Part shown: positions 1 through 64,000 of the stretch, in pieces
Position numbering within the stretch: the stretch's first letter is position 1
Layout of the letters: each line of letters begins with the position of its first letter
Translations under genes and position numbers: made by a program
Assembly (NCBI GenBank): GCA_028688955.1
Contig: JAQTXD010000013.1
Span: 1 to 64,000, forward strand
DNA: 64,000 nucleotides
From: Desulfuromonadaceae bacterium
GTDB taxonomy: Bacteria > Desulfobacterota > Desulfuromonadia > Geobacterales > Pseudopelobacteraceae
Reading direction: 5' to 3'
Notes under the pieces: model-generated
Databases searched by the model: none
Told to the model about the DNA's origin: nothing
Seen by the model: only the letters and a program-made list of their open reading frames with translations

Positions 1-2
1 AT

Positions 3-239
3 CCGGACGACGCCGCCCGTCTCGGAGTGCGTAATCATGAGCAGGTGCAGATCTCCAGCCGGCGTGGACAGCTGCGAACAGAGGTGCGACTGACCGACAT
101 GGTTGTCCCCGGTGTTATCTTCATGCCCTTTCACTTTGCCGAAGGAGCGGCCAACGCCCTCACCAACAGTGTTCTTGACCCCGAGTCCCATATTCCGGAA
201 TTCAAAGTCTGCGCGGTTCGGATGGAGAAACTGCAATGA
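3..239 (+). CDS. C-terminal end of a formate-dehydrogenase-type molybdopterin oxidoreductase (partial)
   Basis: The gene enters from the left edge, so only the last 78 residues are visible. They carry the end of a molybdopterin-dinucleotide-binding domain: ISSRRGQ, then GVIFMPFHFAEGAANALTN, then an IPEFKVCAVRMEK tail. This is the usual ending of FdhA/NarB-type catalytic subunits, in which the PFHF..GAAN.LT stretch contacts the Mo-bis-MGD cofactor. The stop codon overlaps the start of the following Fe-S gene (ATGA), so the two are translationally coupled and probably form one enzyme. Substrate (formate or another) cannot be settled because the Fe-S and active-site Cys/Sec regions lie outside the window. 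Confidence 0.8.
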   Translation, partial: PDDAARLGVRNHEQVQISSRRGQLRTEVRLTDMVVPGVIFMPFHFAEGAANALTNSVLDPESHIPEFKVCAVRMEKLQ

Positions 240-1219
240 GGATTCTAAATCCCGAACGGCTCGATGCTTTTTTTGCGACTATTGCAACAACATGGGATCT
301 CCGTCTCCCGATTTTGCTCCCCGACGCCAGCCGCGCCATCGGTTCTTTTGGTGACGGTCCGCCCGCCCTGCATGGCGGTGCCGTATTGGCAAAACCGACC
401 GCCGCGTTCTTCCCGCACCAGGGAACCATCTTCACCGCCGCTGACGGCGTTCTACTGGAGCCGCCATCTCCACCCCGGCCGCTCTTTGTCCTCGGCTTTA
501 CCCCCCGCGACCTGGACTGTCTCTGCTTTATCGACCGTTTTTTTGCCGACGGCTGGCGGGACGACATCTATTTCAGAACCCGCCAAACGGCGATCATTGC
601 CGGTCTTTCGGGTTTCTGTGGGGCGGGTGGTTCCCTGATCCCTCCAGCCGGAGGTAATTGCGATCTGGAATTATTCTGGGACCACAGCGCGTGGCTCGTT
701 ATTCACTACAGTGATGCGGGACGTGACATCGCTGCAGAGCTGCCTGACTCAGCCACTGCGGCAGCGGAGGAGCTGTTCCGCCAGCTATCATCATCACCGC
801 CGCCGGAAGAGGGAGAAGCAGTGCTCCGCAGAGCATCAGAACTTCTACGAGCCAACCGTGTACCTGATGCATTTTGGGCCGAAATCGGCGACCGCTGCAT
901 TGCCTGCACCGGCTGCAACCTCGCCTGCCCCACCTGCACCTGTTTCGGCGTACAGGACTGGCGCTCCGCCACCCGCGTCGAGCGGAGCCGCATGTGGGAC
1001 TCCTGCCAGCTTGATGGCTTCATGCGCGAGGCCGGCGGGCACAACCCGCTGGGAAGTGAAGCGGAGCGCACCCGGCGCCGCATCTACCACAAACTTGCGG
1101 CGGACCCGGAAAAATGGGGTGAGATCAGTTGTTTCCTCTGCGGTCGCTGTGATGCGGCATGTCCTACGGGGATCGGCATTGTCGCGGTCGCACGTGAGTT
1201 GGTGGCGCGGTTCGGCTGA
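236..1219 (+). CDS. 4Fe-4S dicluster electron-transfer subunit
   Basis: A 327-residue protein. Its C-terminal part holds two 4Fe-4S motifs. The first is CxxCxxCxxxCP at Cys221, 224, 227 and 231, followed by two extra cysteines (234, 236). The second is CxxCxxCxxxCP at Cys299, 302, 305 and 309. The N-terminal 200 residues have no recognised motif. The layout resembles the beta-type Fe-S subunits of anaerobic sulfite reductase (AsrA) and cytoplasmic sulfhydrogenases, which pass electrons between a catalytic subunit and a flavoprotein or ferredoxin. The ATGA overlap with the upstream molybdoenzyme suggests it serves that enzyme. The exact partner and direction of electron flow are inference. Confidence 0.75.
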   Translation: MRILNPERLDAFFATIATTWDLRLPILLPDASRAIGSFGDGPPALHGGAVLAKPTAAFFPHQGTIFTAADGVLLEPPSPPRPLFVLGFTPRDLDCLCFIDRFFADGWRDDIYFRTRQTAIIAGLSGFCGAGGSLIPPAGGNCDLELFWDHSAWLVIHYSDAGRDIAAELPDSATAAAEELFRQLSSSPPPEEGEAVLRRASELLRANRVPDAFWAEIGDRCIACTGCNLACPTCTCFGVQDWRSATRVERSRMWDSCQLDGFMREAGGHNPLGSEAERTRRRIYHKLAADPEKWGEISCFLCGRCDAACPTGIGIVAVARELVARFG

Positions 1220-1276
1220 AATTCACGAGGTCAGGCTTCAGTAGAGAAATAAATTTCACCAGGAAAACAGAGATAT

Positions 1277-4138
1277 ATGGCACACGATACAATCATCATA
1301 AAAGGCGCCTGCGAGCACAATCTCAAGTGCATTGACGTTGAAATTCCCCGCGACCGACTTGTTGTAATTACCGGCCTTTCCGGCTCCGGGAAATCTACGC
1401 TGGCATTCGATACCATCTATGCCGAGGGGCAGCGGCGCTACGTCGAATCGCTCTCCTCCTACGCCCGCCAGTTTCTGGAGCAGATGGAAAAGCCGGATGT
1501 AGAGTCGATAGAAGGACTGTCCCCCGCCATCTCCATCGAGCAGAAAACCACCAGCAAAAATCCGAGATCCACGGTCGGCACCGTCACCGAGATTTACGAT
1601 TATCTGCGTCTGCTGTTCGCACGGGTCGGGCGCCCGCACTGCACCTCCTGCGGCAAGGAGATAACCTCCCAGACCGTGTCCCAGATGGTGGACCAGATCA
1701 TGCTTCTACCGTCAGGAACAAAATTGACGCTGCTCGCCCCGATGATTCGCGGACGCAAGGGAGAGTACAAAAAGGAGCTTAACCAGCTGCGCAAGGAGGG
1801 ATTTACCCGTGTCGTGGTTGATGGAACAGTGAGAGAACTGGCCGATGACATCGAGATGGACAAAAAGAAAAAACACGACATCGATATCGTGGTGGACCGG
1901 ATCGTCGTCAAGGAGGGTGTCCAGCGCCGTCTGGCCGATTCACTGGAGACCTCCCTGCATCATGCCGAAGGTGTCGTAAAAGTTGAAGTTGTTCCCGTAC
2001 GGCAGGATGAACCGGCAGGAGGTACATCGAAAAAGAATCCCGATCCGTCGGTCATGCTTTTCTCGGAGAAACTGGCCTGCGTCGACTGCGGGATCTCCTA
2101 TCAGGAGGTCACTCCCCGGCTTTTTTCATTCAATAATCCGCACGGTGCCTGCCCGGAATGTACCGGTCTCGGCACCCGCATGTACTTTGACGCCGATCTT
2201 GTCATCCCCAATCCCGGGCTTTCCCTCCGGGAGGGGGCCATTGCGCCGTGGGAGAAGCGCTTATCAGGCTGGTTTCACCTCATCCTCGATGCGCTTGCCA
2301 AAGCATACTCGTTTGACATCCGCACCCCGTTCAAGGAGCTGTCCGAACATATCCGGGACGTGATCCTGAACGGTTCCGGCGGGGAGAAGATCGAGTTCTG
2401 GTGGGAGGAGGATGGTGAGCGCCGCCACACCTATCAGAAGGAATTTGAGGGGGTACTGAACAATCTTCAGCGGCGCTGGCGTGAAACCGAATCGGACAGC
2501 GCCCGTGAGGATCTGGAGAAGTATATGAATATCATGCCCTGCCCGACATGCCAGGGAGCCCGTCTCCGCCCTGAGGCGCTGCATGTCTTTGTCGGGGGAC
2601 TCACCATTCGTGACGTCACGGCGTTTTCTATCCGCGACTGTCTCCACTTCTTCGAAGCGCTGACGCTGACGGACAAGGAGCAGGAAATTGCCCGACGCAT
2701 CCTCAAGGAAGTCCGCGAGCGGCTTTCGTTTCTCGTTAACGTCGGGCTCGACTACCTGTCGCTCGACCGCACGTCCGGCACCCTCTCGGGAGGTGAAGGG
2801 CAGCGCATCCGTCTTGCGACCCAGATTGGCTCCAGTCTGGTCGGCGTGCTCTACATTCTCGATGAGCCGTCCATCGGTCTGCACCAACGGGACAATGGCC
2901 GCCTGCTCGGCACCCTCAAACGGCTGCGGGACATCGGCAACACGGTGCTGGTGGTGGAACATGACGAGGAAACGATTCTGGAGGCCGATCATCTGATCGA
3001 CATGGGGCCGGGAGCCGGGGTGCATGGCGGCGAGGTCGTGGCCCAGGGAACTCCCGCTGAAGTCATGGCGAATCCTGCCTCGCTGACCGGGCGTTATATT
3101 TCGGGAGAAATGTCCATTGCCGTGCCGAAGAAGCGGCGGTCAATTGATAAATTCCTGAAAATTGTCGGTGCTACCGAGAACAACCTCAAAGATATAAGCG
3201 TCGACATCCCTCTGGGGGTCATGACCTGCGTAACCGGTGTGTCAGGTTCCGGGAAGTCGACACTCGTCATTGACACCCTGCACAAGGTACTGGGACAGCA
3301 CCTCTACCGCAGCCGCGAAAAAGCCGGAGCAGTGAGAGAGGTACAGGGACTTGAACATCTCGACAAGGTCATTAATATCGACCAGTCACCGATCGGGCGC
3401 ACCCCCCGCTCCAATCCGGCCACCTACACAGCCGTCTTCAGCGATATTCGCGACCTGTTTTCCAATCTCCCCGAGTCCAAGCTGCGCGGCTACAAACCGG
3501 GCCGCTACTCGTTCAACGTCAAGGGAGGGCGCTGTGAAGCCTGTTCCGGCGACGGTATCATCAAGATTGAAATGCACTTTCTGCCGGACGTGTATGTCGA
3601 ATGTGAAGTGTGTAAAGGGGCGCGTTATAATCGTGAAACGCTGGAAGTCCATTTCAAGGGGAAATCAATTGCCGACATTCTCGACATGACCGTGTCCCAG
3701 GCACTGGAGTTCATGGGTGCCATTCCGCGCATCAAGAACAAGCTGACGACACTGGACGAGGTTGGACTCGGGTATATCACGCTGGGCCAGGCGGCAACGA
3801 CCCTTTCCGGCGGTGAAGCACAGCGGGTCAAACTGGCCAAGGAGCTTTCCAAACGCGCCACGGGCCGGACCATTTACATACTGGACGAGCCGACGACCGG
3901 CCTCCATTTTCACGACATCGCCAAACTGCTTGAAGTTATCCAGCGGCTGGTCGACTCCGGCAATACAATCGTCATAATCGAGCATAATCTGGATGTAATC
4001 AAGACCGCCGACTGGGTCATCGACCTGGGCCCGGAGGGGGGCGACCGGGGAGGCGAGATCGTTGCGGTCGGCACGCCGGAGCAGATTGCCAAGGTGACCC
4101 GTTCGTATACCGGGCAGTATCTGAGGAAACTGCTGTGA
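1277..4138 (+). CDS. uvrA: Excinuclease ABC subunit A (UvrA)
   Basis: Damage-recognition ATPase of nucleotide-excision repair, working as a dimer with UvrB. At 953 residues it has the normal length. Both ABC modules are intact: Walker [10 protein letters not shown] at residues 33-41 and GVSGSGKST from about 654, with signatures [12 protein letters not shown] and [12 protein letters not shown]. CxxC zinc modules are visible ([21 protein letters not shown]...[10 protein letters not shown]). It opens 57 bases after the Fe-S subunit gene and its stop overlaps the GTG start of the DUF3820 gene. No SOS box was identified upstream. Confidence 0.98.
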
Positions 4139-4422
4139 CCGGTTCGAAACATAGCGAATATAATCCCGCTGGTGATGCAGGTGACGAGGGCGCACCATTC
4201 GATCACGGGAAACTGGTGGAATTGGCAGAAACCCGCATGCCCTACGGTAAATACAAGGGGACACGCCTGGTAGACCTGCCGGAACCGTATGTAGTCTGGT
4301 TTGCCGGAAAGGGTTTCCCATCGGGTAGACTCGGAGAATTGCTGCAGACCGTCTATGAGATAAAGGTCAACGGTCTGGAATATCTGTTTGACAACCTCAG
4401 GAAATACGCTAGCTTCAAATAA
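4135..4422 (+). CDS. DUF3820 family small protein
   Basis: A 95-residue protein that starts at a GTG overlapping the uvrA stop (GTGA), so it is probably translated by coupling to uvrA. The core [22 protein letters not shown] is typical of DUF3820 (also called putative quorum-sensing-regulated virulence factor), a short basic/aromatic domain of unknown biochemical role. The first 30 residues are acidic and low in complexity. The link to uvrA is positional only; no DNA-repair function is demonstrated. Confidence 0.8.
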
Positions 4423-4463
4423 GCGATCTCATAACGCAGAGACTTTTTAACAGGGAGTTACGC

Positions 4464-5243
4464 ATGGCACTCGTACTTACACGTCTTCACGACGATATCG
4501 GCACAATCATCATGAACAACCCGGAGCGCCGCAACGTATTGAGCAACAAAATGGTGGACGAGATACTGCATGCACTGGAAGTACTGGAGAAAGGAAAGGC
4601 GCGTGTTATTGTTCTCAGGGCGTACGAAGGCGCAAAGGTCTGGTCATCGGGGCATGACGTGAATGAGCTCCCGGTCGCAGGTCGCGACCCTCTGGCATTC
4701 AGTGACCCGCTGGTAACCGTCCTTCGCTCCATTCAGGCATCACCGCTGCCGGTAATTGCCATGATCGAAGGAGGTGTCTGGGGCGGAGCATGCGACCTTG
4801 TTCTGTCATGCGACATATTAATCGGATGTCCGACCGCGTCCATAACAATGACCCCTGCCAAGATAGGGGTACCGTACAATGCGTCAGGGATTCTTCACTT
4901 CATGGGAATCATGGGAGTAAATATCGCCAAGGAGATGTTTTTTTCTGCCCAGTCCCTCACTGCCGAACGGGCAGAAAAGCTGGGCATTCTAAACCACATG
5001 GTCCCGGCGGATGAGTTGGAGAAATTCACCTATGATCTGGCGGGAAACATCGCAAAAAACAGTCCACTCAGCATACGGGTCATTAAAGAGCAGATACGTC
5101 TGCTTGCCAATGCCCACCCGCTCAGCCCCCACACGTTTGAGCGCGTCCAGGGACTGCGCAGAGTCGTCTATGACAGTGCCGACTACGCTGAAGGGATAAA
5201 CGCGTTTGTCGGCAAACGACCTCCCGTATTTCAGGGGGAATAA
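4464..5243 (+). CDS. scpB: Methylmalonyl-CoA decarboxylase (ScpB-like crotonase)
   Basis: A 259-residue crotonase-fold enzyme. Along its length it follows E. coli ScpB/YgfG: S(S)GHDxxELP, GRDPL, the oxyanion-hole stretch MIEGGVWGGACDLVLSCD, SMTP-like ITMTPAKIGVPYN, and a C-terminal R(R)VVYDSADYAEGINAF. ScpB decarboxylates (R)-methylmalonyl-CoA to propionyl-CoA. Its usual partners (mutase scpA, CoA transferase scpC) are not adjacent here, so it appears as an orphan. A GGGAG site precedes ATG by a suitable gap. A less specific enoyl-CoA hydratase annotation is possible but the match favours ScpB. Confidence 0.85.
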   Translation: MALVLTRLHDDIGTIIMNNPERRNVLSNKMVDEILHALEVLEKGKARVIVLRAYEGAKVWSSGHDVNELPVAGRDPLAFSDPLVTVLRSIQASPLPVIAMIEGGVWGGACDLVLSCDILIGCPTASITMTPAKIGVPYNASGILHFMGIMGVNIAKEMFFSAQSLTAERAEKLGILNHMVPADELEKFTYDLAGNIAKNSPLSIRVIKEQIRLLANAHPLSPHTFERVQGLRRVVYDSADYAEGINAFVGKRPPVFQGE

Positions 5244-5250
5244 GACCCGG

Positions 5251-5280
5251 AAAGCGCAACGGGAGTCGGGTGCGCTATTT
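5251..5280. terminator. Weak convergent hairpin between scpB and nfo
   Basis: AGCGCA (5253-5258) pairs with TGCGCT (5271-5276) and is followed by ATTTT on the plus strand. It lies in the short gap between convergent genes and overlaps the nfo stop. The stem is short and the loop long, so it is a weak terminator candidate only. Confidence 0.35.
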
Positions 5281-6126
5281 TACCAACTCACGCAGCAGCG
5301 TCAGATTAACGCCATCCATCTCGTCGTTATCGCCCTTGGGGGTTTCCAGTATTTTCGGTATCGTGGCAAAGCGGGGGTCATTGAGGATGAAGCGGAACGG
5401 GGCCAGGCCCAGCGTCCCCTGGCCGATATGCTCATGCCGGTCTACCCGTGACCCGAGCCCTTTTTTCGAGTCATTGAAGTGAAAACAGAGCAGGCGTCCG
5501 AGGCCTATCAAGCGGTCGAACTGCGCCATGGTGTCACGATACCCCTCATCGCTTGCGGTATCATAACCGGCTGCAAAGGTATGACAGGTATCAAAGCAGA
5601 CTCCGAACTTTTCCGGGAACCGTGAACCGCTGATAATTGCGCCCAACTCTTCAAACGTCCTCCCCAGATTGCTCCCCTGCCCTGCCGTCGTTTCAATCAG
5701 CACTTTTCCTTCAAACTGCGGCACCTCGCTGAACAGAATATCAAAAGCCTCGATAACCCGCGCCAGCCCGACCTGTGGCGGATCGGACAGGTGCGAACCG
5801 GGGTGCATGACAACTTTCTCAATACCAAGCCGGGCACACGTTTCCAGCTCATCACGAAAGGCCGCCAGGCTTTTGTCGCGGGTTTCACCCGGCGGAGCGG
5901 CAAGATTGATCAGGTAAATATCGTGCGAGATCACCTCACGCAGACCGGATGCGGCAAACTTTGATTTAAAGAGGGACGCATCTGCGTCGCTGACCTGCTT
6001 TCCCTTCCATTGATTGGAGTTGCGGGTAAAAATCTGCAGCACGCCGCACCCGGCGGCAACGGCACGGTCAATGGCCAGATGCAGCCCCCCCGAAATAGAC
6101 ATATGGGCGCCAAGGTAGTCGTTCAT
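5275..6126 (-). CDS. nfo: Deoxyribonuclease IV (endonuclease IV, AP endonuclease)
   Basis: A 283-residue TIM-barrel, tri-zinc AP endonuclease of base-excision repair, which cleaves 5' of abasic sites. Family landmarks are GAHMSISGG at the N-terminus, IFTRNSNQWKGK, VMHPGSH, IETTAGQGSNLG, VCFDTCHTFAAGYD, HFNDSKKGLGSRVDRHEHIGQG and a C-terminal ILETPKG. The metal-binding His, Glu and Asp residues within these are present. Its ATG overlaps the moeA stop (ATGA), making a moeA-nfo transcription unit. Confidence 0.97.
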   Translation of the reverse strand: MNDYLGAHMSISGGLHLAIDRAVAAGCGVLQIFTRNSNQWKGKQVSDADASLFKSKFAASGLREVISHDIYLINLAAPPGETRDKSLAAFRDELETCARLGIEKVVMHPGSHLSDPPQVGLARVIEAFDILFSEVPQFEGKVLIETTAGQGSNLGRTFEELGAIISGSRFPEKFGVCFDTCHTFAAGYDTASDEGYRDTMAQFDRLIGLGRLLCFHFNDSKKGLGSRVDRHEHIGQGTLGLAPFRFILNDPRFATIPKILETPKGDNDEMDGVNLTLLRELVK

Positions 6127-7343
6127 TGTGACTCCAGTTCAATATAATTACCGTAAAAATGGACCTGCACTTCATCGCCTACGGCAACGTCAGTGCGTTC
6201 CGCGGGAAGCACGGCAAGGGCCTGTGCATCGACCATCGTTCTGAGAATGGCAGTCTGCTGGTTACCCGCGGATGTGGCATACCAGCGTCCCCCCTCCTTC
6301 TCCAGTCGCACCCGCACGATCTGTACCTTGCCCGGTTTTTTCTTCTGGGCATCCCGCATCACCGCGTTAAAATACGGCCGCAGCACGTGATGCAGTCCCT
6401 GCATCCTGAACAGGGCCGGACGGACGAATTCCTCGAAGGTTATCATGGTGGAAACCGGGTTGCCCGGAAGAGAAAACACAGGAGTCGTGCCATACAGTGC
6501 AAATGCGGTCGGACCGCCAGGCTTTATGCCGACCTTCCAGAACAGCTGTTGCGCCCCCAGCTCTTTGAGAACATCCCGCACGAGATCACAATCACCTGCT
6601 GATACCCCGGCTGACGTGATCAAGGCATCGGCCTTCAACCCTTCGGCAAGCTTCTCCAGATGACTTTCGCGCGTGTCCCGGGCGATACCGATAACACGGG
6701 GGATGCCACCGACATCCTGAACAGCCGCGGCGATTGAGAGGGCATTACTGTTGATAATTTCTCCCGCCTCCGGGGTACGTCCCAACTCGACAAGTTCGTC
6801 ACCGGTAGAAAGAATAGCCACCACCGGTCGGCGAAACACCGGTACCAAAGCCATGCCGAACCCGGCCAGCATGTTAACCTCCGGTGGGCGAATGCGTGTT
6901 CCCCGGCGAATAAAAACGGTTCCGCAGGTCACATCCTCTGCGCGGAAACGGATGTGCTGCCCCTTCTTTACCGGTTCCAGCAGCGCGACTTCCCGCAGAC
7001 CGTTGTCTGTTTCTTCAACCGGCACAACGGCATCGCACCCGGAAGGAGTCGGCGCTCCGGTCATTATACGTATTGCGCAGCCTGGTTCGACCGTAATCCC
7101 GTCCGCTTTTGCACCGGCAGGCAGAAAACCGGTTACTCGCAAACTGCAGGGTGTGTTTGTACAATCCTCTGATCGCACGGCATAGCCGTCCATGGCGGAA
7201 TTGTCCCATAACGGCATGTCCCAGGGCGCGACAACATCCTCGGACAGAACCCGGCCCGCTGCATCGAGGAGCTGGACCCGTTCCGTCCCGGCAGGCCGTA
7301 CACTCTCCAGGATAATCCTGCGCGCCTCATCAAATGAAACCAT
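6123..7343 (-). CDS. moeA: Molybdopterin molybdenumtransferase MoeA
   Basis: A 406-residue MoeA/Glp protein that inserts molybdate into adenylated molybdopterin. Visible family motifs are VAPWDMPLWDNSAMDGYAV, the MoaB-like central ILSTGDELVE, SAGVSAGDCD, FSLPGNPVSTM, and the C-terminal domain IV (SAGNQQTAILRTM). I chose the ATG at 7343 because GAGGGGAGG lies six bases upstream. An in-frame ATG at 7376 (11 residues longer) has no such site. It is coupled to nfo downstream. It also fits the molybdoenzyme at the left edge, though the two are not in one operon. Confidence 0.95.
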   Translation of the reverse strand: MVSFDEARRIILESVRPAGTERVQLLDAAGRVLSEDVVAPWDMPLWDNSAMDGYAVRSEDCTNTPCSLRVTGFLPAGAKADGITVEPGCAIRIMTGAPTPSGCDAVVPVEETDNGLREVALLEPVKKGQHIRFRAEDVTCGTVFIRRGTRIRPPEVNMLAGFGMALVPVFRRPVVAILSTGDELVELGRTPEAGEIINSNALSIAAAVQDVGGIPRVIGIARDTRESHLEKLAEGLKADALITSAGVSAGDCDLVRDVLKELGAQQLFWKVGIKPGGPTAFALYGTTPVFSLPGNPVSTMITFEEFVRPALFRMQGLHHVLRPYFNAVMRDAQKKKPGKVQIVRVRLEKEGGRWYATSAGNQQTAILRTMVDAQALAVLPAERTDVAVGDEVQVHFYGNYIELESQ

Positions 7344-7738
7344 ATGTTTCCTCCCCTCAATGTGTGGAGATACCATAACGGGAAGCGTTCAAAAATACAA
7401 TACGATTGCCATGACCTCACAATATTGAATCAACAGGGCAGTCCCTGTAACGGCAGAGACGGAGAGATCACTTTTCTCCGCGCGTGCACTGACGGTTCGG
7501 CAGACACATCGCTTTTTGTTATTAAAACAATCAAAATTCCTGCCGAATCTCGACAAAAGCAACGGTAAGGTATCATTTTATCAGCGGAAACATTCACATA
7601 TTTACTTGATTGACGATACTCCCCCATGTTAATGATAATTGTCGCTGACTACGTGCATACCGTATATAAATAAACTGCTCGTCCGCCAATTAATGAGATT
7701 GATGTGCGCAACACCAGGGCACATCATGCGAGGGTCAT
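7344..7738. other. 395-bp intergenic region between divergent moeA and the HDOD kinase gene
   Basis: No convincing gene is present. The half near the kinase is AT-rich and holds the promoter candidate listed separately. The moeA half carries only its ribosome-binding site. A minus-strand reading frame of 65 codons (7430-7627) lacks a ribosome-binding site and recognisable domains, so I do not call it. Confidence 0.5.
7610..7639 (+). promoter_or_regulatory. Candidate sigma-70 promoter for the HDOD kinase operon
   Basis: TTGACG (7610-7615), an 18-base spacer and GATAAT (7634-7639). It would give a leader of about 90 bases before the GTG start at 7739. It was found by eye only, and similar hexamer pairs occur by chance in AT-rich DNA. 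Confidence 0.4.
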
Positions 7739-9916
7739 GTGCTGCAAATTCCGGTAGTGGTACTCAAGTCAATCGAATCGTTGCAATTGCAGGCTAGACC
7801 GCAGATATTACTGCAGTTTATGCAACTTGCCGATGAAGATCACACGACAATGTACGAGCTTGCTGCGCTTGTGGGACAGGATCCGGCACTGAGTGCCCGG
7901 ATTCTCACCGTCGCGAATTCTCCCGCGCTCTACCGAGGAGCCCCCTCAAAAAATCTCACCCAGTGCCTGGTCAACATCGGCACTCGCCTCGTACGAACCC
8001 TGGCATCCTGCCTGGTCGTACAAAGTTTTTTTTCTCCTGCGGTGAATAACCGGAAATACGATCTTTCAGGTTTTTGGAGCCATTCGTTACTGGTTGCCGA
8101 AGTTGCACGCGAATGTGCATCCACCATGGGCTATCCTGACCCCGAAGAGGCCTATCTTTCCGGACTTCTCCACGACGTCGGCCAGTTGCTTTTTCTGGGA
8201 GGGATGGAAGAGAGTTACGGCAGGGTTCTGGAATCATGCCGTAGTGAAGAAGATTTACTGAATGCCGAGGACATCCTGCTTGGAACGAACCATACCGCAA
8301 TCGGTGCCTGGCTGGCTGACAAATGGAAACTTTCTTCCTTTATGGCGGATTCAATCCTGTTTCACCATAAAACTGCCCGTGAAATATCATCTGCTGATAC
8401 GCTCAGCCAAATCGTCTGGTCTTCCCATGTACTCTGCGATCAGAGAGAAAGTATTGACCCGTCGCTTGAAACAGCGCCCCCTGACTTCACTGCAGTCACA
8501 ACTTTTGTGGGGCTCGATGTGCCAAGCGCTGTTGCTATCCACGAGGAATGTTCCAAACGAACGGCACTTCTTGAAGAGGCGCTTGGCATCACAACGGTAA
8601 CAACGACAAAACCATTTCCGCATTTAACGACCCATGTACCGAGTACTCAACAATCAAAAAAGAATGATTATGATCCGAATGATTCTCTTCTGAAGGATTC
8701 CGTACGCGAAATGGCACTCATGCAGCCGTTACAGCATGGTTTAGCATCGATGTCCTGCGAAGCGGAAATACTCTCGGGCATACGTGAATCAGCGTTCATA
8801 CTTTTCGGTCCCGGCCAGCTTGCTTTTTTTCTGGTCCAACCGGAGACGAATGCGCTCAGCGGTGCCCGGGTTACCGGGCAGCCTGAAATTCTGCAGAGGC
8901 TTGAAATTCCGCTTGTCGCCTCACTGACTCTCGCTGCAGATGCCGCCCTGACCAATCAACCGCGTTCCACATTTGATGCAGAAATGGTCGCCCCCCTTTC
9001 GCTGGTTGATACCCAGATTGCCCGGGCACTCGGCAGTGAAGGCGTCCTGTATCTGCCGCTGACAACTCATGCAAAAAACATCGGCGTCATTGCCTTCGGA
9101 ATGAGTTCGGCTCACCATCTTCGACTTCGCGTTCATCTCCCCTGGATGATGAGCTTTTCACGAGTTGCCACAAATACGATCGAACTGTGGCGGGATATTC
9201 AGGAGCGTGGTCAGTCCGCCGAAGCAGCCCTGACAAAACGCTTTGATCAACAGGTACGCAAAGTTTTCCATGAGGCGGGCAACCCCCTCGGTATCATCAA
9301 CAACTATCTCAGCATCATCAGGAACAAACTGCCGGATACTAACAACTTGCATCAAGAGCTGGATATCCTCAAGGAAGAGATTGATCGCGTTACCGGTATT
9401 ATGCGACAGATGACCCGCCTGCCGGATATCCCGGTTTCCACAGCAAGCCTGGACATCAACAACCTGATTGACAGTATGCTGGTACTGTATGGAAAATCGC
9501 TTTTTTCGAGCCGCGGCATTACCGTTACAAAAACGTTGGATTCTCACCTCACCCCGGTTCAGTTCAATAGGGACGACCTCAAGCAAATTCTTGTAAACCT
9601 GTGGAACAATGCATCAGATGCGATGCAGTCCGGAGGTTGCTTCACCATTTCCACCCATGGTTACGTCAATCAGGGAGGACAGCCGTACATCGAAATCAGG
9701 ATGGAGGATACCGGGCATGGCGTTCCGCCTGATGTCATGCAACGCCTCTTTAAGCCGCTCGAACCGAACAGACGGATTGGACATTCCGGAATCGGACTTT
9801 CCATTGTAGCCGGTTTGGTTGAACAGATGGGCGGGCACATCAGCTGCAGAAGCACAGTAGGGAAGGGAACCTGTTTTTCAGTCTTACTGCCACAATCGAC
9901 GGTGAAGGAACAATGA
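7739..9916 (+). CDS. HDOD-domain sensor histidine kinase
   Basis: A 725-residue cytoplasmic protein with no membrane segments. Residues about 1-230 form an HDOD domain (PALSARILTVANSPALYR...SHSLLVAEVA...AYLSGLLHDVGQLL). About 320-480 is GAF-like. The C-terminal third is a kinase: H-box VFHEAGNPLGIINNYL with His511, N-box LVNLWNNASDAMQSGG, DTGHGVP, and G-box HSGIGLSIVAGLVEQMGG. The start is GTG with GAGGG four bases upstream. Its stop overlaps the next gene (ATGA), whose N-terminal receiver is the obvious phosphorylation partner. The input signal is unknown. HDOD-kinase fusions are common in Geobacter relatives. Confidence 0.88.
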   Translation: MLQIPVVVLKSIESLQLQARPQILLQFMQLADEDHTTMYELAALVGQDPALSARILTVANSPALYRGAPSKNLTQCLVNIGTRLVRTLASCLVVQSFFSPAVNNRKYDLSGFWSHSLLVAEVARECASTMGYPDPEEAYLSGLLHDVGQLLFLGGMEESYGRVLESCRSEEDLLNAEDILLGTNHTAIGAWLADKWKLSSFMADSILFHHKTAREISSADTLSQIVWSSHVLCDQRESIDPSLETAPPDFTAVTTFVGLDVPSAVAIHEECSKRTALLEEALGITTVTTTKPFPHLTTHVPSTQQSKKNDYDPNDSLLKDSVREMALMQPLQHGLASMSCEAEILSGIRESAFILFGPGQLAFFLVQPETNALSGARVTGQPEILQRLEIPLVASLTLAADAALTNQPRSTFDAEMVAPLSLVDTQIARALGSEGVLYLPLTTHAKNIGVIAFGMSSAHHLRLRVHLPWMMSFSRVATNTIELWRDIQERGQSAEAALTKRFDQQVRKVFHEAGNPLGIINNYLSIIRNKLPDTNNLHQELDILKEEIDRVTGIMRQMTRLPDIPVSTASLDINNLIDSMLVLYGKSLFSSRGITVTKTLDSHLTPVQFNRDDLKQILVNLWNNASDAMQSGGCFTISTHGYVNQGGQPYIEIRMEDTGHGVPPDVMQRLFKPLEPNRRIGHSGIGLSIVAGLVEQMGGHISCRSTVGKGTCFSVLLPQSTVKEQ

Positions 9917-12174
9917 ACAGGCTGGTAATTTCACACGCCGATGTATTATCAAATCAACACTGCCGCCCGCAGCGGGTTCTGATCGTTGATGACGAACCGC
10001 TCCTGCGGGCAAGCTTGAAACATCTGCTGGATGGATGTGAACTTGAAGTTTTCGAGTGTGAGAACGGCTGTGACGCGATAACAACTCTTGAAACACAAAA
10101 TTTTGACCTGGTCCTCCTGGACATCGGCCTTCCGGATATCTCCGGCCTGGAAGTCATGGATTGGGTCGTAGAGAACAAGATTCACACCAGCGTTATCTTT
10201 GTCAGCGCCGATGACAATATTGACTCCGCCATTACCGCCCTGCGCAAAGGCGCGGTTGAGTTTGTCCGCAAACCAAATGAGCTGCCGGAAATCCAGTACA
10301 AGGTACGCAACGCACTCTACCGGCGACATCTGGAGCGCTGCAATGCCCTGATGACGGCTCGTCTCGAGCAATCGGAACAACTGCACCGCTTTCTTGTTGA
10401 GAACTCACCCGACCTCATCTATACCCTCGATGACAATGCCCGCTTCACGTTTATCAATGACCGGTTTGAAACACTGCTTGGCTATACGCGCGAGGATCTC
10501 ATCGGCAGTCAGTACAGCGCAATCGTGCATGAAGATGATGTGGAAAAAGCCGTGTATGCATTCGCCGAACGCCGCAGGGATGGCCGCGCCACCGCCAATC
10601 TTGAAGTACGACTCAAATGCAAGAACAATGGTTATTGTCATTTTGAAAACAATTTGATCGTTTCGATGTTGAGCGCCACGGCAATTTATGATGACACCGC
10701 CGGTGGTGACCTCCTGTCGCAAAAGCTCTATCTTGGCACGTACGGGGTCGCCCACAATATCACTGAACGAAAAATTGCCGAAGAGACAATAGCCTATCAG
10801 GCACTTCACGACCAGTTGACGTCACTCCCGAACCAGAGGCTGTTCAAAGACCGCCTCGAAATGTCAATCATCCATGCGAAACGATGCGGCCGTATGGTTG
10901 GAGTCATGTTCATCGACCTTGACCGTTTCAAGGTTGTCAACGACACGTACGGCCATGCCGCGGGCGACGAACTATTGAAAAATGTAGCATTCCGCCTGCG
11001 TCTCTGCATGCGTGCCGGCGACACTCTGGCACGCAAGGGTGGTGACGAATTCACCGCACTGCTGCCGGACATGATGAAACCCGAAGATGCAACCATTATT
11101 GCAGAAAAGATTCTTAACGAACTCAGTTCACCTTTTAACGTTGCCGACCAGGACTTGCACATTACCGCCAGTATCGGTATTGCCGTATTGCCACGGGATG
11201 GTGAAAGTGTCGATACCCTACTGAAAAATGCAGACATCGCAATGTACAAGGTCAAGGCAAGCGGCAAAAATGGCTACAAGTATTTTATTCCGGATATGAA
11301 TGCCGCCAACCGTGAACGCATCAGCCTTGAAAATGATCTGCGCCAGGCAGTTCGTAGAGATGAATTTGAGCTGTATTACCAGCCGCAATTCAGCATGAGC
11401 TGCAATGAAATTGTCGGCATGGAAGCGCTTATTCGCTGGAACCATCCGATTCACGGCCTTCTGAATCCGCACACGTTTATTGAATTGGCAGAAGAAACCG
11501 GCTTGATCGGGTCAATTACCGACTGGGCGCTGGGCAAGGCGTGTAAACAGCTCTCAATATGGCGCGACAGGGGATTCAATAACCTACGTATGTCTGTGAA
11601 TGTGTCACCGCAAGAGTTCGAACGCGATGATATCGTGGAACGTATCCTGCCGCATGTGACCAACAATCATCTGCCGGCTGATTTCCTGGAAATCGAAATA
11701 ACCGAGAACATCCTGTTACGCGACACTCCAAGCGTTATCAGCAAAATGAGATCGTTGCGAGAACACGGCATTCGCATAGCGATTGATGACTTCGGCACGT
11801 GCTATTCATCACTCAATTACCTGCGCATGTTCCCGGTAAGCACAATAAAAATTGACCAGTCCTTTGTCCGGGATCTGCTCCATGAGCAGAGTGCCTCACC
11901 GATTATCCAGGCTATTATCGGCATTGCACGTGGTTATGGACTGCATCTGCTTGCAGAAGGGGTTGAATCGAAAGAGCAGGCAAACGCCCTGATGGATGTC
12001 GGGTGCGATGAAATGCAGGGTTTCTTTTTCAGTAAACCACTGCAGACTGAAGCTGCGGGCCGACTGCTGCACTATACTGCAACCTCTACTCCCCATATAT
12101 CATCGCAGCCCGGCGGATCATCTGGGGCAGACCTGATACACATACTGGAATCCCGGGACGCACTACTCGATTGA
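9913..12174 (+). CDS. Response regulator with PAS, GGDEF and EAL domains (c-di-GMP turnover)
   Basis: 753 residues. The domains in order are a receiver (phospho-acceptor Asp70 in LVLLDIGLP), PAS (about 155-270), GGDEF (about 295-460) and EAL (about 480-735). GGDEF is intact at 376-380 and is preceded five residues earlier by an RxxD (RAGD) inhibitory-site motif, so cyclase activity with product feedback is likely. The EAL half keeps EAL (504-506), DDFGTCYSSL, KIDQSFV and the AEGVE motif, so phosphodiesterase activity is also possible. It is coupled to the HDOD kinase (4-base overlap). The output probably switches with phosphorylation; which activity dominates cannot be read from sequence. Confidence 0.92.
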   Translation: MNRLVISHADVLSNQHCRPQRVLIVDDEPLLRASLKHLLDGCELEVFECENGCDAITTLETQNFDLVLLDIGLPDISGLEVMDWVVENKIHTSVIFVSADDNIDSAITALRKGAVEFVRKPNELPEIQYKVRNALYRRHLERCNALMTARLEQSEQLHRFLVENSPDLIYTLDDNARFTFINDRFETLLGYTREDLIGSQYSAIVHEDDVEKAVYAFAERRRDGRATANLEVRLKCKNNGYCHFENNLIVSMLSATAIYDDTAGGDLLSQKLYLGTYGVAHNITERKIAEETIAYQALHDQLTSLPNQRLFKDRLEMSIIHAKRCGRMVGVMFIDLDRFKVVNDTYGHAAGDELLKNVAFRLRLCMRAGDTLARKGGDEFTALLPDMMKPEDATIIAEKILNELSSPFNVADQDLHITASIGIAVLPRDGESVDTLLKNADIAMYKVKASGKNGYKYFIPDMNAANRERISLENDLRQAVRRDEFELYYQPQFSMSCNEIVGMEALIRWNHPIHGLLNPHTFIELAEETGLIGSITDWALGKACKQLSIWRDRGFNNLRMSVNVSPQEFERDDIVERILPHVTNNHLPADFLEIEITENILLRDTPSVISKMRSLREHGIRIAIDDFGTCYSSLNYLRMFPVSTIKIDQSFVRDLLHEQSASPIIQAIIGIARGYGLHLLAEGVESKEQANALMDVGCDEMQGFFFSKPLQTEAAGRLLHYTATSTPHISSQPGGSSGADLIHILESRDALLD

Positions 12175-13004
12175 ACTACTCCGCTCAGGTAAAACAGATT
12201 ACGGACTGCGCTCCTGTGGTGCAAAACAATAACTGCGCCATCTCAGATTTTCCACTCTTTGACAGCCATTTCCATATTATTGACCGCCGCTTTCCGCTCA
12301 TCCGGAATAACGGCTACCTGCCTCACGATTTTACCTGCAGTGAATACCTGTCCCTGATTTCCGGTTATGATTTACGAGGAGGAGCAGTGGTTTCCGGTTC
12401 TTTCCAGGCCTTTGACCAAAGCTATCTTCTGGATGCACTGAACACCCTCGGGCCTGGTTTTGTCGGGGTAACCCAGGTGTCGGCATCGGTCACGGACGAT
12501 GAGATCCTCCATCTCGACAGATGCGGAGTACGTGCAGTGCGTTTTAACCTCAAGCGGGGTGGTTCCGAGGACATTCTCCACCTTGATACTCTTGCGCGGA
12601 GAGTGTATGAACTTGCTGGCTGGCATGTGGAGTTGTACGTTGATTCCCGGGAACTGGAAGGGCTTTTTCCTACACTCGCAGCTCTTCCGGCAGTCAGCAT
12701 TGACCACCTGGGGTTGGCGGGAGGCGGTTTTGGTAGCGTATTAAAGCTGGCAGAGCGGGGCGTGCGCGTCAAGGCCACGGGTTTTGGCAGGGTTGATTTT
12801 GATGTGTCGACCGCTCTCAATCAACTGCATGCAGCCAATCCAAAAGCACTGATGTTCGGCACCGACCTTCCCTCAACACGCAATCCGCGACCCTACACGG
12901 TTGATGACTTTCTGCTGGTGGTGGAAACGTTGGGGTGCGAATCTGCCCGGGCAGTGTTTTTTGATAATGCAGCAGAGTTTTACCGGTTTACCCGGACCAC
13001 ATAA
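12171..13004 (+). CDS. Amidohydrolase-superfamily (amidohydrolase 2-type) hydrolase
   Basis: A 277-residue TIM-barrel protein. It has the metal-binding DSHFHI near residue 35, VSIDHLG about residue 180, a C-terminal FGTDLPSTR and an AEFYRF ending. These are typical of the amidohydrolase 2 / pyrone-dicarboxylate-lactonase-like group. The substrate is not predictable. The TTG start overlaps the stop of the GGDEF-EAL gene (TTGA), which implies coupled translation and a three-gene operon. No good ribosome-binding site precedes the TTG, and an internal start is possible. The link to c-di-GMP signalling is positional. Confidence 0.7.
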   Translation: MNYSAQVKQITDCAPVVQNNNCAISDFPLFDSHFHIIDRRFPLIRNNGYLPHDFTCSEYLSLISGYDLRGGAVVSGSFQAFDQSYLLDALNTLGPGFVGVTQVSASVTDDEILHLDRCGVRAVRFNLKRGGSEDILHLDTLARRVYELAGWHVELYVDSRELEGLFPTLAALPAVSIDHLGLAGGGFGSVLKLAERGVRVKATGFGRVDFDVSTALNQLHAANPKALMFGTDLPSTRNPRPYTVDDFLLVVETLGCESARAVFFDNAAEFYRFTRTT

Positions 13005-13034
13005 TACCGTACACAACTTAACAGGAGAGCATGC

Positions 13035-14318
13035 ATGAATCCAAACTGGAAAATCGACACCATCGCCGTACAGGGAGGCTATGAGCCTCAATCAGGCGAA
13101 CCCCGCATCCTGCCAATCATTCAGAGCACCACATTCAAGTATGACAGTGCCGAACATGTCACCAGGCTGTTCGATCTGGAGGAGGCGGGGTTTTTCTATA
13201 CCCGCCTGGCCAACCCGACAACTGACGGCTTCGAAACAAAAATCGCCCAGATGGAAGGCGGCGTCGGCGCCATGGCAACGTCATCCGGCCAGGCAGCCAC
13301 AACGCTGGCCATTCTGAATATCTGCCAGTCAGGTCAGCATGTTGTCTCGGCCAGCACGCTCTATGGTGGTACCTACAACCTGTTTGCCGTCACCCTGCCC
13401 AAAATGGGTATTGAAGTTACCTTTGTAGATCCCGAGGCGTCTGCAGAAGAAATCAAAAAAGCCTTTCGTCCGACCACTCGGTGCCTGTTTGCCGAAACAA
13501 TCGGCAACCCCGGCCTGAACATCCTCGATTTTGAGAAATTTGCGAACATAGCCAATGACATGCAGACACCGCTGCTGATTGATAATACATTCGGCACCCC
13601 GTTCCTCTGTCGGCCATTCGAACATGGTGCCCATATAGTCATTCATTCGGCCACCAAATACATTGACGGCCACGCCACCAGCGTCGGCGGTGTGATTGTA
13701 GACGGCGGGACATTCGACTGGACCTGTGGCCGTTTTCCTGAGATGGTGGAACCGGACATCAGCTATCATGGCTTGGAGTACGTAAAAACCTTCGGCCCGA
13801 TGGCCTATATCATCAAGGCCCGCGTCCAATTGATGCGGGATCTGGGCACAACACCCGCCCCGCTCAATTCGTTCCTATTCAATCTGGGCCTGGAAACGCT
13901 GCACCTGCGCATGCAGCGCCACAGCGATAATGCTCTGGCAGTGGCACGTTTCCTTGAATCCCATCCTCTGGTCAACTGGACCTGTTATCCCGGACTGGCC
14001 AGCCACCCCACCCACGACCGTGCGCTCAAGTACCTTCCAAAGGGATGCAGCGGTGTACTGACCTTCGGTATCAAGGGAGGGACCGAGGCGGGGCGTAAAT
14101 TCATGGAGGCAACCCGCCTGGTAGCGCTTGTCGTACATGTAGGGGATGCCCGCAGCTGCGTACTGCACCCGGCCAGCACCACCCATCGTCAATTATCAGA
14201 AGATCAGCAGAAATCCGGTGGTGTTACTCCGGATTTAATCCGTCTGTCGGTAGGAATCGAAGACGCCGGCGACATCATCGCCGACATTGACCAGGCGTTG
14301 TATGCCAGCCAGATATAG
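13035..14318 (+). CDS. metY: O-acetylhomoserine sulfhydrylase / aminocarboxypropyltransferase
   Basis: A 427-residue PLP enzyme of the Cys/Met metabolism family. It makes homocysteine from O-acetylhomoserine and sulfide, the direct sulfhydrylation route to methionine. Evidence: YTRLANPTT, the ETIGNPGLNILD stretch, the PLP-binding DNTFGTPFLCRP, the Schiff-base lysine Lys208 in SATKYIDGH, and the C-terminal VGDARSCVLHPASTTH and RLSVGIED. The length fits MetY (about 430) rather than MetB/MetC (about 390). AGGAG lies upstream of the ATG. A strong bidirectional terminator follows. No riboswitch was seen in the 30-base upstream gap. Confidence 0.93.
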   Translation: MNPNWKIDTIAVQGGYEPQSGEPRILPIIQSTTFKYDSAEHVTRLFDLEEAGFFYTRLANPTTDGFETKIAQMEGGVGAMATSSGQAATTLAILNICQSGQHVVSASTLYGGTYNLFAVTLPKMGIEVTFVDPEASAEEIKKAFRPTTRCLFAETIGNPGLNILDFEKFANIANDMQTPLLIDNTFGTPFLCRPFEHGAHIVIHSATKYIDGHATSVGGVIVDGGTFDWTCGRFPEMVEPDISYHGLEYVKTFGPMAYIIKARVQLMRDLGTTPAPLNSFLFNLGLETLHLRMQRHSDNALAVARFLESHPLVNWTCYPGLASHPTHDRALKYLPKGCSGVLTFGIKGGTEAGRKFMEATRLVALVVHVGDARSCVLHPASTTHRQLSEDQQKSGGVTPDLIRLSVGIEDAGDIIADIDQALYASQI

Positions 14319-14336
14319 TTTTCCACCCGTACCCTG

Positions 14337-14374
14337 AAAAAAAGGCTGACACCACCCGGTGCCAGCCTTTTTTT
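14337..14374. terminator. Bidirectional rho-independent terminator between metY and the MTA phosphorylase gene
   Basis: A run of seven A, stem GGCTG-a-CACC (14344-14353), loop ACCC, GGTG-c-CAGCC (14358-14367) and seven T. The flanking A and T runs let it work for both convergent genes. Confidence 0.92.
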
Positions 14375-14395
14375 CAGAAATGAGTTTATCCGCAA

Positions 14396-15259
14396 CTACA
14401 GGTACTTCCCGATAATCGGTGCCAATCTCTGTTTAACTTCTTCAGAGATGACGGACCGATCGGTTATGACGGCGAACTGCATGGAGTGAGTGCAGGAGCA
14501 GCTGCGCTCGCTGCCGATTTCAGCCACCGCATGGCGGATAATGTTTTTAGCCATAGCCACGTTCTGGTGAATAATCTGGATAATCGCCTCAACGGTCACA
14601 TCATCATGGGAATCGTGCCAACAATCATAATCGGTGGAAAGGGCTATGATGCCGTAGCAGATCTCCGCCTCCCGGGCAAGCTTTGCTTCAGTCAGGTTGG
14701 TCATACCGATGACTGATGCGCCGAGTGCCAGGTAGGAAAAAGATTCCGCACGGGTTGAAAACGCCGGGCCTTCCATACAGATATATGTTCCCCCCTTATG
14801 CGTTGTGGCACCGGCCTTCTGGGCGGCACTGTAGAGCGTGTCAGAGAGACAGGGGCAGACCGGGTCGGCAAATCCGGCATGGGCAACAATCCCGTCGCCG
14901 AAAAAGGTATCTTTGCGAACGCCTTTGGTCCGATCGTAAAACTGGTCCGGAATAACGATATGTCCCGGTGCGATCGCATCTTTCAGACTTCCCACAGCTG
15001 ATACGGAGATAATCTGCTCCACTCCAAGCGTCTTCATACCGTAGATATTGGCGCGGTAGTTGACTTCAGACGGGAGCAGACGGTGCCCACGCCCATGACG
15101 GGGAAGAAATACCATTTTCACCCCGTTCAATATGCCGGTGACATACTCGTCGGACGGCTCACCGAACGGCGTCTCAACCCTGATCCGCTCAACCTGCTCC
15201 AGATCCTCCATGTCATATAGCCCACTGCCGCCGATAACACCTATAGTAGCTTTGTTCAT
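14396..15259 (-). CDS. mtnP: S-methyl-5'-thioadenosine phosphorylase (MTAP/PNP family)
   Basis: A 287-residue nucleoside phosphorylase that splits MTA, a by-product of polyamine and autoinducer synthesis, into adenine and methylthioribose-1-phosphate. Motifs: IGVIGGSGLYDM, PRHGRGHRLLPSEVNYRAN (phosphate and sugar binding), ISVSAVGSL, ICMEGPAFSTRAES, VIGMTNLTEAKLAREAEICY, and STDYDCWHD with the purine-contacting Asp pair. The ATG at 15259 follows AAAGGA by nine bases. A 10-residue longer frame exists but lacks a site. Specificity for MTA over inosine is inferred from the S/TDYD.W motif. Confidence 0.9.
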   Translation of the reverse strand: MNKATIGVIGGSGLYDMEDLEQVERIRVETPFGEPSDEYVTGILNGVKMVFLPRHGRGHRLLPSEVNYRANIYGMKTLGVEQIISVSAVGSLKDAIAPGHIVIPDQFYDRTKGVRKDTFFGDGIVAHAGFADPVCPCLSDTLYSAAQKAGATTHKGGTYICMEGPAFSTRAESFSYLALGASVIGMTNLTEAKLAREAEICYGIIALSTDYDCWHDSHDDVTVEAIIQIIHQNVAMAKNIIRHAVAEIGSERSCSCTHSMQFAVITDRSVISEEVKQRLAPIIGKYL

Positions 15260-15416
15260 GCCGTGAATTCCTTTCGTACGTAGTTTCAATTAAACATTCA
15301 TCGTCGGCTCCACCAGACGTACCCGTCTTATATCAGAGACGAACATAATCGTGAAGTCTATTAAATTGACAAAACAACGGTCAAAATCGTAAAGTGGCCG
15401 CCAAGCGAGGCAGCCG

Positions 15417-15899
15417 TTGATTTCTCTTACAAAGCTCAAACTGCAATTCAAAAAAATCCTTTCGCTGGATGCTCATCCGGGTCACATCTCCGCAGGATTT
15501 GCCGTTGGTGTTTTCGTCAGTTTTACCCCTTTTTTCGGCTTGCACACACCCCTGGCCATTGCACTGGCCTTCATCTTTCGCCTCAACAAAGTCACCTGCA
15601 TCACCGGCGCCTGGGTAAACACCCCGCTGACAATTGTACCGGTTCTGGTGGCCAGCTACAACCTCGGACGGTTCCTCCTTGGCAAACCGCACAAAGTACT
15701 GGTGTTAAAAGCCCTTGAGTGGCAGCAGCTCCAACCCTACGCAAAATCAATACTGCTGGGAAGTTCGATTCTCGGATTTATTGCAGCAGTGGCATCCTAC
15801 TTCATCTGTTACTGGCTGGTAACATTTTTCAGGCGCAAAGATGCTGCCCTGAGAGAGATTACACGGGAAATGGAAGAGGTGGGAGAAGAACTGGAGTAG
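15417..15899 (+). CDS. DUF2062 membrane protein
   Basis: 160 residues with the DUF2062 signature GHISAGFAVGVFVSFTPFFG...INTPLT-like (WVNTPLTIVPV) and two to three hydrophobic segments (about 28-50, 60-85 and 110-137). These small inner-membrane proteins have no established role. The C-terminal tail is charged. It starts at TTG with GAGG seven bases upstream, divergent from the MTA phosphorylase gene, and ends 11 bases from the convergent MFS gene. Confidence 0.82.
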   Translation: MISLTKLKLQFKKILSLDAHPGHISAGFAVGVFVSFTPFFGLHTPLAIALAFIFRLNKVTCITGAWVNTPLTIVPVLVASYNLGRFLLGKPHKVLVLKALEWQQLQPYAKSILLGSSILGFIAAVASYFICYWLVTFFRRKDAALREITREMEEVGEELE

Positions 15900-15910
15900 A
15901 AGTAACAGGA

Positions 15911-17167
15911 TCAACCGAGCTGGCCATACTCCCGAGAACGGGAATAGAGGAGAATGGAAAGCACCAGAGCGGTTATTGGAAACATGAACGCTGTATGCAG
16001 GCCCTCTGCAGAGATACGCCCTGCCGAACCACCATAAGACCCCACGATAACCCCCATGATTTGCTGCGTCACCGCAGCCCCCATCAGAACATAAAAATTC
16101 AGTGACGTCAGCGCCGTACCGACGATGCCCACCGGGAACATTGAGCGGATAATCGGATAAATCATGACGCCGCTGGAAACAGCCAGTCCAATAAGAAAAA
16201 ACACACCCGGCAGCAACGACTGCGGTACCGCTTCAACCCATCCCGTAAATGACGTCATAAACAGCAGCAGTACCAGTTGCCCCGCCAGCAGAGTCTTTTT
16301 GTAAGACTTTAAAATTTTACGGGCCACGGTATCGATGCACGAACTGCCGACAATGAATCCGAAGGAGGTGAACATCAGCATACTTCCTGCAGCCTTCCGG
16401 GAAAGGTGCAGAACGTCCATAAGGTACGGCCCCCCCCACAGAGCCTGCAGTGCCAGATAGTTGCCGTACCAGGAAAAGGAGATCATGCCCAGCAGCCAGA
16501 AATCACGAGTGCTGAAAATTTCCCTCCAGGCTGCCATCATTGCCATTTTTTGCGTTGAGGCGGATTCATCCAGAACAGGACGCCCCGCCGGCCGATCCTG
16601 TACCTTGACGAATACCAGCACTGTGACGAGTGCCTGAACAACACCGACCGCCAGAAAAGCATTTCTCCAGCCGAAGATACCGACAGCCAACGCGAGCGGA
16701 GCCGTGGCCGCAAGATTCCCAAGGTTCCCTAATGAGACCATGAATCCGGACACCCGGCCGAACTCACTTTTGCTGTACCAATGACTGAAAAGCGTAAAGG
16801 TAGCCATCAAAACCGAGGCGGTTCCGATGCCGATCAGCACCCGGGCGACCATGGCGAGAAGGAGCGTATCCGCCTGAGAAAACAGCAGCCCGCCGCATGT
16901 CGTCAGCACACCGCAGCCACTGATCACAACCCTGCTTCCCAGATGATCGATCATCGGCCCCAACGGCAACTGAGCAACGGCATAGACGTAAAACATTACG
17001 CCGGAGAGCATTCCAAGCTCTTCCGGCGTCAGATTCAGTTCTCGCGAGACATCTCCGGCGACCACAGCCAGTGAAACGCGGTAAAAATACACAAGAATAT
17101 ACATCAACGCCAGAGTGGCGAAAATTGTCCAGCGCTTGCGGGTATAGGCTGAAGAAGTACCGGTCAT
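15911..17167 (-). CDS. Major facilitator superfamily transporter
   Basis: 418 residues with about 12 hydrophobic segments in two halves around a central cytoplasmic loop (VKVQDRPAGRPVLDESASTQK). The conserved MFS loop-2/3 motif region reads LGPMIDHLGSRVVI, and YRVSLAVVAGDVSREL in TM1 is typical of the organic-anion/hexose-phosphate-like MFS group. The substrate cannot be assigned. It lies immediately downstream of the phosphate block but is separated from phoU by 54 bases, with no Pho box seen, so membership in the Pho regulon is doubtful. Confidence 0.85.
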   Translation of the reverse strand: MTGTSSAYTRKRWTIFATLALMYILVYFYRVSLAVVAGDVSRELNLTPEELGMLSGVMFYVYAVAQLPLGPMIDHLGSRVVISGCGVLTTCGGLLFSQADTLLLAMVARVLIGIGTASVLMATFTLFSHWYSKSEFGRVSGFMVSLGNLGNLAATAPLALAVGIFGWRNAFLAVGVVQALVTVLVFVKVQDRPAGRPVLDESASTQKMAMMAAWREIFSTRDFWLLGMISFSWYGNYLALQALWGGPYLMDVLHLSRKAAGSMLMFTSFGFIVGSSCIDTVARKILKSYKKTLLAGQLVLLLFMTSFTGWVEAVPQSLLPGVFFLIGLAVSSGVMIYPIIRSMFPVGIVGTALTSLNFYVLMGAAVTQQIMGVIVGSYGGSAGRISAEGLHTAFMFPITALVLSILLYSRSREYGQLG

Positions 17168-17221
17168 AGCAACACCGTGAAACAGAGCCGATTGATACCG
17201 ATCCCTGGAGAATGGACGTCG

Positions 17222-17893
17222 CTACGCAATCGTATGGCGAATATCCTTCCCCTTGACCATAAAAATGACCATCTCGGCGACATTGGTGGCGTGGTCGGCA
17301 ATACGCTCCAACGATTTCGAAATATAATTGAGCTTCATTGCCCGGGAGATTGTGGATGGGTCTTCAATCATATACGTGAGCAGTTCGCGCTGGAGCTGGA
17401 TATTAAGGCCATCAACGAAGCTGTCATCTGAACAGACTTTTACAGCCAGGTCGGCGTCACCGCGTACAAACGCATCCAGCGCCTCCTTGACCATCACCTC
17501 GGCCCAGTGTGCCATGCGAGGGATATCGATGTACGGCTTCAGCGGCGGTTCCTCATTCAACTCACGGGTACGCTTGGCAATATTGGCGCACTGATCACCC
17601 ATACGTTCAAGGTCGGTGACGATCTTGAGAGCGATCGTGATGAAACGGAGGTCTCGAGCGGCCGGCTGGCGAAGCGCCAACAGTTCCAGGCAGCGTTCGT
17701 CAATCGCCACTTCCGCAGAGTTAACCTCATGGTCCAGCGCGATAGTGCGCTCGGCCAGGGCGGTATCCCGGTCCACAAGCGATTTGACCGAGTTGGCAAT
17801 CATCAACTCGACCTTACCACCCATAACCAGGATGCTTTGGCGTAATTCATTCAATTCATTATCAAACGCTTTACTAATGTGTTCCTGCGCCAT
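17222..17893 (-). CDS. phoU: Phosphate signalling protein PhoU
   Basis: 223 residues forming two PhoU helical-bundle repeats. Each repeat carries the metal-binding E/DxxxD-type helix (SAEVAIDERCLELLALRQPAARDLR; ERMGDQCANIAKR and ERIADHATNVAEM). PhoU relays the state of the Pst transporter to PhoR and limits phosphate uptake. It is the last gene of the pst operon, 38 bases after pstB. I start at the ATG at 17893, preceded by GGAG five bases upstream. An in-frame GTG six bases earlier is unlikely. Confidence 0.96.
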   Translation of the reverse strand: MAQEHISKAFDNELNELRQSILVMGGKVELMIANSVKSLVDRDTALAERTIALDHEVNSAEVAIDERCLELLALRQPAARDLRFITIALKIVTDLERMGDQCANIAKRTRELNEEPPLKPYIDIPRMAHWAEVMVKEALDAFVRGDADLAVKVCSDDSFVDGLNIQLQRELLTYMIEDPSTISRAMKLNYISKSLERIADHATNVAEMVIFMVKGKDIRHTIA

Positions 17894-17931
17894 ATGCACT
17901 CCTTTCTCCGCTAATCGGGATAATTGTGTTA

Positions 17932-18714
17932 CTACCCGAATCGTCCGGTGATGTAATCTTCCGTCTGTTTCTTCTCCGGGTTGGTAAATATCTTGCGCGT
18001 CCCCCCGGCCTCAATCAACTCTCCGAGGTAAAAGAAGGCGGTCACATCCGACACCCGCGCCGCCTGCTGCATGTTATGGGTAACGATGACAATAGTATAC
18101 TTGTTTTTCAGTTCTTCGATCAATTCCTCTATTTTGAGGGTAGAGATGGGGTCGAGGGCCGAGCAGGGTTCATCCATGAGGATGATTTCCGGGTTGACCG
18201 CAATAGCCCGGGCGATACAGATACGCTGGGCCTGGCCGCCGGAGAGGCCGAGTGCGGAATCGTTGAGGCGGTCCTTGACTTCGTTCCAGATGGCGGCGCT
18301 TTTGAGGCTCCGCTCCACCGTTTCGTCCAGTGTGGCCTTGTCGTTGACGCCGGCGATGCGCAGGCCGTAGACGATGTTCTCATAGATCGATTTGGGGAAG
18401 GGATTGGACTGCTGGAAGACCATGCCGATGCGCCGCCGCAGCGTGATAACGTCGGTGGAGGATTCATTCACTTCAGCGCCGTTAAAGCGGATACTGCCGT
18501 CTATGCGGGCGCTTTCCACCAGATCGTTCATCCGGTTGAAGCAGCGCAGCAATGTTGATTTACCGCACCCTGACGGTCCGATAAAGGCGGTCACCTGATG
18601 GCGTTCCATATCAAGATTGATGTTCTTGAGGGCGTGGGACTCTCCATAATGGAGGTTCAGGTTTGAAACTGAAAGTATGGGGGTGCTGTTCGTATGTTCC
18701 TGGGTATGTGACAT
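17932..18714 (-). CDS. pstB: Phosphate ABC transporter ATP-binding protein PstB
   Basis: The 260-residue ATPase of the Pst high-affinity phosphate importer. Walker [10 protein letters not shown] is at residues 46-54, with Q-loop FQQSNPFP, signature [15 protein letters not shown], Walker [14 protein letters not shown] and switch His in [13 protein letters not shown]. The C-terminal [10 protein letters not shown] is the usual PstB ending. A longer frame reaches back into pstA, but the ATG at 18714 gives the family N-terminus. Order pstS-pstC-pstA-pstB-phoU is the classic one. Confidence 0.97.
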
Positions 18715-18736
18715 GCCTTGTTCCTTGATTTGTGCG

Positions 18737-20332
18737 TTAAAACGTCGAGGTTGTGTATTTGCCGCGCATCCGGTTGCGCAGGTAGATGGCGGTGCTGCTG
18801 GCAACGATGACAATAGCCAGAAGCAGCATGGTGGTGACAAAGACCATCGGCTTGGCCGCTTCTACGTTGGGTGATTGAAAGCCGACGTCGTAAATGTGAA
18901 AGCCGAGGTGCATGAATTTCCGATCCATGTGAAAGAACGGGAAGGTCGTGTCAAAGGGGAGAGTCGGTGCCAGCTTGACCACACCGACGATCATCAGCGG
19001 CGCTACTTCACCGGCGGCGCGCGCCATGGAGAGTATCAGCCCGGTCATGATGCCGGGGGTTGCCATGGGGAGCAGGATTTTGGACAAGGTCTGAAATTTG
19101 GTGGCTCCCAGTGCCAGTGAGCCTTCACGGATACCTTTCGGTATGGATGCCAGCGATTCTTCGGTGGCGACGATGACGACCGGGACGGTGAGAAGCGCCA
19201 GCGTCAGACTCGACCAGAGGATGCCGCCGGTGCCGAACGTTGGGGTCGGCAGTCGTTCCGGGAAGAAGAGGCTGTCAATGCTGCCGCCGATGCCGTAGAC
19301 GAAGAAGCCAAGTCCAAAGACGCCATAAACGATGGAGGGGACACCGGCGAGGTTGTTGACGGCGATGCGCACCATGCGGGTCATCAGGCCGTCACGGGCA
19401 TACTCTCGCAGGTAGATGGCGGCAATGACGCCAAAGGGGAGCGAGAAGACACTCATCAGCAGCACCATCATCACGGTGCCGAATATGGCCGGAAAGAGCC
19501 CCCCTTCGGTATTGGATTCGCGCGGGTCGTCCATCAGCAGTTCGCGGACCCGTTCAAGGTACGCTGCGCATTTGGCGAGAAAGGTCATACTGTTGGGATG
19601 CTGCAGGGTGATGATTTCCGTGAGGGGGATGTCTTTGCTGCCGCCGCCGGCATCGGTGAATTGAGCGGTGATCTGGTTGATAGCGGCCATGGCCGCCGAT
19701 GATTTTTCATTCAGCTGAGAGAACTCCGCCATGGTTTTTTCACGAAATGCAGTCAGTTCAGTTATTTCAGCGGCGTTTTTGTCTTTATTGCGGTATTCGA
19801 GTTTAAGCAGTCTCAGCCTGACTCTCTCGGCGGTGGTGTTCAGGTCGGACATTTGCTGTTTCAGTTTACGGGTATCGTCCAGCTTACCCGCAACAAGCTT
19901 CAATCCCTGCTGCAGTTTTTCATAGGGTGTGGCTCCGCCCAGGGTAATCCCCTCGGACGTCACGCCGGTCAGAAAACCGAAATAGTTGCCGTTCTCACGA
20001 CGTTCCAGTAATACCGCATCCTGCGGCAGGCTGCGCGACGCAATTTCCTTATCATCTACCCAACGGAAATCCTGGCCATAGACGTCACGGTTGCCAACCT
20101 TCAGTTGGAATCGGTGGATACCGCTGATGGGGTTTTTCTCCTGCTGCATTACCTGACCGAGTGCGGACGTGCCGTCCTTCAGTTCAAATTTGACGAGTTC
20201 CCGCGGCCAGAAGTAGCCGAGGCCATTGGACATGACAACCCCGATCAGCGTCAGGCTCATGACCAGGATGATTGCCAGGGCAGCGCCAGTGGCCAGTACA
20301 TAGGGTTCGCCGGTTTTCCAGAACTTTTTCAT
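18737..20332 (-). CDS. pstA: Phosphate ABC transporter permease PstA (long form)
   Basis: 531 residues, far longer than the roughly 300 of E. coli PstA. The extra part is a periplasmic region of about 200 residues between TM1 (about 13-35) and the rest, with a predicted coiled coil around the [20 protein letters not shown] stretch. The C-terminal 280 residues are a standard permease: the EAA-like loop [20 protein letters not shown] and [15 protein letters not shown]. The ATG at 20332 encodes MKKFWKTG. Long PstA forms occur in several Gram-negative groups. The role of the extension is unknown. Confidence 0.93.
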
Positions 20333-20363
20333 AGTAAATGAGCCTTTTACGCCAGAAGCATGT

Positions 20364-20480
20364 AATAACACGGAGTAGCGAAGCAACGGAGAAAATCCAA
20401 ACTAAAGGCTTCTGATTTACCCCGAAGACGTTACATCTATACTGCATGGTGTTCTCCGTATCACCGTTGCTCCGTGCTAT
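20364..20480. repeat. Fold-back repeat between pstC and pstA
   Basis: Two 29-base arms, at about 20364-20392 and 20452-20480, are inverted copies of each other, matching at 22 of 29 positions by eye. Their ends are strongest (CACGGAG and CGGAGAA). The 59-base centre is unrelated to the arms. It looks like a REP-pair or small non-autonomous repeat, or a transcribed hairpin between pstC and pstA. No second copy was found in this window. Confidence 0.55.
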
Positions 20481-20488
20481 ATCCAGGA

Positions 20489-22717
20489 TTAATACCTTCC
20501 GTATTTTTTTCGGAAGCGTTGCCGCAGGGCTTCTGCAACCGTGTTGATGATAAAGGTGAAGATGAACAACAATACTGCCGAGAGGAACAGCACCCGGTAG
20601 AGCGAGCTGTTGAACGGCGCTTCCGGGATCTCCACGGCAATGTTGGCCGAGAGGGAGCGAAGGCCGTTAAAGAGGCTCCAGCTCAAAATAGGCGTGTTGC
20701 CGGTGGCCATCAGCACGATCATGGTCTCGCCGATGGCACGACCGAAGCCGATCATTACTGCCGAGAAGACGCCAGGCAGTGCCGAGGGGAGCACCACCCG
20801 CCAGGCGGTCTGCCACCGGCTGGCACCGAGGGCCAGCGAGGCGGCGGTAAGGTTGCGCGGTACGTTGGAGATGGCGTCTTCGGCAATGGTGAAGATGATC
20901 GGTATGACCGCAAAGCCGAGGGCGATGGCGATGATGATACTGTTGCGCTGGTCGTAGCGGACACCCAGAGCGCTGAAGAGCCATTGCTTGAAGTCGCCGC
21001 CGAAGAGGTTTGCTTCGGCGAGGCCACTGAGGAGAAGCGCCAGGTAGATTCCGATGATGACAACGGGGATCATGGCGATGAATTCATGGCCTCTGGTGAT
21101 CCTCTGCAGCAGGGATGCTGTTTTGATCCGCTTCCAGAAGAAGATGGTAACCAGCAGCAGTGCCGGTACGACAAATAAGCTGAAGAATACCGTCAGGATG
21201 CTTTTATCGACAAGCGGCGCAAGCCAGAGACCGGCCAGAAAGCCGATTACGACGGAGGGGATGGCGGCCATGATTTCCACAACCGGTTTGACGCGTCCTT
21301 TCAGCTTCGGTGCCATGAACTGGCTGGTGTAGAGGGCGGCCAACAGCGCCAGAGGTACCGCAAATACCATGGCACAGATGGTCGCCTTGATTGTGCCGAA
21401 AATCAGCGGCACGAGGCTCAGTTTCGGTTCGAAATCGTCGTTTGCGGCCGAGGACTGCCAGGCGTATTCCGGTTTGTCATACCCTTCGTACCAGACTTTG
21501 CCAAAGAGGGTGCCGAAGGAGATTTCCGGGTGGGGAATGTCCATTTTCCAGATGGTCAGGGTGTGGTTGTATTCCACAGCGGCCAGCGTGTTGCCCAGGG
21601 GAGAAAGGGCCGCGTGGGTGATCGGGGTGCCGGTAGTGATGGAGAGCAGGTTACGCTCCGAGGTCATGTGGTCGGCGTGGATTTCACCGGCATCAATTGA
21701 AAAAATGGTTTTGTTGCGAGGGGACGGTATGATGAACGAAACGCTGCCTACGTTTGGGCGCAGCGTATGAATGCGGGTCAAACGGCGATCTTCGCCGCTG
21801 CCGGCAACTTTTACCGGGAACCAGGTTGTGAGATTCCCTTTGGCATCGCCGACAGCCACCGAGACATCTCCCATCACCAGCGCAAGAGACGTAATCGCCT
21901 GGTGATCTTCAGAGCCGGATACCGAATCAAGCAGACGGATCTGCCCCGGTTCGGAGATATCCCAGCGCAGCAGCATGCCGGTGTCGGTGCCGACATAGAG
22001 GTAGTGCCCCTTTGAGTCGACAGCGATGGCAGAGATTCGACCCGGCAAAGGCTCGCTGTATTCCGCATGGGTGTTGGTACGTTTTTCGTTACCGAGCAGG
22101 TCAGTTTCCACCAGTTGATGGCTTACCCGCAGAAGGTCTCCGGCAAGGCGGTCGACACGCACGGCACCCTTACCTTCGATCGGGCGGACAAATGACTGCA
22201 GGACTCCGGGGGATGCGGTAAATGACAGGTCATCTTGAGACGTGACGTCGCTGCTGATGGATGTCGTACCGTCAATATTTTTCACGGAAGCAAGGGCAAC
22301 CAGAACAGAACTGGTTGCACCGTTGTCCCAGAGCAGGTTATAGGTCGACTTGCCAAAACTTTCTGCTGATACTACGCGGGAAGCACCTGCGGGGAGAGAA
22401 GGAACTTTGATACTCGCAGAGATTGAGCCATCAGCAACCTTCAGAAAATGAAAGATGCCACTGTCATCGAGGACAAATGCTCCCTTCTGACTTTCTTCAA
22501 CACCGACGGCCAGAAAAGTGCTCGCAGAAATTTCGTCCGGCAGTTTCATTGTGGCGGCAGTTGTCGCAGAGGCCGGGTAAAAGAGCGGCACGGCAACCCG
22601 GGATATCATAACCAGTATCCATACGACGGATACGATAACAAGAATTCCGCCGACCCGGATCAGCAGTTCAGCAAGACGGTCGTTCCGTCGGGATTTGTCA
22701 ATACTATTTTTCTTCAT
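20489..22717 (-). CDS. pstC: Phosphate ABC transporter permease PstC (long form)
   Basis: 742 residues against about 320 for E. coli PstC. After TM1 (about 25-47) comes a periplasmic insertion of about 400 residues with WD40/beta-propeller-like repeats (HYLYVGTDTGMLLRWDI; SVAVGDAKGNLTTWFPV; NTLAAVEYNHTLTIWKM). The permease core follows, with EAA loop NLTAASLALGASRWQTAWRVVLP and GRAIGETMIVLMATGN. I place the start at the ATG at 22717 (MKKNSIDKS). A TTG at 22738 has the only good Shine-Dalgarno sequence, but it sits in the T-run of the pstS terminator hairpin. Confidence 0.92.
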   Translation of the reverse strand: MKKNSIDKSRRNDRLAELLIRVGGILVIVSVVWILVMISRVAVPLFYPASATTAATMKLPDEISASTFLAVGVEESQKGAFVLDDSGIFHFLKVADGSISASIKVPSLPAGASRVVSAESFGKSTYNLLWDNGATSSVLVALASVKNIDGTTSISSDVTSQDDLSFTASPGVLQSFVRPIEGKGAVRVDRLAGDLLRVSHQLVETDLLGNEKRTNTHAEYSEPLPGRISAIAVDSKGHYLYVGTDTGMLLRWDISEPGQIRLLDSVSGSEDHQAITSLALVMGDVSVAVGDAKGNLTTWFPVKVAGSGEDRRLTRIHTLRPNVGSVSFIIPSPRNKTIFSIDAGEIHADHMTSERNLLSITTGTPITHAALSPLGNTLAAVEYNHTLTIWKMDIPHPEISFGTLFGKVWYEGYDKPEYAWQSSAANDDFEPKLSLVPLIFGTIKATICAMVFAVPLALLAALYTSQFMAPKLKGRVKPVVEIMAAIPSVVIGFLAGLWLAPLVDKSILTVFFSLFVVPALLLVTIFFWKRIKTASLLQRITRGHEFIAMIPVVIIGIYLALLLSGLAEANLFGGDFKQWLFSALGVRYDQRNSIIIAIALGFAVIPIIFTIAEDAISNVPRNLTAASLALGASRWQTAWRVVLPSALPGVFSAVMIGFGRAIGETMIVLMATGNTPILSWSLFNGLRSLSANIAVEIPEAPFNSSLYRVLFLSAVLLFIFTFIINTVAEALRQRFRKKYGRY

Positions 22718-22736
22718 GAAAACCCGGGCACATATC

Positions 22737-22764
22737 AAAAAAATCCCCTCCCCGAAGGGAGGGG
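22737..22764 (-). terminator. UUCG-loop terminator/attenuator after pstS
   Basis: On the minus strand the RNA reads CCCCUCCC-UUCG-GGGAGGGG-A followed by seven U. The stem is a perfect 8 bp closed by a C(UUCG)G loop, one of the most stable tetraloops. It lies 32 bases after the pstS stop and would end most transcripts, giving more pstS than pstCAB-phoU mRNA. Its 3' arm (GGGAGGGG) is also the only ribosome-binding-like sequence before pstC. Confidence 0.85.
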
Positions 22765-22796
22765 TATTACAGGTGGAGCACTACCATTCGAAGCTG

Positions 22797-23762
22797 TTAC
22801 TTCAGCACCTTCAACTGGCTGTCAACAAGCTTTGCCGTCAGCGGATCATAGCCGTCTTTCACAACGACCTCCTGCCCTTCTTTCGAGAGTGCATAACGCA
22901 GGAACTCTTCCACAACTTTCGGTAACGGCTGGCCCGGTTTTTTGGCAACGTAGATGTAAAGCATGCGACTCATGGGATATGAACCGTTGAGCACATTCGT
23001 ATAAGTCGCTTCGGCGGCCTTGCTTCCTTCCTTTGCAGAAAGCGGTACTGCGCGTACACCTGACGTGGCATACCCTATACCGGAATAGCCGATAGCACCG
23101 ATATCCTTGGCAACACCTTCTACAACTGAAGCAGAACCTGGCTGTTCTTTAACCGAATTTTTGAAGTCGCCCTTGCCCAGAGCGTGCTCTTTGAAATATC
23201 CGTAGGTGCCGGATGCGGAGTTCCTGCCGTAGAGGCTGATCGGCATTGCGGCCAGTTTACCGGTCACACCCAGCTGTCCCCAGGTGGAAACATCGACGCC
23301 GCCACGTTTGTGGGTTTTTGAAAAGATTGCGTCGACTTTGTCCAGGGAGAGGCTCTTAATCGGGTTATCCTTGTTAACAAAAACCGCCAGCGAGTCAAGG
23401 GCTACGCCGATTTTAGTCGGTTTGAAACCATGCTTCTTTTCAAATGCTTCGATTTCCGAACTTTTCATTTCCCGTGACATTGGACCAAGCTGGGCGGTAC
23501 CGGCGATCAAAGCGGGAGGTGCTGTGCTGGATCCTTTGCCTTCAATTTGAAGATTTACGTTGGGGTATTTTTTTTTGAATCCTTCAGCCCAATAGGTCAT
23601 CAGATTGTTAAGGCTGTCAGAGCCGATGCTGTTGAGGTTACCGGCAACGCCGGCAGCAGGGGTATACCTTTTAATCTTGCCATCAACTGTTGTTTTTTCG
23701 GCATGGGCTGCAACGACGGTAGCCATCAGCAGCGCGGCGGTCAGAATAGATTTTTTAAACAT
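22797..23762 (-). CDS. pstS: Periplasmic phosphate-binding protein PstS
   Basis: A 321-residue substrate-binding protein. A Sec signal peptide (MFKKSILTAALLMATVVAAHA) is followed by the mature protein with phosphate-contact motifs: IGSDSLNNLM, GSSTAPPALIAGTAQLGPMSREM and GRNSASGTYGYFKE. AGGAGGAAG lies upstream of the ATG. It is preceded by a Pho box (23819-23836) and followed by a strong hairpin, so it is probably the most highly expressed gene of the operon under phosphate limitation. Confidence 0.96.
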   Translation of the reverse strand: MFKKSILTAALLMATVVAAHAEKTTVDGKIKRYTPAAGVAGNLNSIGSDSLNNLMTYWAEGFKKKYPNVNLQIEGKGSSTAPPALIAGTAQLGPMSREMKSSEIEAFEKKHGFKPTKIGVALDSLAVFVNKDNPIKSLSLDKVDAIFSKTHKRGGVDVSTWGQLGVTGKLAAMPISLYGRNSASGTYGYFKEHALGKGDFKNSVKEQPGSASVVEGVAKDIGAIGYSGIGYATSGVRAVPLSAKEGSKAAEATYTNVLNGSYPMSRMLYIYVAKKPGQPLPKVVEEFLRYALSKEGQEVVVKDGYDPLTAKLVDSQLKVLK

Positions 23763-23818
23763 GGTTTACTTCCTCCTGTATAGTTGTAACGAGTATGTGA
23801 TCAACCTACCACACTAAT

Positions 23819-23836
23819 GTTACAGACATGTTACAG
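23819..23836 (-). promoter_or_regulatory. Pho box upstream of pstS
   Basis: On the minus strand there are two exact CTGTAAC heptamers separated by ATGT, an 11-base period, 57 bases before the pstS start. This matches the PhoB-binding direct repeat known from other proteobacteria (consensus CTGTCAT-type). It supports PhoB activation of the transporter genes. Confidence 0.85.
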
Positions 23837-23868
23837 AGGGGAAACTTGTGGGTTAAATCTTCTTTCTC

Positions 23869-25626
23869 TCACGCCTTCCTCAAGGTAAAGGTAAATATCG
23901 AACCACATCCCGGCTCGCTTGTAACAGAAACAGTTCCACCATGGAGCTGTACAATATGTTTGACAATGGCAAGTCCGAGTCCAGTGCCCCCCTGTTCACG
24001 GGTTCTGGCCTCATCCACACGGTAAAAACGCTCAAAAATCCGCGGCAGATCCCTGAAGGGAATGCCGATCCCGGTATCCACGATTGAGACTTTGACAAAC
24101 TCACCGGCATCTTCCGTATGGAAGCGGATATTGCCACCGTCAGGCGTATATTTTATAGCATTCTCCAGCAGATTGAGCACGACCTGCTCAAGGCGTCCCT
24201 GATCTGCAGACACGAGCGGCAGGGGGGCATTCGCCGGTTCGGTTACTATGGTAATATTCTTTTGAACCGCCCTCTCCTGCAGCAGCATCCGGGCTTTGGC
24301 TATCGTCCCGGTAACATCGATCGCATTGAGTTCAACAAGCGCCTCTTTAGACTCGAGACTCGAGAGCGTCAGAACATCATTAACCAGATTGGTCAAGCGT
24401 TCTGCGTGGCTGGCGATAATTTCGACAAAACGGACGGCTCGCACCGGATCTGACTCCAAAGCACCGTCCAGCAAAGTTTCGGCATAGCCTTTAATGATTG
24501 TTACCGGCGTTCTCAACTCATGGGAGACATTGGCAACAAAGTCCCGACGCATATTCTCCGCCTTCTTCAGATCGGTAATATCATGAAATACCGCGACAAT
24601 CCCCTGCCGTTTCCCGTCAACATACAGTGGTCCCCAGTGTGTAAGGAGTGTACAATCACTCGGCTGCAGGGAAATTTCACGGACAAGCTCGTTCACGTCC
24701 GGTGCTTCAAGCTCACTGAAGGCTTTCAGCAGATCGGGGTGACGTGATACTTCCACCAGTTTTTTGCCTTCGGTATCCCCAACAATTGAAAACAGGCGGC
24801 GGAAGGCTGGATTAACGAGAGTTATGACTCCATCCGGGGCGGTAACCATAACCCCTTCTCCCATACTGTTCAATATCGTGTCGAGACGCTGTTTTTCTGT
24901 TGATATCCGGTGTACCTGTTCTTCGATCCGCTCCGACATGTCATTAAGCACACTTGCCAGTGTACCGATCTCATCATGGGAGACCACCGAAATTCTGGTT
25001 TTACCTCCCCCATGACCTATACGGGCTGCGGCTTCAGCCATATCTCGCAGCGGCCGAGTGGTGAGATTGGATATTGCATAACTGAACAGCAGTGCGATCA
25101 CTATAGTTAACAGGGTTGCCCCGCCAACGACCCCGTGCAGTGAATGTCTCGCTGAAGCAAGATACTCCAGCGGCATGGCAAGGCGGATAATACCGCCTCC
25201 AGCTCCATCACCATACTTAACGGCAGAGTACAGCATTGACACTCGCAGGGTTTCTGAATAGCGAATCACGCTGCCGCTGCCACCCTTGAGAGCTTCCTGC
25301 ACCTCCGGGCGATGCAGATGGTTTTCCAGTTGTGACAAGCGCGCCGGACCCACATCTGAATCCCCGATAACTGTGCCGTCCGGTGCAATCAACGTAACGC
25401 GCGCCTTCGTAACGGTGCCAATTGATTCCGCAAGCTGTTGAGGCGCCGTGGTTCGCTTGTCACTGATCACAAGCAGACGGGCCAACTGTATCTGGCTTGT
25501 CAGGTTGGTTCGACTCTCATCTATCATCCCCTGTTGAAGGGTATGGCTGAAATAGAGGTAGAAGCTTCCCGTTATCAATACAATCAGAAAGACATATGAC
25601 AGCAGCAGCTTTGTTTTGAATCCCAT
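23869..25626 (-). CDS. phoR: Phosphate regulon sensor histidine kinase PhoR
   Basis: A 585-residue membrane kinase. TM1 is about 7-28, followed by a periplasmic/extracytoplasmic sensor loop, TM2 (about 160-182), HAMP (about 185-240), PAS (about 250-350, FDTILNSMGEGVMVTAPDG-like) and HisKA with His369 in NVSHELRTPVT. The ATPase has N-box NLLENAIKYTPDGG, DTGIGIPFRDLPRIFERFYR and GGTGLGLAIVKHIV. It starts two bases after phoB, in one operon. The long N-terminal region differs from short E. coli PhoR but is usual in this lineage. It acts with PhoB and receives input from PstSCAB/PhoU. Confidence 0.92.
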   Translation of the reverse strand: MGFKTKLLLSYVFLIVLITGSFYLYFSHTLQQGMIDESRTNLTSQIQLARLLVISDKRTTAPQQLAESIGTVTKARVTLIAPDGTVIGDSDVGPARLSQLENHLHRPEVQEALKGGSGSVIRYSETLRVSMLYSAVKYGDGAGGGIIRLAMPLEYLASARHSLHGVVGGATLLTIVIALLFSYAISNLTTRPLRDMAEAAARIGHGGGKTRISVVSHDEIGTLASVLNDMSERIEEQVHRISTEKQRLDTILNSMGEGVMVTAPDGVITLVNPAFRRLFSIVGDTEGKKLVEVSRHPDLLKAFSELEAPDVNELVREISLQPSDCTLLTHWGPLYVDGKRQGIVAVFHDITDLKKAENMRRDFVANVSHELRTPVTIIKGYAETLLDGALESDPVRAVRFVEIIASHAERLTNLVNDVLTLSSLESKEALVELNAIDVTGTIAKARMLLQERAVQKNITIVTEPANAPLPLVSADQGRLEQVVLNLLENAIKYTPDGGNIRFHTEDAGEFVKVSIVDTGIGIPFRDLPRIFERFYRVDEARTREQGGTGLGLAIVKHIVQLHGGTVSVTSEPGCGSIFTFTLRKA

Positions 25627-25628
25627 AA

Positions 25629-26312
25629 TTACACCTCTATTTTATAGCCGAAGCCGCGTACGGTCTTGATGATATCACCCGGCACACCCAGCTTGCTGCG
25701 CAATCGGGTAACATGGGTGTCCACAGTCCTGGTATCCCCGGCATTGTTGTAACTCCATACATTCTGCAACAGTTTTTCCCGACTGTGCACCCGGCCCTTT
25801 TGTTCAGCCAGGTAAAGCAGCAGCTTGAATTCGGTGCTGGTCAATTCAACTTCTAGCCCGGCGCTTGTAACGCTGTGGCGTTGTTTGTCTATGACGATAT
25901 CTCCGATGGAAAAAAGATCCGGGAGCGGTGCGAGCGCGTCAGGCTCAAAACGCCGCATGACCGCCTTTACCCGCAATGCCACCTCGCGCATGGAAAACGG
26001 CTTGACAATATAATCATCGGCTCCGACCTCAAAACCGACCACACGGTCAATCTCGTCGCCCTTTGCCGTAATCATGATTATCGGAATGTTGGCGGTACGC
26101 ACTTCTTTACGGAGCGCCTTACAGACCTCCGTCCCCAGCAGACCTGGCAGCATCAGGTCAAGCAGTATCAAATCAGGCGGATCCGCAAGTGCCCGCTCAA
26201 GACCCAGCCTGCCGTCATGGATACAGGTTGCGGCATACCCTTCCTTCTCAAGATTGAATGCCAGTAATTCTGCCAGATCTTTTTCGTCCTCGATAATCAA
26301 CACTTTTTTCAC
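25629..26312 (-). CDS. phoB: Phosphate regulon response regulator PhoB
   Basis: A 227-residue OmpR-type regulator. The receiver has acidic Glu8-Asp9, phospho-acceptor Asp52 (LLDLMLPG), Thr in MITAKG and Lys in IVKPFSMRE. The winged-helix output domain ends DTRTVDTHVTRLRSKLG...GFGYKIEV. It lies directly upstream of phoR and the pst genes, and a Pho box lies about 85 bases before its ATG, which suggests autoregulation. Confidence 0.94.
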   Translation of the reverse strand: MKKVLIIEDEKDLAELLAFNLEKEGYAATCIHDGRLGLERALADPPDLILLDLMLPGLLGTEVCKALRKEVRTANIPIIMITAKGDEIDRVVGFEVGADDYIVKPFSMREVALRVKAVMRRFEPDALAPLPDLFSIGDIVIDKQRHSVTSAGLEVELTSTEFKLLLYLAEQKGRVHSREKLLQNVWSYNNAGDTRTVDTHVTRLRSKLGVPGDIIKTVRGFGYKIEV

Positions 26313-26395
26313 GGAGTACCCCGGCTCATTAGTTCGTCACTATTTTCACTATTTCATCGCAGCCAGCCCACTATCATCACTTGTACCATAGAATT

Positions 26396-26413
26396 GTTAC
26401 AAACACGTTACAG
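26396..26413 (-). promoter_or_regulatory. Pho box upstream of phoB
   Basis: Minus strand CTGTAAC-GTGT-TTGTAAC, with the same 11-base period as the pstS site. A TATGGT hexamer that could serve as -10 follows five bases later. It is consistent with PhoB activating its own operon. Confidence 0.78.
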
Positions 26414-26463
26414 ACAGATAGCATTTATGTAGAAATTTCATGCCGGTTGCGCCTTTTACCGCA

Positions 26464-26516
26464 CATGTTACATACACGTTATCCAACCTTCACACGAATG
26501 TAACAGCAGTTGTATA
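26464..26516. promoter_or_regulatory. Two further Pho-box-like repeats between phoB and the zinc-ribbon gene
   Basis: The minus strand (26464-26482) holds TAACGTG and TAACATG at an 11-base period. The plus strand (about 26498-26516) holds TGTAACA-GCAG-TTGTATA, again 11 bases apart and pointing toward the small gene at 26546. Both are degenerate compared with the sites before phoB and pstS, so binding is uncertain. Confidence 0.5.
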
Positions 26517-26545
26517 TAGTTGGTAAAAAATGAATGGAGAATAAA

Positions 26546-26689
26546 ATGAACAAACGAGTTCAAGAAGAGTATCACTTCTGGTACTGCGACTGGTGCGATT
26601 CCGAAAACCGGGTGCTGTGGGCGAAACTGCAGGATGGAGCTACCTGCGGAGCCTGCCACCGGCCGTTGAGAGTGGTGGTTGATCTCTGA
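26546..26689 (+). CDS. 47-residue zinc-ribbon-like protein
   Basis: A short open frame with ATGGAGAATAAA just before the ATG (GGAG six bases upstream). The protein begins MNKRVQEEYHFWYCDWCDSE. It has CxxC at Cys14/17 and CxxC at Cys34/37, the spacing of a minimal zinc ribbon, and ends LRVVVDL. It is convergent to glycogen phosphorylase and divergent from phoB, with a possible Pho box 30-50 bases upstream. The function is unknown. A single zinc-binding module could bind RNA, DNA or a protein partner. The start signal and paired CxxC make a real gene likely. Confidence 0.7.
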   Translation: MNKRVQEEYHFWYCDWCDSENRVLWAKLQDGATCGACHRPLRVVVDL

Positions 26690-26859
26690 CGCTGTTATCG
26701 TGGTATGCCAACGGGAGATGCATGGAAGTTTTGAGGCGTTCTATTCGTGAAAAGGGGTCACGCCACACTTTGGAGATTTTCCTCTGTGAACGCAACCCCC
26801 TGGAGTCAGGCCGACTCAGTACGGTGTGAAGATATCTGCAGCGGTACACAGGCCGGCAA

Positions 26860-29367
26860 TTACTCAATATCCCCGATTGGCATTGTCTTGAGGTGCCAGA
26901 TGTCGTCATTGTAATTGCTGATCGTCCGATCAGTGGAAAACTTGCCGCAACACGCTGTATTCATGATGCTCATGCGAATCCAGCGATCACGATCCTGATA
27001 CGCAGCCGACACCTGCTGCTGGGCGTCAACAAAGCTGCGGAAATCTGCAGCAACCATCCACGGATCATGGGAAGAGCAGATCGCACTGGTAATCGGATTG
27101 AAAAGCCCCGGTTCGAACAAACTAAAGTGATTGCAGTGGATGAGATTCATAACCCTCTGCAGATCCGCATCTTGCCTGATTATTCCCTGAGGGTCATAAT
27201 TCCAGCGAAGCTCGTCCACCTCCGCGCTTGTCAGGCCGAACATGAAAAAGTTTTCTGCTCCCACCTCTTCAAGTATTTCAATATTTGCACCATCAAGCGT
27301 GCCGATCGTTACCGCACCGTTCATCATAAATTTCATGTTGCCGGTTCCCGAAGCCTCCTTGCCGGCGGTTGACAACTGTTCCGAAAGATCGGTACCGGGG
27401 CAGATTACCTCCATGGCCGAGACACTGTAGTTGGGAAGAAACGCCACCTTGAGCATGTCGCCAACGGCAGGGTCGGCATTGACCACTCCGGCAACGTTGT
27501 TAATCAACTTGATGATCAGTTTCGCCATGGCATATCCGGGTGCGGCTTTTCCTCCAATCAGCACACAACGATTTGTCCAACCGGCAGTGTCACCCCGCTT
27601 GATCCGGTCATAGAGATGAATAACGTGCAATATGTTGAGCAGCTGCCGCTTGTACTCGTGAATCCGCTTGACCTGAACATCAAACAGCCCCTCAGGATTA
27701 AAGGTGACGCCACATTTAGCCTGGACAAGAGCTGACAATCGTTCTTTGTTCGTCTGTTTAACGTCATGCCATCTTTTCCTGAATTCCGGATCATCAGCAG
27801 ACGGGGCAATTCCATGTATCTGTTGCAGGTCCGCCACCCAGCCGCTACCAATCCTTTCGGTGACAAGCCCGCTCATGCCTGGATTACACTGCGCAATCCA
27901 GCGGCGCGGGGTCACCCCGTTGGTTTTATTGTTGAATTTGAGCGGCCAGAGTTCATAAAAATCACGAAACAATCCCTGAATCAGCAGTTCCGAATGCAGT
28001 GCCGCTACGCCGTTGACAGAGAAACTTCCGACAATTGCCAGATACGCCATCCGGATCTGGAGGTTTCCCCCCTCCTCGATAATCGACATACGCCGCATGC
28101 GCTCATTGTCCCCGGGCCACCGGCTGGAAACTTCAGCAATGAACCGGGCATTGATCTCCAGAATGATCTCCAGAATACGGGGAAGAAGCTGGCCAAAGAG
28201 CGGTACCGACCATTTTTCGAGCGCTTCGGGGAGCAACGTATGATTGGTGTATGCCATCGTTCTGCTGGTTATTGCCCACGCCTGATCCCATCCCATACCC
28301 TGTTCATCCATAAGAATACGCATCAGCTCGGGTACGGCACAGCTTGGATGTGTGTCATTCAGCTGAAAACAGTTGTTGGCGGCAAAATCAGTAAAATCAC
28401 CTTTGTGCGACACCACCCAGCGATCGACAACATCCTGAAGCGTTGCAGAAGCAAGGAAATACTGCTGGCGCAGACGAAGCACCTTGCCGTTTTCACTGGC
28501 ATCATTCGGGTACAGCACCATCGTGATATTTTCGGCTTCATTCTTCGTAGCAACCGATTCGGCGTAGCCACCCGCATTGAATTCACCAAGGTCGAAAGCA
28601 TCGGTAGCGGCAGCCCTCCAGAGGCGCAGGGTGTTAACCGTACCATTCCGGTAGCCGGGGATTGGAATATCATAGGGAACGGCCAGCACATCGTGGCTGC
28701 CAACCCAGCGAACGCGATGATCGCCGGATTCCGTCTCGTAATGTTCACTGTGCCCGCCGAATCTGACCCTCTGGGTAAACTCGGGGCGTTCCTGCTCCCA
28801 CGGGTTGCCGTCACGCAGCCAGTGATCCGGTTCCTCTATCTGTCGGCCATCAACGATCCGTTGACGAAACATGCCGTATTCATAGCGGATACCGTACCCC
28901 ATGACCGGCAGCTGCAACGTTGCGCAGCTATCCAGAAAACAGGCGGCCAAGCGCCCGAGGCCCCCGTTTCCGAGACCGGCATCTTTTTCAGATTCAGCCA
29001 GTTCCTCCAGCTTGATGCCAAGCCCGTGCATGGCCTCCGATGCCGCATCCGTAATGCCGAGATTCAGCATGGCGTTTCCGAGTGTCCGCCCCATCAGGAA
29101 TTCCAGCGACAGGTAGTAGCCACGTTTGCATTGAGACTCGATGTAGGTATATCGGGTCTTTTTCCAGCGTTCCATCAACCGGTCACGCACGGTCAACGCC
29201 AGCGCTTTGTAAAAATAGTTGGCCGAATGGCAGTATTTGTTCTGCCCAAGACTATAGGTAAAATAACGCCGGTAATCATGTGTCAGGCCGGCTGCGTCAA
29301 GGGATAGCGGGGGGAGTTCCGTCAACCCGGGAGAATTTATTTTTATATGCTTTCTTTTGTGGACCAT
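26860..29367 (-). CDS. glgP: Glycogen/starch/alpha-glucan phosphorylase
   Basis: An 835-residue PLP enzyme that releases glucose-1-phosphate from alpha-1,4-glucans. Family landmarks: SLEFLMGRTLGNAMLNLG, ALGNGGLGRLAACF-like LGNGGLGRLAAC, GYGIRYEYGMF, NDTHPSCAVPELMR, NGVTPRRWI, RIHEYKRQLLN and the cofactor stretch EASGTGNMKFMMNG with the PLP lysine around residue 677. The ATG at 29367 follows AAAGGA. A 29-residue N-terminal extension in the same frame has no ribosome-binding site. It stands alone, without glgA, glgB or glgC nearby. Confidence 0.96.
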   Translation of the reverse strand: MVHKRKHIKINSPGLTELPPLSLDAAGLTHDYRRYFTYSLGQNKYCHSANYFYKALALTVRDRLMERWKKTRYTYIESQCKRGYYLSLEFLMGRTLGNAMLNLGITDAASEAMHGLGIKLEELAESEKDAGLGNGGLGRLAACFLDSCATLQLPVMGYGIRYEYGMFRQRIVDGRQIEEPDHWLRDGNPWEQERPEFTQRVRFGGHSEHYETESGDHRVRWVGSHDVLAVPYDIPIPGYRNGTVNTLRLWRAAATDAFDLGEFNAGGYAESVATKNEAENITMVLYPNDASENGKVLRLRQQYFLASATLQDVVDRWVVSHKGDFTDFAANNCFQLNDTHPSCAVPELMRILMDEQGMGWDQAWAITSRTMAYTNHTLLPEALEKWSVPLFGQLLPRILEIILEINARFIAEVSSRWPGDNERMRRMSIIEEGGNLQIRMAYLAIVGSFSVNGVAALHSELLIQGLFRDFYELWPLKFNNKTNGVTPRRWIAQCNPGMSGLVTERIGSGWVADLQQIHGIAPSADDPEFRKRWHDVKQTNKERLSALVQAKCGVTFNPEGLFDVQVKRIHEYKRQLLNILHVIHLYDRIKRGDTAGWTNRCVLIGGKAAPGYAMAKLIIKLINNVAGVVNADPAVGDMLKVAFLPNYSVSAMEVICPGTDLSEQLSTAGKEASGTGNMKFMMNGAVTIGTLDGANIEILEEVGAENFFMFGLTSAEVDELRWNYDPQGIIRQDADLQRVMNLIHCNHFSLFEPGLFNPITSAICSSHDPWMVAADFRSFVDAQQQVSAAYQDRDRWIRMSIMNTACCGKFSTDRTISNYNDDIWHLKTMPIGDIE

Positions 29368-29503
29368 TTCAGTTTCCTTTTGAGCGCTGAGTCTCTGGCA
29401 GCGCAAGTGATGTGATGTTAATTTAGACCGCGACATCGACCGGTTAACGTACACGCTTTCACAATAAAAGGCAATTCACATTGAACCGTTGACCGGCCCC
29501 AGA

Positions 29504-30670
29504 TCAGATTGCAAATTCGCGGAAACGCCTGACCGCCTCCGGAATTGCATCTTCATGAATATTCCCGAACGCAAGCCTCAGATAGCCTTCCAGACCGTGG
29601 CCAAACACCTCACCCGGCAGGCAGAGGAGCGCAGCGTTATCGACAAGCTTCTGTACAACCTGGCGGCCACTGCACTCACTGAACGGATGTCGCACCCAGG
29701 CAAAAAAGCCTCCGCTCGCGGCCAACCGGAAGCCGTTGCCGGGCAGCATGAATTCAGAACGGAACCGGTCGTGGCGGCGGCACATCATATCACGATTGAC
29801 GGCAACCCACGAGTCCAGATGATCCGTGCCGAACTTGACCGCATGCTGCGTTATGCGCGGCTGGCAGACCGCCATGGTGTCCTGGGCTTTGAGCGCATGA
29901 TGGATGAATTGTTGTGAGGCTACCAGTGCTCCGGCACGGTAGCCGGTCAGGGCATAGGTCTTGCCGAACGAGGCGACCTGCACGAAATGGTCACCCCACG
30001 ACGGTGTTCTGAAAAGATCGTGGGGACAACCGCCGCCGGGAATAAATTCGCTGTAGGTTTCGTCCAGAATCAAGGTGATGTCGTGACGGCGGGCGAGGTC
30101 AAACAGTGCCTGAATAACATCCGGCGGCGTAATGGCACCGGTCGGGTTACTGGGAGAAACCACGAGGATCGCTCTCGTTTTCCCGGTAATCAGGCTCTCG
30201 ATCGTTGCGGGATTGGGAAGTCCCCCCTCAGCTTCGACAAACGGCGCATACACGCCACGAATACCAAGAATGTCGAGCGCCATCGGATGATCGAAATAAT
30301 ACGGCGCCTGCACCACAACTTCATCGCCTGCAGCGCAGAGAGTGACCATCGCCAGCCAGAACGCCTGACTGGCGCCGATCGTCAGACACACATTGTCCGG
30401 AGTCAGATACCCACCGTATTTTCTTTCATAATAATGACAGACTGCACCGCGTACCTCCGGCAATCCCTCATCGGGAGAATATCTTGACAGCAGCGGATCA
30501 TTCAACAGAGTTGCCAGGTGAGCAGTCAATTCCGGTGCAGGAGCATAATCCGGAACCGCCTGGCAGAGATCTATCAGAATTTGTCCATCATCCGGACGTT
30601 CCGCCGCCCAGCGCTTGACCTCGGAAATAGGCGGGAAATGAACCGCCGCTATATGTGGTGACACTTTCAT
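29504..30670 (-). CDS. PLP-dependent class I/II aminotransferase
   Basis: A 388-residue fold-type I aminotransferase. Evidence: SRYSPDEGLPEVRGAV at the N-terminus, VSPSNPTGAITP, LDETYSEF with the PLP-pyridine Asp, the Schiff-base Lys237 in SFGKTYALTGYR, and the substrate-carboxylate Arg near the C-terminus (GYLRLAFG). It belongs to the aspartate-aminotransferase superfamily, but the amino donor and acceptor cannot be stated. GGAG precedes the ATG by six bases. It is monocistronic and divergent from the dcw cluster. Confidence 0.85.
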   Translation of the reverse strand: MKVSPHIAAVHFPPISEVKRWAAERPDDGQILIDLCQAVPDYAPAPELTAHLATLLNDPLLSRYSPDEGLPEVRGAVCHYYERKYGGYLTPDNVCLTIGASQAFWLAMVTLCAAGDEVVVQAPYYFDHPMALDILGIRGVYAPFVEAEGGLPNPATIESLITGKTRAILVVSPSNPTGAITPPDVIQALFDLARRHDITLILDETYSEFIPGGGCPHDLFRTPSWGDHFVQVASFGKTYALTGYRAGALVASQQFIHHALKAQDTMAVCQPRITQHAVKFGTDHLDSWVAVNRDMMCRRHDRFRSEFMLPGNGFRLAASGGFFAWVRHPFSECSGRQVVQKLVDNAALLCLPGEVFGHGLEGYLRLAFGNIHEDAIPEAVRRFREFAI

Positions 30671-30900
30671 TTTTGTCTCCGTACTATTTCATTGCAGACT
30701 GTTTTTTCACCTATATACCAGAAACAATTGACTCCAGATGCACTAAATTTTTCAAACGACTGTTGCACCTTTCCTCGAGAGCGGTACCGGGCTGAACATG
30801 AATGCTTTTGTTACGTGCGCTCTTTCCTGGTTCTCCCGTTTTTCCAGCTGTGAGCCACCTTCCGGGGCACACTTTTCCCCTTCAAAATTCGCATTTTATA

Positions 30901-30929
30901 TTGACACATACCTTGACGGGCGGTATAAG
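30901..30929 (+). promoter_or_regulatory. Strong sigma-70 promoter of the dcw cluster
   Basis: TTGACA (30901-30906), a 17-base spacer and TATAAG (30924-30929), close to consensus. Transcription would begin near 30936, about 50 bases before the mraZ ATG. This is the best promoter seen in the window and drives the division and cell-wall operon. Confidence 0.85.
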
Positions 30930-30970
30930 TTTCCACACTGTGGAAAAAAGTGGAATATAGTGGGAAAAAG
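30930..30970 (+). promoter_or_regulatory. MraZ-binding repeats in the mraZ leader
   Basis: Three tandem 10-base units start at 30940, 30950 and 30960, each beginning GTGGA or GTGGG and A-rich after that. This matches the known MraZ box arrangement of TGGGA-type repeats spaced by a DNA turn. An inverted copy (TTTCCACA, 30930-30937) faces the first unit and makes a 17-base near-palindrome. They sit just downstream of the promoter, so MraZ would repress its own operon. Confidence 0.82.
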
Positions 30971-30986
30971 GACCAACACAACCGTC

Positions 30987-31463
30987 ATGTTCCGGGGAAT
31001 TTTTGCAACAACCATAGATGCCAAAGGGCGTACCAGTCTGCCGGCAAAATTTCGGGAAGCTCTCATTGAGGTTCATGGTGACGAACGCTTTTTCCTGACC
31101 AATTCTGCTCCGGTCCATCTGGGTGGAGACATCTACTGCTCCGGGCTGTTAATTTTCCCCTACAAGGATTGGTTTACATTTGAAGAGAATTTCCGCATGA
31201 GCAAAGGCCTTACCTCAGAACAGCGCAACAGCATCATGCGCACAATTATTTCGCCTGCCCAGGAGTGCTGCGCCGATAAACTCGGTCGCTTTTTGATATC
31301 GCCCAGCTTTCGCAGGAGTGCTGTCCTGGATCGGGAAATTCAGTTTGTCAGCAAAATGGACAAAATTGAAATCTGGAGCATGAGTGAATGGGAAAAGGTC
31401 TGCGCCCAGGATGTGAAAAACTTCCCGGTGGATTCTGAAGCGGCAGCAGAGTTGGGTCTCTAA
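30987..31463 (+). CDS. mraZ: Transcriptional regulator / division protein MraZ
   Basis: 158 residues with two AbrB-like beta-barrel repeats. Each has the DxxGR signature: [15 protein letters not shown] near residue 10 and [16 protein letters not shown] near residue 92. MraZ forms ring-shaped oligomers that bind repeats in front of its own gene, and such repeats are present here. The frame is open far upstream, but the ATG at 30987 gives the family start MFRGIF. The stop overlaps the rsmH ATG (TAATG). Confidence 0.95.
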
Positions 31464-32398
31464 TGACCGGCTTTCATCACCTGTCGGTTCTGCCGGATGA
31501 GGTTATCCGTTTTCTGGAACCGGCTGACGGCAAGACCTATCTTGATGGAACCCTGGGGGGGGGCGGTCACGCCTCTTTGATCCTTGAAAAAGCGCCAGGC
31601 GCTATCCTCATCGGCATCGACCGTGACCAGGCGGCACTGGCGGCTGCAGGAGCGCGACTGGCAGAGCACACCAGGAATTTCCGTCTGGTTCACGGCGACT
31701 TCGCCGGCGTAGCGGAACATTTGCAGATTCTCGGCATTACGGCGGTGGATGGTTTTATTCTCGATCTGGGAGTTTCATCACACCAACTGGACACAAGAGA
31801 GCGTGGATTCAGCTTCCAGCAGGATGCCCCGCTTGATATGCGGATGGATATCAGTCGCGGCGAAACGGCTGCTGACCTGGTAAATGAGTGTCCTGAAGCG
31901 GAACTGGAACGAATCATCAGCGAGTATGGCGAAGAGCGGTGGGCAAAGAGGATCGCCTCATTTATCGTCAGGGAACGCGCCGAGTCGCCGATAACAACGA
32001 CCTTCCGTCTGGTTGATATTATCAAGGGAGCGGTACCAAAAGCCAAATGGGATGAACGGATTCACCCGGCAACGCGTACCTTTCAGGCACTCCGCATCGC
32101 CGTCAACAGCGAACTGGACAGCCTGGAACAGGGGATGCGGGCAGCACTGAATCTGTTGAAGCCCGGTGGACGGGGCGTAATCATTTCGTTCCATTCACTG
32201 GAAGACCGGATCGTCAAGCATATTTTTAAAGAGTACGCGGAAGGCTGCACATGCCCGCGTCAGCTGCCGGTATGCGTATGCGGCAATCTACCGCGGGTCA
32301 AGATCCTGACCAACCGGCCGGTAACGGCAACTGAGACAGAAATTAACGAAAATCCGCGGGCACGCAGTGCAAAATTGCGCGCTGTATCAAAGCTGTAG
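31463..32398 (+). CDS. rsmH: 16S rRNA (cytosine-1402-N4)-methyltransferase RsmH
   Basis: A 311-residue SAM-dependent methyltransferase (formerly MraW) that modifies C1402 in the ribosomal decoding centre. Motifs: [15 protein letters not shown] (SAM loop), [40 protein letters not shown], and [16 protein letters not shown] near the C-terminus. It is the second gene of the dcw cluster, overlapping mraZ by one base. Confidence 0.97.
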
Positions 32399-32420
32399 AA
32401 ACACGGAGGGAGGTACCCGT

Positions 32421-32762
32421 ATGGCACAGGCAAGAACAGATTACACCAAAGTAGCCGCCCCACAGGCCCTCGGCGGAATACGCGTAACGCCACACCGGAT
32501 TGACATATTTAAATATCTTATGATCTGCATGGTGGTCTTTACAATAGTCTCCGTTTTCCATGTCTGGTCGCGCTTCAAGCTCGTCGACCTGAATCTGGAG
32601 ATCTCTGAAATCAGCCGCCAGCTGAATGAAACCGGCCAGGAGCAGAAACGCCTGAAACTTGAAGCGGCCTCGTTAAAAGCCCCTGCACGCATCGAGGCAA
32701 TTGCCAAAAATGAGCTGGGGATGGCGTTGCCGACCGAGCAACAGGTGATTCACGTAAAATGA
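32421..32762 (+). CDS. ftsL: Cell division protein FtsL
   Basis: A 113-residue bitopic protein. It has a short cytoplasmic N-terminus, one membrane segment at about 31-50 (LMICMVVFTIVSVFHVW) and a periplasmic leucine-zipper-like coiled coil (LEISEISRQLNETGQEQKRL), ending in IEAIAKNELGMALPTEQQVI. That position, size and topology define FtsL, which bridges FtsB, FtsQ and FtsW/FtsI. GGAGGGAGG precedes the ATG at 32421. The stop overlaps ftsI (ATGA). Confidence 0.9.
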   Translation: MAQARTDYTKVAAPQALGGIRVTPHRIDIFKYLMICMVVFTIVSVFHVWSRFKLVDLNLEISEISRQLNETGQEQKRLKLEAASLKAPARIEAIAKNELGMALPTEQQVIHVK

Positions 32763-34729
32763 AAGATGAACGAGAAAAATGGGCTCGCGTCCGGATCATC
32801 ATGATCGGAACTGTGTTCGGCCTGCTGTTTTTGAATGTGGTCGGCCGTGCCTTCTATCTGCAAATTCTCCAACACGAAACCCTTGTAAAAAAAGCTGACA
32901 AGCAGCATCAGCACAGAGTCGACCTCACTCCTGCCCGAGGCAGTATCCTTGATTGCAACGGCACTACCCTGGCTGAATCCATTCACATGGATTCATGTTA
33001 CGCTGAACCGCGCCGCATCAAGGATGTTGACGGGACAGCGGGAGTACTGGCTCCAATACTGGGTATCCCGAAAAATGAACTGGTGAGCAGGCTTTCTGTC
33101 AACAAATCATTTATCTGGGTAGAACGGTGGCTGTCGCCGGACGTTGCAACCCGTGTCAAAAACATGAAATTGCCAGGAATCGGTTTTGCACCGGAATCCA
33201 AGCGTTTTTACCCCAACATGGAGATTGCCGCACATGTGATTGGATTTACCGGGCATGACCCAAACGGCCTGGAAGGGATCGAGCTCAAGTACGACAGCAC
33301 CATTCTCGGCAACACCGGCTTTATGATCACGGAGCGTGATGCTCTTGGCAGAAACATAGCCGTCAAGGATACTGTCATCAAGGACTCATCACCCGGCAAG
33401 AGCGTGGTCCTGACCCTTGACAAGACCATCCAGTTCATCACCGAAAAAGAACTTGCCAAAGCGGTGACAGAGAATAATGCCAAAAGCGGTATGGCACTGG
33501 TAATGGAATCTGACACCGGGAAGATCCTCGCTATGGCGAATTATCCCACGTTCAATCCGAACGCCTACTCCCGCTACTCACTGGCCCAACTGCGCAACCA
33601 TGTGGTAACCGACAGTTTCGAGCCCGGCTCAACCTTTAAAGTATTTACTATAGCCGCAGCCATTGACTCGAAAACGATCAAGCCGACTGATGTGTATAAC
33701 TGCGAAAATGGAACATATAGGGTCGCCGACCGGACTATTCACGACGATCACCCGCAATCACGTCTGACAGTTTCTGAAATAATGAAATATTCCAGCAATA
33801 TCGGCTCTGCAAAAATAGGTTTCAAAATGGGTGAGGAGACACTATCATCCTACCTGCGCAATTTCGGCTTTGGCCAACGTACCGGCATTGACCTGCCGGG
33901 TGAGGCAGCGGGAAATTTAAAGAAACATTGGTACGGAGTTGACCTCGCCACCATTTCCTTCGGACAGGGTATTTCCTTGTCAACTATCCAACTGGTATCA
34001 GCTCTCTCGGCCGTCGCCAATGGCGGTAACCTGATGAGACCATATCTGGTGCAGCAGATTACCGACGACAGCGGCACAGTCGTGCAGAACTTTGAACCGC
34101 AGGTGGTGCGGCGCGTCATATCAACAGATACTGCTCAGAAAATTACAAAAATGATGGAAACCGTCACGGGTGCGGGGGGAACCGGAACTAAAGCGGCACT
34201 GGACGGATTCCGCGTCGCCGGCAAAACAGGCACAGCGCAGAAAGCCGATCCGGTAACCCACACCTATTCACACTCAAAACGAATAGGTTCATTTGTCGGC
34301 TTCGTTCCGGCTGACAAACCAAAGCTGACTATCGCAGTTATCATTGACGAACCGCAAGGCATTAAATACGGCGGTGTTGTTGCCGCTCCGGCATTTCGGG
34401 AAATTGCGCAGAATTCACTCGCGTATCTTAAAATTCAGCCAAACATGCCGACAACTACTGCGGCGAAACCTTCCGGCACAAAAGTCCCGGTTGCCCAGAC
34501 GTCAGAATCAACGGAGGAGGAGGAAGATACTGCTGAGATTCCTGCTTCCGGTGAAGTCATGCCGAACTTTCGCGGCATGAGTATGCGGCGCGTCATGCAG
34601 GTAATGGAGAAGCGCGGTCTCAACATACGGCTGATGGGGAGCGGACAGGCGGCAGAACAAAGCCCCCCGCCCGGTCATAAGATCGGGGAAGTGAATGAAG
34701 TCTGGGTGAAATTCACCCCTTCGGCGTAA
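32759..34729 (+). CDS. ftsI: Division-specific transpeptidase FtsI (PBP3) with C-terminal PASTA domain
   Basis: A 656-residue class B penicillin-binding protein that crosslinks septal peptidoglycan with FtsW. TM is about 12-32, a dimerisation domain follows, and the transpeptidase has catalytic Ser291 in STFK, the SSN motif in YSSNIGS and KTG at 489-491. After an acidic linker (STEEEEDTAEIP), residues about 600-656 form one PASTA domain (VMPNFRGMSMRRVMQVMEKR). PASTA is standard in Gram-positive PBPs and is also found in deltaproteobacterial FtsI. Confidence 0.95.
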   Translation: MKDEREKWARVRIIMIGTVFGLLFLNVVGRAFYLQILQHETLVKKADKQHQHRVDLTPARGSILDCNGTTLAESIHMDSCYAEPRRIKDVDGTAGVLAPILGIPKNELVSRLSVNKSFIWVERWLSPDVATRVKNMKLPGIGFAPESKRFYPNMEIAAHVIGFTGHDPNGLEGIELKYDSTILGNTGFMITERDALGRNIAVKDTVIKDSSPGKSVVLTLDKTIQFITEKELAKAVTENNAKSGMALVMESDTGKILAMANYPTFNPNAYSRYSLAQLRNHVVTDSFEPGSTFKVFTIAAAIDSKTIKPTDVYNCENGTYRVADRTIHDDHPQSRLTVSEIMKYSSNIGSAKIGFKMGEETLSSYLRNFGFGQRTGIDLPGEAAGNLKKHWYGVDLATISFGQGISLSTIQLVSALSAVANGGNLMRPYLVQQITDDSGTVVQNFEPQVVRRVISTDTAQKITKMMETVTGAGGTGTKAALDGFRVAGKTGTAQKADPVTHTYSHSKRIGSFVGFVPADKPKLTIAVIIDEPQGIKYGGVVAAPAFREIAQNSLAYLKIQPNMPTTTAAKPSGTKVPVAQTSESTEEEEDTAEIPASGEVMPNFRGMSMRRVMQVMEKRGLNIRLMGSGQAAEQSPPPGHKIGEVNEVWVKFTPSA

Positions 34730-34737
34730 GTCGAATC

Positions 34738-34771
34738 GCCTGTCGGGCAACCGGCAGGCTTTACCGTTTTT
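34738..34771 (+). terminator. GNRA-loop hairpin between ftsI and murE (possible attenuator)
   Basis: GCCTGTCGG (34738-34746), loop GCAA, CCGGCAGGC (34751-34759) forms a 9-bp stem with one G-U pair, then TTTACCG and five T. The broken T-run suggests partial termination. It sits in the 96-base gap, the largest non-coding interval before ftsA in the cluster. Confidence 0.55.
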
Positions 34772-34825
34772 ATATCAGTGGGAAGTTGCCACACATATCC
34801 TGTTTATCAGAGTTTAGGAGAGCAC

Positions 34826-36370
34826 ATGACGCTGGCCGAATTGCTCAAAGAACTGCCTGAGGCAGAAATTCATGGCGCCGCAACGGCCACGATCAGTTCC
34901 CTGACGTGCGACTCCCGTGCAGTCACACGAGGATCGCTTTTCTTTGCGTTGCGCGGCGTGAGTACCGATGGGCACCACTACATCGAAAAAGCGGCAGCGG
35001 CTGGCGCAGCGGCGGTTATCCTTGAAGACAGCTCAGCTGCTCCGGCCGATCTCCCCTGGGCCAGAGTTACAGACGGTCGTGCCGCCATGGGACGGATTTC
35101 AGCGATATTTAACGGTGACCCGACCGCGACGAGGCCTCTGATTGGCATTACCGGCACAAACGGTAAAACAACAACAACCTACCTGCTTGAAGCTATTCTT
35201 GCGGCGGCAGAACTACCGGCAGCGGTGCTGGGCACTATCAGCTACCGCTTCGGTGCACTAACAATCGGAGCGTCTCACACGACTCCCGAATCGACCGAGT
35301 TGCAGAGTGCATTCCGTCAGCTCGCAGAGGCAGGTGCACAGGCTTTTGTCATGGAAGTCTCCTCTCATGCACTGGAGCAGAAGCGCGTCGACGGCTGCCA
35401 CTTTGATGTCGGCATCTTCAGCAACCTGACCCGTGATCACCTGGACTACCATGTCACCATGGAAAGCTACCTGAATGCCAAGAGCCGGCTCTTTGGCGAA
35501 CTGCTTCGTCCATCCGTGAAAAAGCCGCTGCGGTGTGCGGTCATAAACAGGGATGATCCCTATGGAGATGAAATCATCCGGCGCTCCGTCTGCCCGGTAA
35601 TCACCTTCGGAATTCGCGGTGATTGCGACGTACGGCCGATCAATGTGGTATCATCCGTCAACGGTATCTGCGCAACCATGATAACTCCGACTGGTGAGTT
35701 CTATTTTGAATCGCGCCTTCTCGGCCGATTCAATCTCTCCAATATTCTCGCCGCAACTGCAGCCGGTATAGCTATCAACCTGCCTCTCCAGGCAATCAAG
35801 GATGGCATTGAGAATCACAGTACCGTTCCGGGTCGCATGGAGCGCGTACCGAACGAGGCTGGTGTAATCTGTCTGGTTGATTATGCCCATACCGGAGATG
35901 CTCTGGAGAATGTTCTTGCCACACTGAAGGAGATTGCAACCGGGCGGATTATCACGGTATTCGGCTGTGGAGGAGACAGAGACAACGGAAAGCGGCCGAT
36001 CATGGGAAAGATTGCAGCGTCCATGAGCGACCTCGCTATCGTCACTTCAGACAACCCGCGCACTGAAAATCCACAGACCATTCTCCAGCAAATCAGGGCC
36101 GGCATCACGTCGCTGGAACTCCGCGAATATCATCCGGATGAGCTGACAGAAGATTTTACAGAGAGGGGCGTTACGTTTTGCGAAAACCGCCGTAGCGCGA
36201 TACAACAAGCAATTTTGGTTGCTCGCCGTGATGATATAGTCCTGCTGGCTGGCAAGGGTCATGAGGATTACCAGATTATCGGAACAACCAAGTACCATTT
36301 TGATGACCGCGAGGAGGCTGCAGCAGCCTTTGCGGGGAGAGTTGCCACATGTTCACCGTCAACGAAATAG
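34826..36370 (+). CDS. murE: UDP-MurNAc-tripeptide synthetase MurE
   Basis: A 514-residue ATP-dependent ligase adding the third residue of the peptidoglycan stem. P-loop [62 protein letters not shown], and the DNPR motif (TSDNPRTENP), which recognises meso-diaminopimelate, so the wall is probably DAP type. The ATG at 34826 has AGGAG seven bases upstream. An earlier in-frame start lacks one. It overlaps murF by 22 bases. Confidence 0.96.
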   Translation: MTLAELLKELPEAEIHGAATATISSLTCDSRAVTRGSLFFALRGVSTDGHHYIEKAAAAGAAAVILEDSSAAPADLPWARVTDGRAAMGRISAIFNGDPTATRPLIGITGTNGKTTTTYLLEAILAAAELPAAVLGTISYRFGALTIGASHTTPESTELQSAFRQLAEAGAQAFVMEVSSHALEQKRVDGCHFDVGIFSNLTRDHLDYHVTMESYLNAKSRLFGELLRPSVKKPLRCAVINRDDPYGDEIIRRSVCPVITFGIRGDCDVRPINVVSSVNGICATMITPTGEFYFESRLLGRFNLSNILAATAAGIAINLPLQAIKDGIENHSTVPGRMERVPNEAGVICLVDYAHTGDALENVLATLKEIATGRIITVFGCGGDRDNGKRPIMGKIAASMSDLAIVTSDNPRTENPQTILQQIRAGITSLELREYHPDELTEDFTERGVTFCENRRSAIQQAILVARRDDIVLLAGKGHEDYQIIGTTKYHFDDREEAAAAFAGRVATCSPSTK

Positions 36371-37734
36371 CCGGTTCCACCGGAGGCCGGATCATCGGCT
36401 CAACCGTTGGAAAGGTCACAGCAATATCAACCGACTCACGGAGCGTTGCCGTGGGGGAGCTTTTTGTTCCATTGCGAGGCGAACGCTTTGATGGGCATAC
36501 CTATATTCAGGACGTTGCTGATCGTGGAGTGCATGTAATCCTTGCCGAGGAGGTGTGGTTAAAGGGACATCCGCTCCCGGATGGCCTTACATGCATAGCT
36601 GTCAAAAACAGCCTGCGCGCTTTAGGTGACCTGGCGGCAGAATGGCGTCGCAGATTTGAAATTCCGCTGATTGCGGTAACCGGAAGCAACGGTAAAACAA
36701 CGGTGAAGGAAATGCTCGGTTCGATTCTCGAGTTGACCGGACCTGGCCTTAAAACAACCGGCAACCTCAACAACCTTATCGGCCTGCCCCGGATGCTGTT
36801 CCAACTGCGACCGGAACATCGCTGGGCTGTCCTAGAAATGGGTATGAGTGAACCGGGAGAAATAGATCGCCTGGCGACCATCGCCGCTCCACGAGTCGGG
36901 GTCGTCCTTAATGCACTCCCCGCTCACCTGCAGAGCATGGGAACAATTGAAGCCGTTGCCGCCGCAAAAGGTGAATTACTTCATCGCATCTCTGATGGCG
37001 GCCTGGCTGTAGTCAATGCTGATGACCCACGGGTCGCCTCACTTTCCCAAAACGCATCGGCCCGCCGCATCAGCTTCGGCATTGACCGGGGCGAAGTGCG
37101 CGCGAAGGAAATTGAACCGATGGGACTGAACGGGCAGCACTTCCTGCTTGTGACTCCCCACGGCGAGGCAACTGTTCACCTGAATGCCTGCGGTCGCCAC
37201 AATGTGTACAATGCCCTTGCAGCTACCGCGGCTCTTCTGGAAAAGGTCGACCTACCTACAATCGTTGCCGGGCTGGAAGCCTTTACACCCTACAAGGGGC
37301 GCTTCAAGCCGGAAGAATTCGGCGGCATTACCCTGATAGATGACAGCTACAATGCAAACCCCTCATCGACCAAAGCGGCATTGGAAACATTGGCCCAGAT
37401 AGCGCCTGTCGGACACCGCATCGCGGTATTGGGTGATATGCTGGAACTTGGCACGCACGAAGCGGAAGCTCATCTGGGAGTCGGCACCACAGCAGCACGC
37501 ACGGCAGACCGTCTCTACCTCATCGGCGAGCGCATGGTAAAGCACGCCGCGGAAGGCGCTCGTCAGGCGAACATGCCTGAGGATTCAGTTATTTGCTGTA
37601 CAAGCCATGGAGAGATTGCAGAACATCTGCACCATTCCATCGCACATGGAGATGTCATTCTCTTCAAGGGATCACGGGGAATGACCATGGAAAACGTGGC
37701 AGCTGAACTGAAGCAGCTGATTAAAGGGGAATAG
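36349..37734 (+). CDS. murF: UDP-MurNAc-pentapeptide synthetase MurF
   Basis: A 461-residue ligase adding D-Ala-D-Ala to the UDP-MurNAc-tripeptide. Evidence: the N-terminal STDSRSVAVGELFVPLRGERFDGH substrate-binding domain, ATP loop AVTGSNGKTTVKEML, TGNLNNLIGLP, LEMGMSEPGEIDRL and DDSYNANPSS. It begins inside the end of murE and is followed three bases later by mraY, so translation is tightly coupled. Confidence 0.95.
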   Translation: MFTVNEIAGSTGGRIIGSTVGKVTAISTDSRSVAVGELFVPLRGERFDGHTYIQDVADRGVHVILAEEVWLKGHPLPDGLTCIAVKNSLRALGDLAAEWRRRFEIPLIAVTGSNGKTTVKEMLGSILELTGPGLKTTGNLNNLIGLPRMLFQLRPEHRWAVLEMGMSEPGEIDRLATIAAPRVGVVLNALPAHLQSMGTIEAVAAAKGELLHRISDGGLAVVNADDPRVASLSQNASARRISFGIDRGEVRAKEIEPMGLNGQHFLLVTPHGEATVHLNACGRHNVYNALAATAALLEKVDLPTIVAGLEAFTPYKGRFKPEEFGGITLIDDSYNANPSSTKAALETLAQIAPVGHRIAVLGDMLELGTHEAEAHLGVGTTAARTADRLYLIGERMVKHAAEGARQANMPEDSVICCTSHGEIAEHLHHSIAHGDVILFKGSRGMTMENVAAELKQLIKGE

Positions 37735-37737
37735 CCC

Positions 37738-38814
37738 ATGCTCTATCACATATTTTATCCGCTCTCGACAAACGTCAAACTGTTTAATATATTTAAATAT
37801 CTAACTTTTCGTACAATTTACGCCATGATTACGGCGCTGGTTGTCTGCTTTATACTTGGACCATGGATCATCCGTAAACTGGAATCTCTGCAGGCACGCC
37901 AGGTCATCCGCACCGACGGACCTGAATCCCACCTGCAGAAGCAGGGCACCCCCACCATGGGGGGAGTGATCATTCTTGCCGCAATTGTGATTCCAACACT
38001 ACTCTGGGCCGATCTCACCAATCAGTATATCTGGATCACACTTTTTATTACCATTGGATACGGGCTCATCGGATTCGTTGACGACTACAAAAAGGTTGTC
38101 GAAAAAAACACCAAGGGGCTGTCCGCCCGTCAGAAGATGTTCTGGCAGGTGACATTGGCCGGATCGGTAGCCGTTTATCTCTTTTTGAAACCGGGATTCA
38201 GTGAGGAGCTTTTTTTCCCGTTGTTCAAGAACTTTCATCCCAACCTCTGGATCTGGTTCATCCCATTTACGACCCTGGTGATCGTCGGCGCCAGCAACGC
38301 TGTCAACCTGACTGACGGACTCGACGGACTTGCCATTGGGCCGGTGGCAATAAATGCCGCTACCTATATGCTATTTTCCTATATTGCCGGGCATGCAACC
38401 CTCTCTGCCTACCTGCAGATCCCCCGTGTGGTCGGTGCCGGCGAACTCGCAGTCCTGTGCGGCGCCATGGTTGGGGCCGGCCTCGGCTTCCTCTGGTACA
38501 ATTCATATCCGGCAGAGGTCTTTATGGGAGATGTCGGTTCACTGTCTCTGGGGGGGACGCTGGGAACTATCGCGGTGCTGACAAAGCAGGAAATCCTCCT
38601 GGTTATTGTGGGCGGTATTTTTGTCATCGAGGCACTTTCGGTTATCTTTCAGGTTGGTTCCTACAAATACCGGGGCAAACGAATCTTCCGCATGGCCCCG
38701 ATCCATCACCACTTTGAATTAAAGGGTGTGGCAGAGCCAAAGATCATCGTTCGCTTCTGGATCATCACAATCATTCTGGCACTTGTGGCCATCTCGACAT
38801 TGAAGATGAGATAG
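37738..38814 (+). CDS. mraY: Phospho-N-acetylmuramoyl-pentapeptide transferase MraY
   Basis: A 358-residue polytopic enzyme that makes lipid I from UDP-MurNAc-pentapeptide and undecaprenyl phosphate. Conserved loops: [21 protein letters not shown] (catalytic Asp pair), [28 protein letters not shown] and the cytoplasmic His motif [11 protein letters not shown]. About ten membrane segments. It directly follows murF. Confidence 0.97.
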
Positions 38815-38822
38815 GGATTTTC

Positions 38823-40163
38823 ATGGAATACAAAAACAAAAAAGCCCTCATCGTCGGCCTTGCCAAAACCGGCGTGGCCAGTGCTCGTTTTATGGCTTCA
38901 AAAGGTGCCCGGGTAACGGTCACCGATATGCGGAGTAAATCTGCATTAGCCGACCAACTGGCGGAACTTGCCGGACTGGATATCGTTTATGAGCTGGAAC
39001 AGCACAACGAAACCACGTTCCGTGCCAGCGACCTGATCGTTGTTTCACCCGGCGTACCGATGGATCTGCCGCAACTGGTTGCAGCCCAGAGAACCGGGGC
39101 GGAGATTATCAGCGAGATAGAACTTGCGGCGCGATTCATCGATGCGCCACTGGCGGCAATCACCGGTACCAACGGCAAAACGACAACAACCACCATTCTC
39201 GGCACGATATTCAAGCACAACGGCTATCACACCTTTGTCGGCGGCAACATTGGTGACCCGCTGATTGGCGTGGCCGAGTCACGCCAGATATGGGATCAGG
39301 TGGTTGCCGAGATAAGCTCCTTCCAGCTGGAGTGGATAACCTCGTTCCGGCCGACGGTGGCAGCGTTATTGAACCTGAGTGAAGACCACCTTGATCGCTA
39401 CCCGGATTATCAGTCGTATATACATGCCAAACTGAGAATTTTTGAAAACCAGACCGAGGATGATTTTGCCGTCGTCAACCGGGATGATCCGTTGGTCTGG
39501 CAGCATGCTCAAAATCTTAAAGCATCGCTCTTCCCGTTCAGCCGTAAGATCGAACTTGAGGAAGGAATTTTCTGTACCGATGGCGTCATAGTCTACCGTC
39601 ACAATGGCCACGAGGAATGTTTTCCAACCGCCGCCATCCGCCTGCAGGGGGTGCACAACCTGGAAAACATCATGGCGGCAACCGCATGTGCCCTGCTGCT
39701 CGGGTGCCGTCCTGATGAAACCTTCGAGACCATCCTCTGTTTTGAGGCACTGCACCACCGTATGGAATTTGTACGCGAAGTGAACAACGTCAGATATTTT
39801 GAGGACAGTAAGGCAACTAATGTCGGGAGCGTTGAAAAAGCACTCGAAAGTTTTACAGACATAACGCTCATCGCCGGGGGAAAAGACAAGGGCGGTTCAT
39901 ACACCCCATTGGCTGCACTGATTCAGGAGCGCGTCCGCCATCTCATTCTTATTGGAGAAGCGGCAAAGCGGATGGCTGATGAATTGGGATCTTTGACCGA
40001 TACCCGGTGTGCGGCAACGCTGGAAGAGGCAGTGGAGTTGGCAGCGCAACTTACTGCAAGTGGTGGAACCGTCCTGATGTCACCTGCCTGTTCAAGCTTC
40101 GACATGTTCAAAGACTATGAAGAACGGGCCCAGCGCTTTATTGCGGCGGTAAAGGCACTGTAG
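38823..40163 (+). CDS. murD: UDP-MurNAc-L-alanine:D-glutamate ligase MurD
   Basis: 446 residues adding D-glutamate to UDP-MurNAc-L-Ala. Evidence: the N-terminal Rossmann loop [25 protein letters not shown] loop [59 protein letters not shown], and [17 protein letters not shown] with GGKDKG. All catalytic regions are intact. It lies eight bases after mraY and is followed by ftsW with a one-base gap. Confidence 0.96.
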
Positions 40164-40164
40164 C

Positions 40165-41292
40165 ATGCTTAAAAAACTGGAAGAATATGATCTGGTGATC
40201 ATGCTGATGGCCATTGCCCTGACCTGTTTCGGGGTTGTCATGGTCTATTCCGCCTCTTCCGTTATGGCTGCCAAACGTTTTCACGACGGCTTCTTTTTCC
40301 TTAAACGTCAGGGGATTTTTGCGCTCCTCGGATTTGCGATCATGCTCGGGACGATGAGAGTAAACTACCAGTTCTGGCGTAAACTTGCCGCGCCGATACT
40401 GCTCGGATGCATCGTACTGCTTGTATTGGTACTGATCCCCGGCATCGGCGGCAGTGCCGGCGGAGCGTCTCGCTGGATACGTTTTCCCGGATTCAACCTT
40501 CAGCCGTCAGAAGTTGCAAAAATAGCCCTGATCATGTACATGGCCTATTCACTTGACAGAAAACAGGATAAGATAAAGCAACTCGGTCCAGGATTCGTGT
40601 CGTATATGCTGATTCTGGTCGTGATGCTTGGCCTCCTGCTCAAACAGCCGGATATGGGGTCGGCCCTCACACTTGCTGCAGTTGCGGTCATCATGCTCTT
40701 TGCAGCCGGGACGCGGTTAGTCTACATTATTTCAATAGCTCTGATGGCACTGCCATTCATCTATTTTCTGGTCATGAATGTTGCGTATCGCAAAAGGCGA
40801 ATCCTTGCATTTCTCGACCCATGGCAGGATCCGCAGAACAGCGGCTTTCAGATTATCCAATCATGGCTTGCGCTCGGGACCGGGGGACTCTTCGGCCAGG
40901 GGCTGGGCGAAGGCAAGCAGAAACTCTTTTATTTACCGGAGGCGCATACCGACTTTATACTTGCGGTTGTCGGTGAGGAACTCGGATTTTTGGGCGTCAT
41001 TGTCATCGTCGGCATGTTTTTTCTCCTGGTTCAACGAGCGATGCGTATCGCAGTGGCCGCTCCAGACACGTTTGGCCGCTTCCTTGCTCTGGGAATAGCA
41101 GTGTTATTTGGCATAGAGGCGACTGTAAATATGGGTGTTGTTACCGGGATTCTCCCGACCAAAGGACTCGCGCTCCCTTTTATCAGTTACGGCGGCAGTT
41201 CTCTTCTCATCAGTCTGTTTGCCGTTGGCATATTGTTAAACATATCATCCGGGTTGAAGATTTCATCCATCAGCCTCAAGGAAGAAAAATGA
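40165..41292 (+). CDS. ftsW: Septal peptidoglycan glycosyltransferase FtsW
   Basis: A 375-residue SEDS-family polymerase with about ten membrane segments. Motifs: VMVYSASS in TM1-2, the GGASRWI and LQPSEVAKIALIMYMA region with the catalytic-loop residues, QPDMGSALTL, GLGEGKQKLFYLPEAHTDFILAVVGEELG, and LPTKGLALPFISYGGSSLL at the C-terminus. It pairs with FtsI. The stop overlaps the murG start (ATGA). Confidence 0.95.
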   Translation: MLKKLEEYDLVIMLMAIALTCFGVVMVYSASSVMAAKRFHDGFFFLKRQGIFALLGFAIMLGTMRVNYQFWRKLAAPILLGCIVLLVLVLIPGIGGSAGGASRWIRFPGFNLQPSEVAKIALIMYMAYSLDRKQDKIKQLGPGFVSYMLILVVMLGLLLKQPDMGSALTLAAVAVIMLFAAGTRLVYIISIALMALPFIYFLVMNVAYRKRRILAFLDPWQDPQNSGFQIIQSWLALGTGGLFGQGLGEGKQKLFYLPEAHTDFILAVVGEELGFLGVIVIVGMFFLLVQRAMRIAVAAPDTFGRFLALGIAVLFGIEATVNMGVVTGILPTKGLALPFISYGGSSLLISLFAVGILLNISSGLKISSISLKEEK

Positions 41293-42386
41293 AATTGATC
41301 ATTGCCGGTGGCGGCACCGGTGGACATCTCTTCCCTGGCATTGCCGTTGCCGAAGAGTTTCTGTCACGCGACCCGGCTAATGAAGTGCTGTTTGTCGGCA
41401 CCGAACGAGGCATTGAAGCAAGTGCTGTTCCTGCAGCGGGCCATAGACTGGAGCTGATTTCGGCAGCCGGAATACGGGGCAAGGGATCGCTGTCGCAACT
41501 CAAAGGGGCGACCATGATGGTGTATGGTTACGCCCAATCGAGAAAGATACTGAAAAGTTTTCGACCGGATATCGTCCTGGGCGTGGGTGGCTATGCGTCG
41601 CTACCGATGGTTCTCGCTGCGCGCGGCATGGCTATCCCGCGATTTGTCCACGAACAAAACGCTATACCCGGCTTGACGAATCGTCTTCTGGCCAGGTTTG
41701 CCAACAAGGTATTCGTAACACTGGAAGAATCAGCACGATATTTTCCTGCCGTAAAAACTCAGTTGACCGGCAATCCGCTACGGCGTCAGATTCTGGATGT
41801 GGTCAAAGCTATCTCGCTGTCGCATCCCCCGGTGGGTGCTCGTTCTGACAACAGTTTCCGACTGTTCGTCTTCGGTGGCAGTCAGGGCGCCCATGCCATC
41901 AACACTGCAGTGATTCAGGCCCTTCCGCTATTACAGAGCAGTCGCTGCAACGTATCCTTTACACATCAGACCGGGGAGAAGGATTATGCTGAGGTGAGCG
42001 AGGCATACCGTCAGGCAGGTGTCGAGGCACGAGTTTCAGCATTTATCAGCGACATGGCGTCGGAATACGCCGCCGCAGATCTGATTATCTGTAGAGCCGG
42101 CGCCACAACGATCGCCGAAATAACCGCCTGTGGTAAAGCCTGCCTGTTTATCCCCTTTCCCTATGCAGTGGATGATCACCAGCGGCGCAACGCCGAGGCA
42201 CTGCTGAAGAAAGATGCCTGTTTCATGATGCTTGAACAGGAACTGAGCGGTACATCACTGGCAGAGTCCATTATCACGCTGGCTAATGATCCCGACCTTG
42301 TACAGCGTACCGGTGAAGCGGCCTTAAGTCTGGCGCGACTGGATCCTGCCAAAATTATTGTTGACGAGATGCTAAAACCTTACTGA
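41289..42386 (+). CDS. murG: UDP-GlcNAc:lipid I GlcNAc transferase MurG
   Basis: A 365-residue GT-B glycosyltransferase that makes lipid II. Glycine-rich loops [17 protein letters not shown] near the N-terminus and [14 protein letters not shown] in the middle, [29 protein letters not shown], and the UDP-GlcNAc site [25 protein letters not shown]. Complete. Confidence 0.96.
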
Positions 42387-42399
42387 TAAGAGGGTGACC

Positions 42400-43785
42400 A
42401 TGTACGGGAAAATTGATAAAATTCATTTCGTCGGCATTGGTGGTATCGGCATGAGCGGAATTGCAGAAGTCCTCCTCAATCTGGGGTACAAGGTTTCTGG
42501 GTCTGACCTGCGCGGTTCCGACATAACTGAGCGTCTTGCCGGCCTCGGGGCGGAAATCGGCATCGGCCATACATCGGAGAACCTCAGAAATGTTGATGTC
42601 GTGGTTATTTCTTCTGCCGTTCATGACGACAATCCGGAAGTGGTCGAGGCAAAAAAGCTCCATGTGCCGGTCATCCCGAGAGCGGAGATGCTGGCCGAAC
42701 TGATGCGCATGAAATACGGCATTGCCATCGCCGGTACTCACGGGAAAACAACGACAACATCCATGGGTGCTGCTATTCTCGGCCATGCCGGTATTGACCC
42801 GACGGTCGTCATCGGCGGGAAACTCAATGCAATTGGTACCAACGCCCAGATCGGCCAGGGAAAGTTTCTGCTTGCAGAAGCAGATGAGTCTGATGGTTCC
42901 TTCCTGCTTCTTTCTCCAACAATCGCGGTTGTGACGAATATCGATGCCGATCATCTCGATCATTATTCCGGCATTGAGGAAATTAAAGATACGTTTGTTG
43001 AATTCATCAACAAGGTGCCTTTTTACGGGCTCGCAGTCCTCTGCCTCGATGACAAGAACATTCGAGAAATTCTGCCTCGTGTTAAAAAGCGCTACATGAC
43101 CTATGGCCACTCGGCACAGGCCGATATTCGGGCGACCCATATCAAACATGACGGTTTTCAGACATCTTTTGTCGCCCACTTTAAAGGATATCGACTGGGT
43201 GAAATTACCTTTCCAATGCCGGGGGCACATAATGTTCTCAATGCGATGGCGTGTATTGCCGTAGCCCTTGAACTTGATGTGCCATTTAGTAACATTCAGG
43301 AGGGCTTTGCATCATTTAGCGGCGTCGGGCGGAGATTCACGGTCAAGGGTGAACCGGGTGGGATTATGGTCGTTGACGACTATGGCCATCATCCGGCCGA
43401 AATCAAGGCGACACTGTCTGCTGCGCGACTGGGATGGCCGGAGCGCCGGATAATTGCTGTTTTCCAGCCGCATCGGTACTCCCGTACCCATGAGCTGTTC
43501 AACGAATTCGTGACCGCCTTTTACGATGCGGATACCCTGATTTTGACCGACGTGTACGCGGCCGGGGAAAAACCGATTGAAGGAGCGTCAGCGGAACGAC
43601 TTGCCGCAGAAATCCTTCGCCACGGGCAGAAAGATGTAACGTGGATCGGCAATCGCGACCTGATTCCGGAGCATCTTGCCGGAATTGTCCGCGAAGGTGA
43701 CATCGTTATTACTCTCGGAGCTGGAAATATCTGGCAACAGGGGGAAGTACTGGTTCGCCTTCTGGGTGAAAAATCAGTTGAGTAG
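42400..43785 (+). CDS. murC: UDP-MurNAc:L-alanine ligase MurC
   Basis: A 461-residue ligase adding the first stem residue. N-terminal [18 protein letters not shown]-loop [49 protein letters not shown] and FQPHRYSRT. The ATG at 42400 is preceded by AGAGG six bases upstream. A GTG two codons earlier is inside that site. It is followed by murB, whose start lies at the murC stop. Confidence 0.96.
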
Positions 43786-44662
43786 CGATTTACACATACG
43801 GGGCCGCATCCTGTCTGACGAACCGATGTACCTCCACACGTCACTCAAAACCGGCGGCCCTGCAGATCTGTATGCCATCCCTGAAGACGCGGAGGATCTG
43901 CTGTACCTGCTGAAAGAACTGGGTGAGCGGGGCATACCGTGGCTTACAATCGGCAGGGGGTACAACCTGTTGGTGCGAGACAAGGGAATTCGCGGAGCGG
44001 TTGTCTCTCTTGAGCGGTTCAACAGTATTTCCGCTATCAGTGGATCGCTGATCAAAGCGGAGGCCGGAGTCGAGAATCTTTCAGTCGTCCGTTTTGCCCA
44101 GAAATATGGTCTCGGAGGCATCGGGTTTATTTCCGGCATACCGGGAACGATCGGCGGTGCGATAAAGATGAATGCCGGGGCGTATGGAGAGGGAATTCTG
44201 GAGCGGACCGACCATCTCACGCTTCTCCGCTCCGGAAACATTTCAGACTTCCGCATGGATGAGCTTGACTATGGATATCGACACCTGAGGCTGGAAGACG
44301 GAGATATTGTTCTTTCAGCGACCTTCCGTCTGAACGAGCGGGACGCGAGCCTTACAGAGGAAGAGATACGCAAAGACCTTGAGTTGCGGCGATTGAAACA
44401 TAATGTTGGCTTCCCAAGCGCAGGATCGTTCTTTAAGAACCCGGCCGGCTGTGCTGCGTGGAGATTAATTGATGCTGCCGGAATGCGCGGTGCCCGGATA
44501 GGTGGCGCCCAGGTTTCAGAAGTACACAGCAATTTCCTGGTAAATACGGGTAGTGCGACAACAGATGATTTTCTGGCACTGTCTACTAAAGTAATTAACG
44601 CGGTTTTATCAACATCCGGCGTGACACTTGAGGAAGAAGTGCGTATAGTGGGTGAAATTTAA
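43778..44662 (+). CDS. murB: UDP-N-acetylenolpyruvoylglucosamine reductase MurB
   Basis: A 294-residue FAD enzyme reducing UDP-GlcNAc-enolpyruvate to UDP-MurNAc. Evidence: [76 protein letters not shown] with the catalytic Ser and [15 protein letters not shown]. The start is uncertain. TTG at 43778, which overlaps the murC end and has GGTGA upstream, gives normal family length. GTG at 43766 would add four residues. The frame is open further upstream inside murC, but that region is not MurB-like. Confidence 0.93.
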
Positions 44663-44701
44663 CATCTTTTAGTATTAAGATTTATTTCAAGGGTTCTCAG
44701 C

Positions 44702-45625
44702 ATGATGAAATCGAAAAAAATCGGCGTACTTTACGGCGGACTGTCGGCTGAGCGTGAAGTTTCGCTTAAAAGTGGCACTGCCGTTCATCAGGCACTGATT
44801 GCAGAGGGATACAACGCGGTACCGATCGACGTCGGGCGCGACCTTGCTGAAGTACTGAAACGTGAACGCATAGATGCGGCCTTTATAGCCCTTCATGGGC
44901 GCTACGGCGAAGACGGCTGCGTGCAGGGGCTGCTGGAACTGCTGCAGATCCCCTACACCGGATCCGGCGTACTGGCCAGCTCCCTGGCGATGCACAAACT
45001 TTTCAGTAAACAGACGTTTGCCGCCAGTGGCATCCTGACGGCACCCTTCCGATGTTACAGAAGGGACGAAACCGTTGCATGTGCCGAACTGCCTTTCGGT
45101 TTACCAGTTGTCATCAAGCCGGTACAGGAGGGATCCTCTGTCGGCATTTCCATCGTCAAAGACGAGAGTCAGCTGAAGGATGCCCTGGAACTGGCATTCC
45201 GCTACGACGATGAAATTCTGGTGGAACAATATATCAAGGGGCAGGAAGTTCAGGTCGGTATTCTGAATGATACACCTATCGGAGCAATTGAGATTATTCC
45301 GAAAAATGAGTTCTACGACTTTGAAGCCAAATATACAGACGGCATGGCGGAACATGTATTCCCGGCACGCCTTGGCCCGGCGCTTTACGAAAAGGCACTG
45401 CATGTCGGCCTGGCCGCCCATAGATCATTGGGATGCAAAGGATACAGCCGTGTGGATCTGCTGGTAACGCAGACAGGTGACTGTTTCGTACTGGAAGTAA
45501 ACACCCTTCCGGGGATGACAGCACTCTCCCTCTTCCCTGAAATAGCAGCAAAAGGCGCGGGGCTGTCATTTGGTGCGCTTGTTTCACGTATTATCGATAC
45601 ATCTGCGTGTTCTACAAAAGGTTGA
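44702..45625 (+). CDS. ddl: D-alanine--D-alanine ligase
   Basis: A 307-residue ATP-grasp ligase supplying D-Ala-D-Ala for MurF. Evidence: [77 protein letters not shown], and [17 protein letters not shown] with metal-binding residues. Short DdlB form as usual in dcw clusters. An ATGATG pair gives two possible starts. Confidence 0.95.
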
Positions 45626-45632
45626 ATGACTG

Positions 45633-46457
45633 GTGAAAGATTTCGCGAACTCATCATACCAGCGCAGGAAAGTGGCGCCCAATAAAATAAAGGTCACGCG
45701 CACGCCAGTTGACTTCAAAAAATATCTTCTGCCGCTGAAATTTGCAGTAACCACACTGATTGCACTTACACTGGCAAGCAGCATACTGTACGGCTGTTAT
45801 CGCGCGATTACAAAGATTACACTGTTTTCTCTCAAGTCGATTGAGGTCTCGACAGCCAAGCACCTGACGCGGGAAGAAATACTTGGCCTGACCGGCATAG
45901 AAAAAGGAAAAGCATTACTCCATATGGACCTGAAGCGCATGGGAGAGCAGCTTCTTCAAAACCCCTGGGTAGAAACAGTGCGCATTAATCGCTACTTCCC
46001 GGATACGGTTTCGATCGTGATCACCGAACGCGAACCGGTTGCAATCGTCAACATGGGGTTCATTTACTACCTTGATAAGAAGGGGAAAGTTTTTAAAGTT
46101 CTCAATCAGGGAGACAAACTTGACTATCCTGTAGTAACCGGTTTCACCGAGGAAGAACTTGGTAGCGACCCGAAAGGGACCAGAGAAGCCCTGGAGAGCA
46201 CCTGCACTCTTCTGGATATATTGCGAAGCAAGGGGGCGTTTATCCTTGCAGACGTTTCGGAGATTCATTACGATAAAGGTTTCGGCTTTACCCTCTTCAC
46301 CGCGTCCGGCGCGCTTCCGGTCAAAGTCGGGTCAGATGATTTTGCCGCCAAAGTTGAACGCTTTGCCAAAATCTACAAGGACTTAATGGTACAGATGCCA
46401 TCAATTCGCTATATTGACCTCGATTATAGCGACAAAATAATCGTCAAAAAAAGTTAG
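45633..46457 (+). CDS. ftsQ: Cell division protein FtsQ
   Basis: A 274-residue bitopic protein. A basic cytoplasmic N-terminus precedes one membrane segment at about 35-57 (FAVTTLIALTLASSILYGCY). A POTRA domain follows (FSLKSIEVSTAKHLTREEIL...GIEKGKALLHMD), then the FtsQ beta domain with NPWVETVRINRYFPDTVSIVI. FtsQ scaffolds FtsB and FtsL at the septum. It starts at GTG with a distant AAGG, so a slightly different start cannot be excluded. It precedes ftsA. Confidence 0.92.
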   Translation: MKDFANSSYQRRKVAPNKIKVTRTPVDFKKYLLPLKFAVTTLIALTLASSILYGCYRAITKITLFSLKSIEVSTAKHLTREEILGLTGIEKGKALLHMDLKRMGEQLLQNPWVETVRINRYFPDTVSIVITEREPVAIVNMGFIYYLDKKGKVFKVLNQGDKLDYPVVTGFTEEELGSDPKGTREALESTCTLLDILRSKGAFILADVSEIHYDKGFGFTLFTASGALPVKVGSDDFAAKVERFAKIYKDLMVQMPSIRYIDLDYSDKIIVKKS

Positions 46458-46497
46458 TTATCACGTTTATATTTTAAGTGCAGCAAGGAGGAGTGGT

Positions 46498-47736
46498 ATG
46501 TCAGCATCAAAACGGGATAGTCTGATAGTCGGTCTCGACATCGGTACAACCAAAATTTGCGCCATTGTCGGCAATGTAACGGATGAAGGTATCGATATCG
46601 TCGGCATTGGGACAAGCCCTTCCAGCGGACTGCGTAAAGGTGTTGTCATCAACATCGAAAGCACCGTTGGCGCAATCCGCAAGGCGATCGAGGAAGCGGA
46701 ATTGATGGCAGGTTGCGAGATAAAGTCCGTATACGCCGGTATCGCCGGCGGACATATCAAAGGACTGAATTCCAACGGTGTCATTGCCATCAAGAATCGC
46801 GAAGTTTCGCAGGAAGATGTGCGCAGGGTAATTGATGCCGCCAAAGCGATCAATATCCCGATGGACCGGGAAGTGCTGCATATCCTGCCGCAGGAATTTA
46901 TCATTGACGAGCAGGATGGCATCCGTGAGCCACTCGGAATGAGTGGAGTCAGGCTGGAAGCCAAAGTGCATATCGTAACCGGAGCGGTAACCAGCGCACA
47001 GAATATCGTAAAATCCTGCAACCGGGCTGGACTGGATGTGGCTGATATCGTTCTTGAACAACTTGCATCATCGCATGCAGTTCTTTCTGAAGATGAAAAA
47101 GAGCTTGGCGTCTGCATGGTTGATATCGGTGGCGGAACGACCGATATCGCCATCTTTGCCGAGGGGGCAATAAAATACACTTCCGTAATCTCTCTCGGGG
47201 GTAATCAGCTCACGAATGATATTGCTGTCGGACTGCGCACTCCATTCGCCGAAGCGGAAAAAATAAAGCAGAAATATGGCTGCTGCATGTCTTCGCTGGT
47301 TGGTAAAGAGGATAAAATCGAGGTTCCTAGTGTCGGTGGGCGCAAACCGCGTGAACTTTCTCGCAATGTACTCTGTGAGATTCTGGGACCTCGAATGGAG
47401 GAAATCTTTTCACTGGTCAACAGAGAGATCATTAAATCCGGATTGGAAGATTCAATAGCGTCAGGAGTCGTCATCACTGGTGGTTCCAGCATCCTGGAGG
47501 GCATACCGGAACTGGCGGAACAAATGTTCAATCTTCCGGTTCGGCGAGGTCTGCCGCAAAAAATTGGCGGGCTGATCGATGTTGTCAAATCACCGGTATA
47601 TGCAACGGGAGTTGGTCTCGTCATTTATGGAAGCCGAAATTCAACGGCGCGGGAATTTCCAGCCGGGAAACCTGAAACAAACCTGTTCGGCTCTGTTTTC
47701 GGACGTATGAAGGGGTGGTTCCGCGAGTTTTTCTAA
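46498..47736 (+). CDS. ftsA: Cell division protein FtsA
   Basis: A 412-residue actin-fold ATPase that tethers FtsZ to the membrane. Phosphate-1 motif VGLDIGTTKICAIVG, 1C domain (IAGGHIKGLNSNGV), phosphate-2 MVDIGGGTTDIAIF, adenosine motif VVITGGSSILEGIPELAE, and a C-terminal amphipathic helix (FGRMKGWFREFF) for membrane binding. AAGGAGGAG precedes the ATG. A terminator follows, separating it from ftsZ. Confidence 0.96.
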   Translation: MSASKRDSLIVGLDIGTTKICAIVGNVTDEGIDIVGIGTSPSSGLRKGVVINIESTVGAIRKAIEEAELMAGCEIKSVYAGIAGGHIKGLNSNGVIAIKNREVSQEDVRRVIDAAKAINIPMDREVLHILPQEFIIDEQDGIREPLGMSGVRLEAKVHIVTGAVTSAQNIVKSCNRAGLDVADIVLEQLASSHAVLSEDEKELGVCMVDIGGGTTDIAIFAEGAIKYTSVISLGGNQLTNDIAVGLRTPFAEAEKIKQKYGCCMSSLVGKEDKIEVPSVGGRKPRELSRNVLCEILGPRMEEIFSLVNREIIKSGLEDSIASGVVITGGSSILEGIPELAEQMFNLPVRRGLPQKIGGLIDVVKSPVYATGVGLVIYGSRNSTAREFPAGKPETNLFGSVFGRMKGWFREFF

Positions 47737-47764
47737 TAGATATCCGTTGCATAGAATCAATATC

Positions 47765-47803
47765 AGGCCGTTCACTTCCATAAGGTAAACGGCCTCTTTT
47801 TTT
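47765..47803 (+). terminator. Rho-independent terminator between ftsA and ftsZ
   Basis: GGCCGTT (47766-47772) pairs with AACGGCC (47788-47794), followed by TC and a run of T. A GTAA/TTCAC extension adds partial pairing in the loop. It lies 29 bases after ftsA and implies that ftsZ needs its own promoter in the 180 bases that follow. Confidence 0.85.
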
Positions 47804-47921
47804 ATTGTCCCGTGCGAGTTTCGATCTGAGTCTCAGCGGCAATCATCCTAACAGTCTGATTTATAAAGACACGTTTTTATCTCAAAAAATATTATATTTT
47901 TTCCTTTGATTCTTCGTCTAT

Positions 47922-47951
47922 TTGAGGTTACATTTCTCCAAATAATAACAT
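47922..47951 (+). promoter_or_regulatory. Possible ftsZ promoter
   Basis: TTGAGG (47922-47927), an 18-base spacer and TAACAT (47946-47951) in an AT-rich stretch. It is the best match by eye between the ftsA terminator and ftsZ, but only moderately close to consensus. Confidence 0.3.
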
Positions 47952-47986
47952 AATTTGAGTCATTACAATATACAGGGGGGATGTGC

Positions 47987-49162
47987 ATGTTTGAATTTGA
48001 TGAGAACATAGAACAGAGCGCTGTTATTAAAGTTATTGGTGTTGGTGGCGGAGGGGGCAATGCTGTCAATACGATGATTTCCAGTTCCATTCACAAGGTG
48101 GACTTCATCGTCGCAAATACGGATGCCCAGTCACTACGCACTTCTAAAGCGCCGGTCAAACTGCAGCTCGGCCGCGAGCTGACCAAGGGACTTGGAGCCG
48201 GTTCAAAGCCGGAAGTTGGTACGGCTGCAGCTCTTGAAAACAAAGAGCAACTGGCTGAAGCCATCAAAGGTGCTGATCTTGTTTTCATTGCTGCCGGCAT
48301 GGGCGGCGGTACCGGTACCGGTGCAGCACCCGTCATTGCGCAGGCTGCCCGCGAGACCGGTGTACTCACCGTCGGAGTTGTCACGAAACCGTTTACCTAT
48401 GAAGGTAAGGCACGATCCGTACTTGCAGACCAGGGCATCGCTGAACTTAAGAAGCATGTTGATTCATTGATCATTATCCCCAATGATCGCCTCATCAGTC
48501 TCGCCAGTAAAAACATGTCCCTGTTTGATGCTTTCAAGCCATCTGATGACGTACTCCGCCAGGCGGTCCAGGGGATTTCCGAGCTTATCACCTCCACCGG
48601 CCTGATGAACCTCGACTTTGCTGATGTAAAAACCGTCATGAGCGTTCGCGGCATGGCCATGATGGGTATCGGCACGGGAAATGGTGATAATCGTGCGGCG
48701 GACGCTGTCAACAATGCGATTTCCAGCCCGTTACTGGAAGATAACGACATTTCAGGCGCCAAGGGTGTCCTGGTAAACATCACCGGCTCAGCCGAAATGA
48801 CCATGGATGATTACAACACCGTCAACCGCATCGTTCACGAGAAAGTTCACGAGGATGCCAATATCAAGATAGGTGTTGTTCGTGACGACGATATGGGGGA
48901 CACCATCAAGGTTACCGTCATTGCCACAGGCTTCGGAGATCGCTTTGATGTTGAAAAAGGACGGGAATTCCGTAAAGACCGGCTTTCAATGGCAGATAAA
49001 CACACTGTCAGCTCTACATACCTTGACAGGGACCGGCCTACATTTCAGAGGGACCGGGAAAAAACCGAAAACATTACACGTATTCGTCCGACAGTTTCTT
49101 TCATAGAAGAAGATGAAGATCAGTATGACATCCCTACATTCCTGCGGAAGTCAGTCGACTAA
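47987..49162 (+). CDS. ftsZ: Cell division protein FtsZ
   Basis: A 391-residue tubulin-like GTPase forming the Z-ring. GTP-binding loops VGGGGGNAVNTM, the tubulin signature GGGTGTGAAP (about 106-115), T7-loop NLDFADVKTVM and a C-terminal DYDIPTFLR-type peptide (QYDIPTFLRKS) that binds FtsA. AGGGGGG lies six bases before the ATG at 47987. The upstream ATG at 47981 is too close to that site. Confidence 0.98.
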   Translation: MFEFDENIEQSAVIKVIGVGGGGGNAVNTMISSSIHKVDFIVANTDAQSLRTSKAPVKLQLGRELTKGLGAGSKPEVGTAAALENKEQLAEAIKGADLVFIAAGMGGGTGTGAAPVIAQAARETGVLTVGVVTKPFTYEGKARSVLADQGIAELKKHVDSLIIIPNDRLISLASKNMSLFDAFKPSDDVLRQAVQGISELITSTGLMNLDFADVKTVMSVRGMAMMGIGTGNGDNRAADAVNNAISSPLLEDNDISGAKGVLVNITGSAEMTMDDYNTVNRIVHEKVHEDANIKIGVVRDDDMGDTIKVTVIATGFGDRFDVEKGREFRKDRLSMADKHTVSSTYLDRDRPTFQRDREKTENITRIRPTVSFIEEDEDQYDIPTFLRKSVD

Positions 49163-49177
49163 TTCATCCGGCAAACA

Positions 49178-49212
49178 GAAAGAGGCACACCGAAGGGCGT
49201 GCCTCTTTCCGT
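49178..49212 (+). terminator. Hairpin after ftsZ
   Basis: GAAAGAGGCAC (49178-49188) and GTGCCTCTTTC (49199-49209) form a perfect 11-bp stem around a 10-base loop. The T-run is short, being part of the stem's 3' arm. It probably ends the ftsZ transcript. Confidence 0.65.
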
Positions 49213-49405
49213 ACAATCACCATTAGTTCACGACTGAAACCCGTCATACCTGCATAATGGAATATTCGCTCACATAAACATTCTGCCAGACCTCGTGCAA
49301 TCTGTATAATCTCGCTCGCTCTCCATCACTGGTTTTCATCTGTACGTACCGGAATAAATCTACGCCGATATTTTTACACCGCATATTCAAATGAGGAGTA
49401 ATTAC

Positions 49406-51544
49406 ATGGAAGAAAATTGTGCCGCAGCAAGACATCAATGGAAATTTTTTCGTGCAGGCGGATTTGACCAGGTTCTGCTTGAGACGGGTGACGACCTGCT
49501 CGCACTCTCCCAGCTTGACAACAAACTTTGGTCAGCTCTGAGCTGCCCGATAAAAGGGGTTGAGTTTGATCAACGCACCCTTCAGCTGATCGACAGCGAT
49601 GGCGATGGACACATACGAGTGCCCGAAATTCTGTCTGCTGCTGAATGGGCAGGTAAGTGTCTGAATTCACCACTGCCTCTTGCACAGGGGAGTCAGGGAG
49701 TCATGCTGTCAGCAATATCCAATGAAACTGAAGAGGGCTTACAGATTCTGGGTGCTGCCCGCACCATACTCACAAATCTCGGCAAATCGGATGCAGAACT
49801 GATTACCGTTGCGGACACCTGCAACAGTGAAACAATTCTGGCACAGACCCGTTTTAACGGCGATGGAATAATTACCGCCGCCTCAGCGGAGGATGAACGT
49901 CTCGCCGGATGGATAAACGACATTATCAGCTGCATGGGCAGCGAGACAGACCGGAGTGGTGAGCCTGGAATTACTCGCGACATGATCGAGCGTTTTTCGG
50001 CAGAGACGTCGCAGTGGCTGGCGTGGCAACAGATGGAACTGGTCGGCGTTGCCTGCAAACTGCCGGAGAATGCAATCGAACTCTGGCATAGTGCAAAATC
50101 AAAGATTGATGATTTTTTTATCCGCTGCAGCATGGCCGCATTTGACAGCCGTGCGGCAACAATGATGAACAGCAGCGACGAATGTCTCGCAGCACTGGCT
50201 CCCCGAAACCTTTCTGAGAGCAGCGCGGAAATCGCCGCCTTACCACTATCTGCCGTGTCTGCCAATGGCTCTCTCGACTTGACACAGGGCATTAACCCCG
50301 CCTGGGAAGAGACCATTTCGAAACTGCGAAATGATGTCATTCGGCCACTGCTTGGGGACACTGCAGTTCTGACATCCGATCAATGGAACGAACTTAAGTC
50401 TGCCGTCGCACTCTATGACGTTTGGTGGAGCACCAGGATTGAAACGACAGTCACGACCCTTGGAATAGACCGCCTGAATCAGTGGCAGAAAGAAGAGCCG
50501 GAATCGGCGTTACTGTCGCTGATCGATCAGGATTTAGCCCTTAAACCGGCATTCGACGCGATCGTCGTGGTCGAGCGTTTGACACGTTACTGTCGGGACC
50601 TGTTGCCGTTAGCCAATAACTTTGTATCGTTCCGCGATTTTTATACCGGTCACGGGAAAGCAATTTTTCAGTCAGGCTCCCTCTTCCTTGATGGCCGCAG
50701 CTTCGAACTCTGCATCACAGTAACTGACGTCGCCAAGCACGCGCTGCTTGCCAACTTGAGTCGGGTATACCTCGTATATTGTGATTGCGTCAGAAATGGT
50801 GGCAACGATAAGATGACCATCGCCGCAGCTATTACAAATGGCGACAGCGATCAGCTACTGGTGGGACGTAACGGCATTTTTTATGACCGCCGGGGCGTTG
50901 ACTGGGATGCGACCATCGTTCGAATTGTTGAACATCCTATCAGTATCCGTCAGGCTTTTTGGGACCCGTACAAACGTATTGGAAAGATGGTTGGTGAAGC
51001 GATTCAAAAAATGGCCGCCGCCCGCTCAAAGGCAAACGAGGAAAAGGCCGTTGCAGAAATCATCCCTGCAGGAGCAAAGAAGCCGGATGCAAAACCTGCT
51101 CAGCAGGCGTTTGATGTGGGAAAATTTGCCGGTATTTTTGCTGCTGTCGGCCTGGCCATAGGTGCAATCGGCACCGCCATAGCGTCAATATTAACCGGTT
51201 TTTTCAAACTGCCATGGTGGCAGATGCCCCTTGTCCTGGTTGGAATCATGCTTTTTATTTCAGGTCCATCCATCCTGCTGGCCTGGTTCAAGCTTCGCCA
51301 GCGCAATCTTGGACGCCTGCTGGATGCAAACGGCTGGGCCGTTAACACCCGTGCAAAAATCAACATTCCATTCGGGGCGTCATTAACCGGAATGGCCCGC
51401 CTTCCTCAGGGTGCCATCACATCCCTGTTCGATCCCTTTGCCGAGAAAAAGAGACCATGGAAGCGCTGGGTAATTATCATAGCTATCGGTATTTTGACTG
51501 TGACTGCCTGCGTGTGGTGGATGGGAGGAGGCAAAATAAAGTAA
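49406..51544 (+). CDS. EF-hand-containing membrane protein of unknown function
   Basis: 712 residues. Near the N-terminus is a canonical 12-residue EF-hand loop at 63-74 (DSDGDGHIRVPE), with a degenerate second one (RFNGDGIITAASA) near residue 160. The long middle is soluble and contains no recognised fold. The C-terminal 170 residues have three membrane segments: FAGIFAAVGLAIGAIGTAIA, MPLVLVGIMLFISGPSILLA and WVIIIAIGILTVTACVWW. An Ala/Lys/Glu-rich linker precedes them. GAGGAG lies eight bases before the ATG at 49406. No signal peptide, so the EF-hand part is probably cytoplasmic. It is a lone gene between ftsZ and the FKBP gene. Confidence 0.75.
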   Translation: MEENCAAARHQWKFFRAGGFDQVLLETGDDLLALSQLDNKLWSALSCPIKGVEFDQRTLQLIDSDGDGHIRVPEILSAAEWAGKCLNSPLPLAQGSQGVMLSAISNETEEGLQILGAARTILTNLGKSDAELITVADTCNSETILAQTRFNGDGIITAASAEDERLAGWINDIISCMGSETDRSGEPGITRDMIERFSAETSQWLAWQQMELVGVACKLPENAIELWHSAKSKIDDFFIRCSMAAFDSRAATMMNSSDECLAALAPRNLSESSAEIAALPLSAVSANGSLDLTQGINPAWEETISKLRNDVIRPLLGDTAVLTSDQWNELKSAVALYDVWWSTRIETTVTTLGIDRLNQWQKEEPESALLSLIDQDLALKPAFDAIVVVERLTRYCRDLLPLANNFVSFRDFYTGHGKAIFQSGSLFLDGRSFELCITVTDVAKHALLANLSRVYLVYCDCVRNGGNDKMTIAAAITNGDSDQLLVGRNGIFYDRRGVDWDATIVRIVEHPISIRQAFWDPYKRIGKMVGEAIQKMAAARSKANEEKAVAEIIPAGAKKPDAKPAQQAFDVGKFAGIFAAVGLAIGAIGTAIASILTGFFKLPWWQMPLVLVGIMLFISGPSILLAWFKLRQRNLGRLLDANGWAVNTRAKINIPFGASLTGMARLPQGAITSLFDPFAEKKRPWKRWVIIIAIGILTVTACVWWMGGGKIK

Positions 51545-51671
51545 CGGTGTAATGTCAGAGGGTTATAGCGTATTCAGAAAATCTTGGAATATTTCTCTGG
51601 ACGAACGGCAAACTCTCCCGTATTTTGTCCCGCTGCAACATATCACTTTACCCGCAATGAGAGGCAACCCA

Positions 51672-52190
51672 ATGGCACGAGCAGAAAAAGGCAACACTGT
51701 AACAATTAACTTTACCGGAACCCTGGATGATGGAACCATATTCGACTCAACGGTTGAAGAGATAGATTGTGGCGAAGACGGCTGCTGTGATGACGGATGT
51801 GAAGATGGCGCCTGTGATGATGAAGGGTGCGGGTGCGGTGGGCATGAAAGCGGCCCGATGACTTTCATCCTGGGCGAAGAGATTCTCTTCCCGCAGATTG
51901 ACGCTGCAATTGTCGGCATGACGCCAGGCGAGAAGAAGACCATCAAGATCGCTGCTGCTGACGCATTTGGCGAATTTGACAAGGAAAAAGTATTTACTGT
52001 TCCACGGAGCGAACTCCCGGAAGACCTGATCCCGGAAGTTGGCGACGAACTGAGCCTCTCCAATGAAGATGACGAAGAGCTTGAAGTCGTTGTTCTTGAG
52101 GCGACTGAAGATCAGGTCACATTTGATGCCAACCATCCATTGGCCGGTGAGGACGTAACGTTTGAGATCGAACTGATAAGTATTCAGTAA
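51672..52190 (+). CDS. SlyD-like FKBP-type peptidyl-prolyl isomerase with Cys-rich insertion
   Basis: 172 residues. The N-terminal FKBP strand VTINFTGTLDDGTIFDST and later FILGEEILFPQIDAAIVGM match SlyD, as does the insert-in-flap domain (PEDLIPEVGDELSL...DANHPLAGEDVTFEIELISI). Between the first strands, residues about 31-60 form an insertion with seven cysteines (33, 38, 39, 43, 48, 53, 55), many Asp/Glu/Gly and one His. It looks like a metal-binding module, comparable in role to the His/Cys-rich C-terminal tail of E. coli SlyD but at another site. GAGG is seven bases before the ATG. Confidence 0.88.
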   Translation: MARAEKGNTVTINFTGTLDDGTIFDSTVEEIDCGEDGCCDDGCEDGACDDEGCGCGGHESGPMTFILGEEILFPQIDAAIVGMTPGEKKTIKIAAADAFGEFDKEKVFTVPRSELPEDLIPEVGDELSLSNEDDEELEVVVLEATEDQVTFDANHPLAGEDVTFEIELISIQ

Positions 52191-52222
52191 ACGGCCGAAA
52201 ACGCAAAAAACAGTGTACCAAC

Positions 52223-52252
52223 AAAAAAAACGGCCACGTGGCCGTTTTTTTT
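52223..52252. terminator. Bidirectional terminator between the FKBP gene and folD
   Basis: Eight A, the perfect palindrome CGGCCACGTGGCCG (52231-52244) and eight T. It is symmetrical, so it serves both convergent transcripts. Confidence 0.93.
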
Positions 52253-52275
52253 GTAGTCAGAATTGCATATGCGGA

Positions 52276-53148
52276 TCAGATCAAGTCAAAATTATTCTGA
52301 TACGCCATTAATGTGTTGACCATCAGTGCCGCTACCGTCATCCGTCCGACACCACCGGGTACCGGGGTGATCCATGAACATTTTTGGCTGACACGTTCAA
52401 AATCCACATCACCTACTATTTTTCCGTCTGCTGTTCGATTGATACCGACATCAATCATTACAACACCTTCCTTAATCATATCTTCCGTAATAAAGCCCGG
52501 AATACCAACCGCTACAACAACAATATCGGCACGCCGGGTTTCGTCCAGCAAGAGCTCGCGCGGCGTTTCAATATGTGCAAGGGTGACCGTAGCATTGCCA
52601 ATTTCAAAATCATTGGAGAGCATGATTGAAATCGGCTTTCCGACTATGTTTGACCGACCGATTACAACACAATGCTTTCCTTTCACCGGTATTTCGTAGA
52701 ATTGAAGCAGCTTGCAGATACCATAGGCGGTTGCCGGCCTGAAGGCTTTCTGCCCCAATGTCATTCGTCCGAAATTGGTCGGATGAAAACCATCAATGTC
52801 CTTTTCAGGATCAATCGCATTAATAATGTTCTGGGGGTTTATATGCTTTGGCACCGGCAACTGTACAATAAGGCCATCGGTTGCAGGGTCGGCATTGATC
52901 TCGGCAATTTTCGCCAGCAGTTCATGCTCTTTGATCGACTCCGGAAAACGGAGTAATTCACCTTCAAAACCGGCATTTTCACATGACTTTATCTTTGATT
53001 TTACATAGGATTCACTGGCTGCATGCTCCCCCACCAGAATCACGGTCATATGAGGCTTACGCAAACCCGAGTCCACATATCCGGCAACCCGCCTCGATAT
53101 GTCGTTGACCAGACTTTCTGCACATTTCTTTCCATCCAGTAACATCAT
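52276..53148 (-). CDS. folD: Bifunctional methylenetetrahydrofolate dehydrogenase/cyclohydrolase FolD
   Basis: A 290-residue enzyme converting methylene-THF to formyl-THF with NADP. Motifs: the catalytic Tyr-Lys pair in [74 protein letters not shown] and [19 protein letters not shown]. Two adjacent ATG codons are possible starts. It is downstream of the parvulin gene on the same strand with a 20-base gap. Confidence 0.97.
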
Positions 53149-53168
53149 GACGCGTAATTCCTCACGTT

Positions 53169-53450
53169 TTATTCGGAGCGTTGGGTGATTTCAATCAAAT
53201 GATACCCGAACTGGGTCTGAACCGGCCCAAGGACTTTCCCGATTTCCCCGGAGAACACAACCTCATCAAATTCTTTAACCATCTGCCCCGGACTAAACGT
53301 ACCGAGCGCACCACCGCTCCGGCCGGAAGGACACTTTGAATGTTCTTTTGCACATGCCGCAAAATCTTCTCCTGCTTCAATCTTAGCTTTCAGTTCCACA
53401 CATGCTTCCTTGGTTGCCACCAGTATATGGCGGGCAGATGCTTTTGCCAT
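53169..53450 (-). CDS. Small parvulin-type peptidyl-prolyl isomerase (PpiC-like)
   Basis: A 93-residue single-domain rotamase without signal peptide. [53 protein letters not shown] and [10 protein letters not shown] are the parvulin core, including the paired His residues. E. coli PpiC has the same size and is cytoplasmic. AAAGGAG precedes the ATG at 53450. A longer upstream frame has no ribosome-binding site. It probably forms an operon with folD. Confidence 0.93.
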
Positions 53451-53648
53451 TCTTAACTCCTTTGTTGATTGCTCAGTAATGTTATTTCCTGCAATGCATC
53501 TTTTTGACACTAATACCGCTTTTAGTCAATATGTCTGTCGCGCAAATACATCTCCGGGACGGAAATACGCCAATTCGTGACGGGATGCCCCTGTTGCAAT
53601 AACTATGTGCGTCCAAAGACGTGCAACATTTGTCAGCGGGAATTGCTA

Positions 53649-53677
53649 TTGCTAATTAAAGAGCCATCTTCTATCAT
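53649..53677 (+). promoter_or_regulatory. Candidate promoter for the porin-cytochrome cluster
   Basis: TTGCTA (53649-53654), a 17-base spacer and TATCAT (53672-53677), about 40 bases before the porin ATG. It was found by eye, with moderate similarity to sigma-70 sites. Confidence 0.35.
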
Positions 53678-53718
53678 AATCCGTCATATTTCACCCCATC
53701 CTTACAGGAGCCAGTCCA

Positions 53719-55035
53719 ATGAAAAAGACCTGTTGTACCCTGCTCTGTGCAGCGTCACTTGCAGCGACACCCCTTGGAGCCTTGGCAGCCGACGTAACAG
53801 TTGACTCCACTACCCTGCTTGGTATCAGCCAGCGGGATGTTTCCGGCGCTTCAAAGGAAAACCTGCTTCCCGCCACCCAGTTTCTTGGCCTCACCGCAGA
53901 TAAACTTGCCGACGGCAACCTGTCACTTCATCTGTACGGATGGGGACGTGCCGACCTCGCCGACAAAAGTTACGACAGCAACAAGAGTTCCGGCAGTTTT
54001 ACGTACGCGTATCTTCAGTATCGATTCAAAGAGGCCGGTGCAAACATCCGTGCCGGACGACACTTTATCCGTGAAGGCATTATAAATGAGCAGATTGACG
54101 GCGTCAGTGCCCGCACCGATCTCCCCATGGGCTTTGGCCTGTCGGCCTTCGGTGGCGCCACCGTACATACCACGCACATGAGCGGTGAAAGCAGTGACGG
54201 CAAAGGCGATACCCTCTACGGAGGTCGCGCCAACTACCGCTACAAAGGTCTTCTGGAAGTGGGGCTTTCGGGGGTGTACGAAAGTGCCGCACCGACTCTA
54301 TCCACCCATACAATTGGAGACTACCGTCGTGTCGGAGCTGATCTCTGGATAACCCCGGTCAAATCGGTTGATATCCTCGGGCACAGCAGTTACAACCCGG
54401 AAACACAGAAAATTGCCGAACACACCTATCTGCTCAGTTACAAGCCAATCCAGCATCTGCTGCTAAGCGGTGATTTCAACCGACACAACGAGAAAAGCTA
54501 TTTCTATTCCTCGTCCATGTTTTCTGCCTCAATCCTTAACTCCACTGACAAATCAACCAGTCATGGGATAAGCGCTTCTTACGAAATAAACAAAAACCTT
54601 GAAGTTGCCGGTGATTACAAACACTACAAACGTGAATTCGGCAGCGCAAACCGCTTTGGCGGTGACGCTCGCGTTAATTACAAGGACAACACCATCCGTG
54701 GCGGCATAGGCTACCACTATCTCAACGCCGGAGAGGGGTTTGCCATCGGCAGCAATCCTAATGCCTCCTATCACGAACTGCGCTGCTACGTCATGCGGGA
54801 TAGTAAAAATTATTTTGGCGCCATCGACCTGCTCGGTGACTTTTTCAAAGAAAAAATAAAAAATGTGAGCAGTGCATGGGAAGCTAGCGCTTCACTCGGC
54901 TATCACATTACCCCCGCCATGGCTTTTTCCGGAGACTTCAGCTATGGCAGAAACCCTGAATTTACCGAAGAGGCCAAAGCGCTTCTCCGCTTGACCTACA
55001 ACATGACCTACCCCGGTATAGGAGGGAAGAAATGA
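53719..55035 (+). CDS. Outer-membrane beta-barrel porin of a porin-cytochrome cluster
   Basis: 438 residues. A Sec signal peptide ends near residue 24 (ATPLGALAAD). The rest is Gly, Tyr and Ser rich, with alternating polar/hydrophobic strands (SLHLYGWGRADLA, FTYAYLQYRFKEAGANIRAG, HLLLSGDFNRHNEKS, ASASLGYHITPAMAFSGDFS), typical of a barrel. It lacks a terminal Phe. The ATGA overlap with a pentaheme lipoprotein, then a larger multiheme cytochrome, matches Geobacter porin-cytochrome (Ext-type) conduits, where the barrel holds cytochromes across the outer membrane. Resemblance to a particular Ext cluster is not established here. Confidence 0.75.
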   Translation: MKKTCCTLLCAASLAATPLGALAADVTVDSTTLLGISQRDVSGASKENLLPATQFLGLTADKLADGNLSLHLYGWGRADLADKSYDSNKSSGSFTYAYLQYRFKEAGANIRAGRHFIREGIINEQIDGVSARTDLPMGFGLSAFGGATVHTTHMSGESSDGKGDTLYGGRANYRYKGLLEVGLSGVYESAAPTLSTHTIGDYRRVGADLWITPVKSVDILGHSSYNPETQKIAEHTYLLSYKPIQHLLLSGDFNRHNEKSYFYSSSMFSASILNSTDKSTSHGISASYEINKNLEVAGDYKHYKREFGSANRFGGDARVNYKDNTIRGGIGYHYLNAGEGFAIGSNPNASYHELRCYVMRDSKNYFGAIDLLGDFFKEKIKNVSSAWEASASLGYHITPAMAFSGDFSYGRNPEFTEEAKALLRLTYNMTYPGIGGKK

Positions 55036-55508
55036 AGACCCGAACTGTAACGCTCATACTCCTGGCAGTCGCCGGACTCTTTGCCATGCTGTCCTCCTGT
55101 GCCCAGATGAAAACAATTCCCGGCCTTCCCGCTTCCCACCCGGAAGCGCTCGCCGTCGGTCAGCAGGTAAACTGTGCCGAATGCCATGAAGACCAGCAAA
55201 AAGGGACAATGAAGGCCTTCAACGCTTTCAGTCACAGCCAATCCTTCGTCAAGAACCACCGCTTTTACGCCGCGTCAGATGACCGGCTCTGTTCAACCTG
55301 CCACAAAACGTCCTTCTGTGCAGACTGCCACACCAACAAAGTTGAAATGAAGCCGTCCACCAGATACGGTGATCGTCCGGACCGTGAATTCCAGCACCGC
55401 GGCAATTTCATCACCATGCACAAGATCGAGGGGAAACTTGACCCCGCCAGCTGCTACCGCTGCCACGGCAGAGCCAATAACGAACGCTGCGTTGCGTGCC
55501 ATAAATAG
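55032..55508 (+). CDS. Pentaheme c-type cytochrome lipoprotein
   Basis: 158 residues. A lipoprotein signal with lipobox LSSC places the acylated cysteine at 23. Five CxxCH heme sites lie at Cys48/51, 87/90, 96/99, 141/144 and 153/156, plus extra histidines (for example in FSHSQSFVKNHRF and HRGNFITMH) that can act as distal ligands. The start overlaps the porin stop. It probably sits at the periplasmic side of the outer membrane and hands electrons to the conduit, though side and direction are inferred from related clusters. Confidence 0.9.
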   Translation: MKTRTVTLILLAVAGLFAMLSSCAQMKTIPGLPASHPEALAVGQQVNCAECHEDQQKGTMKAFNAFSHSQSFVKNHRFYAASDDRLCSTCHKTSFCADCHTNKVEMKPSTRYGDRPDREFQHRGNFITMHKIEGKLDPASCYRCHGRANNERCVACHK

Positions 55509-55517
55509 GAGAACATC

Positions 55518-56141
55518 ATGATTACGTGTAGACACCTACTAATTCTGTTCATGTTGACAACTGTCTGGGGCTGCAGCAAAGCCGGTGATAATACTGTCAT
55601 TCTCGATGCAACCGGTAAACATCCAACGGGCTGGGCCGTTGCCACCATTGGTGGGAATCACCCGGCAGCGTTTATATCTTCTCCTGACACCTGCAAAGAG
55701 TGCCACGGCACGGACTTGCGAGGTGGTGTAAGTACCGTAAGCTGCTTCAGTCAGGACAGGAACGGCATAACGTGTCATGCTCAAGGGCCTTCCGGTCACC
55801 CGACTGGCTGGAGCAGTCCCACAGCCCACGGCACTCACGCTAAGGCGCCCGCAGCGGGGGCAGATGGGATGATGTTCTGTGCAAAATGCCACGGTGCGGA
55901 CTACACGGGTGGCATTGGCAAGTCATGCATGACCTGCCACACGACCGCTCCACACCCACCTAAACCATGGTTTGGCGGTACATATACCCATAAAAATACG
56001 AACCCTCCAACTCACCCGCTTGTGCGTTGTGCCACACGAACCGGGCCAACCTTAGTACTGCTGCTGCAGGTGCGTTGCCGGCGACACCCGTTATCGGCAC
56101 AAGCGGATGTTTTAACAATACCCTCTGCCATGGACAATTAG
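55518..56141 (+). pseudogene. Multiheme cytochrome, 5' part (frame broken near 56003)
   Basis: A lipoprotein-like start (lipobox VWGC, Cys19) and canonical CxxCH at Cys59/62, 121/124 and 137/140, plus a CX9CH at Cys76/86. The natural sequence runs to about residue 162 (THKNTN). After that the frame reads nonsense to a stop at 56141. In the -1 frame, from about 56003, the sequence goes straight on as PSNSPACALCHTN, fitting the module repeated elsewhere in the protein. One base appears to be missing in the CCC run at 56003-56005. Together with the 3' part it would be a protein of about 464 residues. Confidence 0.75.
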
Positions 56142-56911
56142 GTCATCCTGCCGACTGGGCCGCTACGGGTCACAAGACTGCAGCAAAAGCCGCCGCCAGC
56201 ACCAGTACTGGTCTGGACTACTGCAGAAACTGTCATGGAACTGATTTCAAGGGTGGTACATCAGGAACCAGCTGTTTCAGTTGCCATTCATCAGCTCCAC
56301 ATGCAAAACCGTGGCTGAAATCTGCCGGAGCAACTACCTACATTCACAGCACAACCGATCAGACAAATGCCACCGCCTGCGGCAGGTGTCATGGAGGTGG
56401 AGCCAAACTGGCAACTCCGACAACACCTCCGGCAAATGCGGGTTGTTTCAACAACACCCTTTGCCACGGCACGGTAGTTGCCCACGCATTCCCTAATCCG
56501 GGTTCTCTTCATAGAACTTCGACAACAGGGTGCAGTTCATGTCATGCACTGGGAACTGGGGCTAGTCCATATCCTGTTGCCGCTTCCATTGCGCCAGACT
56601 GCAAGAGCTGTCATAAACTTTCTACTGCGACAAGCATGGCACTTATGGCAGGATGTTCCGACTGTCATGGAGATGCTGCGACCGGCAGGCCGAACGGTGC
56701 ATCATTCCCTAATCGCGCCGGTCAGCATAACAGAAGCGAACATGTCGGTCGTGCCTGCACTGCCTGTCATCCATTTACATCCGGTAATTCAAGTCACGGG
56801 TGGTCGAACAGGGTAATTAGCACTTCTGCACAAGTCAACGCGCCGGGCTGGAATCCTGCCAACAAAAGCTGCACAAACAGCTGTCACGAAGGAAATACTT
56901 ACTTTTGGTAG
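56003..56911 (+). pseudogene. Multiheme cytochrome, 3' part
   Basis: The continuation of the cytochrome in another frame. The earliest formal start in this frame is a TTG at 56027 inside a heme motif (CALCH), so it is not an independent gene. It holds eight CxxCH motifs (CALCH, CRNCH, CFSCH, CGRCH, CSSCH, CKSCH, CSDCH, CTACH), two CX5CH (CFNNTLCH) and one CX3CH (CTNSCH). Repeated modules of the type CxxCHG-D-F/Y-GG...CxxCH...AP..KPW occur in both halves. Including the 5' part there are 11 canonical and four non-canonical sites. It is probably an outer-surface cytochrome related to Geobacter CxxxxCH/CxxCH proteins. Confidence 0.75.
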
Positions 56912-56934
56912 ACATCTAGTACTTGAGACGTAAG

Positions 56935-56989
56935 CTCAAACGCCCTGTCAGAAATATTTCGACAGGGCGTTTGAGTCTGCATTTTTTTT
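56935..56989 (+). terminator. Strong terminator after the cytochrome cluster
   Basis: CTCAAACGCCCTGTC (56935-56949) and GACAGGGCGTTTGAG (56961-56975) form a perfect 15-bp stem with an 11-base loop. TCTGCA and eight T follow. It ends the porin-cytochrome transcript and lies just before the convergent srkA stop. Confidence 0.93.
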
Positions 56990-56997
56990 GACGACTG

Positions 56998-57990
56998 TTA
57001 CATATGTACTTCCAGAGCCGGTTCACTCAGCGCCCCCAATTGTTCCCGCAACTCGAGAATATGCTCACCCCAATATCGTGTTGTGTTAAACCAGAAAAAT
57101 GTGTGTGGGAAGAGCGGGTCACTCCAGCGCCGTGCCAGCCAGGCACTGTAATGAAGCATACGCAACGTGCGCAACGGTTCAATCAGACGCAATTCCCGCG
57201 GATCGAAATCATTGAACTCCCGGTATCCCTCCAGCAGTGAATCCAGTTGGGCCAGTTGCCGGGGCCGCTCCCCGGAAAACATCATCCAGAGGTCCTGCAC
57301 CGCCGGTGCCATGCGGGCGTCATCAAAGTCTACAAAATGCGGGGCGTTGTCGCGCCAGAGGATGTTTCCTGCATGGCAATCGCCATGAGTCCGGATGATG
57401 CTAACGGGCCCGACTTCTGCAAAAATGGTATCAATTGCGTCCAGCAACTGCCCGGTAACGGCAACATAACTGGCCCGATACTCATCAGGTATAAATCGCT
57501 CTTCGATCAGGCGCACGCTATTAGTGCCAAAACTCTCCCTGTCAAGTGTCGGGCGATGATAAAATGGCTGCACCGCTCCGATGGCATGGATCCGCCCGAG
57601 CAACCGACCGAGTATTTTCAGATTGGCAAGATTATCAAACTCCGGAGCATGCCCCCCCTGTCGGTGGTACAGCGCGAAATAAAATCCATCGTATTGCAAC
57701 AGACTCTCACCCTCTGAATTTAGCAGCGGTGCAACGATAGGAAGCTCCTGTTCAACAAGTTCAAAGCAAAAGGCGTGTTCCTCCCGGATTTGCTCTTCAC
57801 TCCAGCGTTCCGGACGATAAAACTTGGCGATTACGGGGAGAGATTCGTCAATTCCAACCTGGTACACACGGTTCTCATAACTGTTGAGTGCAAATGTGCG
57901 GCTGTCACAAATAAAGCCCTGACTTTCCACAGCGTCCATGACGAGGGATGGAGTCAGACGCTGGAACGGATGGGTGCTCATGGTCGTCAT
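56998..57990 (-). CDS. srkA: Stress response kinase SrkA (YihE-like Ser/Thr kinase)
   Basis: A 330-residue APH/ChoK-fold kinase following E. coli SrkA closely: LNSYENRVYQVGIDE, VIAKFYRPERWSEEQIREEH, the catalytic RTHGDCHAGNILWRD, metal-binding HFVDFDDARMAPAVQDLWMM, and WLARRWSDPLFPHTFFWFNT. SrkA protects cells under envelope/oxidative stress. In E. coli it is next to dsbA; here it is alone. AGGA is five bases before the ATG. Confidence 0.93.
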   Translation of the reverse strand: MTTMSTHPFQRLTPSLVMDAVESQGFICDSRTFALNSYENRVYQVGIDESLPVIAKFYRPERWSEEQIREEHAFCFELVEQELPIVAPLLNSEGESLLQYDGFYFALYHRQGGHAPEFDNLANLKILGRLLGRIHAIGAVQPFYHRPTLDRESFGTNSVRLIEERFIPDEYRASYVAVTGQLLDAIDTIFAEVGPVSIIRTHGDCHAGNILWRDNAPHFVDFDDARMAPAVQDLWMMFSGERPRQLAQLDSLLEGYREFNDFDPRELRLIEPLRTLRMLHYSAWLARRWSDPLFPHTFFWFNTTRYWGEHILELREQLGALSEPALEVHM

Positions 57991-58024
57991 ATACGTCCTG
58001 TTGTACAGAAATGTTCAATCATGC

Positions 58025-58033
58025 TGATATAAT
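58025..58033 (+). promoter_or_regulatory. Extended -10 promoter for rsgA
   Basis: TGATATAAT is a TGnTATAAT extended -10 element with a consensus hexamer (58028-58033). No matching -35 is seen at the right distance, which extended -10 promoters do not need. It would give a leader of about 110 bases before rsgA that contains a tandem repeat. Confidence 0.5.
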
Positions 58034-58051
58034 GGCTCAATTATCGCGGCG

Positions 58052-58092
58052 ATGCTAGGCTATTGTCAGTTTGTATGCTAGGTTATAGTCAC
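58052..58092 (+). repeat. Imperfect tandem repeat in the srkA-rsgA intergenic region
   Basis: Two 18-base copies beginning ATGCTAGG (58052-58069 and 58075-58092) differ at three positions. The repeat period is 23 bases. It lies between the extended -10 element and the rsgA start. It could be a regulator-binding site; no known box was recognised. Confidence 0.5.
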
Positions 58093-58148
58093 AAGTCAAG
58101 GCAACCGACGGTACAATTCCTGAAGAAAAGAAAGCGGATAACAATTTC

Positions 58149-59048
58149 ATGAGCAGTTTCACCCCTAACGGCCTGATCGTTGCCCACCACGGCATCTCTG
58201 TTGAAATTTTATTTGATAACGGCCAGCGCAGAATGGTCCGGGTCAAGCGCAACTCAGGGCACGTGGTGGGAGACAATGTTATTGTCACCGGCGAGATACT
58301 GAAGCGCCTGCCGCGCAGAACCGAACTGCAGCGGCGTGATGCCCGAGGGGGCGTTCACCTGGTTGCCGCAAACCTGGATGTACTTGGAATTGTGGTCGCG
58401 CCGCTATCACCGGGCGGCTTTATTGATCGGGCAATTGTAGCTGCCCAGTCGGCGCAGTTGCAGCCATTTCTGGTCATCAATAAATGTGACCTTGACGGTA
58501 CTGCAGAGTTGCTCGTTGAAATGACCCGGATGTATAGTGGATCTGTACCGATATTCCCTATCAGCGCTGCGATGCGCAGCGGCCTTGCCCCGTTGGAGAA
58601 GTTCCTCAGCAACGGACATCGTGGCGCTTTTGTCGGTACAACCGGGGTTGGCAAGAGCTCTCTGCTGAATGCCCTCTGTCCGGACATTGACCTTAAGGTT
58701 GGCAGCCTCAGCGAGTATAAAAGCATGGGGCGCCACACCACCACTGTTTCAACACTGCACGCCCTTGCCGGAGGCGGCGAACTGGTGGACACCCCCGGTT
58801 TCCGTGATTTTGGTCTGGTCGATATAACGGTCGATGAGTTAGCCGAATTTTTCCCCGGTTTTGAAGAACATCGGGATGTCTCCTGCAAATTCAGGAATTG
58901 CCGACACCGAACCGAACCAGGGTGTGCCGTACTTGAGCTTGTTGAACAGAAACGAATATCTGAGGAACGATATCAGACGTACATGGAAATTCTGACAGAG
59001 GTAGAGGGCCTTCAAGCCGCAGCTCGCAGTAGAGACTGGAAAAACTAG
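58149..59048 (+). CDS. rsgA: Ribosome small-subunit-dependent GTPase RsgA
   Basis: A 299-residue circularly permuted GTPase that helps mature the 30S subunit. An OB fold comes first (about 1-80), then G4 VINKCD, G5 PISAAMRSG, G1 GTTGVGKSSLLNAL from residue 163, G2/switch GRHTTT and G3 VDTPGFRDFG. The C-terminal zinc module has CKFRNCRHRTEPGC. The order G4-G5-G1-G3 shows the permutation. Divergent from srkA. Confidence 0.95.
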   Translation: MSSFTPNGLIVAHHGISVEILFDNGQRRMVRVKRNSGHVVGDNVIVTGEILKRLPRRTELQRRDARGGVHLVAANLDVLGIVVAPLSPGGFIDRAIVAAQSAQLQPFLVINKCDLDGTAELLVEMTRMYSGSVPIFPISAAMRSGLAPLEKFLSNGHRGAFVGTTGVGKSSLLNALCPDIDLKVGSLSEYKSMGRHTTTVSTLHALAGGGELVDTPGFRDFGLVDITVDELAEFFPGFEEHRDVSCKFRNCRHRTEPGCAVLELVEQKRISEERYQTYMEILTEVEGLQAAARSRDWKN

Positions 59049-59075
59049 CCACTTCAATTTTATGATGAGGTCGTT

Positions 59076-60722
59076 ATGATAAAAACCACCTATGTGATCG
59101 GCCACCGTAACCCGGATACCGACTCAATCGCTTCCGCAATCGCGTATGCTGCCCTGAAACAACGACTCGGAGACAACAGTGTCATTGCCGCCATGGCCGG
59201 TGCTCCGAACCCCCAAACCCGGTATATCCTCGACCGCCTTAACATCCCTGATCCGTTGTTTCTTGCGGATGTCCACCCCAAAGTCCGTGACACCCTCAAA
59301 CGCCAACCGGTTACGATTGAACGGACAGCATCTGCCTATGAGGCACTGGAACTGTTTAATAAAAGCGGTGTTCGAGTGTTGCCGGTAGTCGACAGTGAAA
59401 ACAGACCCTGCGGCATACTCTCTTTACTGCGTCTTTCTGAAAGCTATCTCCTCCCGAGTAAGGACAAGCTCCGTCAGGTGAGGACAAGTCTGCCAAATCT
59501 TGCCAAAACCCTGTCTGCTCATTTTGAGACGGGGGACATCCTTGAGCCCCCAATCTCTCTGAACCTGTTCATTGGTGCGATGCTGGAGGAATCTTTCAGC
59601 AGCAGAATAGACGGCTATGACCCGCATGAGCTTCTGATTATGACCGGCAACCGGCGCACCATCCAATTAGCTGCCATCGAGCGGGGCGTACGGGTGCTGG
59701 TGGTTACGGGAGGGCACCACCTGGATGATGACCTGCTTGAGCGGGCCCGGGAACTTGGTGTTTCTGTCCTGCTGACTCCTCATGACACCGCCACAGCTGC
59801 CTGGCTGGCGCGTCTTTCAACACCGGCCGAATGCCTTGCCGATACACAGTTTGCTGAGATTGGCGTCGACACCTCACTTACCGCACTTCGCCAAAAGCTC
59901 CTCGGGCCAAACGTATCAGCCGTGCTTGCGCTTGACGGTGATGGAACCCTGTCCGGCGTTGCAACAAAGTCGTCTTTGCTTGCTCCCCTCCCCTATCAAC
60001 TCATCCTTATGGACCACAACGAGTTGGGGCAGGCGGTACCGGGTGCTGACCTTGTTGAAGTAACCGAAGTCATAGATCACCACAAACTCGGCAACGGTCA
60101 TTCAAATGCCCCCATCTCTTTTATAACCTCACCGGTTGGCAGCACCTGCACCCTTGTGGCCCGACGCTATCGGGAGTGTTGCATGGAACCGGACCGGCAG
60201 ATTGCGGCGTTATTGCTTGCCGGAATACTTTCTGACACAGTCATTCTCAAGTCGCCCACAACGACTGATGTCGATCAGCAGATGGTCGCATGGTTGGAAA
60301 CCTGCTCCGGACTTGTTGCGGCTGACTTCGGTCGGGATATTTTTGCCGCCAGCAGCTCACTTAAAAATTATGGCTCGGCAGACAGGGCTGTCTCTGCGGA
60401 CTTTAAACTCTTTACCCACGAGAAATACGGCATCGGGCTTGGACAGGTCGAGGTCATCGGTTTTGATGAATTCTACACCATGAAAGAAGGGTTGTTATCG
60501 GCGCTGGCAGAGGTCAAGCAGCGTGACAATCTCTTCATTGCCGGCCTGATGGTGACCGATATAACGACGGAAACAACCCTCTTTCTGGTTGAGGGGCACA
60601 CGCGTATCGCCCATGTCATGGAATATCCGCAACTGGAGCCGCACCTGTATGAGCTGAAGAACGTCATGTCCCGCAAGAAGCAGATGGTGCCTCACCTGTT
60701 GAAAATCCTGGCTAAAGTGTAG
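59076..60722 (+). CDS. Manganese-dependent (family II) inorganic pyrophosphatase with CBS and DRTGG domains
   Basis: A 548-residue DHH-superfamily enzyme. Catalytic motifs: GHRNPDTDSIASA at the N-terminus, LMDHNE, VTEVIDHHKLG, and SDTVILKSPTTT; the DHHA2 domain is the last 140 residues. Between the first DHH motif and DHNE, residues about 65-300 hold two CBS segments around a DRTGG domain, which in this enzyme class bind adenine nucleotides and regulate activity. It probably hydrolyses pyrophosphate in the cytoplasm. It follows rsgA by 27 bases, so the two are likely cotranscribed. Confidence 0.92.
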   Translation: MIKTTYVIGHRNPDTDSIASAIAYAALKQRLGDNSVIAAMAGAPNPQTRYILDRLNIPDPLFLADVHPKVRDTLKRQPVTIERTASAYEALELFNKSGVRVLPVVDSENRPCGILSLLRLSESYLLPSKDKLRQVRTSLPNLAKTLSAHFETGDILEPPISLNLFIGAMLEESFSSRIDGYDPHELLIMTGNRRTIQLAAIERGVRVLVVTGGHHLDDDLLERARELGVSVLLTPHDTATAAWLARLSTPAECLADTQFAEIGVDTSLTALRQKLLGPNVSAVLALDGDGTLSGVATKSSLLAPLPYQLILMDHNELGQAVPGADLVEVTEVIDHHKLGNGHSNAPISFITSPVGSTCTLVARRYRECCMEPDRQIAALLLAGILSDTVILKSPTTTDVDQQMVAWLETCSGLVAADFGRDIFAASSSLKNYGSADRAVSADFKLFTHEKYGIGLGQVEVIGFDEFYTMKEGLLSALAEVKQRDNLFIAGLMVTDITTETTLFLVEGHTRIAHVMEYPQLEPHLYELKNVMSRKKQMVPHLLKILAKV

Positions 60723-60787
60723 CGAGACAGCCACCTGAAGGCCCCGTGTCACAAGGTGACTGAAGGGATTCATTCGAACCGATAGCC

Positions 60788-60816
60788 ACAAAAAAGGCGA
60801 CCATTCGGCCGCCTTA
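60788..60816 (-). terminator. Terminator of the chemoreceptor gene
   Basis: On the minus strand AAGGCGGCC-GAAT-GGTCGCCTT (60794-60815, one mismatch) is followed by six or more T, 24 bases after the stop at 60840. It may also help end the convergent pyrophosphatase transcript. Confidence 0.8.
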
Positions 60817-60839
60817 TGCGTAACTGAGATCCGGTCCTT

Positions 60840-61958
60840 TCAGTGCAGTGATATTTCTTCCAGGTTACTCGCAATGACGGAGGCGGTTGCAGCCTGCTCT
60901 TCTGATGCTGTGGCGATCTGCGCGATCATATTCTTTATTTCGTCAATTGACTGGACAATGGAATTCAACGATTCTTCCGCTTTATGGGAAAGCGCCTCAC
61001 CTTTTTCCGCCTCGGTTTTGCCTCGTTCAATAGATTCAACCGCCAATTTGGTACCACTCTGAATCTCTGTCACCATAGCGCTGATCTGCTTTGTCGATGT
61101 TGTGGTGCGCTCTGCCAGACGCCGGACTTCATCGGCAACAACGGCAAATCCGCGCCCCATTTCACCGGCACGCGCGGCTTCAATTGCTGCGTTCAGCGCA
61201 AGCAGGTTTGTCTGATCTGCAATTTCGTTAATAACGTTTACAAACTCGCCGATTTTTTCGGAAGTAGCCCCCAGTTTGCCTACAATAACGGCTGATGACC
61301 GAATCACCTCGGCGACCTTCTGCATCTCTTGAACCGCCTGGTTGACGACCTTCTGCCCTTCGTACGCGTTGTCAGATACCTGGGAGGCGGAGTCAGAAGC
61401 GTTATTGGTATTACCGGCGACCTCATTAACCGTCATGCTCATTTCTTCCATAGCGGTTGCAATCTGGTGAATGCGTTCCTCCAAATAATTTTTCCGTTCA
61501 ATCTGCTGATACTGCTGTTCCTTTACCAACTTCTCTGCAGAGACATCACTCCAGCATGCCATGTAACAGAGTACCTTACTGCTGTCCAGGCTGTCCCAAA
61601 TCGGATACGCAGTCGTCTTGAGGGTAACCGAGCCAATAGGAATCTCCGCCGTGTGAGGAAGATCTGTGCGTGGATTCGAAAAAAGGCGTTTAACGCGGCC
61701 GGGATCCTTATGAAACTGGTGAATTGAGTTATTGAACGCATTGCCGACATCAGCCCCCCGTAACCCTGCGTTCAACTCGGAGCGACTCTGTCGCAGCATC
61801 TCCTTAGCCCGGGTGTTCATATAAAATATCTTATTCTCCGCGGTCGCATCACAAAGCATGACAATGTTGTCTACATTATCCAGCATCTGCATCAGTTTAT
61901 GTATTTCTGCACCTTTCTCGATTAACTCCGCTTTACTGTTATTTCCAAAAATACCCAT
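60840..61958 (-). CDS. Soluble methyl-accepting chemotaxis protein with N-terminal PAS-like domain
   Basis: 372 residues with no membrane segments. The N-terminal 150 residues are PAS-like ([30 protein letters not shown]). The C-terminal part is a chemoreceptor signalling helix pair with the hairpin tip [43 protein letters not shown], which binds CheA and CheW. It could sense an internal ligand or redox state. The start MGIFGNNSK is preceded by AGGAGGG. No other chemotaxis genes are nearby. Confidence 0.9.
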
Positions 61959-62202
61959 AACATTTCCCTCCTGATTTGAATGCCCTTTTCACAGTATCAT
62001 AGGTACTGGTTTATGCAAGGGCACCCCGACGGCGATTCATCAATTTCAGTTTCATACTGATGTATATGATTCATTAAGCGCCTCTTTTCGGTCGTTAGGA
62101 GAAGGAGACCCTCCACTTTCAGCAGTAGAATCTGTTAGCCATTACACCTTGATTATGAGATGGTTGCATGGTATTTGTAGCACTCCGTACAGACTGATAA
62201 CA

Positions 62203-62218
62203 ATGTGGATATCCACAT
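62203..62218. promoter_or_regulatory. Perfect 16-bp palindrome before the aldolase gene
   Basis: ATGTGGATATCCACAT, 25 bases before the fba ATG, in the 285-base gap between mcp and fba. Each half resembles a DnaA box at 8 of 9 positions, but a repressor operator or RNA hairpin is equally possible. A weak promoter candidate (TTGATT, 17 bases, TATTTG; 62149-62177) lies just upstream. Confidence 0.5.
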
Positions 62219-62243
62219 AATAAAAGCTCCTGAGGAGGATGAA

Positions 62244-63221
62244 ATGGAAAAGCAGAAGGTTCATTACCGCGAATTAGGGCTGTCCAACACAAAAGAGATG
62301 TTCATCAAGGCAATGGCCGGAAAATACGCCGTTCCCGCCTATAATTTCAACAATCTTGAACAGCTTCAGGCAATTGTGACCGCCTGTATTGAAACGAATT
62401 CTCCGGTAATCATCCAGGTTTCCAAAGGTGCCCGCAGCTACGCCAACGAGACCATGCTTCGCTGTATGGCGACTGGTGCGGTGCAGATGGCGAGAGAGGC
62501 AGGCTCCACCATCCCGATCTGCCTGCATCTTGATCACGGCGACACCTTCGAATTATGCAAATCCTGCGTTGACAGCGGTTTTTCATCGGTCATGATTGAC
62601 GGCTCGCATCTTCCTTTCGAGGAGAATGTGGCACTTGCTAAAAAAGTAGTCGAGTACGCCCATCAGTTTGATGTGTCGGTTGAAGCAGAACTGGGTGTTT
62701 TGGCCGGTATTGAGGACGAAGTTTCTGCGGAGCATTCAACATACACAAAACCGGAAGAGGTGGAAGAATTTGTTAAAAAAACCGGCGTTGATTCTTTGGC
62801 AATTTCAATTGGAACCAGCCACGGTGCCTTTAAATTCAAGGCAGGACAGCCGGTTCCTCCCCTCCGTTTTGACATTCTGGAAGAGTGTGAAAAACGTATC
62901 CCCGGTTTTCCGATTGTTCTTCATGGCGCCTCGTCGGTGGTCCAGGAGTACGTCGAATTAATCAACAAATATGGCGGCAACCTGGCTGGAGCAGTCGGAA
63001 TCCCGGAAGATCAATTGCGCAGAGCAGCTGCAAGCGCCGTTTGCAAAATTAATATTGATTCTGATGGCAGACTGGCCGTAACAGCAAAGATTCGTGAATA
63101 CTTTGCCAAAGATCCAAAGGAATTTGATCCACGAAAATATCTTGGTGAAGCACGCAAGGAACTGGTCAAACTGGTGAAGCACAAAAACGAAGCCGTTCTT
63201 GGTTCGGCGGGTAAAGCCTGA
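62244..63221 (+). CDS. fba: Class II fructose-bisphosphate aldolase
   Basis: A 325-residue zinc aldolase of glycolysis/gluconeogenesis. Evidence: VPAYNFNNLEQLQAIV, the catalytic Asp97 and zinc His98 in CLHLDHGD, VSVEAELGVLAGIEDE, SIGTSHGAFKF, VLHGASSVVQEY and KINIDSDGRLAVTA. GAGGAGGATGAA precedes the ATG at 62244. A 13-residue longer frame runs through the upstream palindrome and is not used. Divergent from the chemoreceptor gene. Confidence 0.94.
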   Translation: MEKQKVHYRELGLSNTKEMFIKAMAGKYAVPAYNFNNLEQLQAIVTACIETNSPVIIQVSKGARSYANETMLRCMATGAVQMAREAGSTIPICLHLDHGDTFELCKSCVDSGFSSVMIDGSHLPFEENVALAKKVVEYAHQFDVSVEAELGVLAGIEDEVSAEHSTYTKPEEVEEFVKKTGVDSLAISIGTSHGAFKFKAGQPVPPLRFDILEECEKRIPGFPIVLHGASSVVQEYVELINKYGGNLAGAVGIPEDQLRRAAASAVCKINIDSDGRLAVTAKIREYFAKDPKEFDPRKYLGEARKELVKLVKHKNEAVLGSAGKA

Positions 63222-63259
63222 TTTTATGAACGGCAGTATGTTGGTGCAGGAGGTAAACC

Positions 63260-63634
63260 ATGAGTACGCGCAAGTTTTCCCGTGTACCGTTTAATGTAGG
63301 GGCAACAGTCAAGATCGCCGAGCGACAGTTTCAGGGTTCCGTTGAGAATCTCAGCATGACCGGCATGTTCCTCGTGACGAACGAGCACTTCACAGAAGGT
63401 GAAACTGCCGAGATTACCATTGTTCTTACAGGTACCCAGCCGGAAATTGCGGTAAACTTTTCCGGTATTGTCACCCGTACATCTGAATACGGCGTCGCGT
63501 TTACATTTGAAAAGCTTGATCTTGATTCGTACGTGCATCTTAAAAATATTATTGCCTACAACATTGATGATGCAGAAAAAGTCATGGAAGAGATCAGTCA
63601 TTCAATTGATGAAAAATTTGCTTCAGAAAAATAG
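63260..63634 (+). CDS. PilZ-domain protein (c-di-GMP binding)
   Basis: A 124-residue single-domain PilZ protein. The two c-di-GMP-contact motifs are present: RxxxR as Arg4-Arg8 (RKFSR) and [D/N]xSxxG as Asn30-Ser32-Gly35 (NLSMTG). AGGAGG is upstream of the ATG. It lies 38 bases after fba and before a membrane sensor gene. It could act as a c-di-GMP receptor for the sensor or for motility; the target is unknown. Confidence 0.9.
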   Translation: MSTRKFSRVPFNVGATVKIAERQFQGSVENLSMTGMFLVTNEHFTEGETAEITIVLTGTQPEIAVNFSGIVTRTSEYGVAFTFEKLDLDSYVHLKNIIAYNIDDAEKVMEEISHSIDEKFASEK

Positions 63635-63671
63635 ACTACCGGTTTTCTGTCACAGGATTGGGTAACGCACA

Positions 63672-64000
63672 ATGAAAAGGCACTCCACTCTGTTTTCTGT
63701 CAGCGGTTTTTTGCTCGGCGTCTTTGCCCCAGTAGGCTGGATTGCGATACGACTGCTTTTTTATTACGATTCCTCGACTGGCTTCTTTGAACAGATAGCC
63801 CAAGACATTGTTAAAAGCAGTGAACATTTTTTTCTCTACACGTATATGGGTGGCGGTACTGCCGTCGTTCTCGCAACGTTTGGGTACATGATCGGCAAGA
63901 ACGGCGATGAACTGCGTGTGCGCGCCACAGAACTCAATGTACTTCATCAGGAGGTTGCCGAGCAGAAAGAAATATTTGAAAACCGTTACAAAGTTTTGGA
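63672..64000 (+). CDS. Membrane-anchored sensor protein, N-terminal part (truncated by window edge)
   Basis: An open frame from the ATG at 63672 to the window end, about 109 residues. A hydrophobic segment at about 9-32 (GFLLGVFAPVGWIAIRLLF), a short loop and a second segment at about 58-80 (YMGGGTAVVLATFGYMIG) are followed by a charged helical stretch (LRVRATELNVLHQEVAEQKE) that looks like a coiled-coil linker. This layout is usual for histidine kinases or GGDEF proteins. The output domain lies outside the window, so the class is undecided. Confidence 0.65.
   Translation, partial: MKRHSTLFSVSGFLLGVFAPVGWIAIRLLFYYDSSTGFFEQIAQDIVKSSEHFFLYTYMGGGTAVVLATFGYMIGKNGDELRVRATELNVLHQEVAEQKEIFENRYKVL

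Follow-up and report, generated by a model that had tools for sequence, protein, structure and literature searches.

A large multiheme cytochrome gene interrupted by an apparent one-base loss in a porin-cytochrome-like cluster of a Desulfuromonadaceae bacterium

Gene content of the cluster

The window, a stretch of 64,000 nucleotides from contig JAQTXD010000013.1 (assembly GCA_028688955.1), carries on its forward strand an apparent cluster of a porin-like gene, a pentaheme cytochrome gene and a large cytochrome gene that is broken. The first gene (53719-55035, + strand) is a 438 aa ORF predicted to encode an outer-membrane barrel, and a match to it was present in 47 of 58 genomes including its own. 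It drew a weak match to the Pfam family OMP_b-brl (E 0.0077, 16.9 bits, below the cutoff of 28.7) and no meaningful match among solved structures, and the designation porin-like is taken from the below-cutoff match together with the gene order. The second gene (55032-55508, + strand) encodes a 158 aa cytochrome with five CxxCH motifs, a match to Pfam Cytochrome_C7 (26.4 bits, cutoff 24.8) and an N-terminus that was lipoprotein-like by eye.

The third gene occupies two overlapping frames. Its 5' frame (55518-56141, + strand) is a 207 aa ORF with three CxxCH motifs and one CX9CH motif, has TAGGAG upstream of the ATG at 55518, and starts with a lipoprotein-like signal, judged by eye, that ends in WGC. 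Read as far as 56000 it contributes 161 residues, including the motifs CKECH, CAKCH and CMTCH, while its codons beyond the break are an out-of-frame read-through to a TAG. Pfam matches of this half were below cutoff. After five bases at 56001-56005 (+ strand) the 3' part (56006-56911, + strand) supplies 301 residues with eight CxxCH, two CX5CH and one CX3CH motifs and matched both Cytochrome_C7 and Cytochrom_c3_2 above cutoff. The open stretch of the 3' frame begins at 55994, ends with the stop at 56911 and overlaps the 5' ORF. With the expected two codons filled in at the break, the joined cytochrome has approximately 464 residues with 11 CxxCH motifs and four longer C-Xn-CH motifs. The CxxCH motifs were clean in both halves, as an initial annotation of this DNA had remarked, and no second stop or shift was present in either half. 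No solved structure matched with an E-value below 0.04, and NCBIfam gave nothing above cutoff.

The longer motifs are located at 55743-55778 (CX9CH), 56108-56131 and 56444-56467 (both CX5CH) and 56870-56887 (CX3CH). Their cysteine and histidine residues were invariant across five aligned relatives, with a shorter spacing at the first motif in one locus (L034), and the four may bind heme; a limited literature search found no paper on CX5CH. Over 55476-55754 the pentaheme gene and the large cytochrome gene that follows it run in one frame, the end of the first being parted from the start of the second by a single TAG. A match to the 3' half crosses this TAG, and crosses one stop in several relatives too, perhaps due only to the heme modules on both sides.

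Downstream of the cluster is a possible terminator (56935-56990, + strand), read directly as a 15-base inverted repeat with an 11-base loop, a short spacer and a T run. The terminator scan did not list this element, whose loop and spacer exceed the limits of the scan, and the sites returned by the promoter scan were no more numerous than in shuffles.

Porin-cytochrome conduits of the Ext/Pcc type are expected to have an outer-membrane barrel gene, a small multiheme cytochrome gene next to it and a larger multiheme cytochrome gene following. Both cytochrome genes were found here beside the porin-like gene, the larger one having its eleven CxxCH motifs spread over two frames that are one frame in relatives. 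By analogy with the conduits of Geobacter, a metal-reducing relative of this bacterium, the three-gene cluster would pass electrons across the outer membrane. Passages of PMC6148476 describe ExtEFG of Geobacter sulfurreducens (GSU2726-2724) as an outer-membrane barrel, a pentaheme lipoprotein cytochrome and a large dodecaheme cytochrome; they give ExtG 12 hemes and a predicted periplasmic location, and have the unit extend into a hydrogenase. Gene order and pentaheme content, the features compared, are common to the two clusters. Unlike ExtG as described in those passages, the third protein of the window cluster begins like a lipoprotein and carries 11 CxxCH motifs, and unlike the ExtEFG unit that runs into hydrogenase genes, the window cluster is followed by the possible terminator and has a broken third gene.

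The cytochrome in relatives and further clusters in the genome

The 3' half was matched in 39 of the 58 genomes searched (the window's own included). In the four best other relatives the cytochrome was a single open frame, measuring stop to stop 522 codons in G015, 585 in G023, 476 in G003 and 484 in G032, with 14 CxxCH motifs in G023 and 11 in each of the others. The proposal in the initial annotation that the two overlapping frames are one cytochrome was therefore upheld by four uninterrupted counterparts, and the orthologues read through the point at which the 5' frame of the window ends.

The junction was examined with two separate queries, the 70 residues that lead up to the break and the 70 that follow it, searched in 111 loci (L003-L113), leaving out two loci from the window's own contig. 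All 160 junction pairs, from 81 loci, were in one frame and none was in two frames, although the pairs do not represent 160 independent genes, as many loci were the same contig fetched twice and the modules repeat within the protein. Within the subset of 63 loci from searched genome contigs, 60 had a junction (118 pairs), the exceptions being L090, L093 and L094. Both anchors were aligned to their ends in 39 pairs, with six bases, or two codons, between them in 36 of these and 9, 12 and 12 bases in the remaining three. The five bases of the window are one fewer than this common arrangement, in agreement with the one-base break that had been proposed. Its location near 56003 likewise held, the break lying at 56001-56005, but loss from the CCC run named in that proposal was not singled out by the relatives, and the run is only three C's long. 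As a positive control, ORFs of relatives searched against the window fell into two frames at the broken gene, indicating that the method can detect a break.

In the zone where the two frames overlap, the 3' frame was identical to G015 at 36 of 44 residues (score 199), whereas the 5' frame gave only a local match in which 21 of 44 codons were aligned and 12 identical (score 30). The match of the 3' frame to relatives is thus not due to chance. Ratios of pN/pS for the 5' and 3' parts, respectively, were 0.29 and 0.27 against G015, 0.34 and 0.44 against G023, 0.46 and 0.30 against G003, and 0.39 and 0.31 against G032. Since synonymous sites were near saturation (pS about 0.69 and above), these values reflect the time before the break and show past constraint only. 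For the period since the break pN/pS is uninformative, and the sole sign that can be read from the sequence is that neither half appears to have gained a second stop or shift yet.

The G015 counterpart (L032, G015:C47, Geobacteraceae bacterium GWC2_53_11) was 68-69% identical over the 3' part, and its neighbouring genes, as judged from ORF starts, were largely the same on both sides. This cytochrome (L032 5632-7197) is uninterrupted and, unlike the window gene, has no porin and pentaheme genes directly upstream. Porin fragments of G015 were located on other contigs, several at contig ends. The gene order around the cytochrome in L035 was similar to that of the window, neighbour identities again being judged from ORF starts.

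Two further porin and cytochrome clusters were present in the window's own genome, at contigs C94 and C56. The C94 cluster (G000:C94:124348-127341) has a porin 82% and a pentaheme cytochrome 95% identical to the window copies. Its third cytochrome, distantly related and 39% identical to part of the 3' half, has its eight CxxCH motifs in one open frame of 453 codons, unlike the broken window gene. At C56 the identities were 35% for the porin and 45% for the pentaheme cytochrome, and an ORF carrying five CxxCH motifs comes after them. The porin and pentaheme genes are duplicated between window positions 53705-55512 and G000:C94:124334-126144 (L120 1835-3645) at 83% DNA identity, and this match ends at window position 55512, just before the broken gene. 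The third cytochromes differ strongly between the two copies, as if the large cytochrome had been exchanged as a cassette.

Explanations for the frame break

Set against the relatives, the third gene appears to be interrupted by the loss of a single base at 56001-56005 with the frame otherwise intact. We consider it highly probable (roughly 0.9) that the cytochrome gene of a putative electron conduit was interrupted by this one-base loss, through a consensus error or a recent mutation and without recoding. The initial annotation had offered a recent event or a sequence error among its explanations, and these two are supported as a pair. A single assembly cannot separate them, and we lean slightly towards error.

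That the break is a sequencing or consensus error, with the organism carrying an intact gene, was given about an even chance. The assembly is a draft of 212 contigs with an estimated contamination of 5.91%, neither half has accumulated further damage, and the porin-like and pentaheme genes upstream have intact frames with matches in relatives. Against an error, the break lies outside any long homopolymer, and no other convincing break was found when ORFs from 19 stretches of four relatives were compared with the window and window ORFs of at least 100 codons with matches were scanned. The scan covered 53 such ORFs, two of them the halves of the broken gene, with a summed length of 62,739 bases in which overlaps are counted twice and a match need not span the whole ORF. 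It returned 18 candidate rows, three of which came from the broken cytochrome. Sorted by eye from their coordinates, 13 of the other 15 rows were alignments on the strand opposite the genes, and by eye one row near 30871 re-aligned the same residues and one near 32221-32415 reflected overlapping neighbouring genes. A generally error-rich assembly is therefore unsupported in this region. The window also contains 95 homopolymers of six or more bases with no other break seen, which disfavours a run-length-prone assembly and tips the balance a little towards a real mutation. Standing alone and away from any long run, the break is compatible both with one consensus error and with a true mutation.

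That the large cytochrome gene has truly lost its function by a recent mutation, which the organism tolerates since paralogous conduits exist in its genome, was rated at a little under even odds. This reading is favoured by the C94 cluster, with its near-duplicate porin and pentaheme genes and a distant third cytochrome in one frame, by the more distant third cluster, and by the 19 of 58 genomes that had no match to the 3' half, which indicates that the genus can do without this protein. A parallel is available in G. sulfurreducens, where passages of PMC13194489, a long-term culture study, report mutated conduits that had not been linked to current production. However, relatives that possess the gene keep it under constraint and the window copy has no second lesion, so a loss would have to be very recent.

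Recoding, in which ribosomes would shift -1 at the break to make the full protein, was judged very unlikely even though both halves are intact and a C_CCT tetramer at 56003-56006 permits single-codon re-pairing in principle. No in-frame heptamer of the X_XXY_YYZ type with both triplets uniform was present in 55985-56141, as the initial annotation had observed while still listing a recoding site among its options. The fold of 56003-56100 (98 bases) had a z-score of +0.53 in a pseudoknot-free model, its stability being matched or exceeded by 140 of 200 shuffles, and frame changes occurred in none of the 160 junctions of relatives. A lineage-specific, non-canonical -1 shift at C_CCT, yielding full-length cytochromes in small number along with a truncated lipoprotein of three hemes and so tuning the conduit's load of large cytochrome, would be more doubtful again. 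Within the limited literature retrieved on frameshifting with multiheme cytochromes or Geobacter, and on programmed frameshifting with cytochrome c, no comparable case was found.

A phase-variable gene or two separate proteins, though two ORFs can be listed mechanically, is scarcely credible: no tandem repeat was found in 55400-57000, the break has three C's and no nearby run is longer than the A5 at 55992-55996, so the phase-variable tract suggested earlier is unsupported, and no relative ended at the same place among the junctions found. Codons ATG, GTG or TTG occurred in the 3' frame only at TTG 56027, TTG 56075, ATG 56636 and ATG 56645. The first of these (56027-56029, + strand) lies inside a CALCH motif, which a start there would cut, and no Shine-Dalgarno sequence was seen for it; the second is closely preceded by a weak AGGTG. 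A signal peptide is needed for heme to be attached in the periplasm, and none was evident by eye after any of the four starts. A separate 3' protein is implausible on the grounds of start site, signal and heme motifs.

Consequences for the putative conduit and its annotation

With the gene interrupted by a one-base loss, the product as written would be an exported, truncated fragment carrying three CxxCH motifs and then some 45 residues read out of frame, and the part with the other eight CxxCH motifs would be neither made nor exported. The broken gene belongs to a known kind, and the break most likely arose through an ordinary mutation of recent date or an error in assembly, not through a new mechanism. 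The main point for annotation is that heme inventories of this bacterium would miss the cytochrome, or record only half of it, if it is left as two partial ORFs. A real break would add one more case in which an outer-membrane electron conduit lost its large cytochrome while near-duplicates of the conduit are still present.
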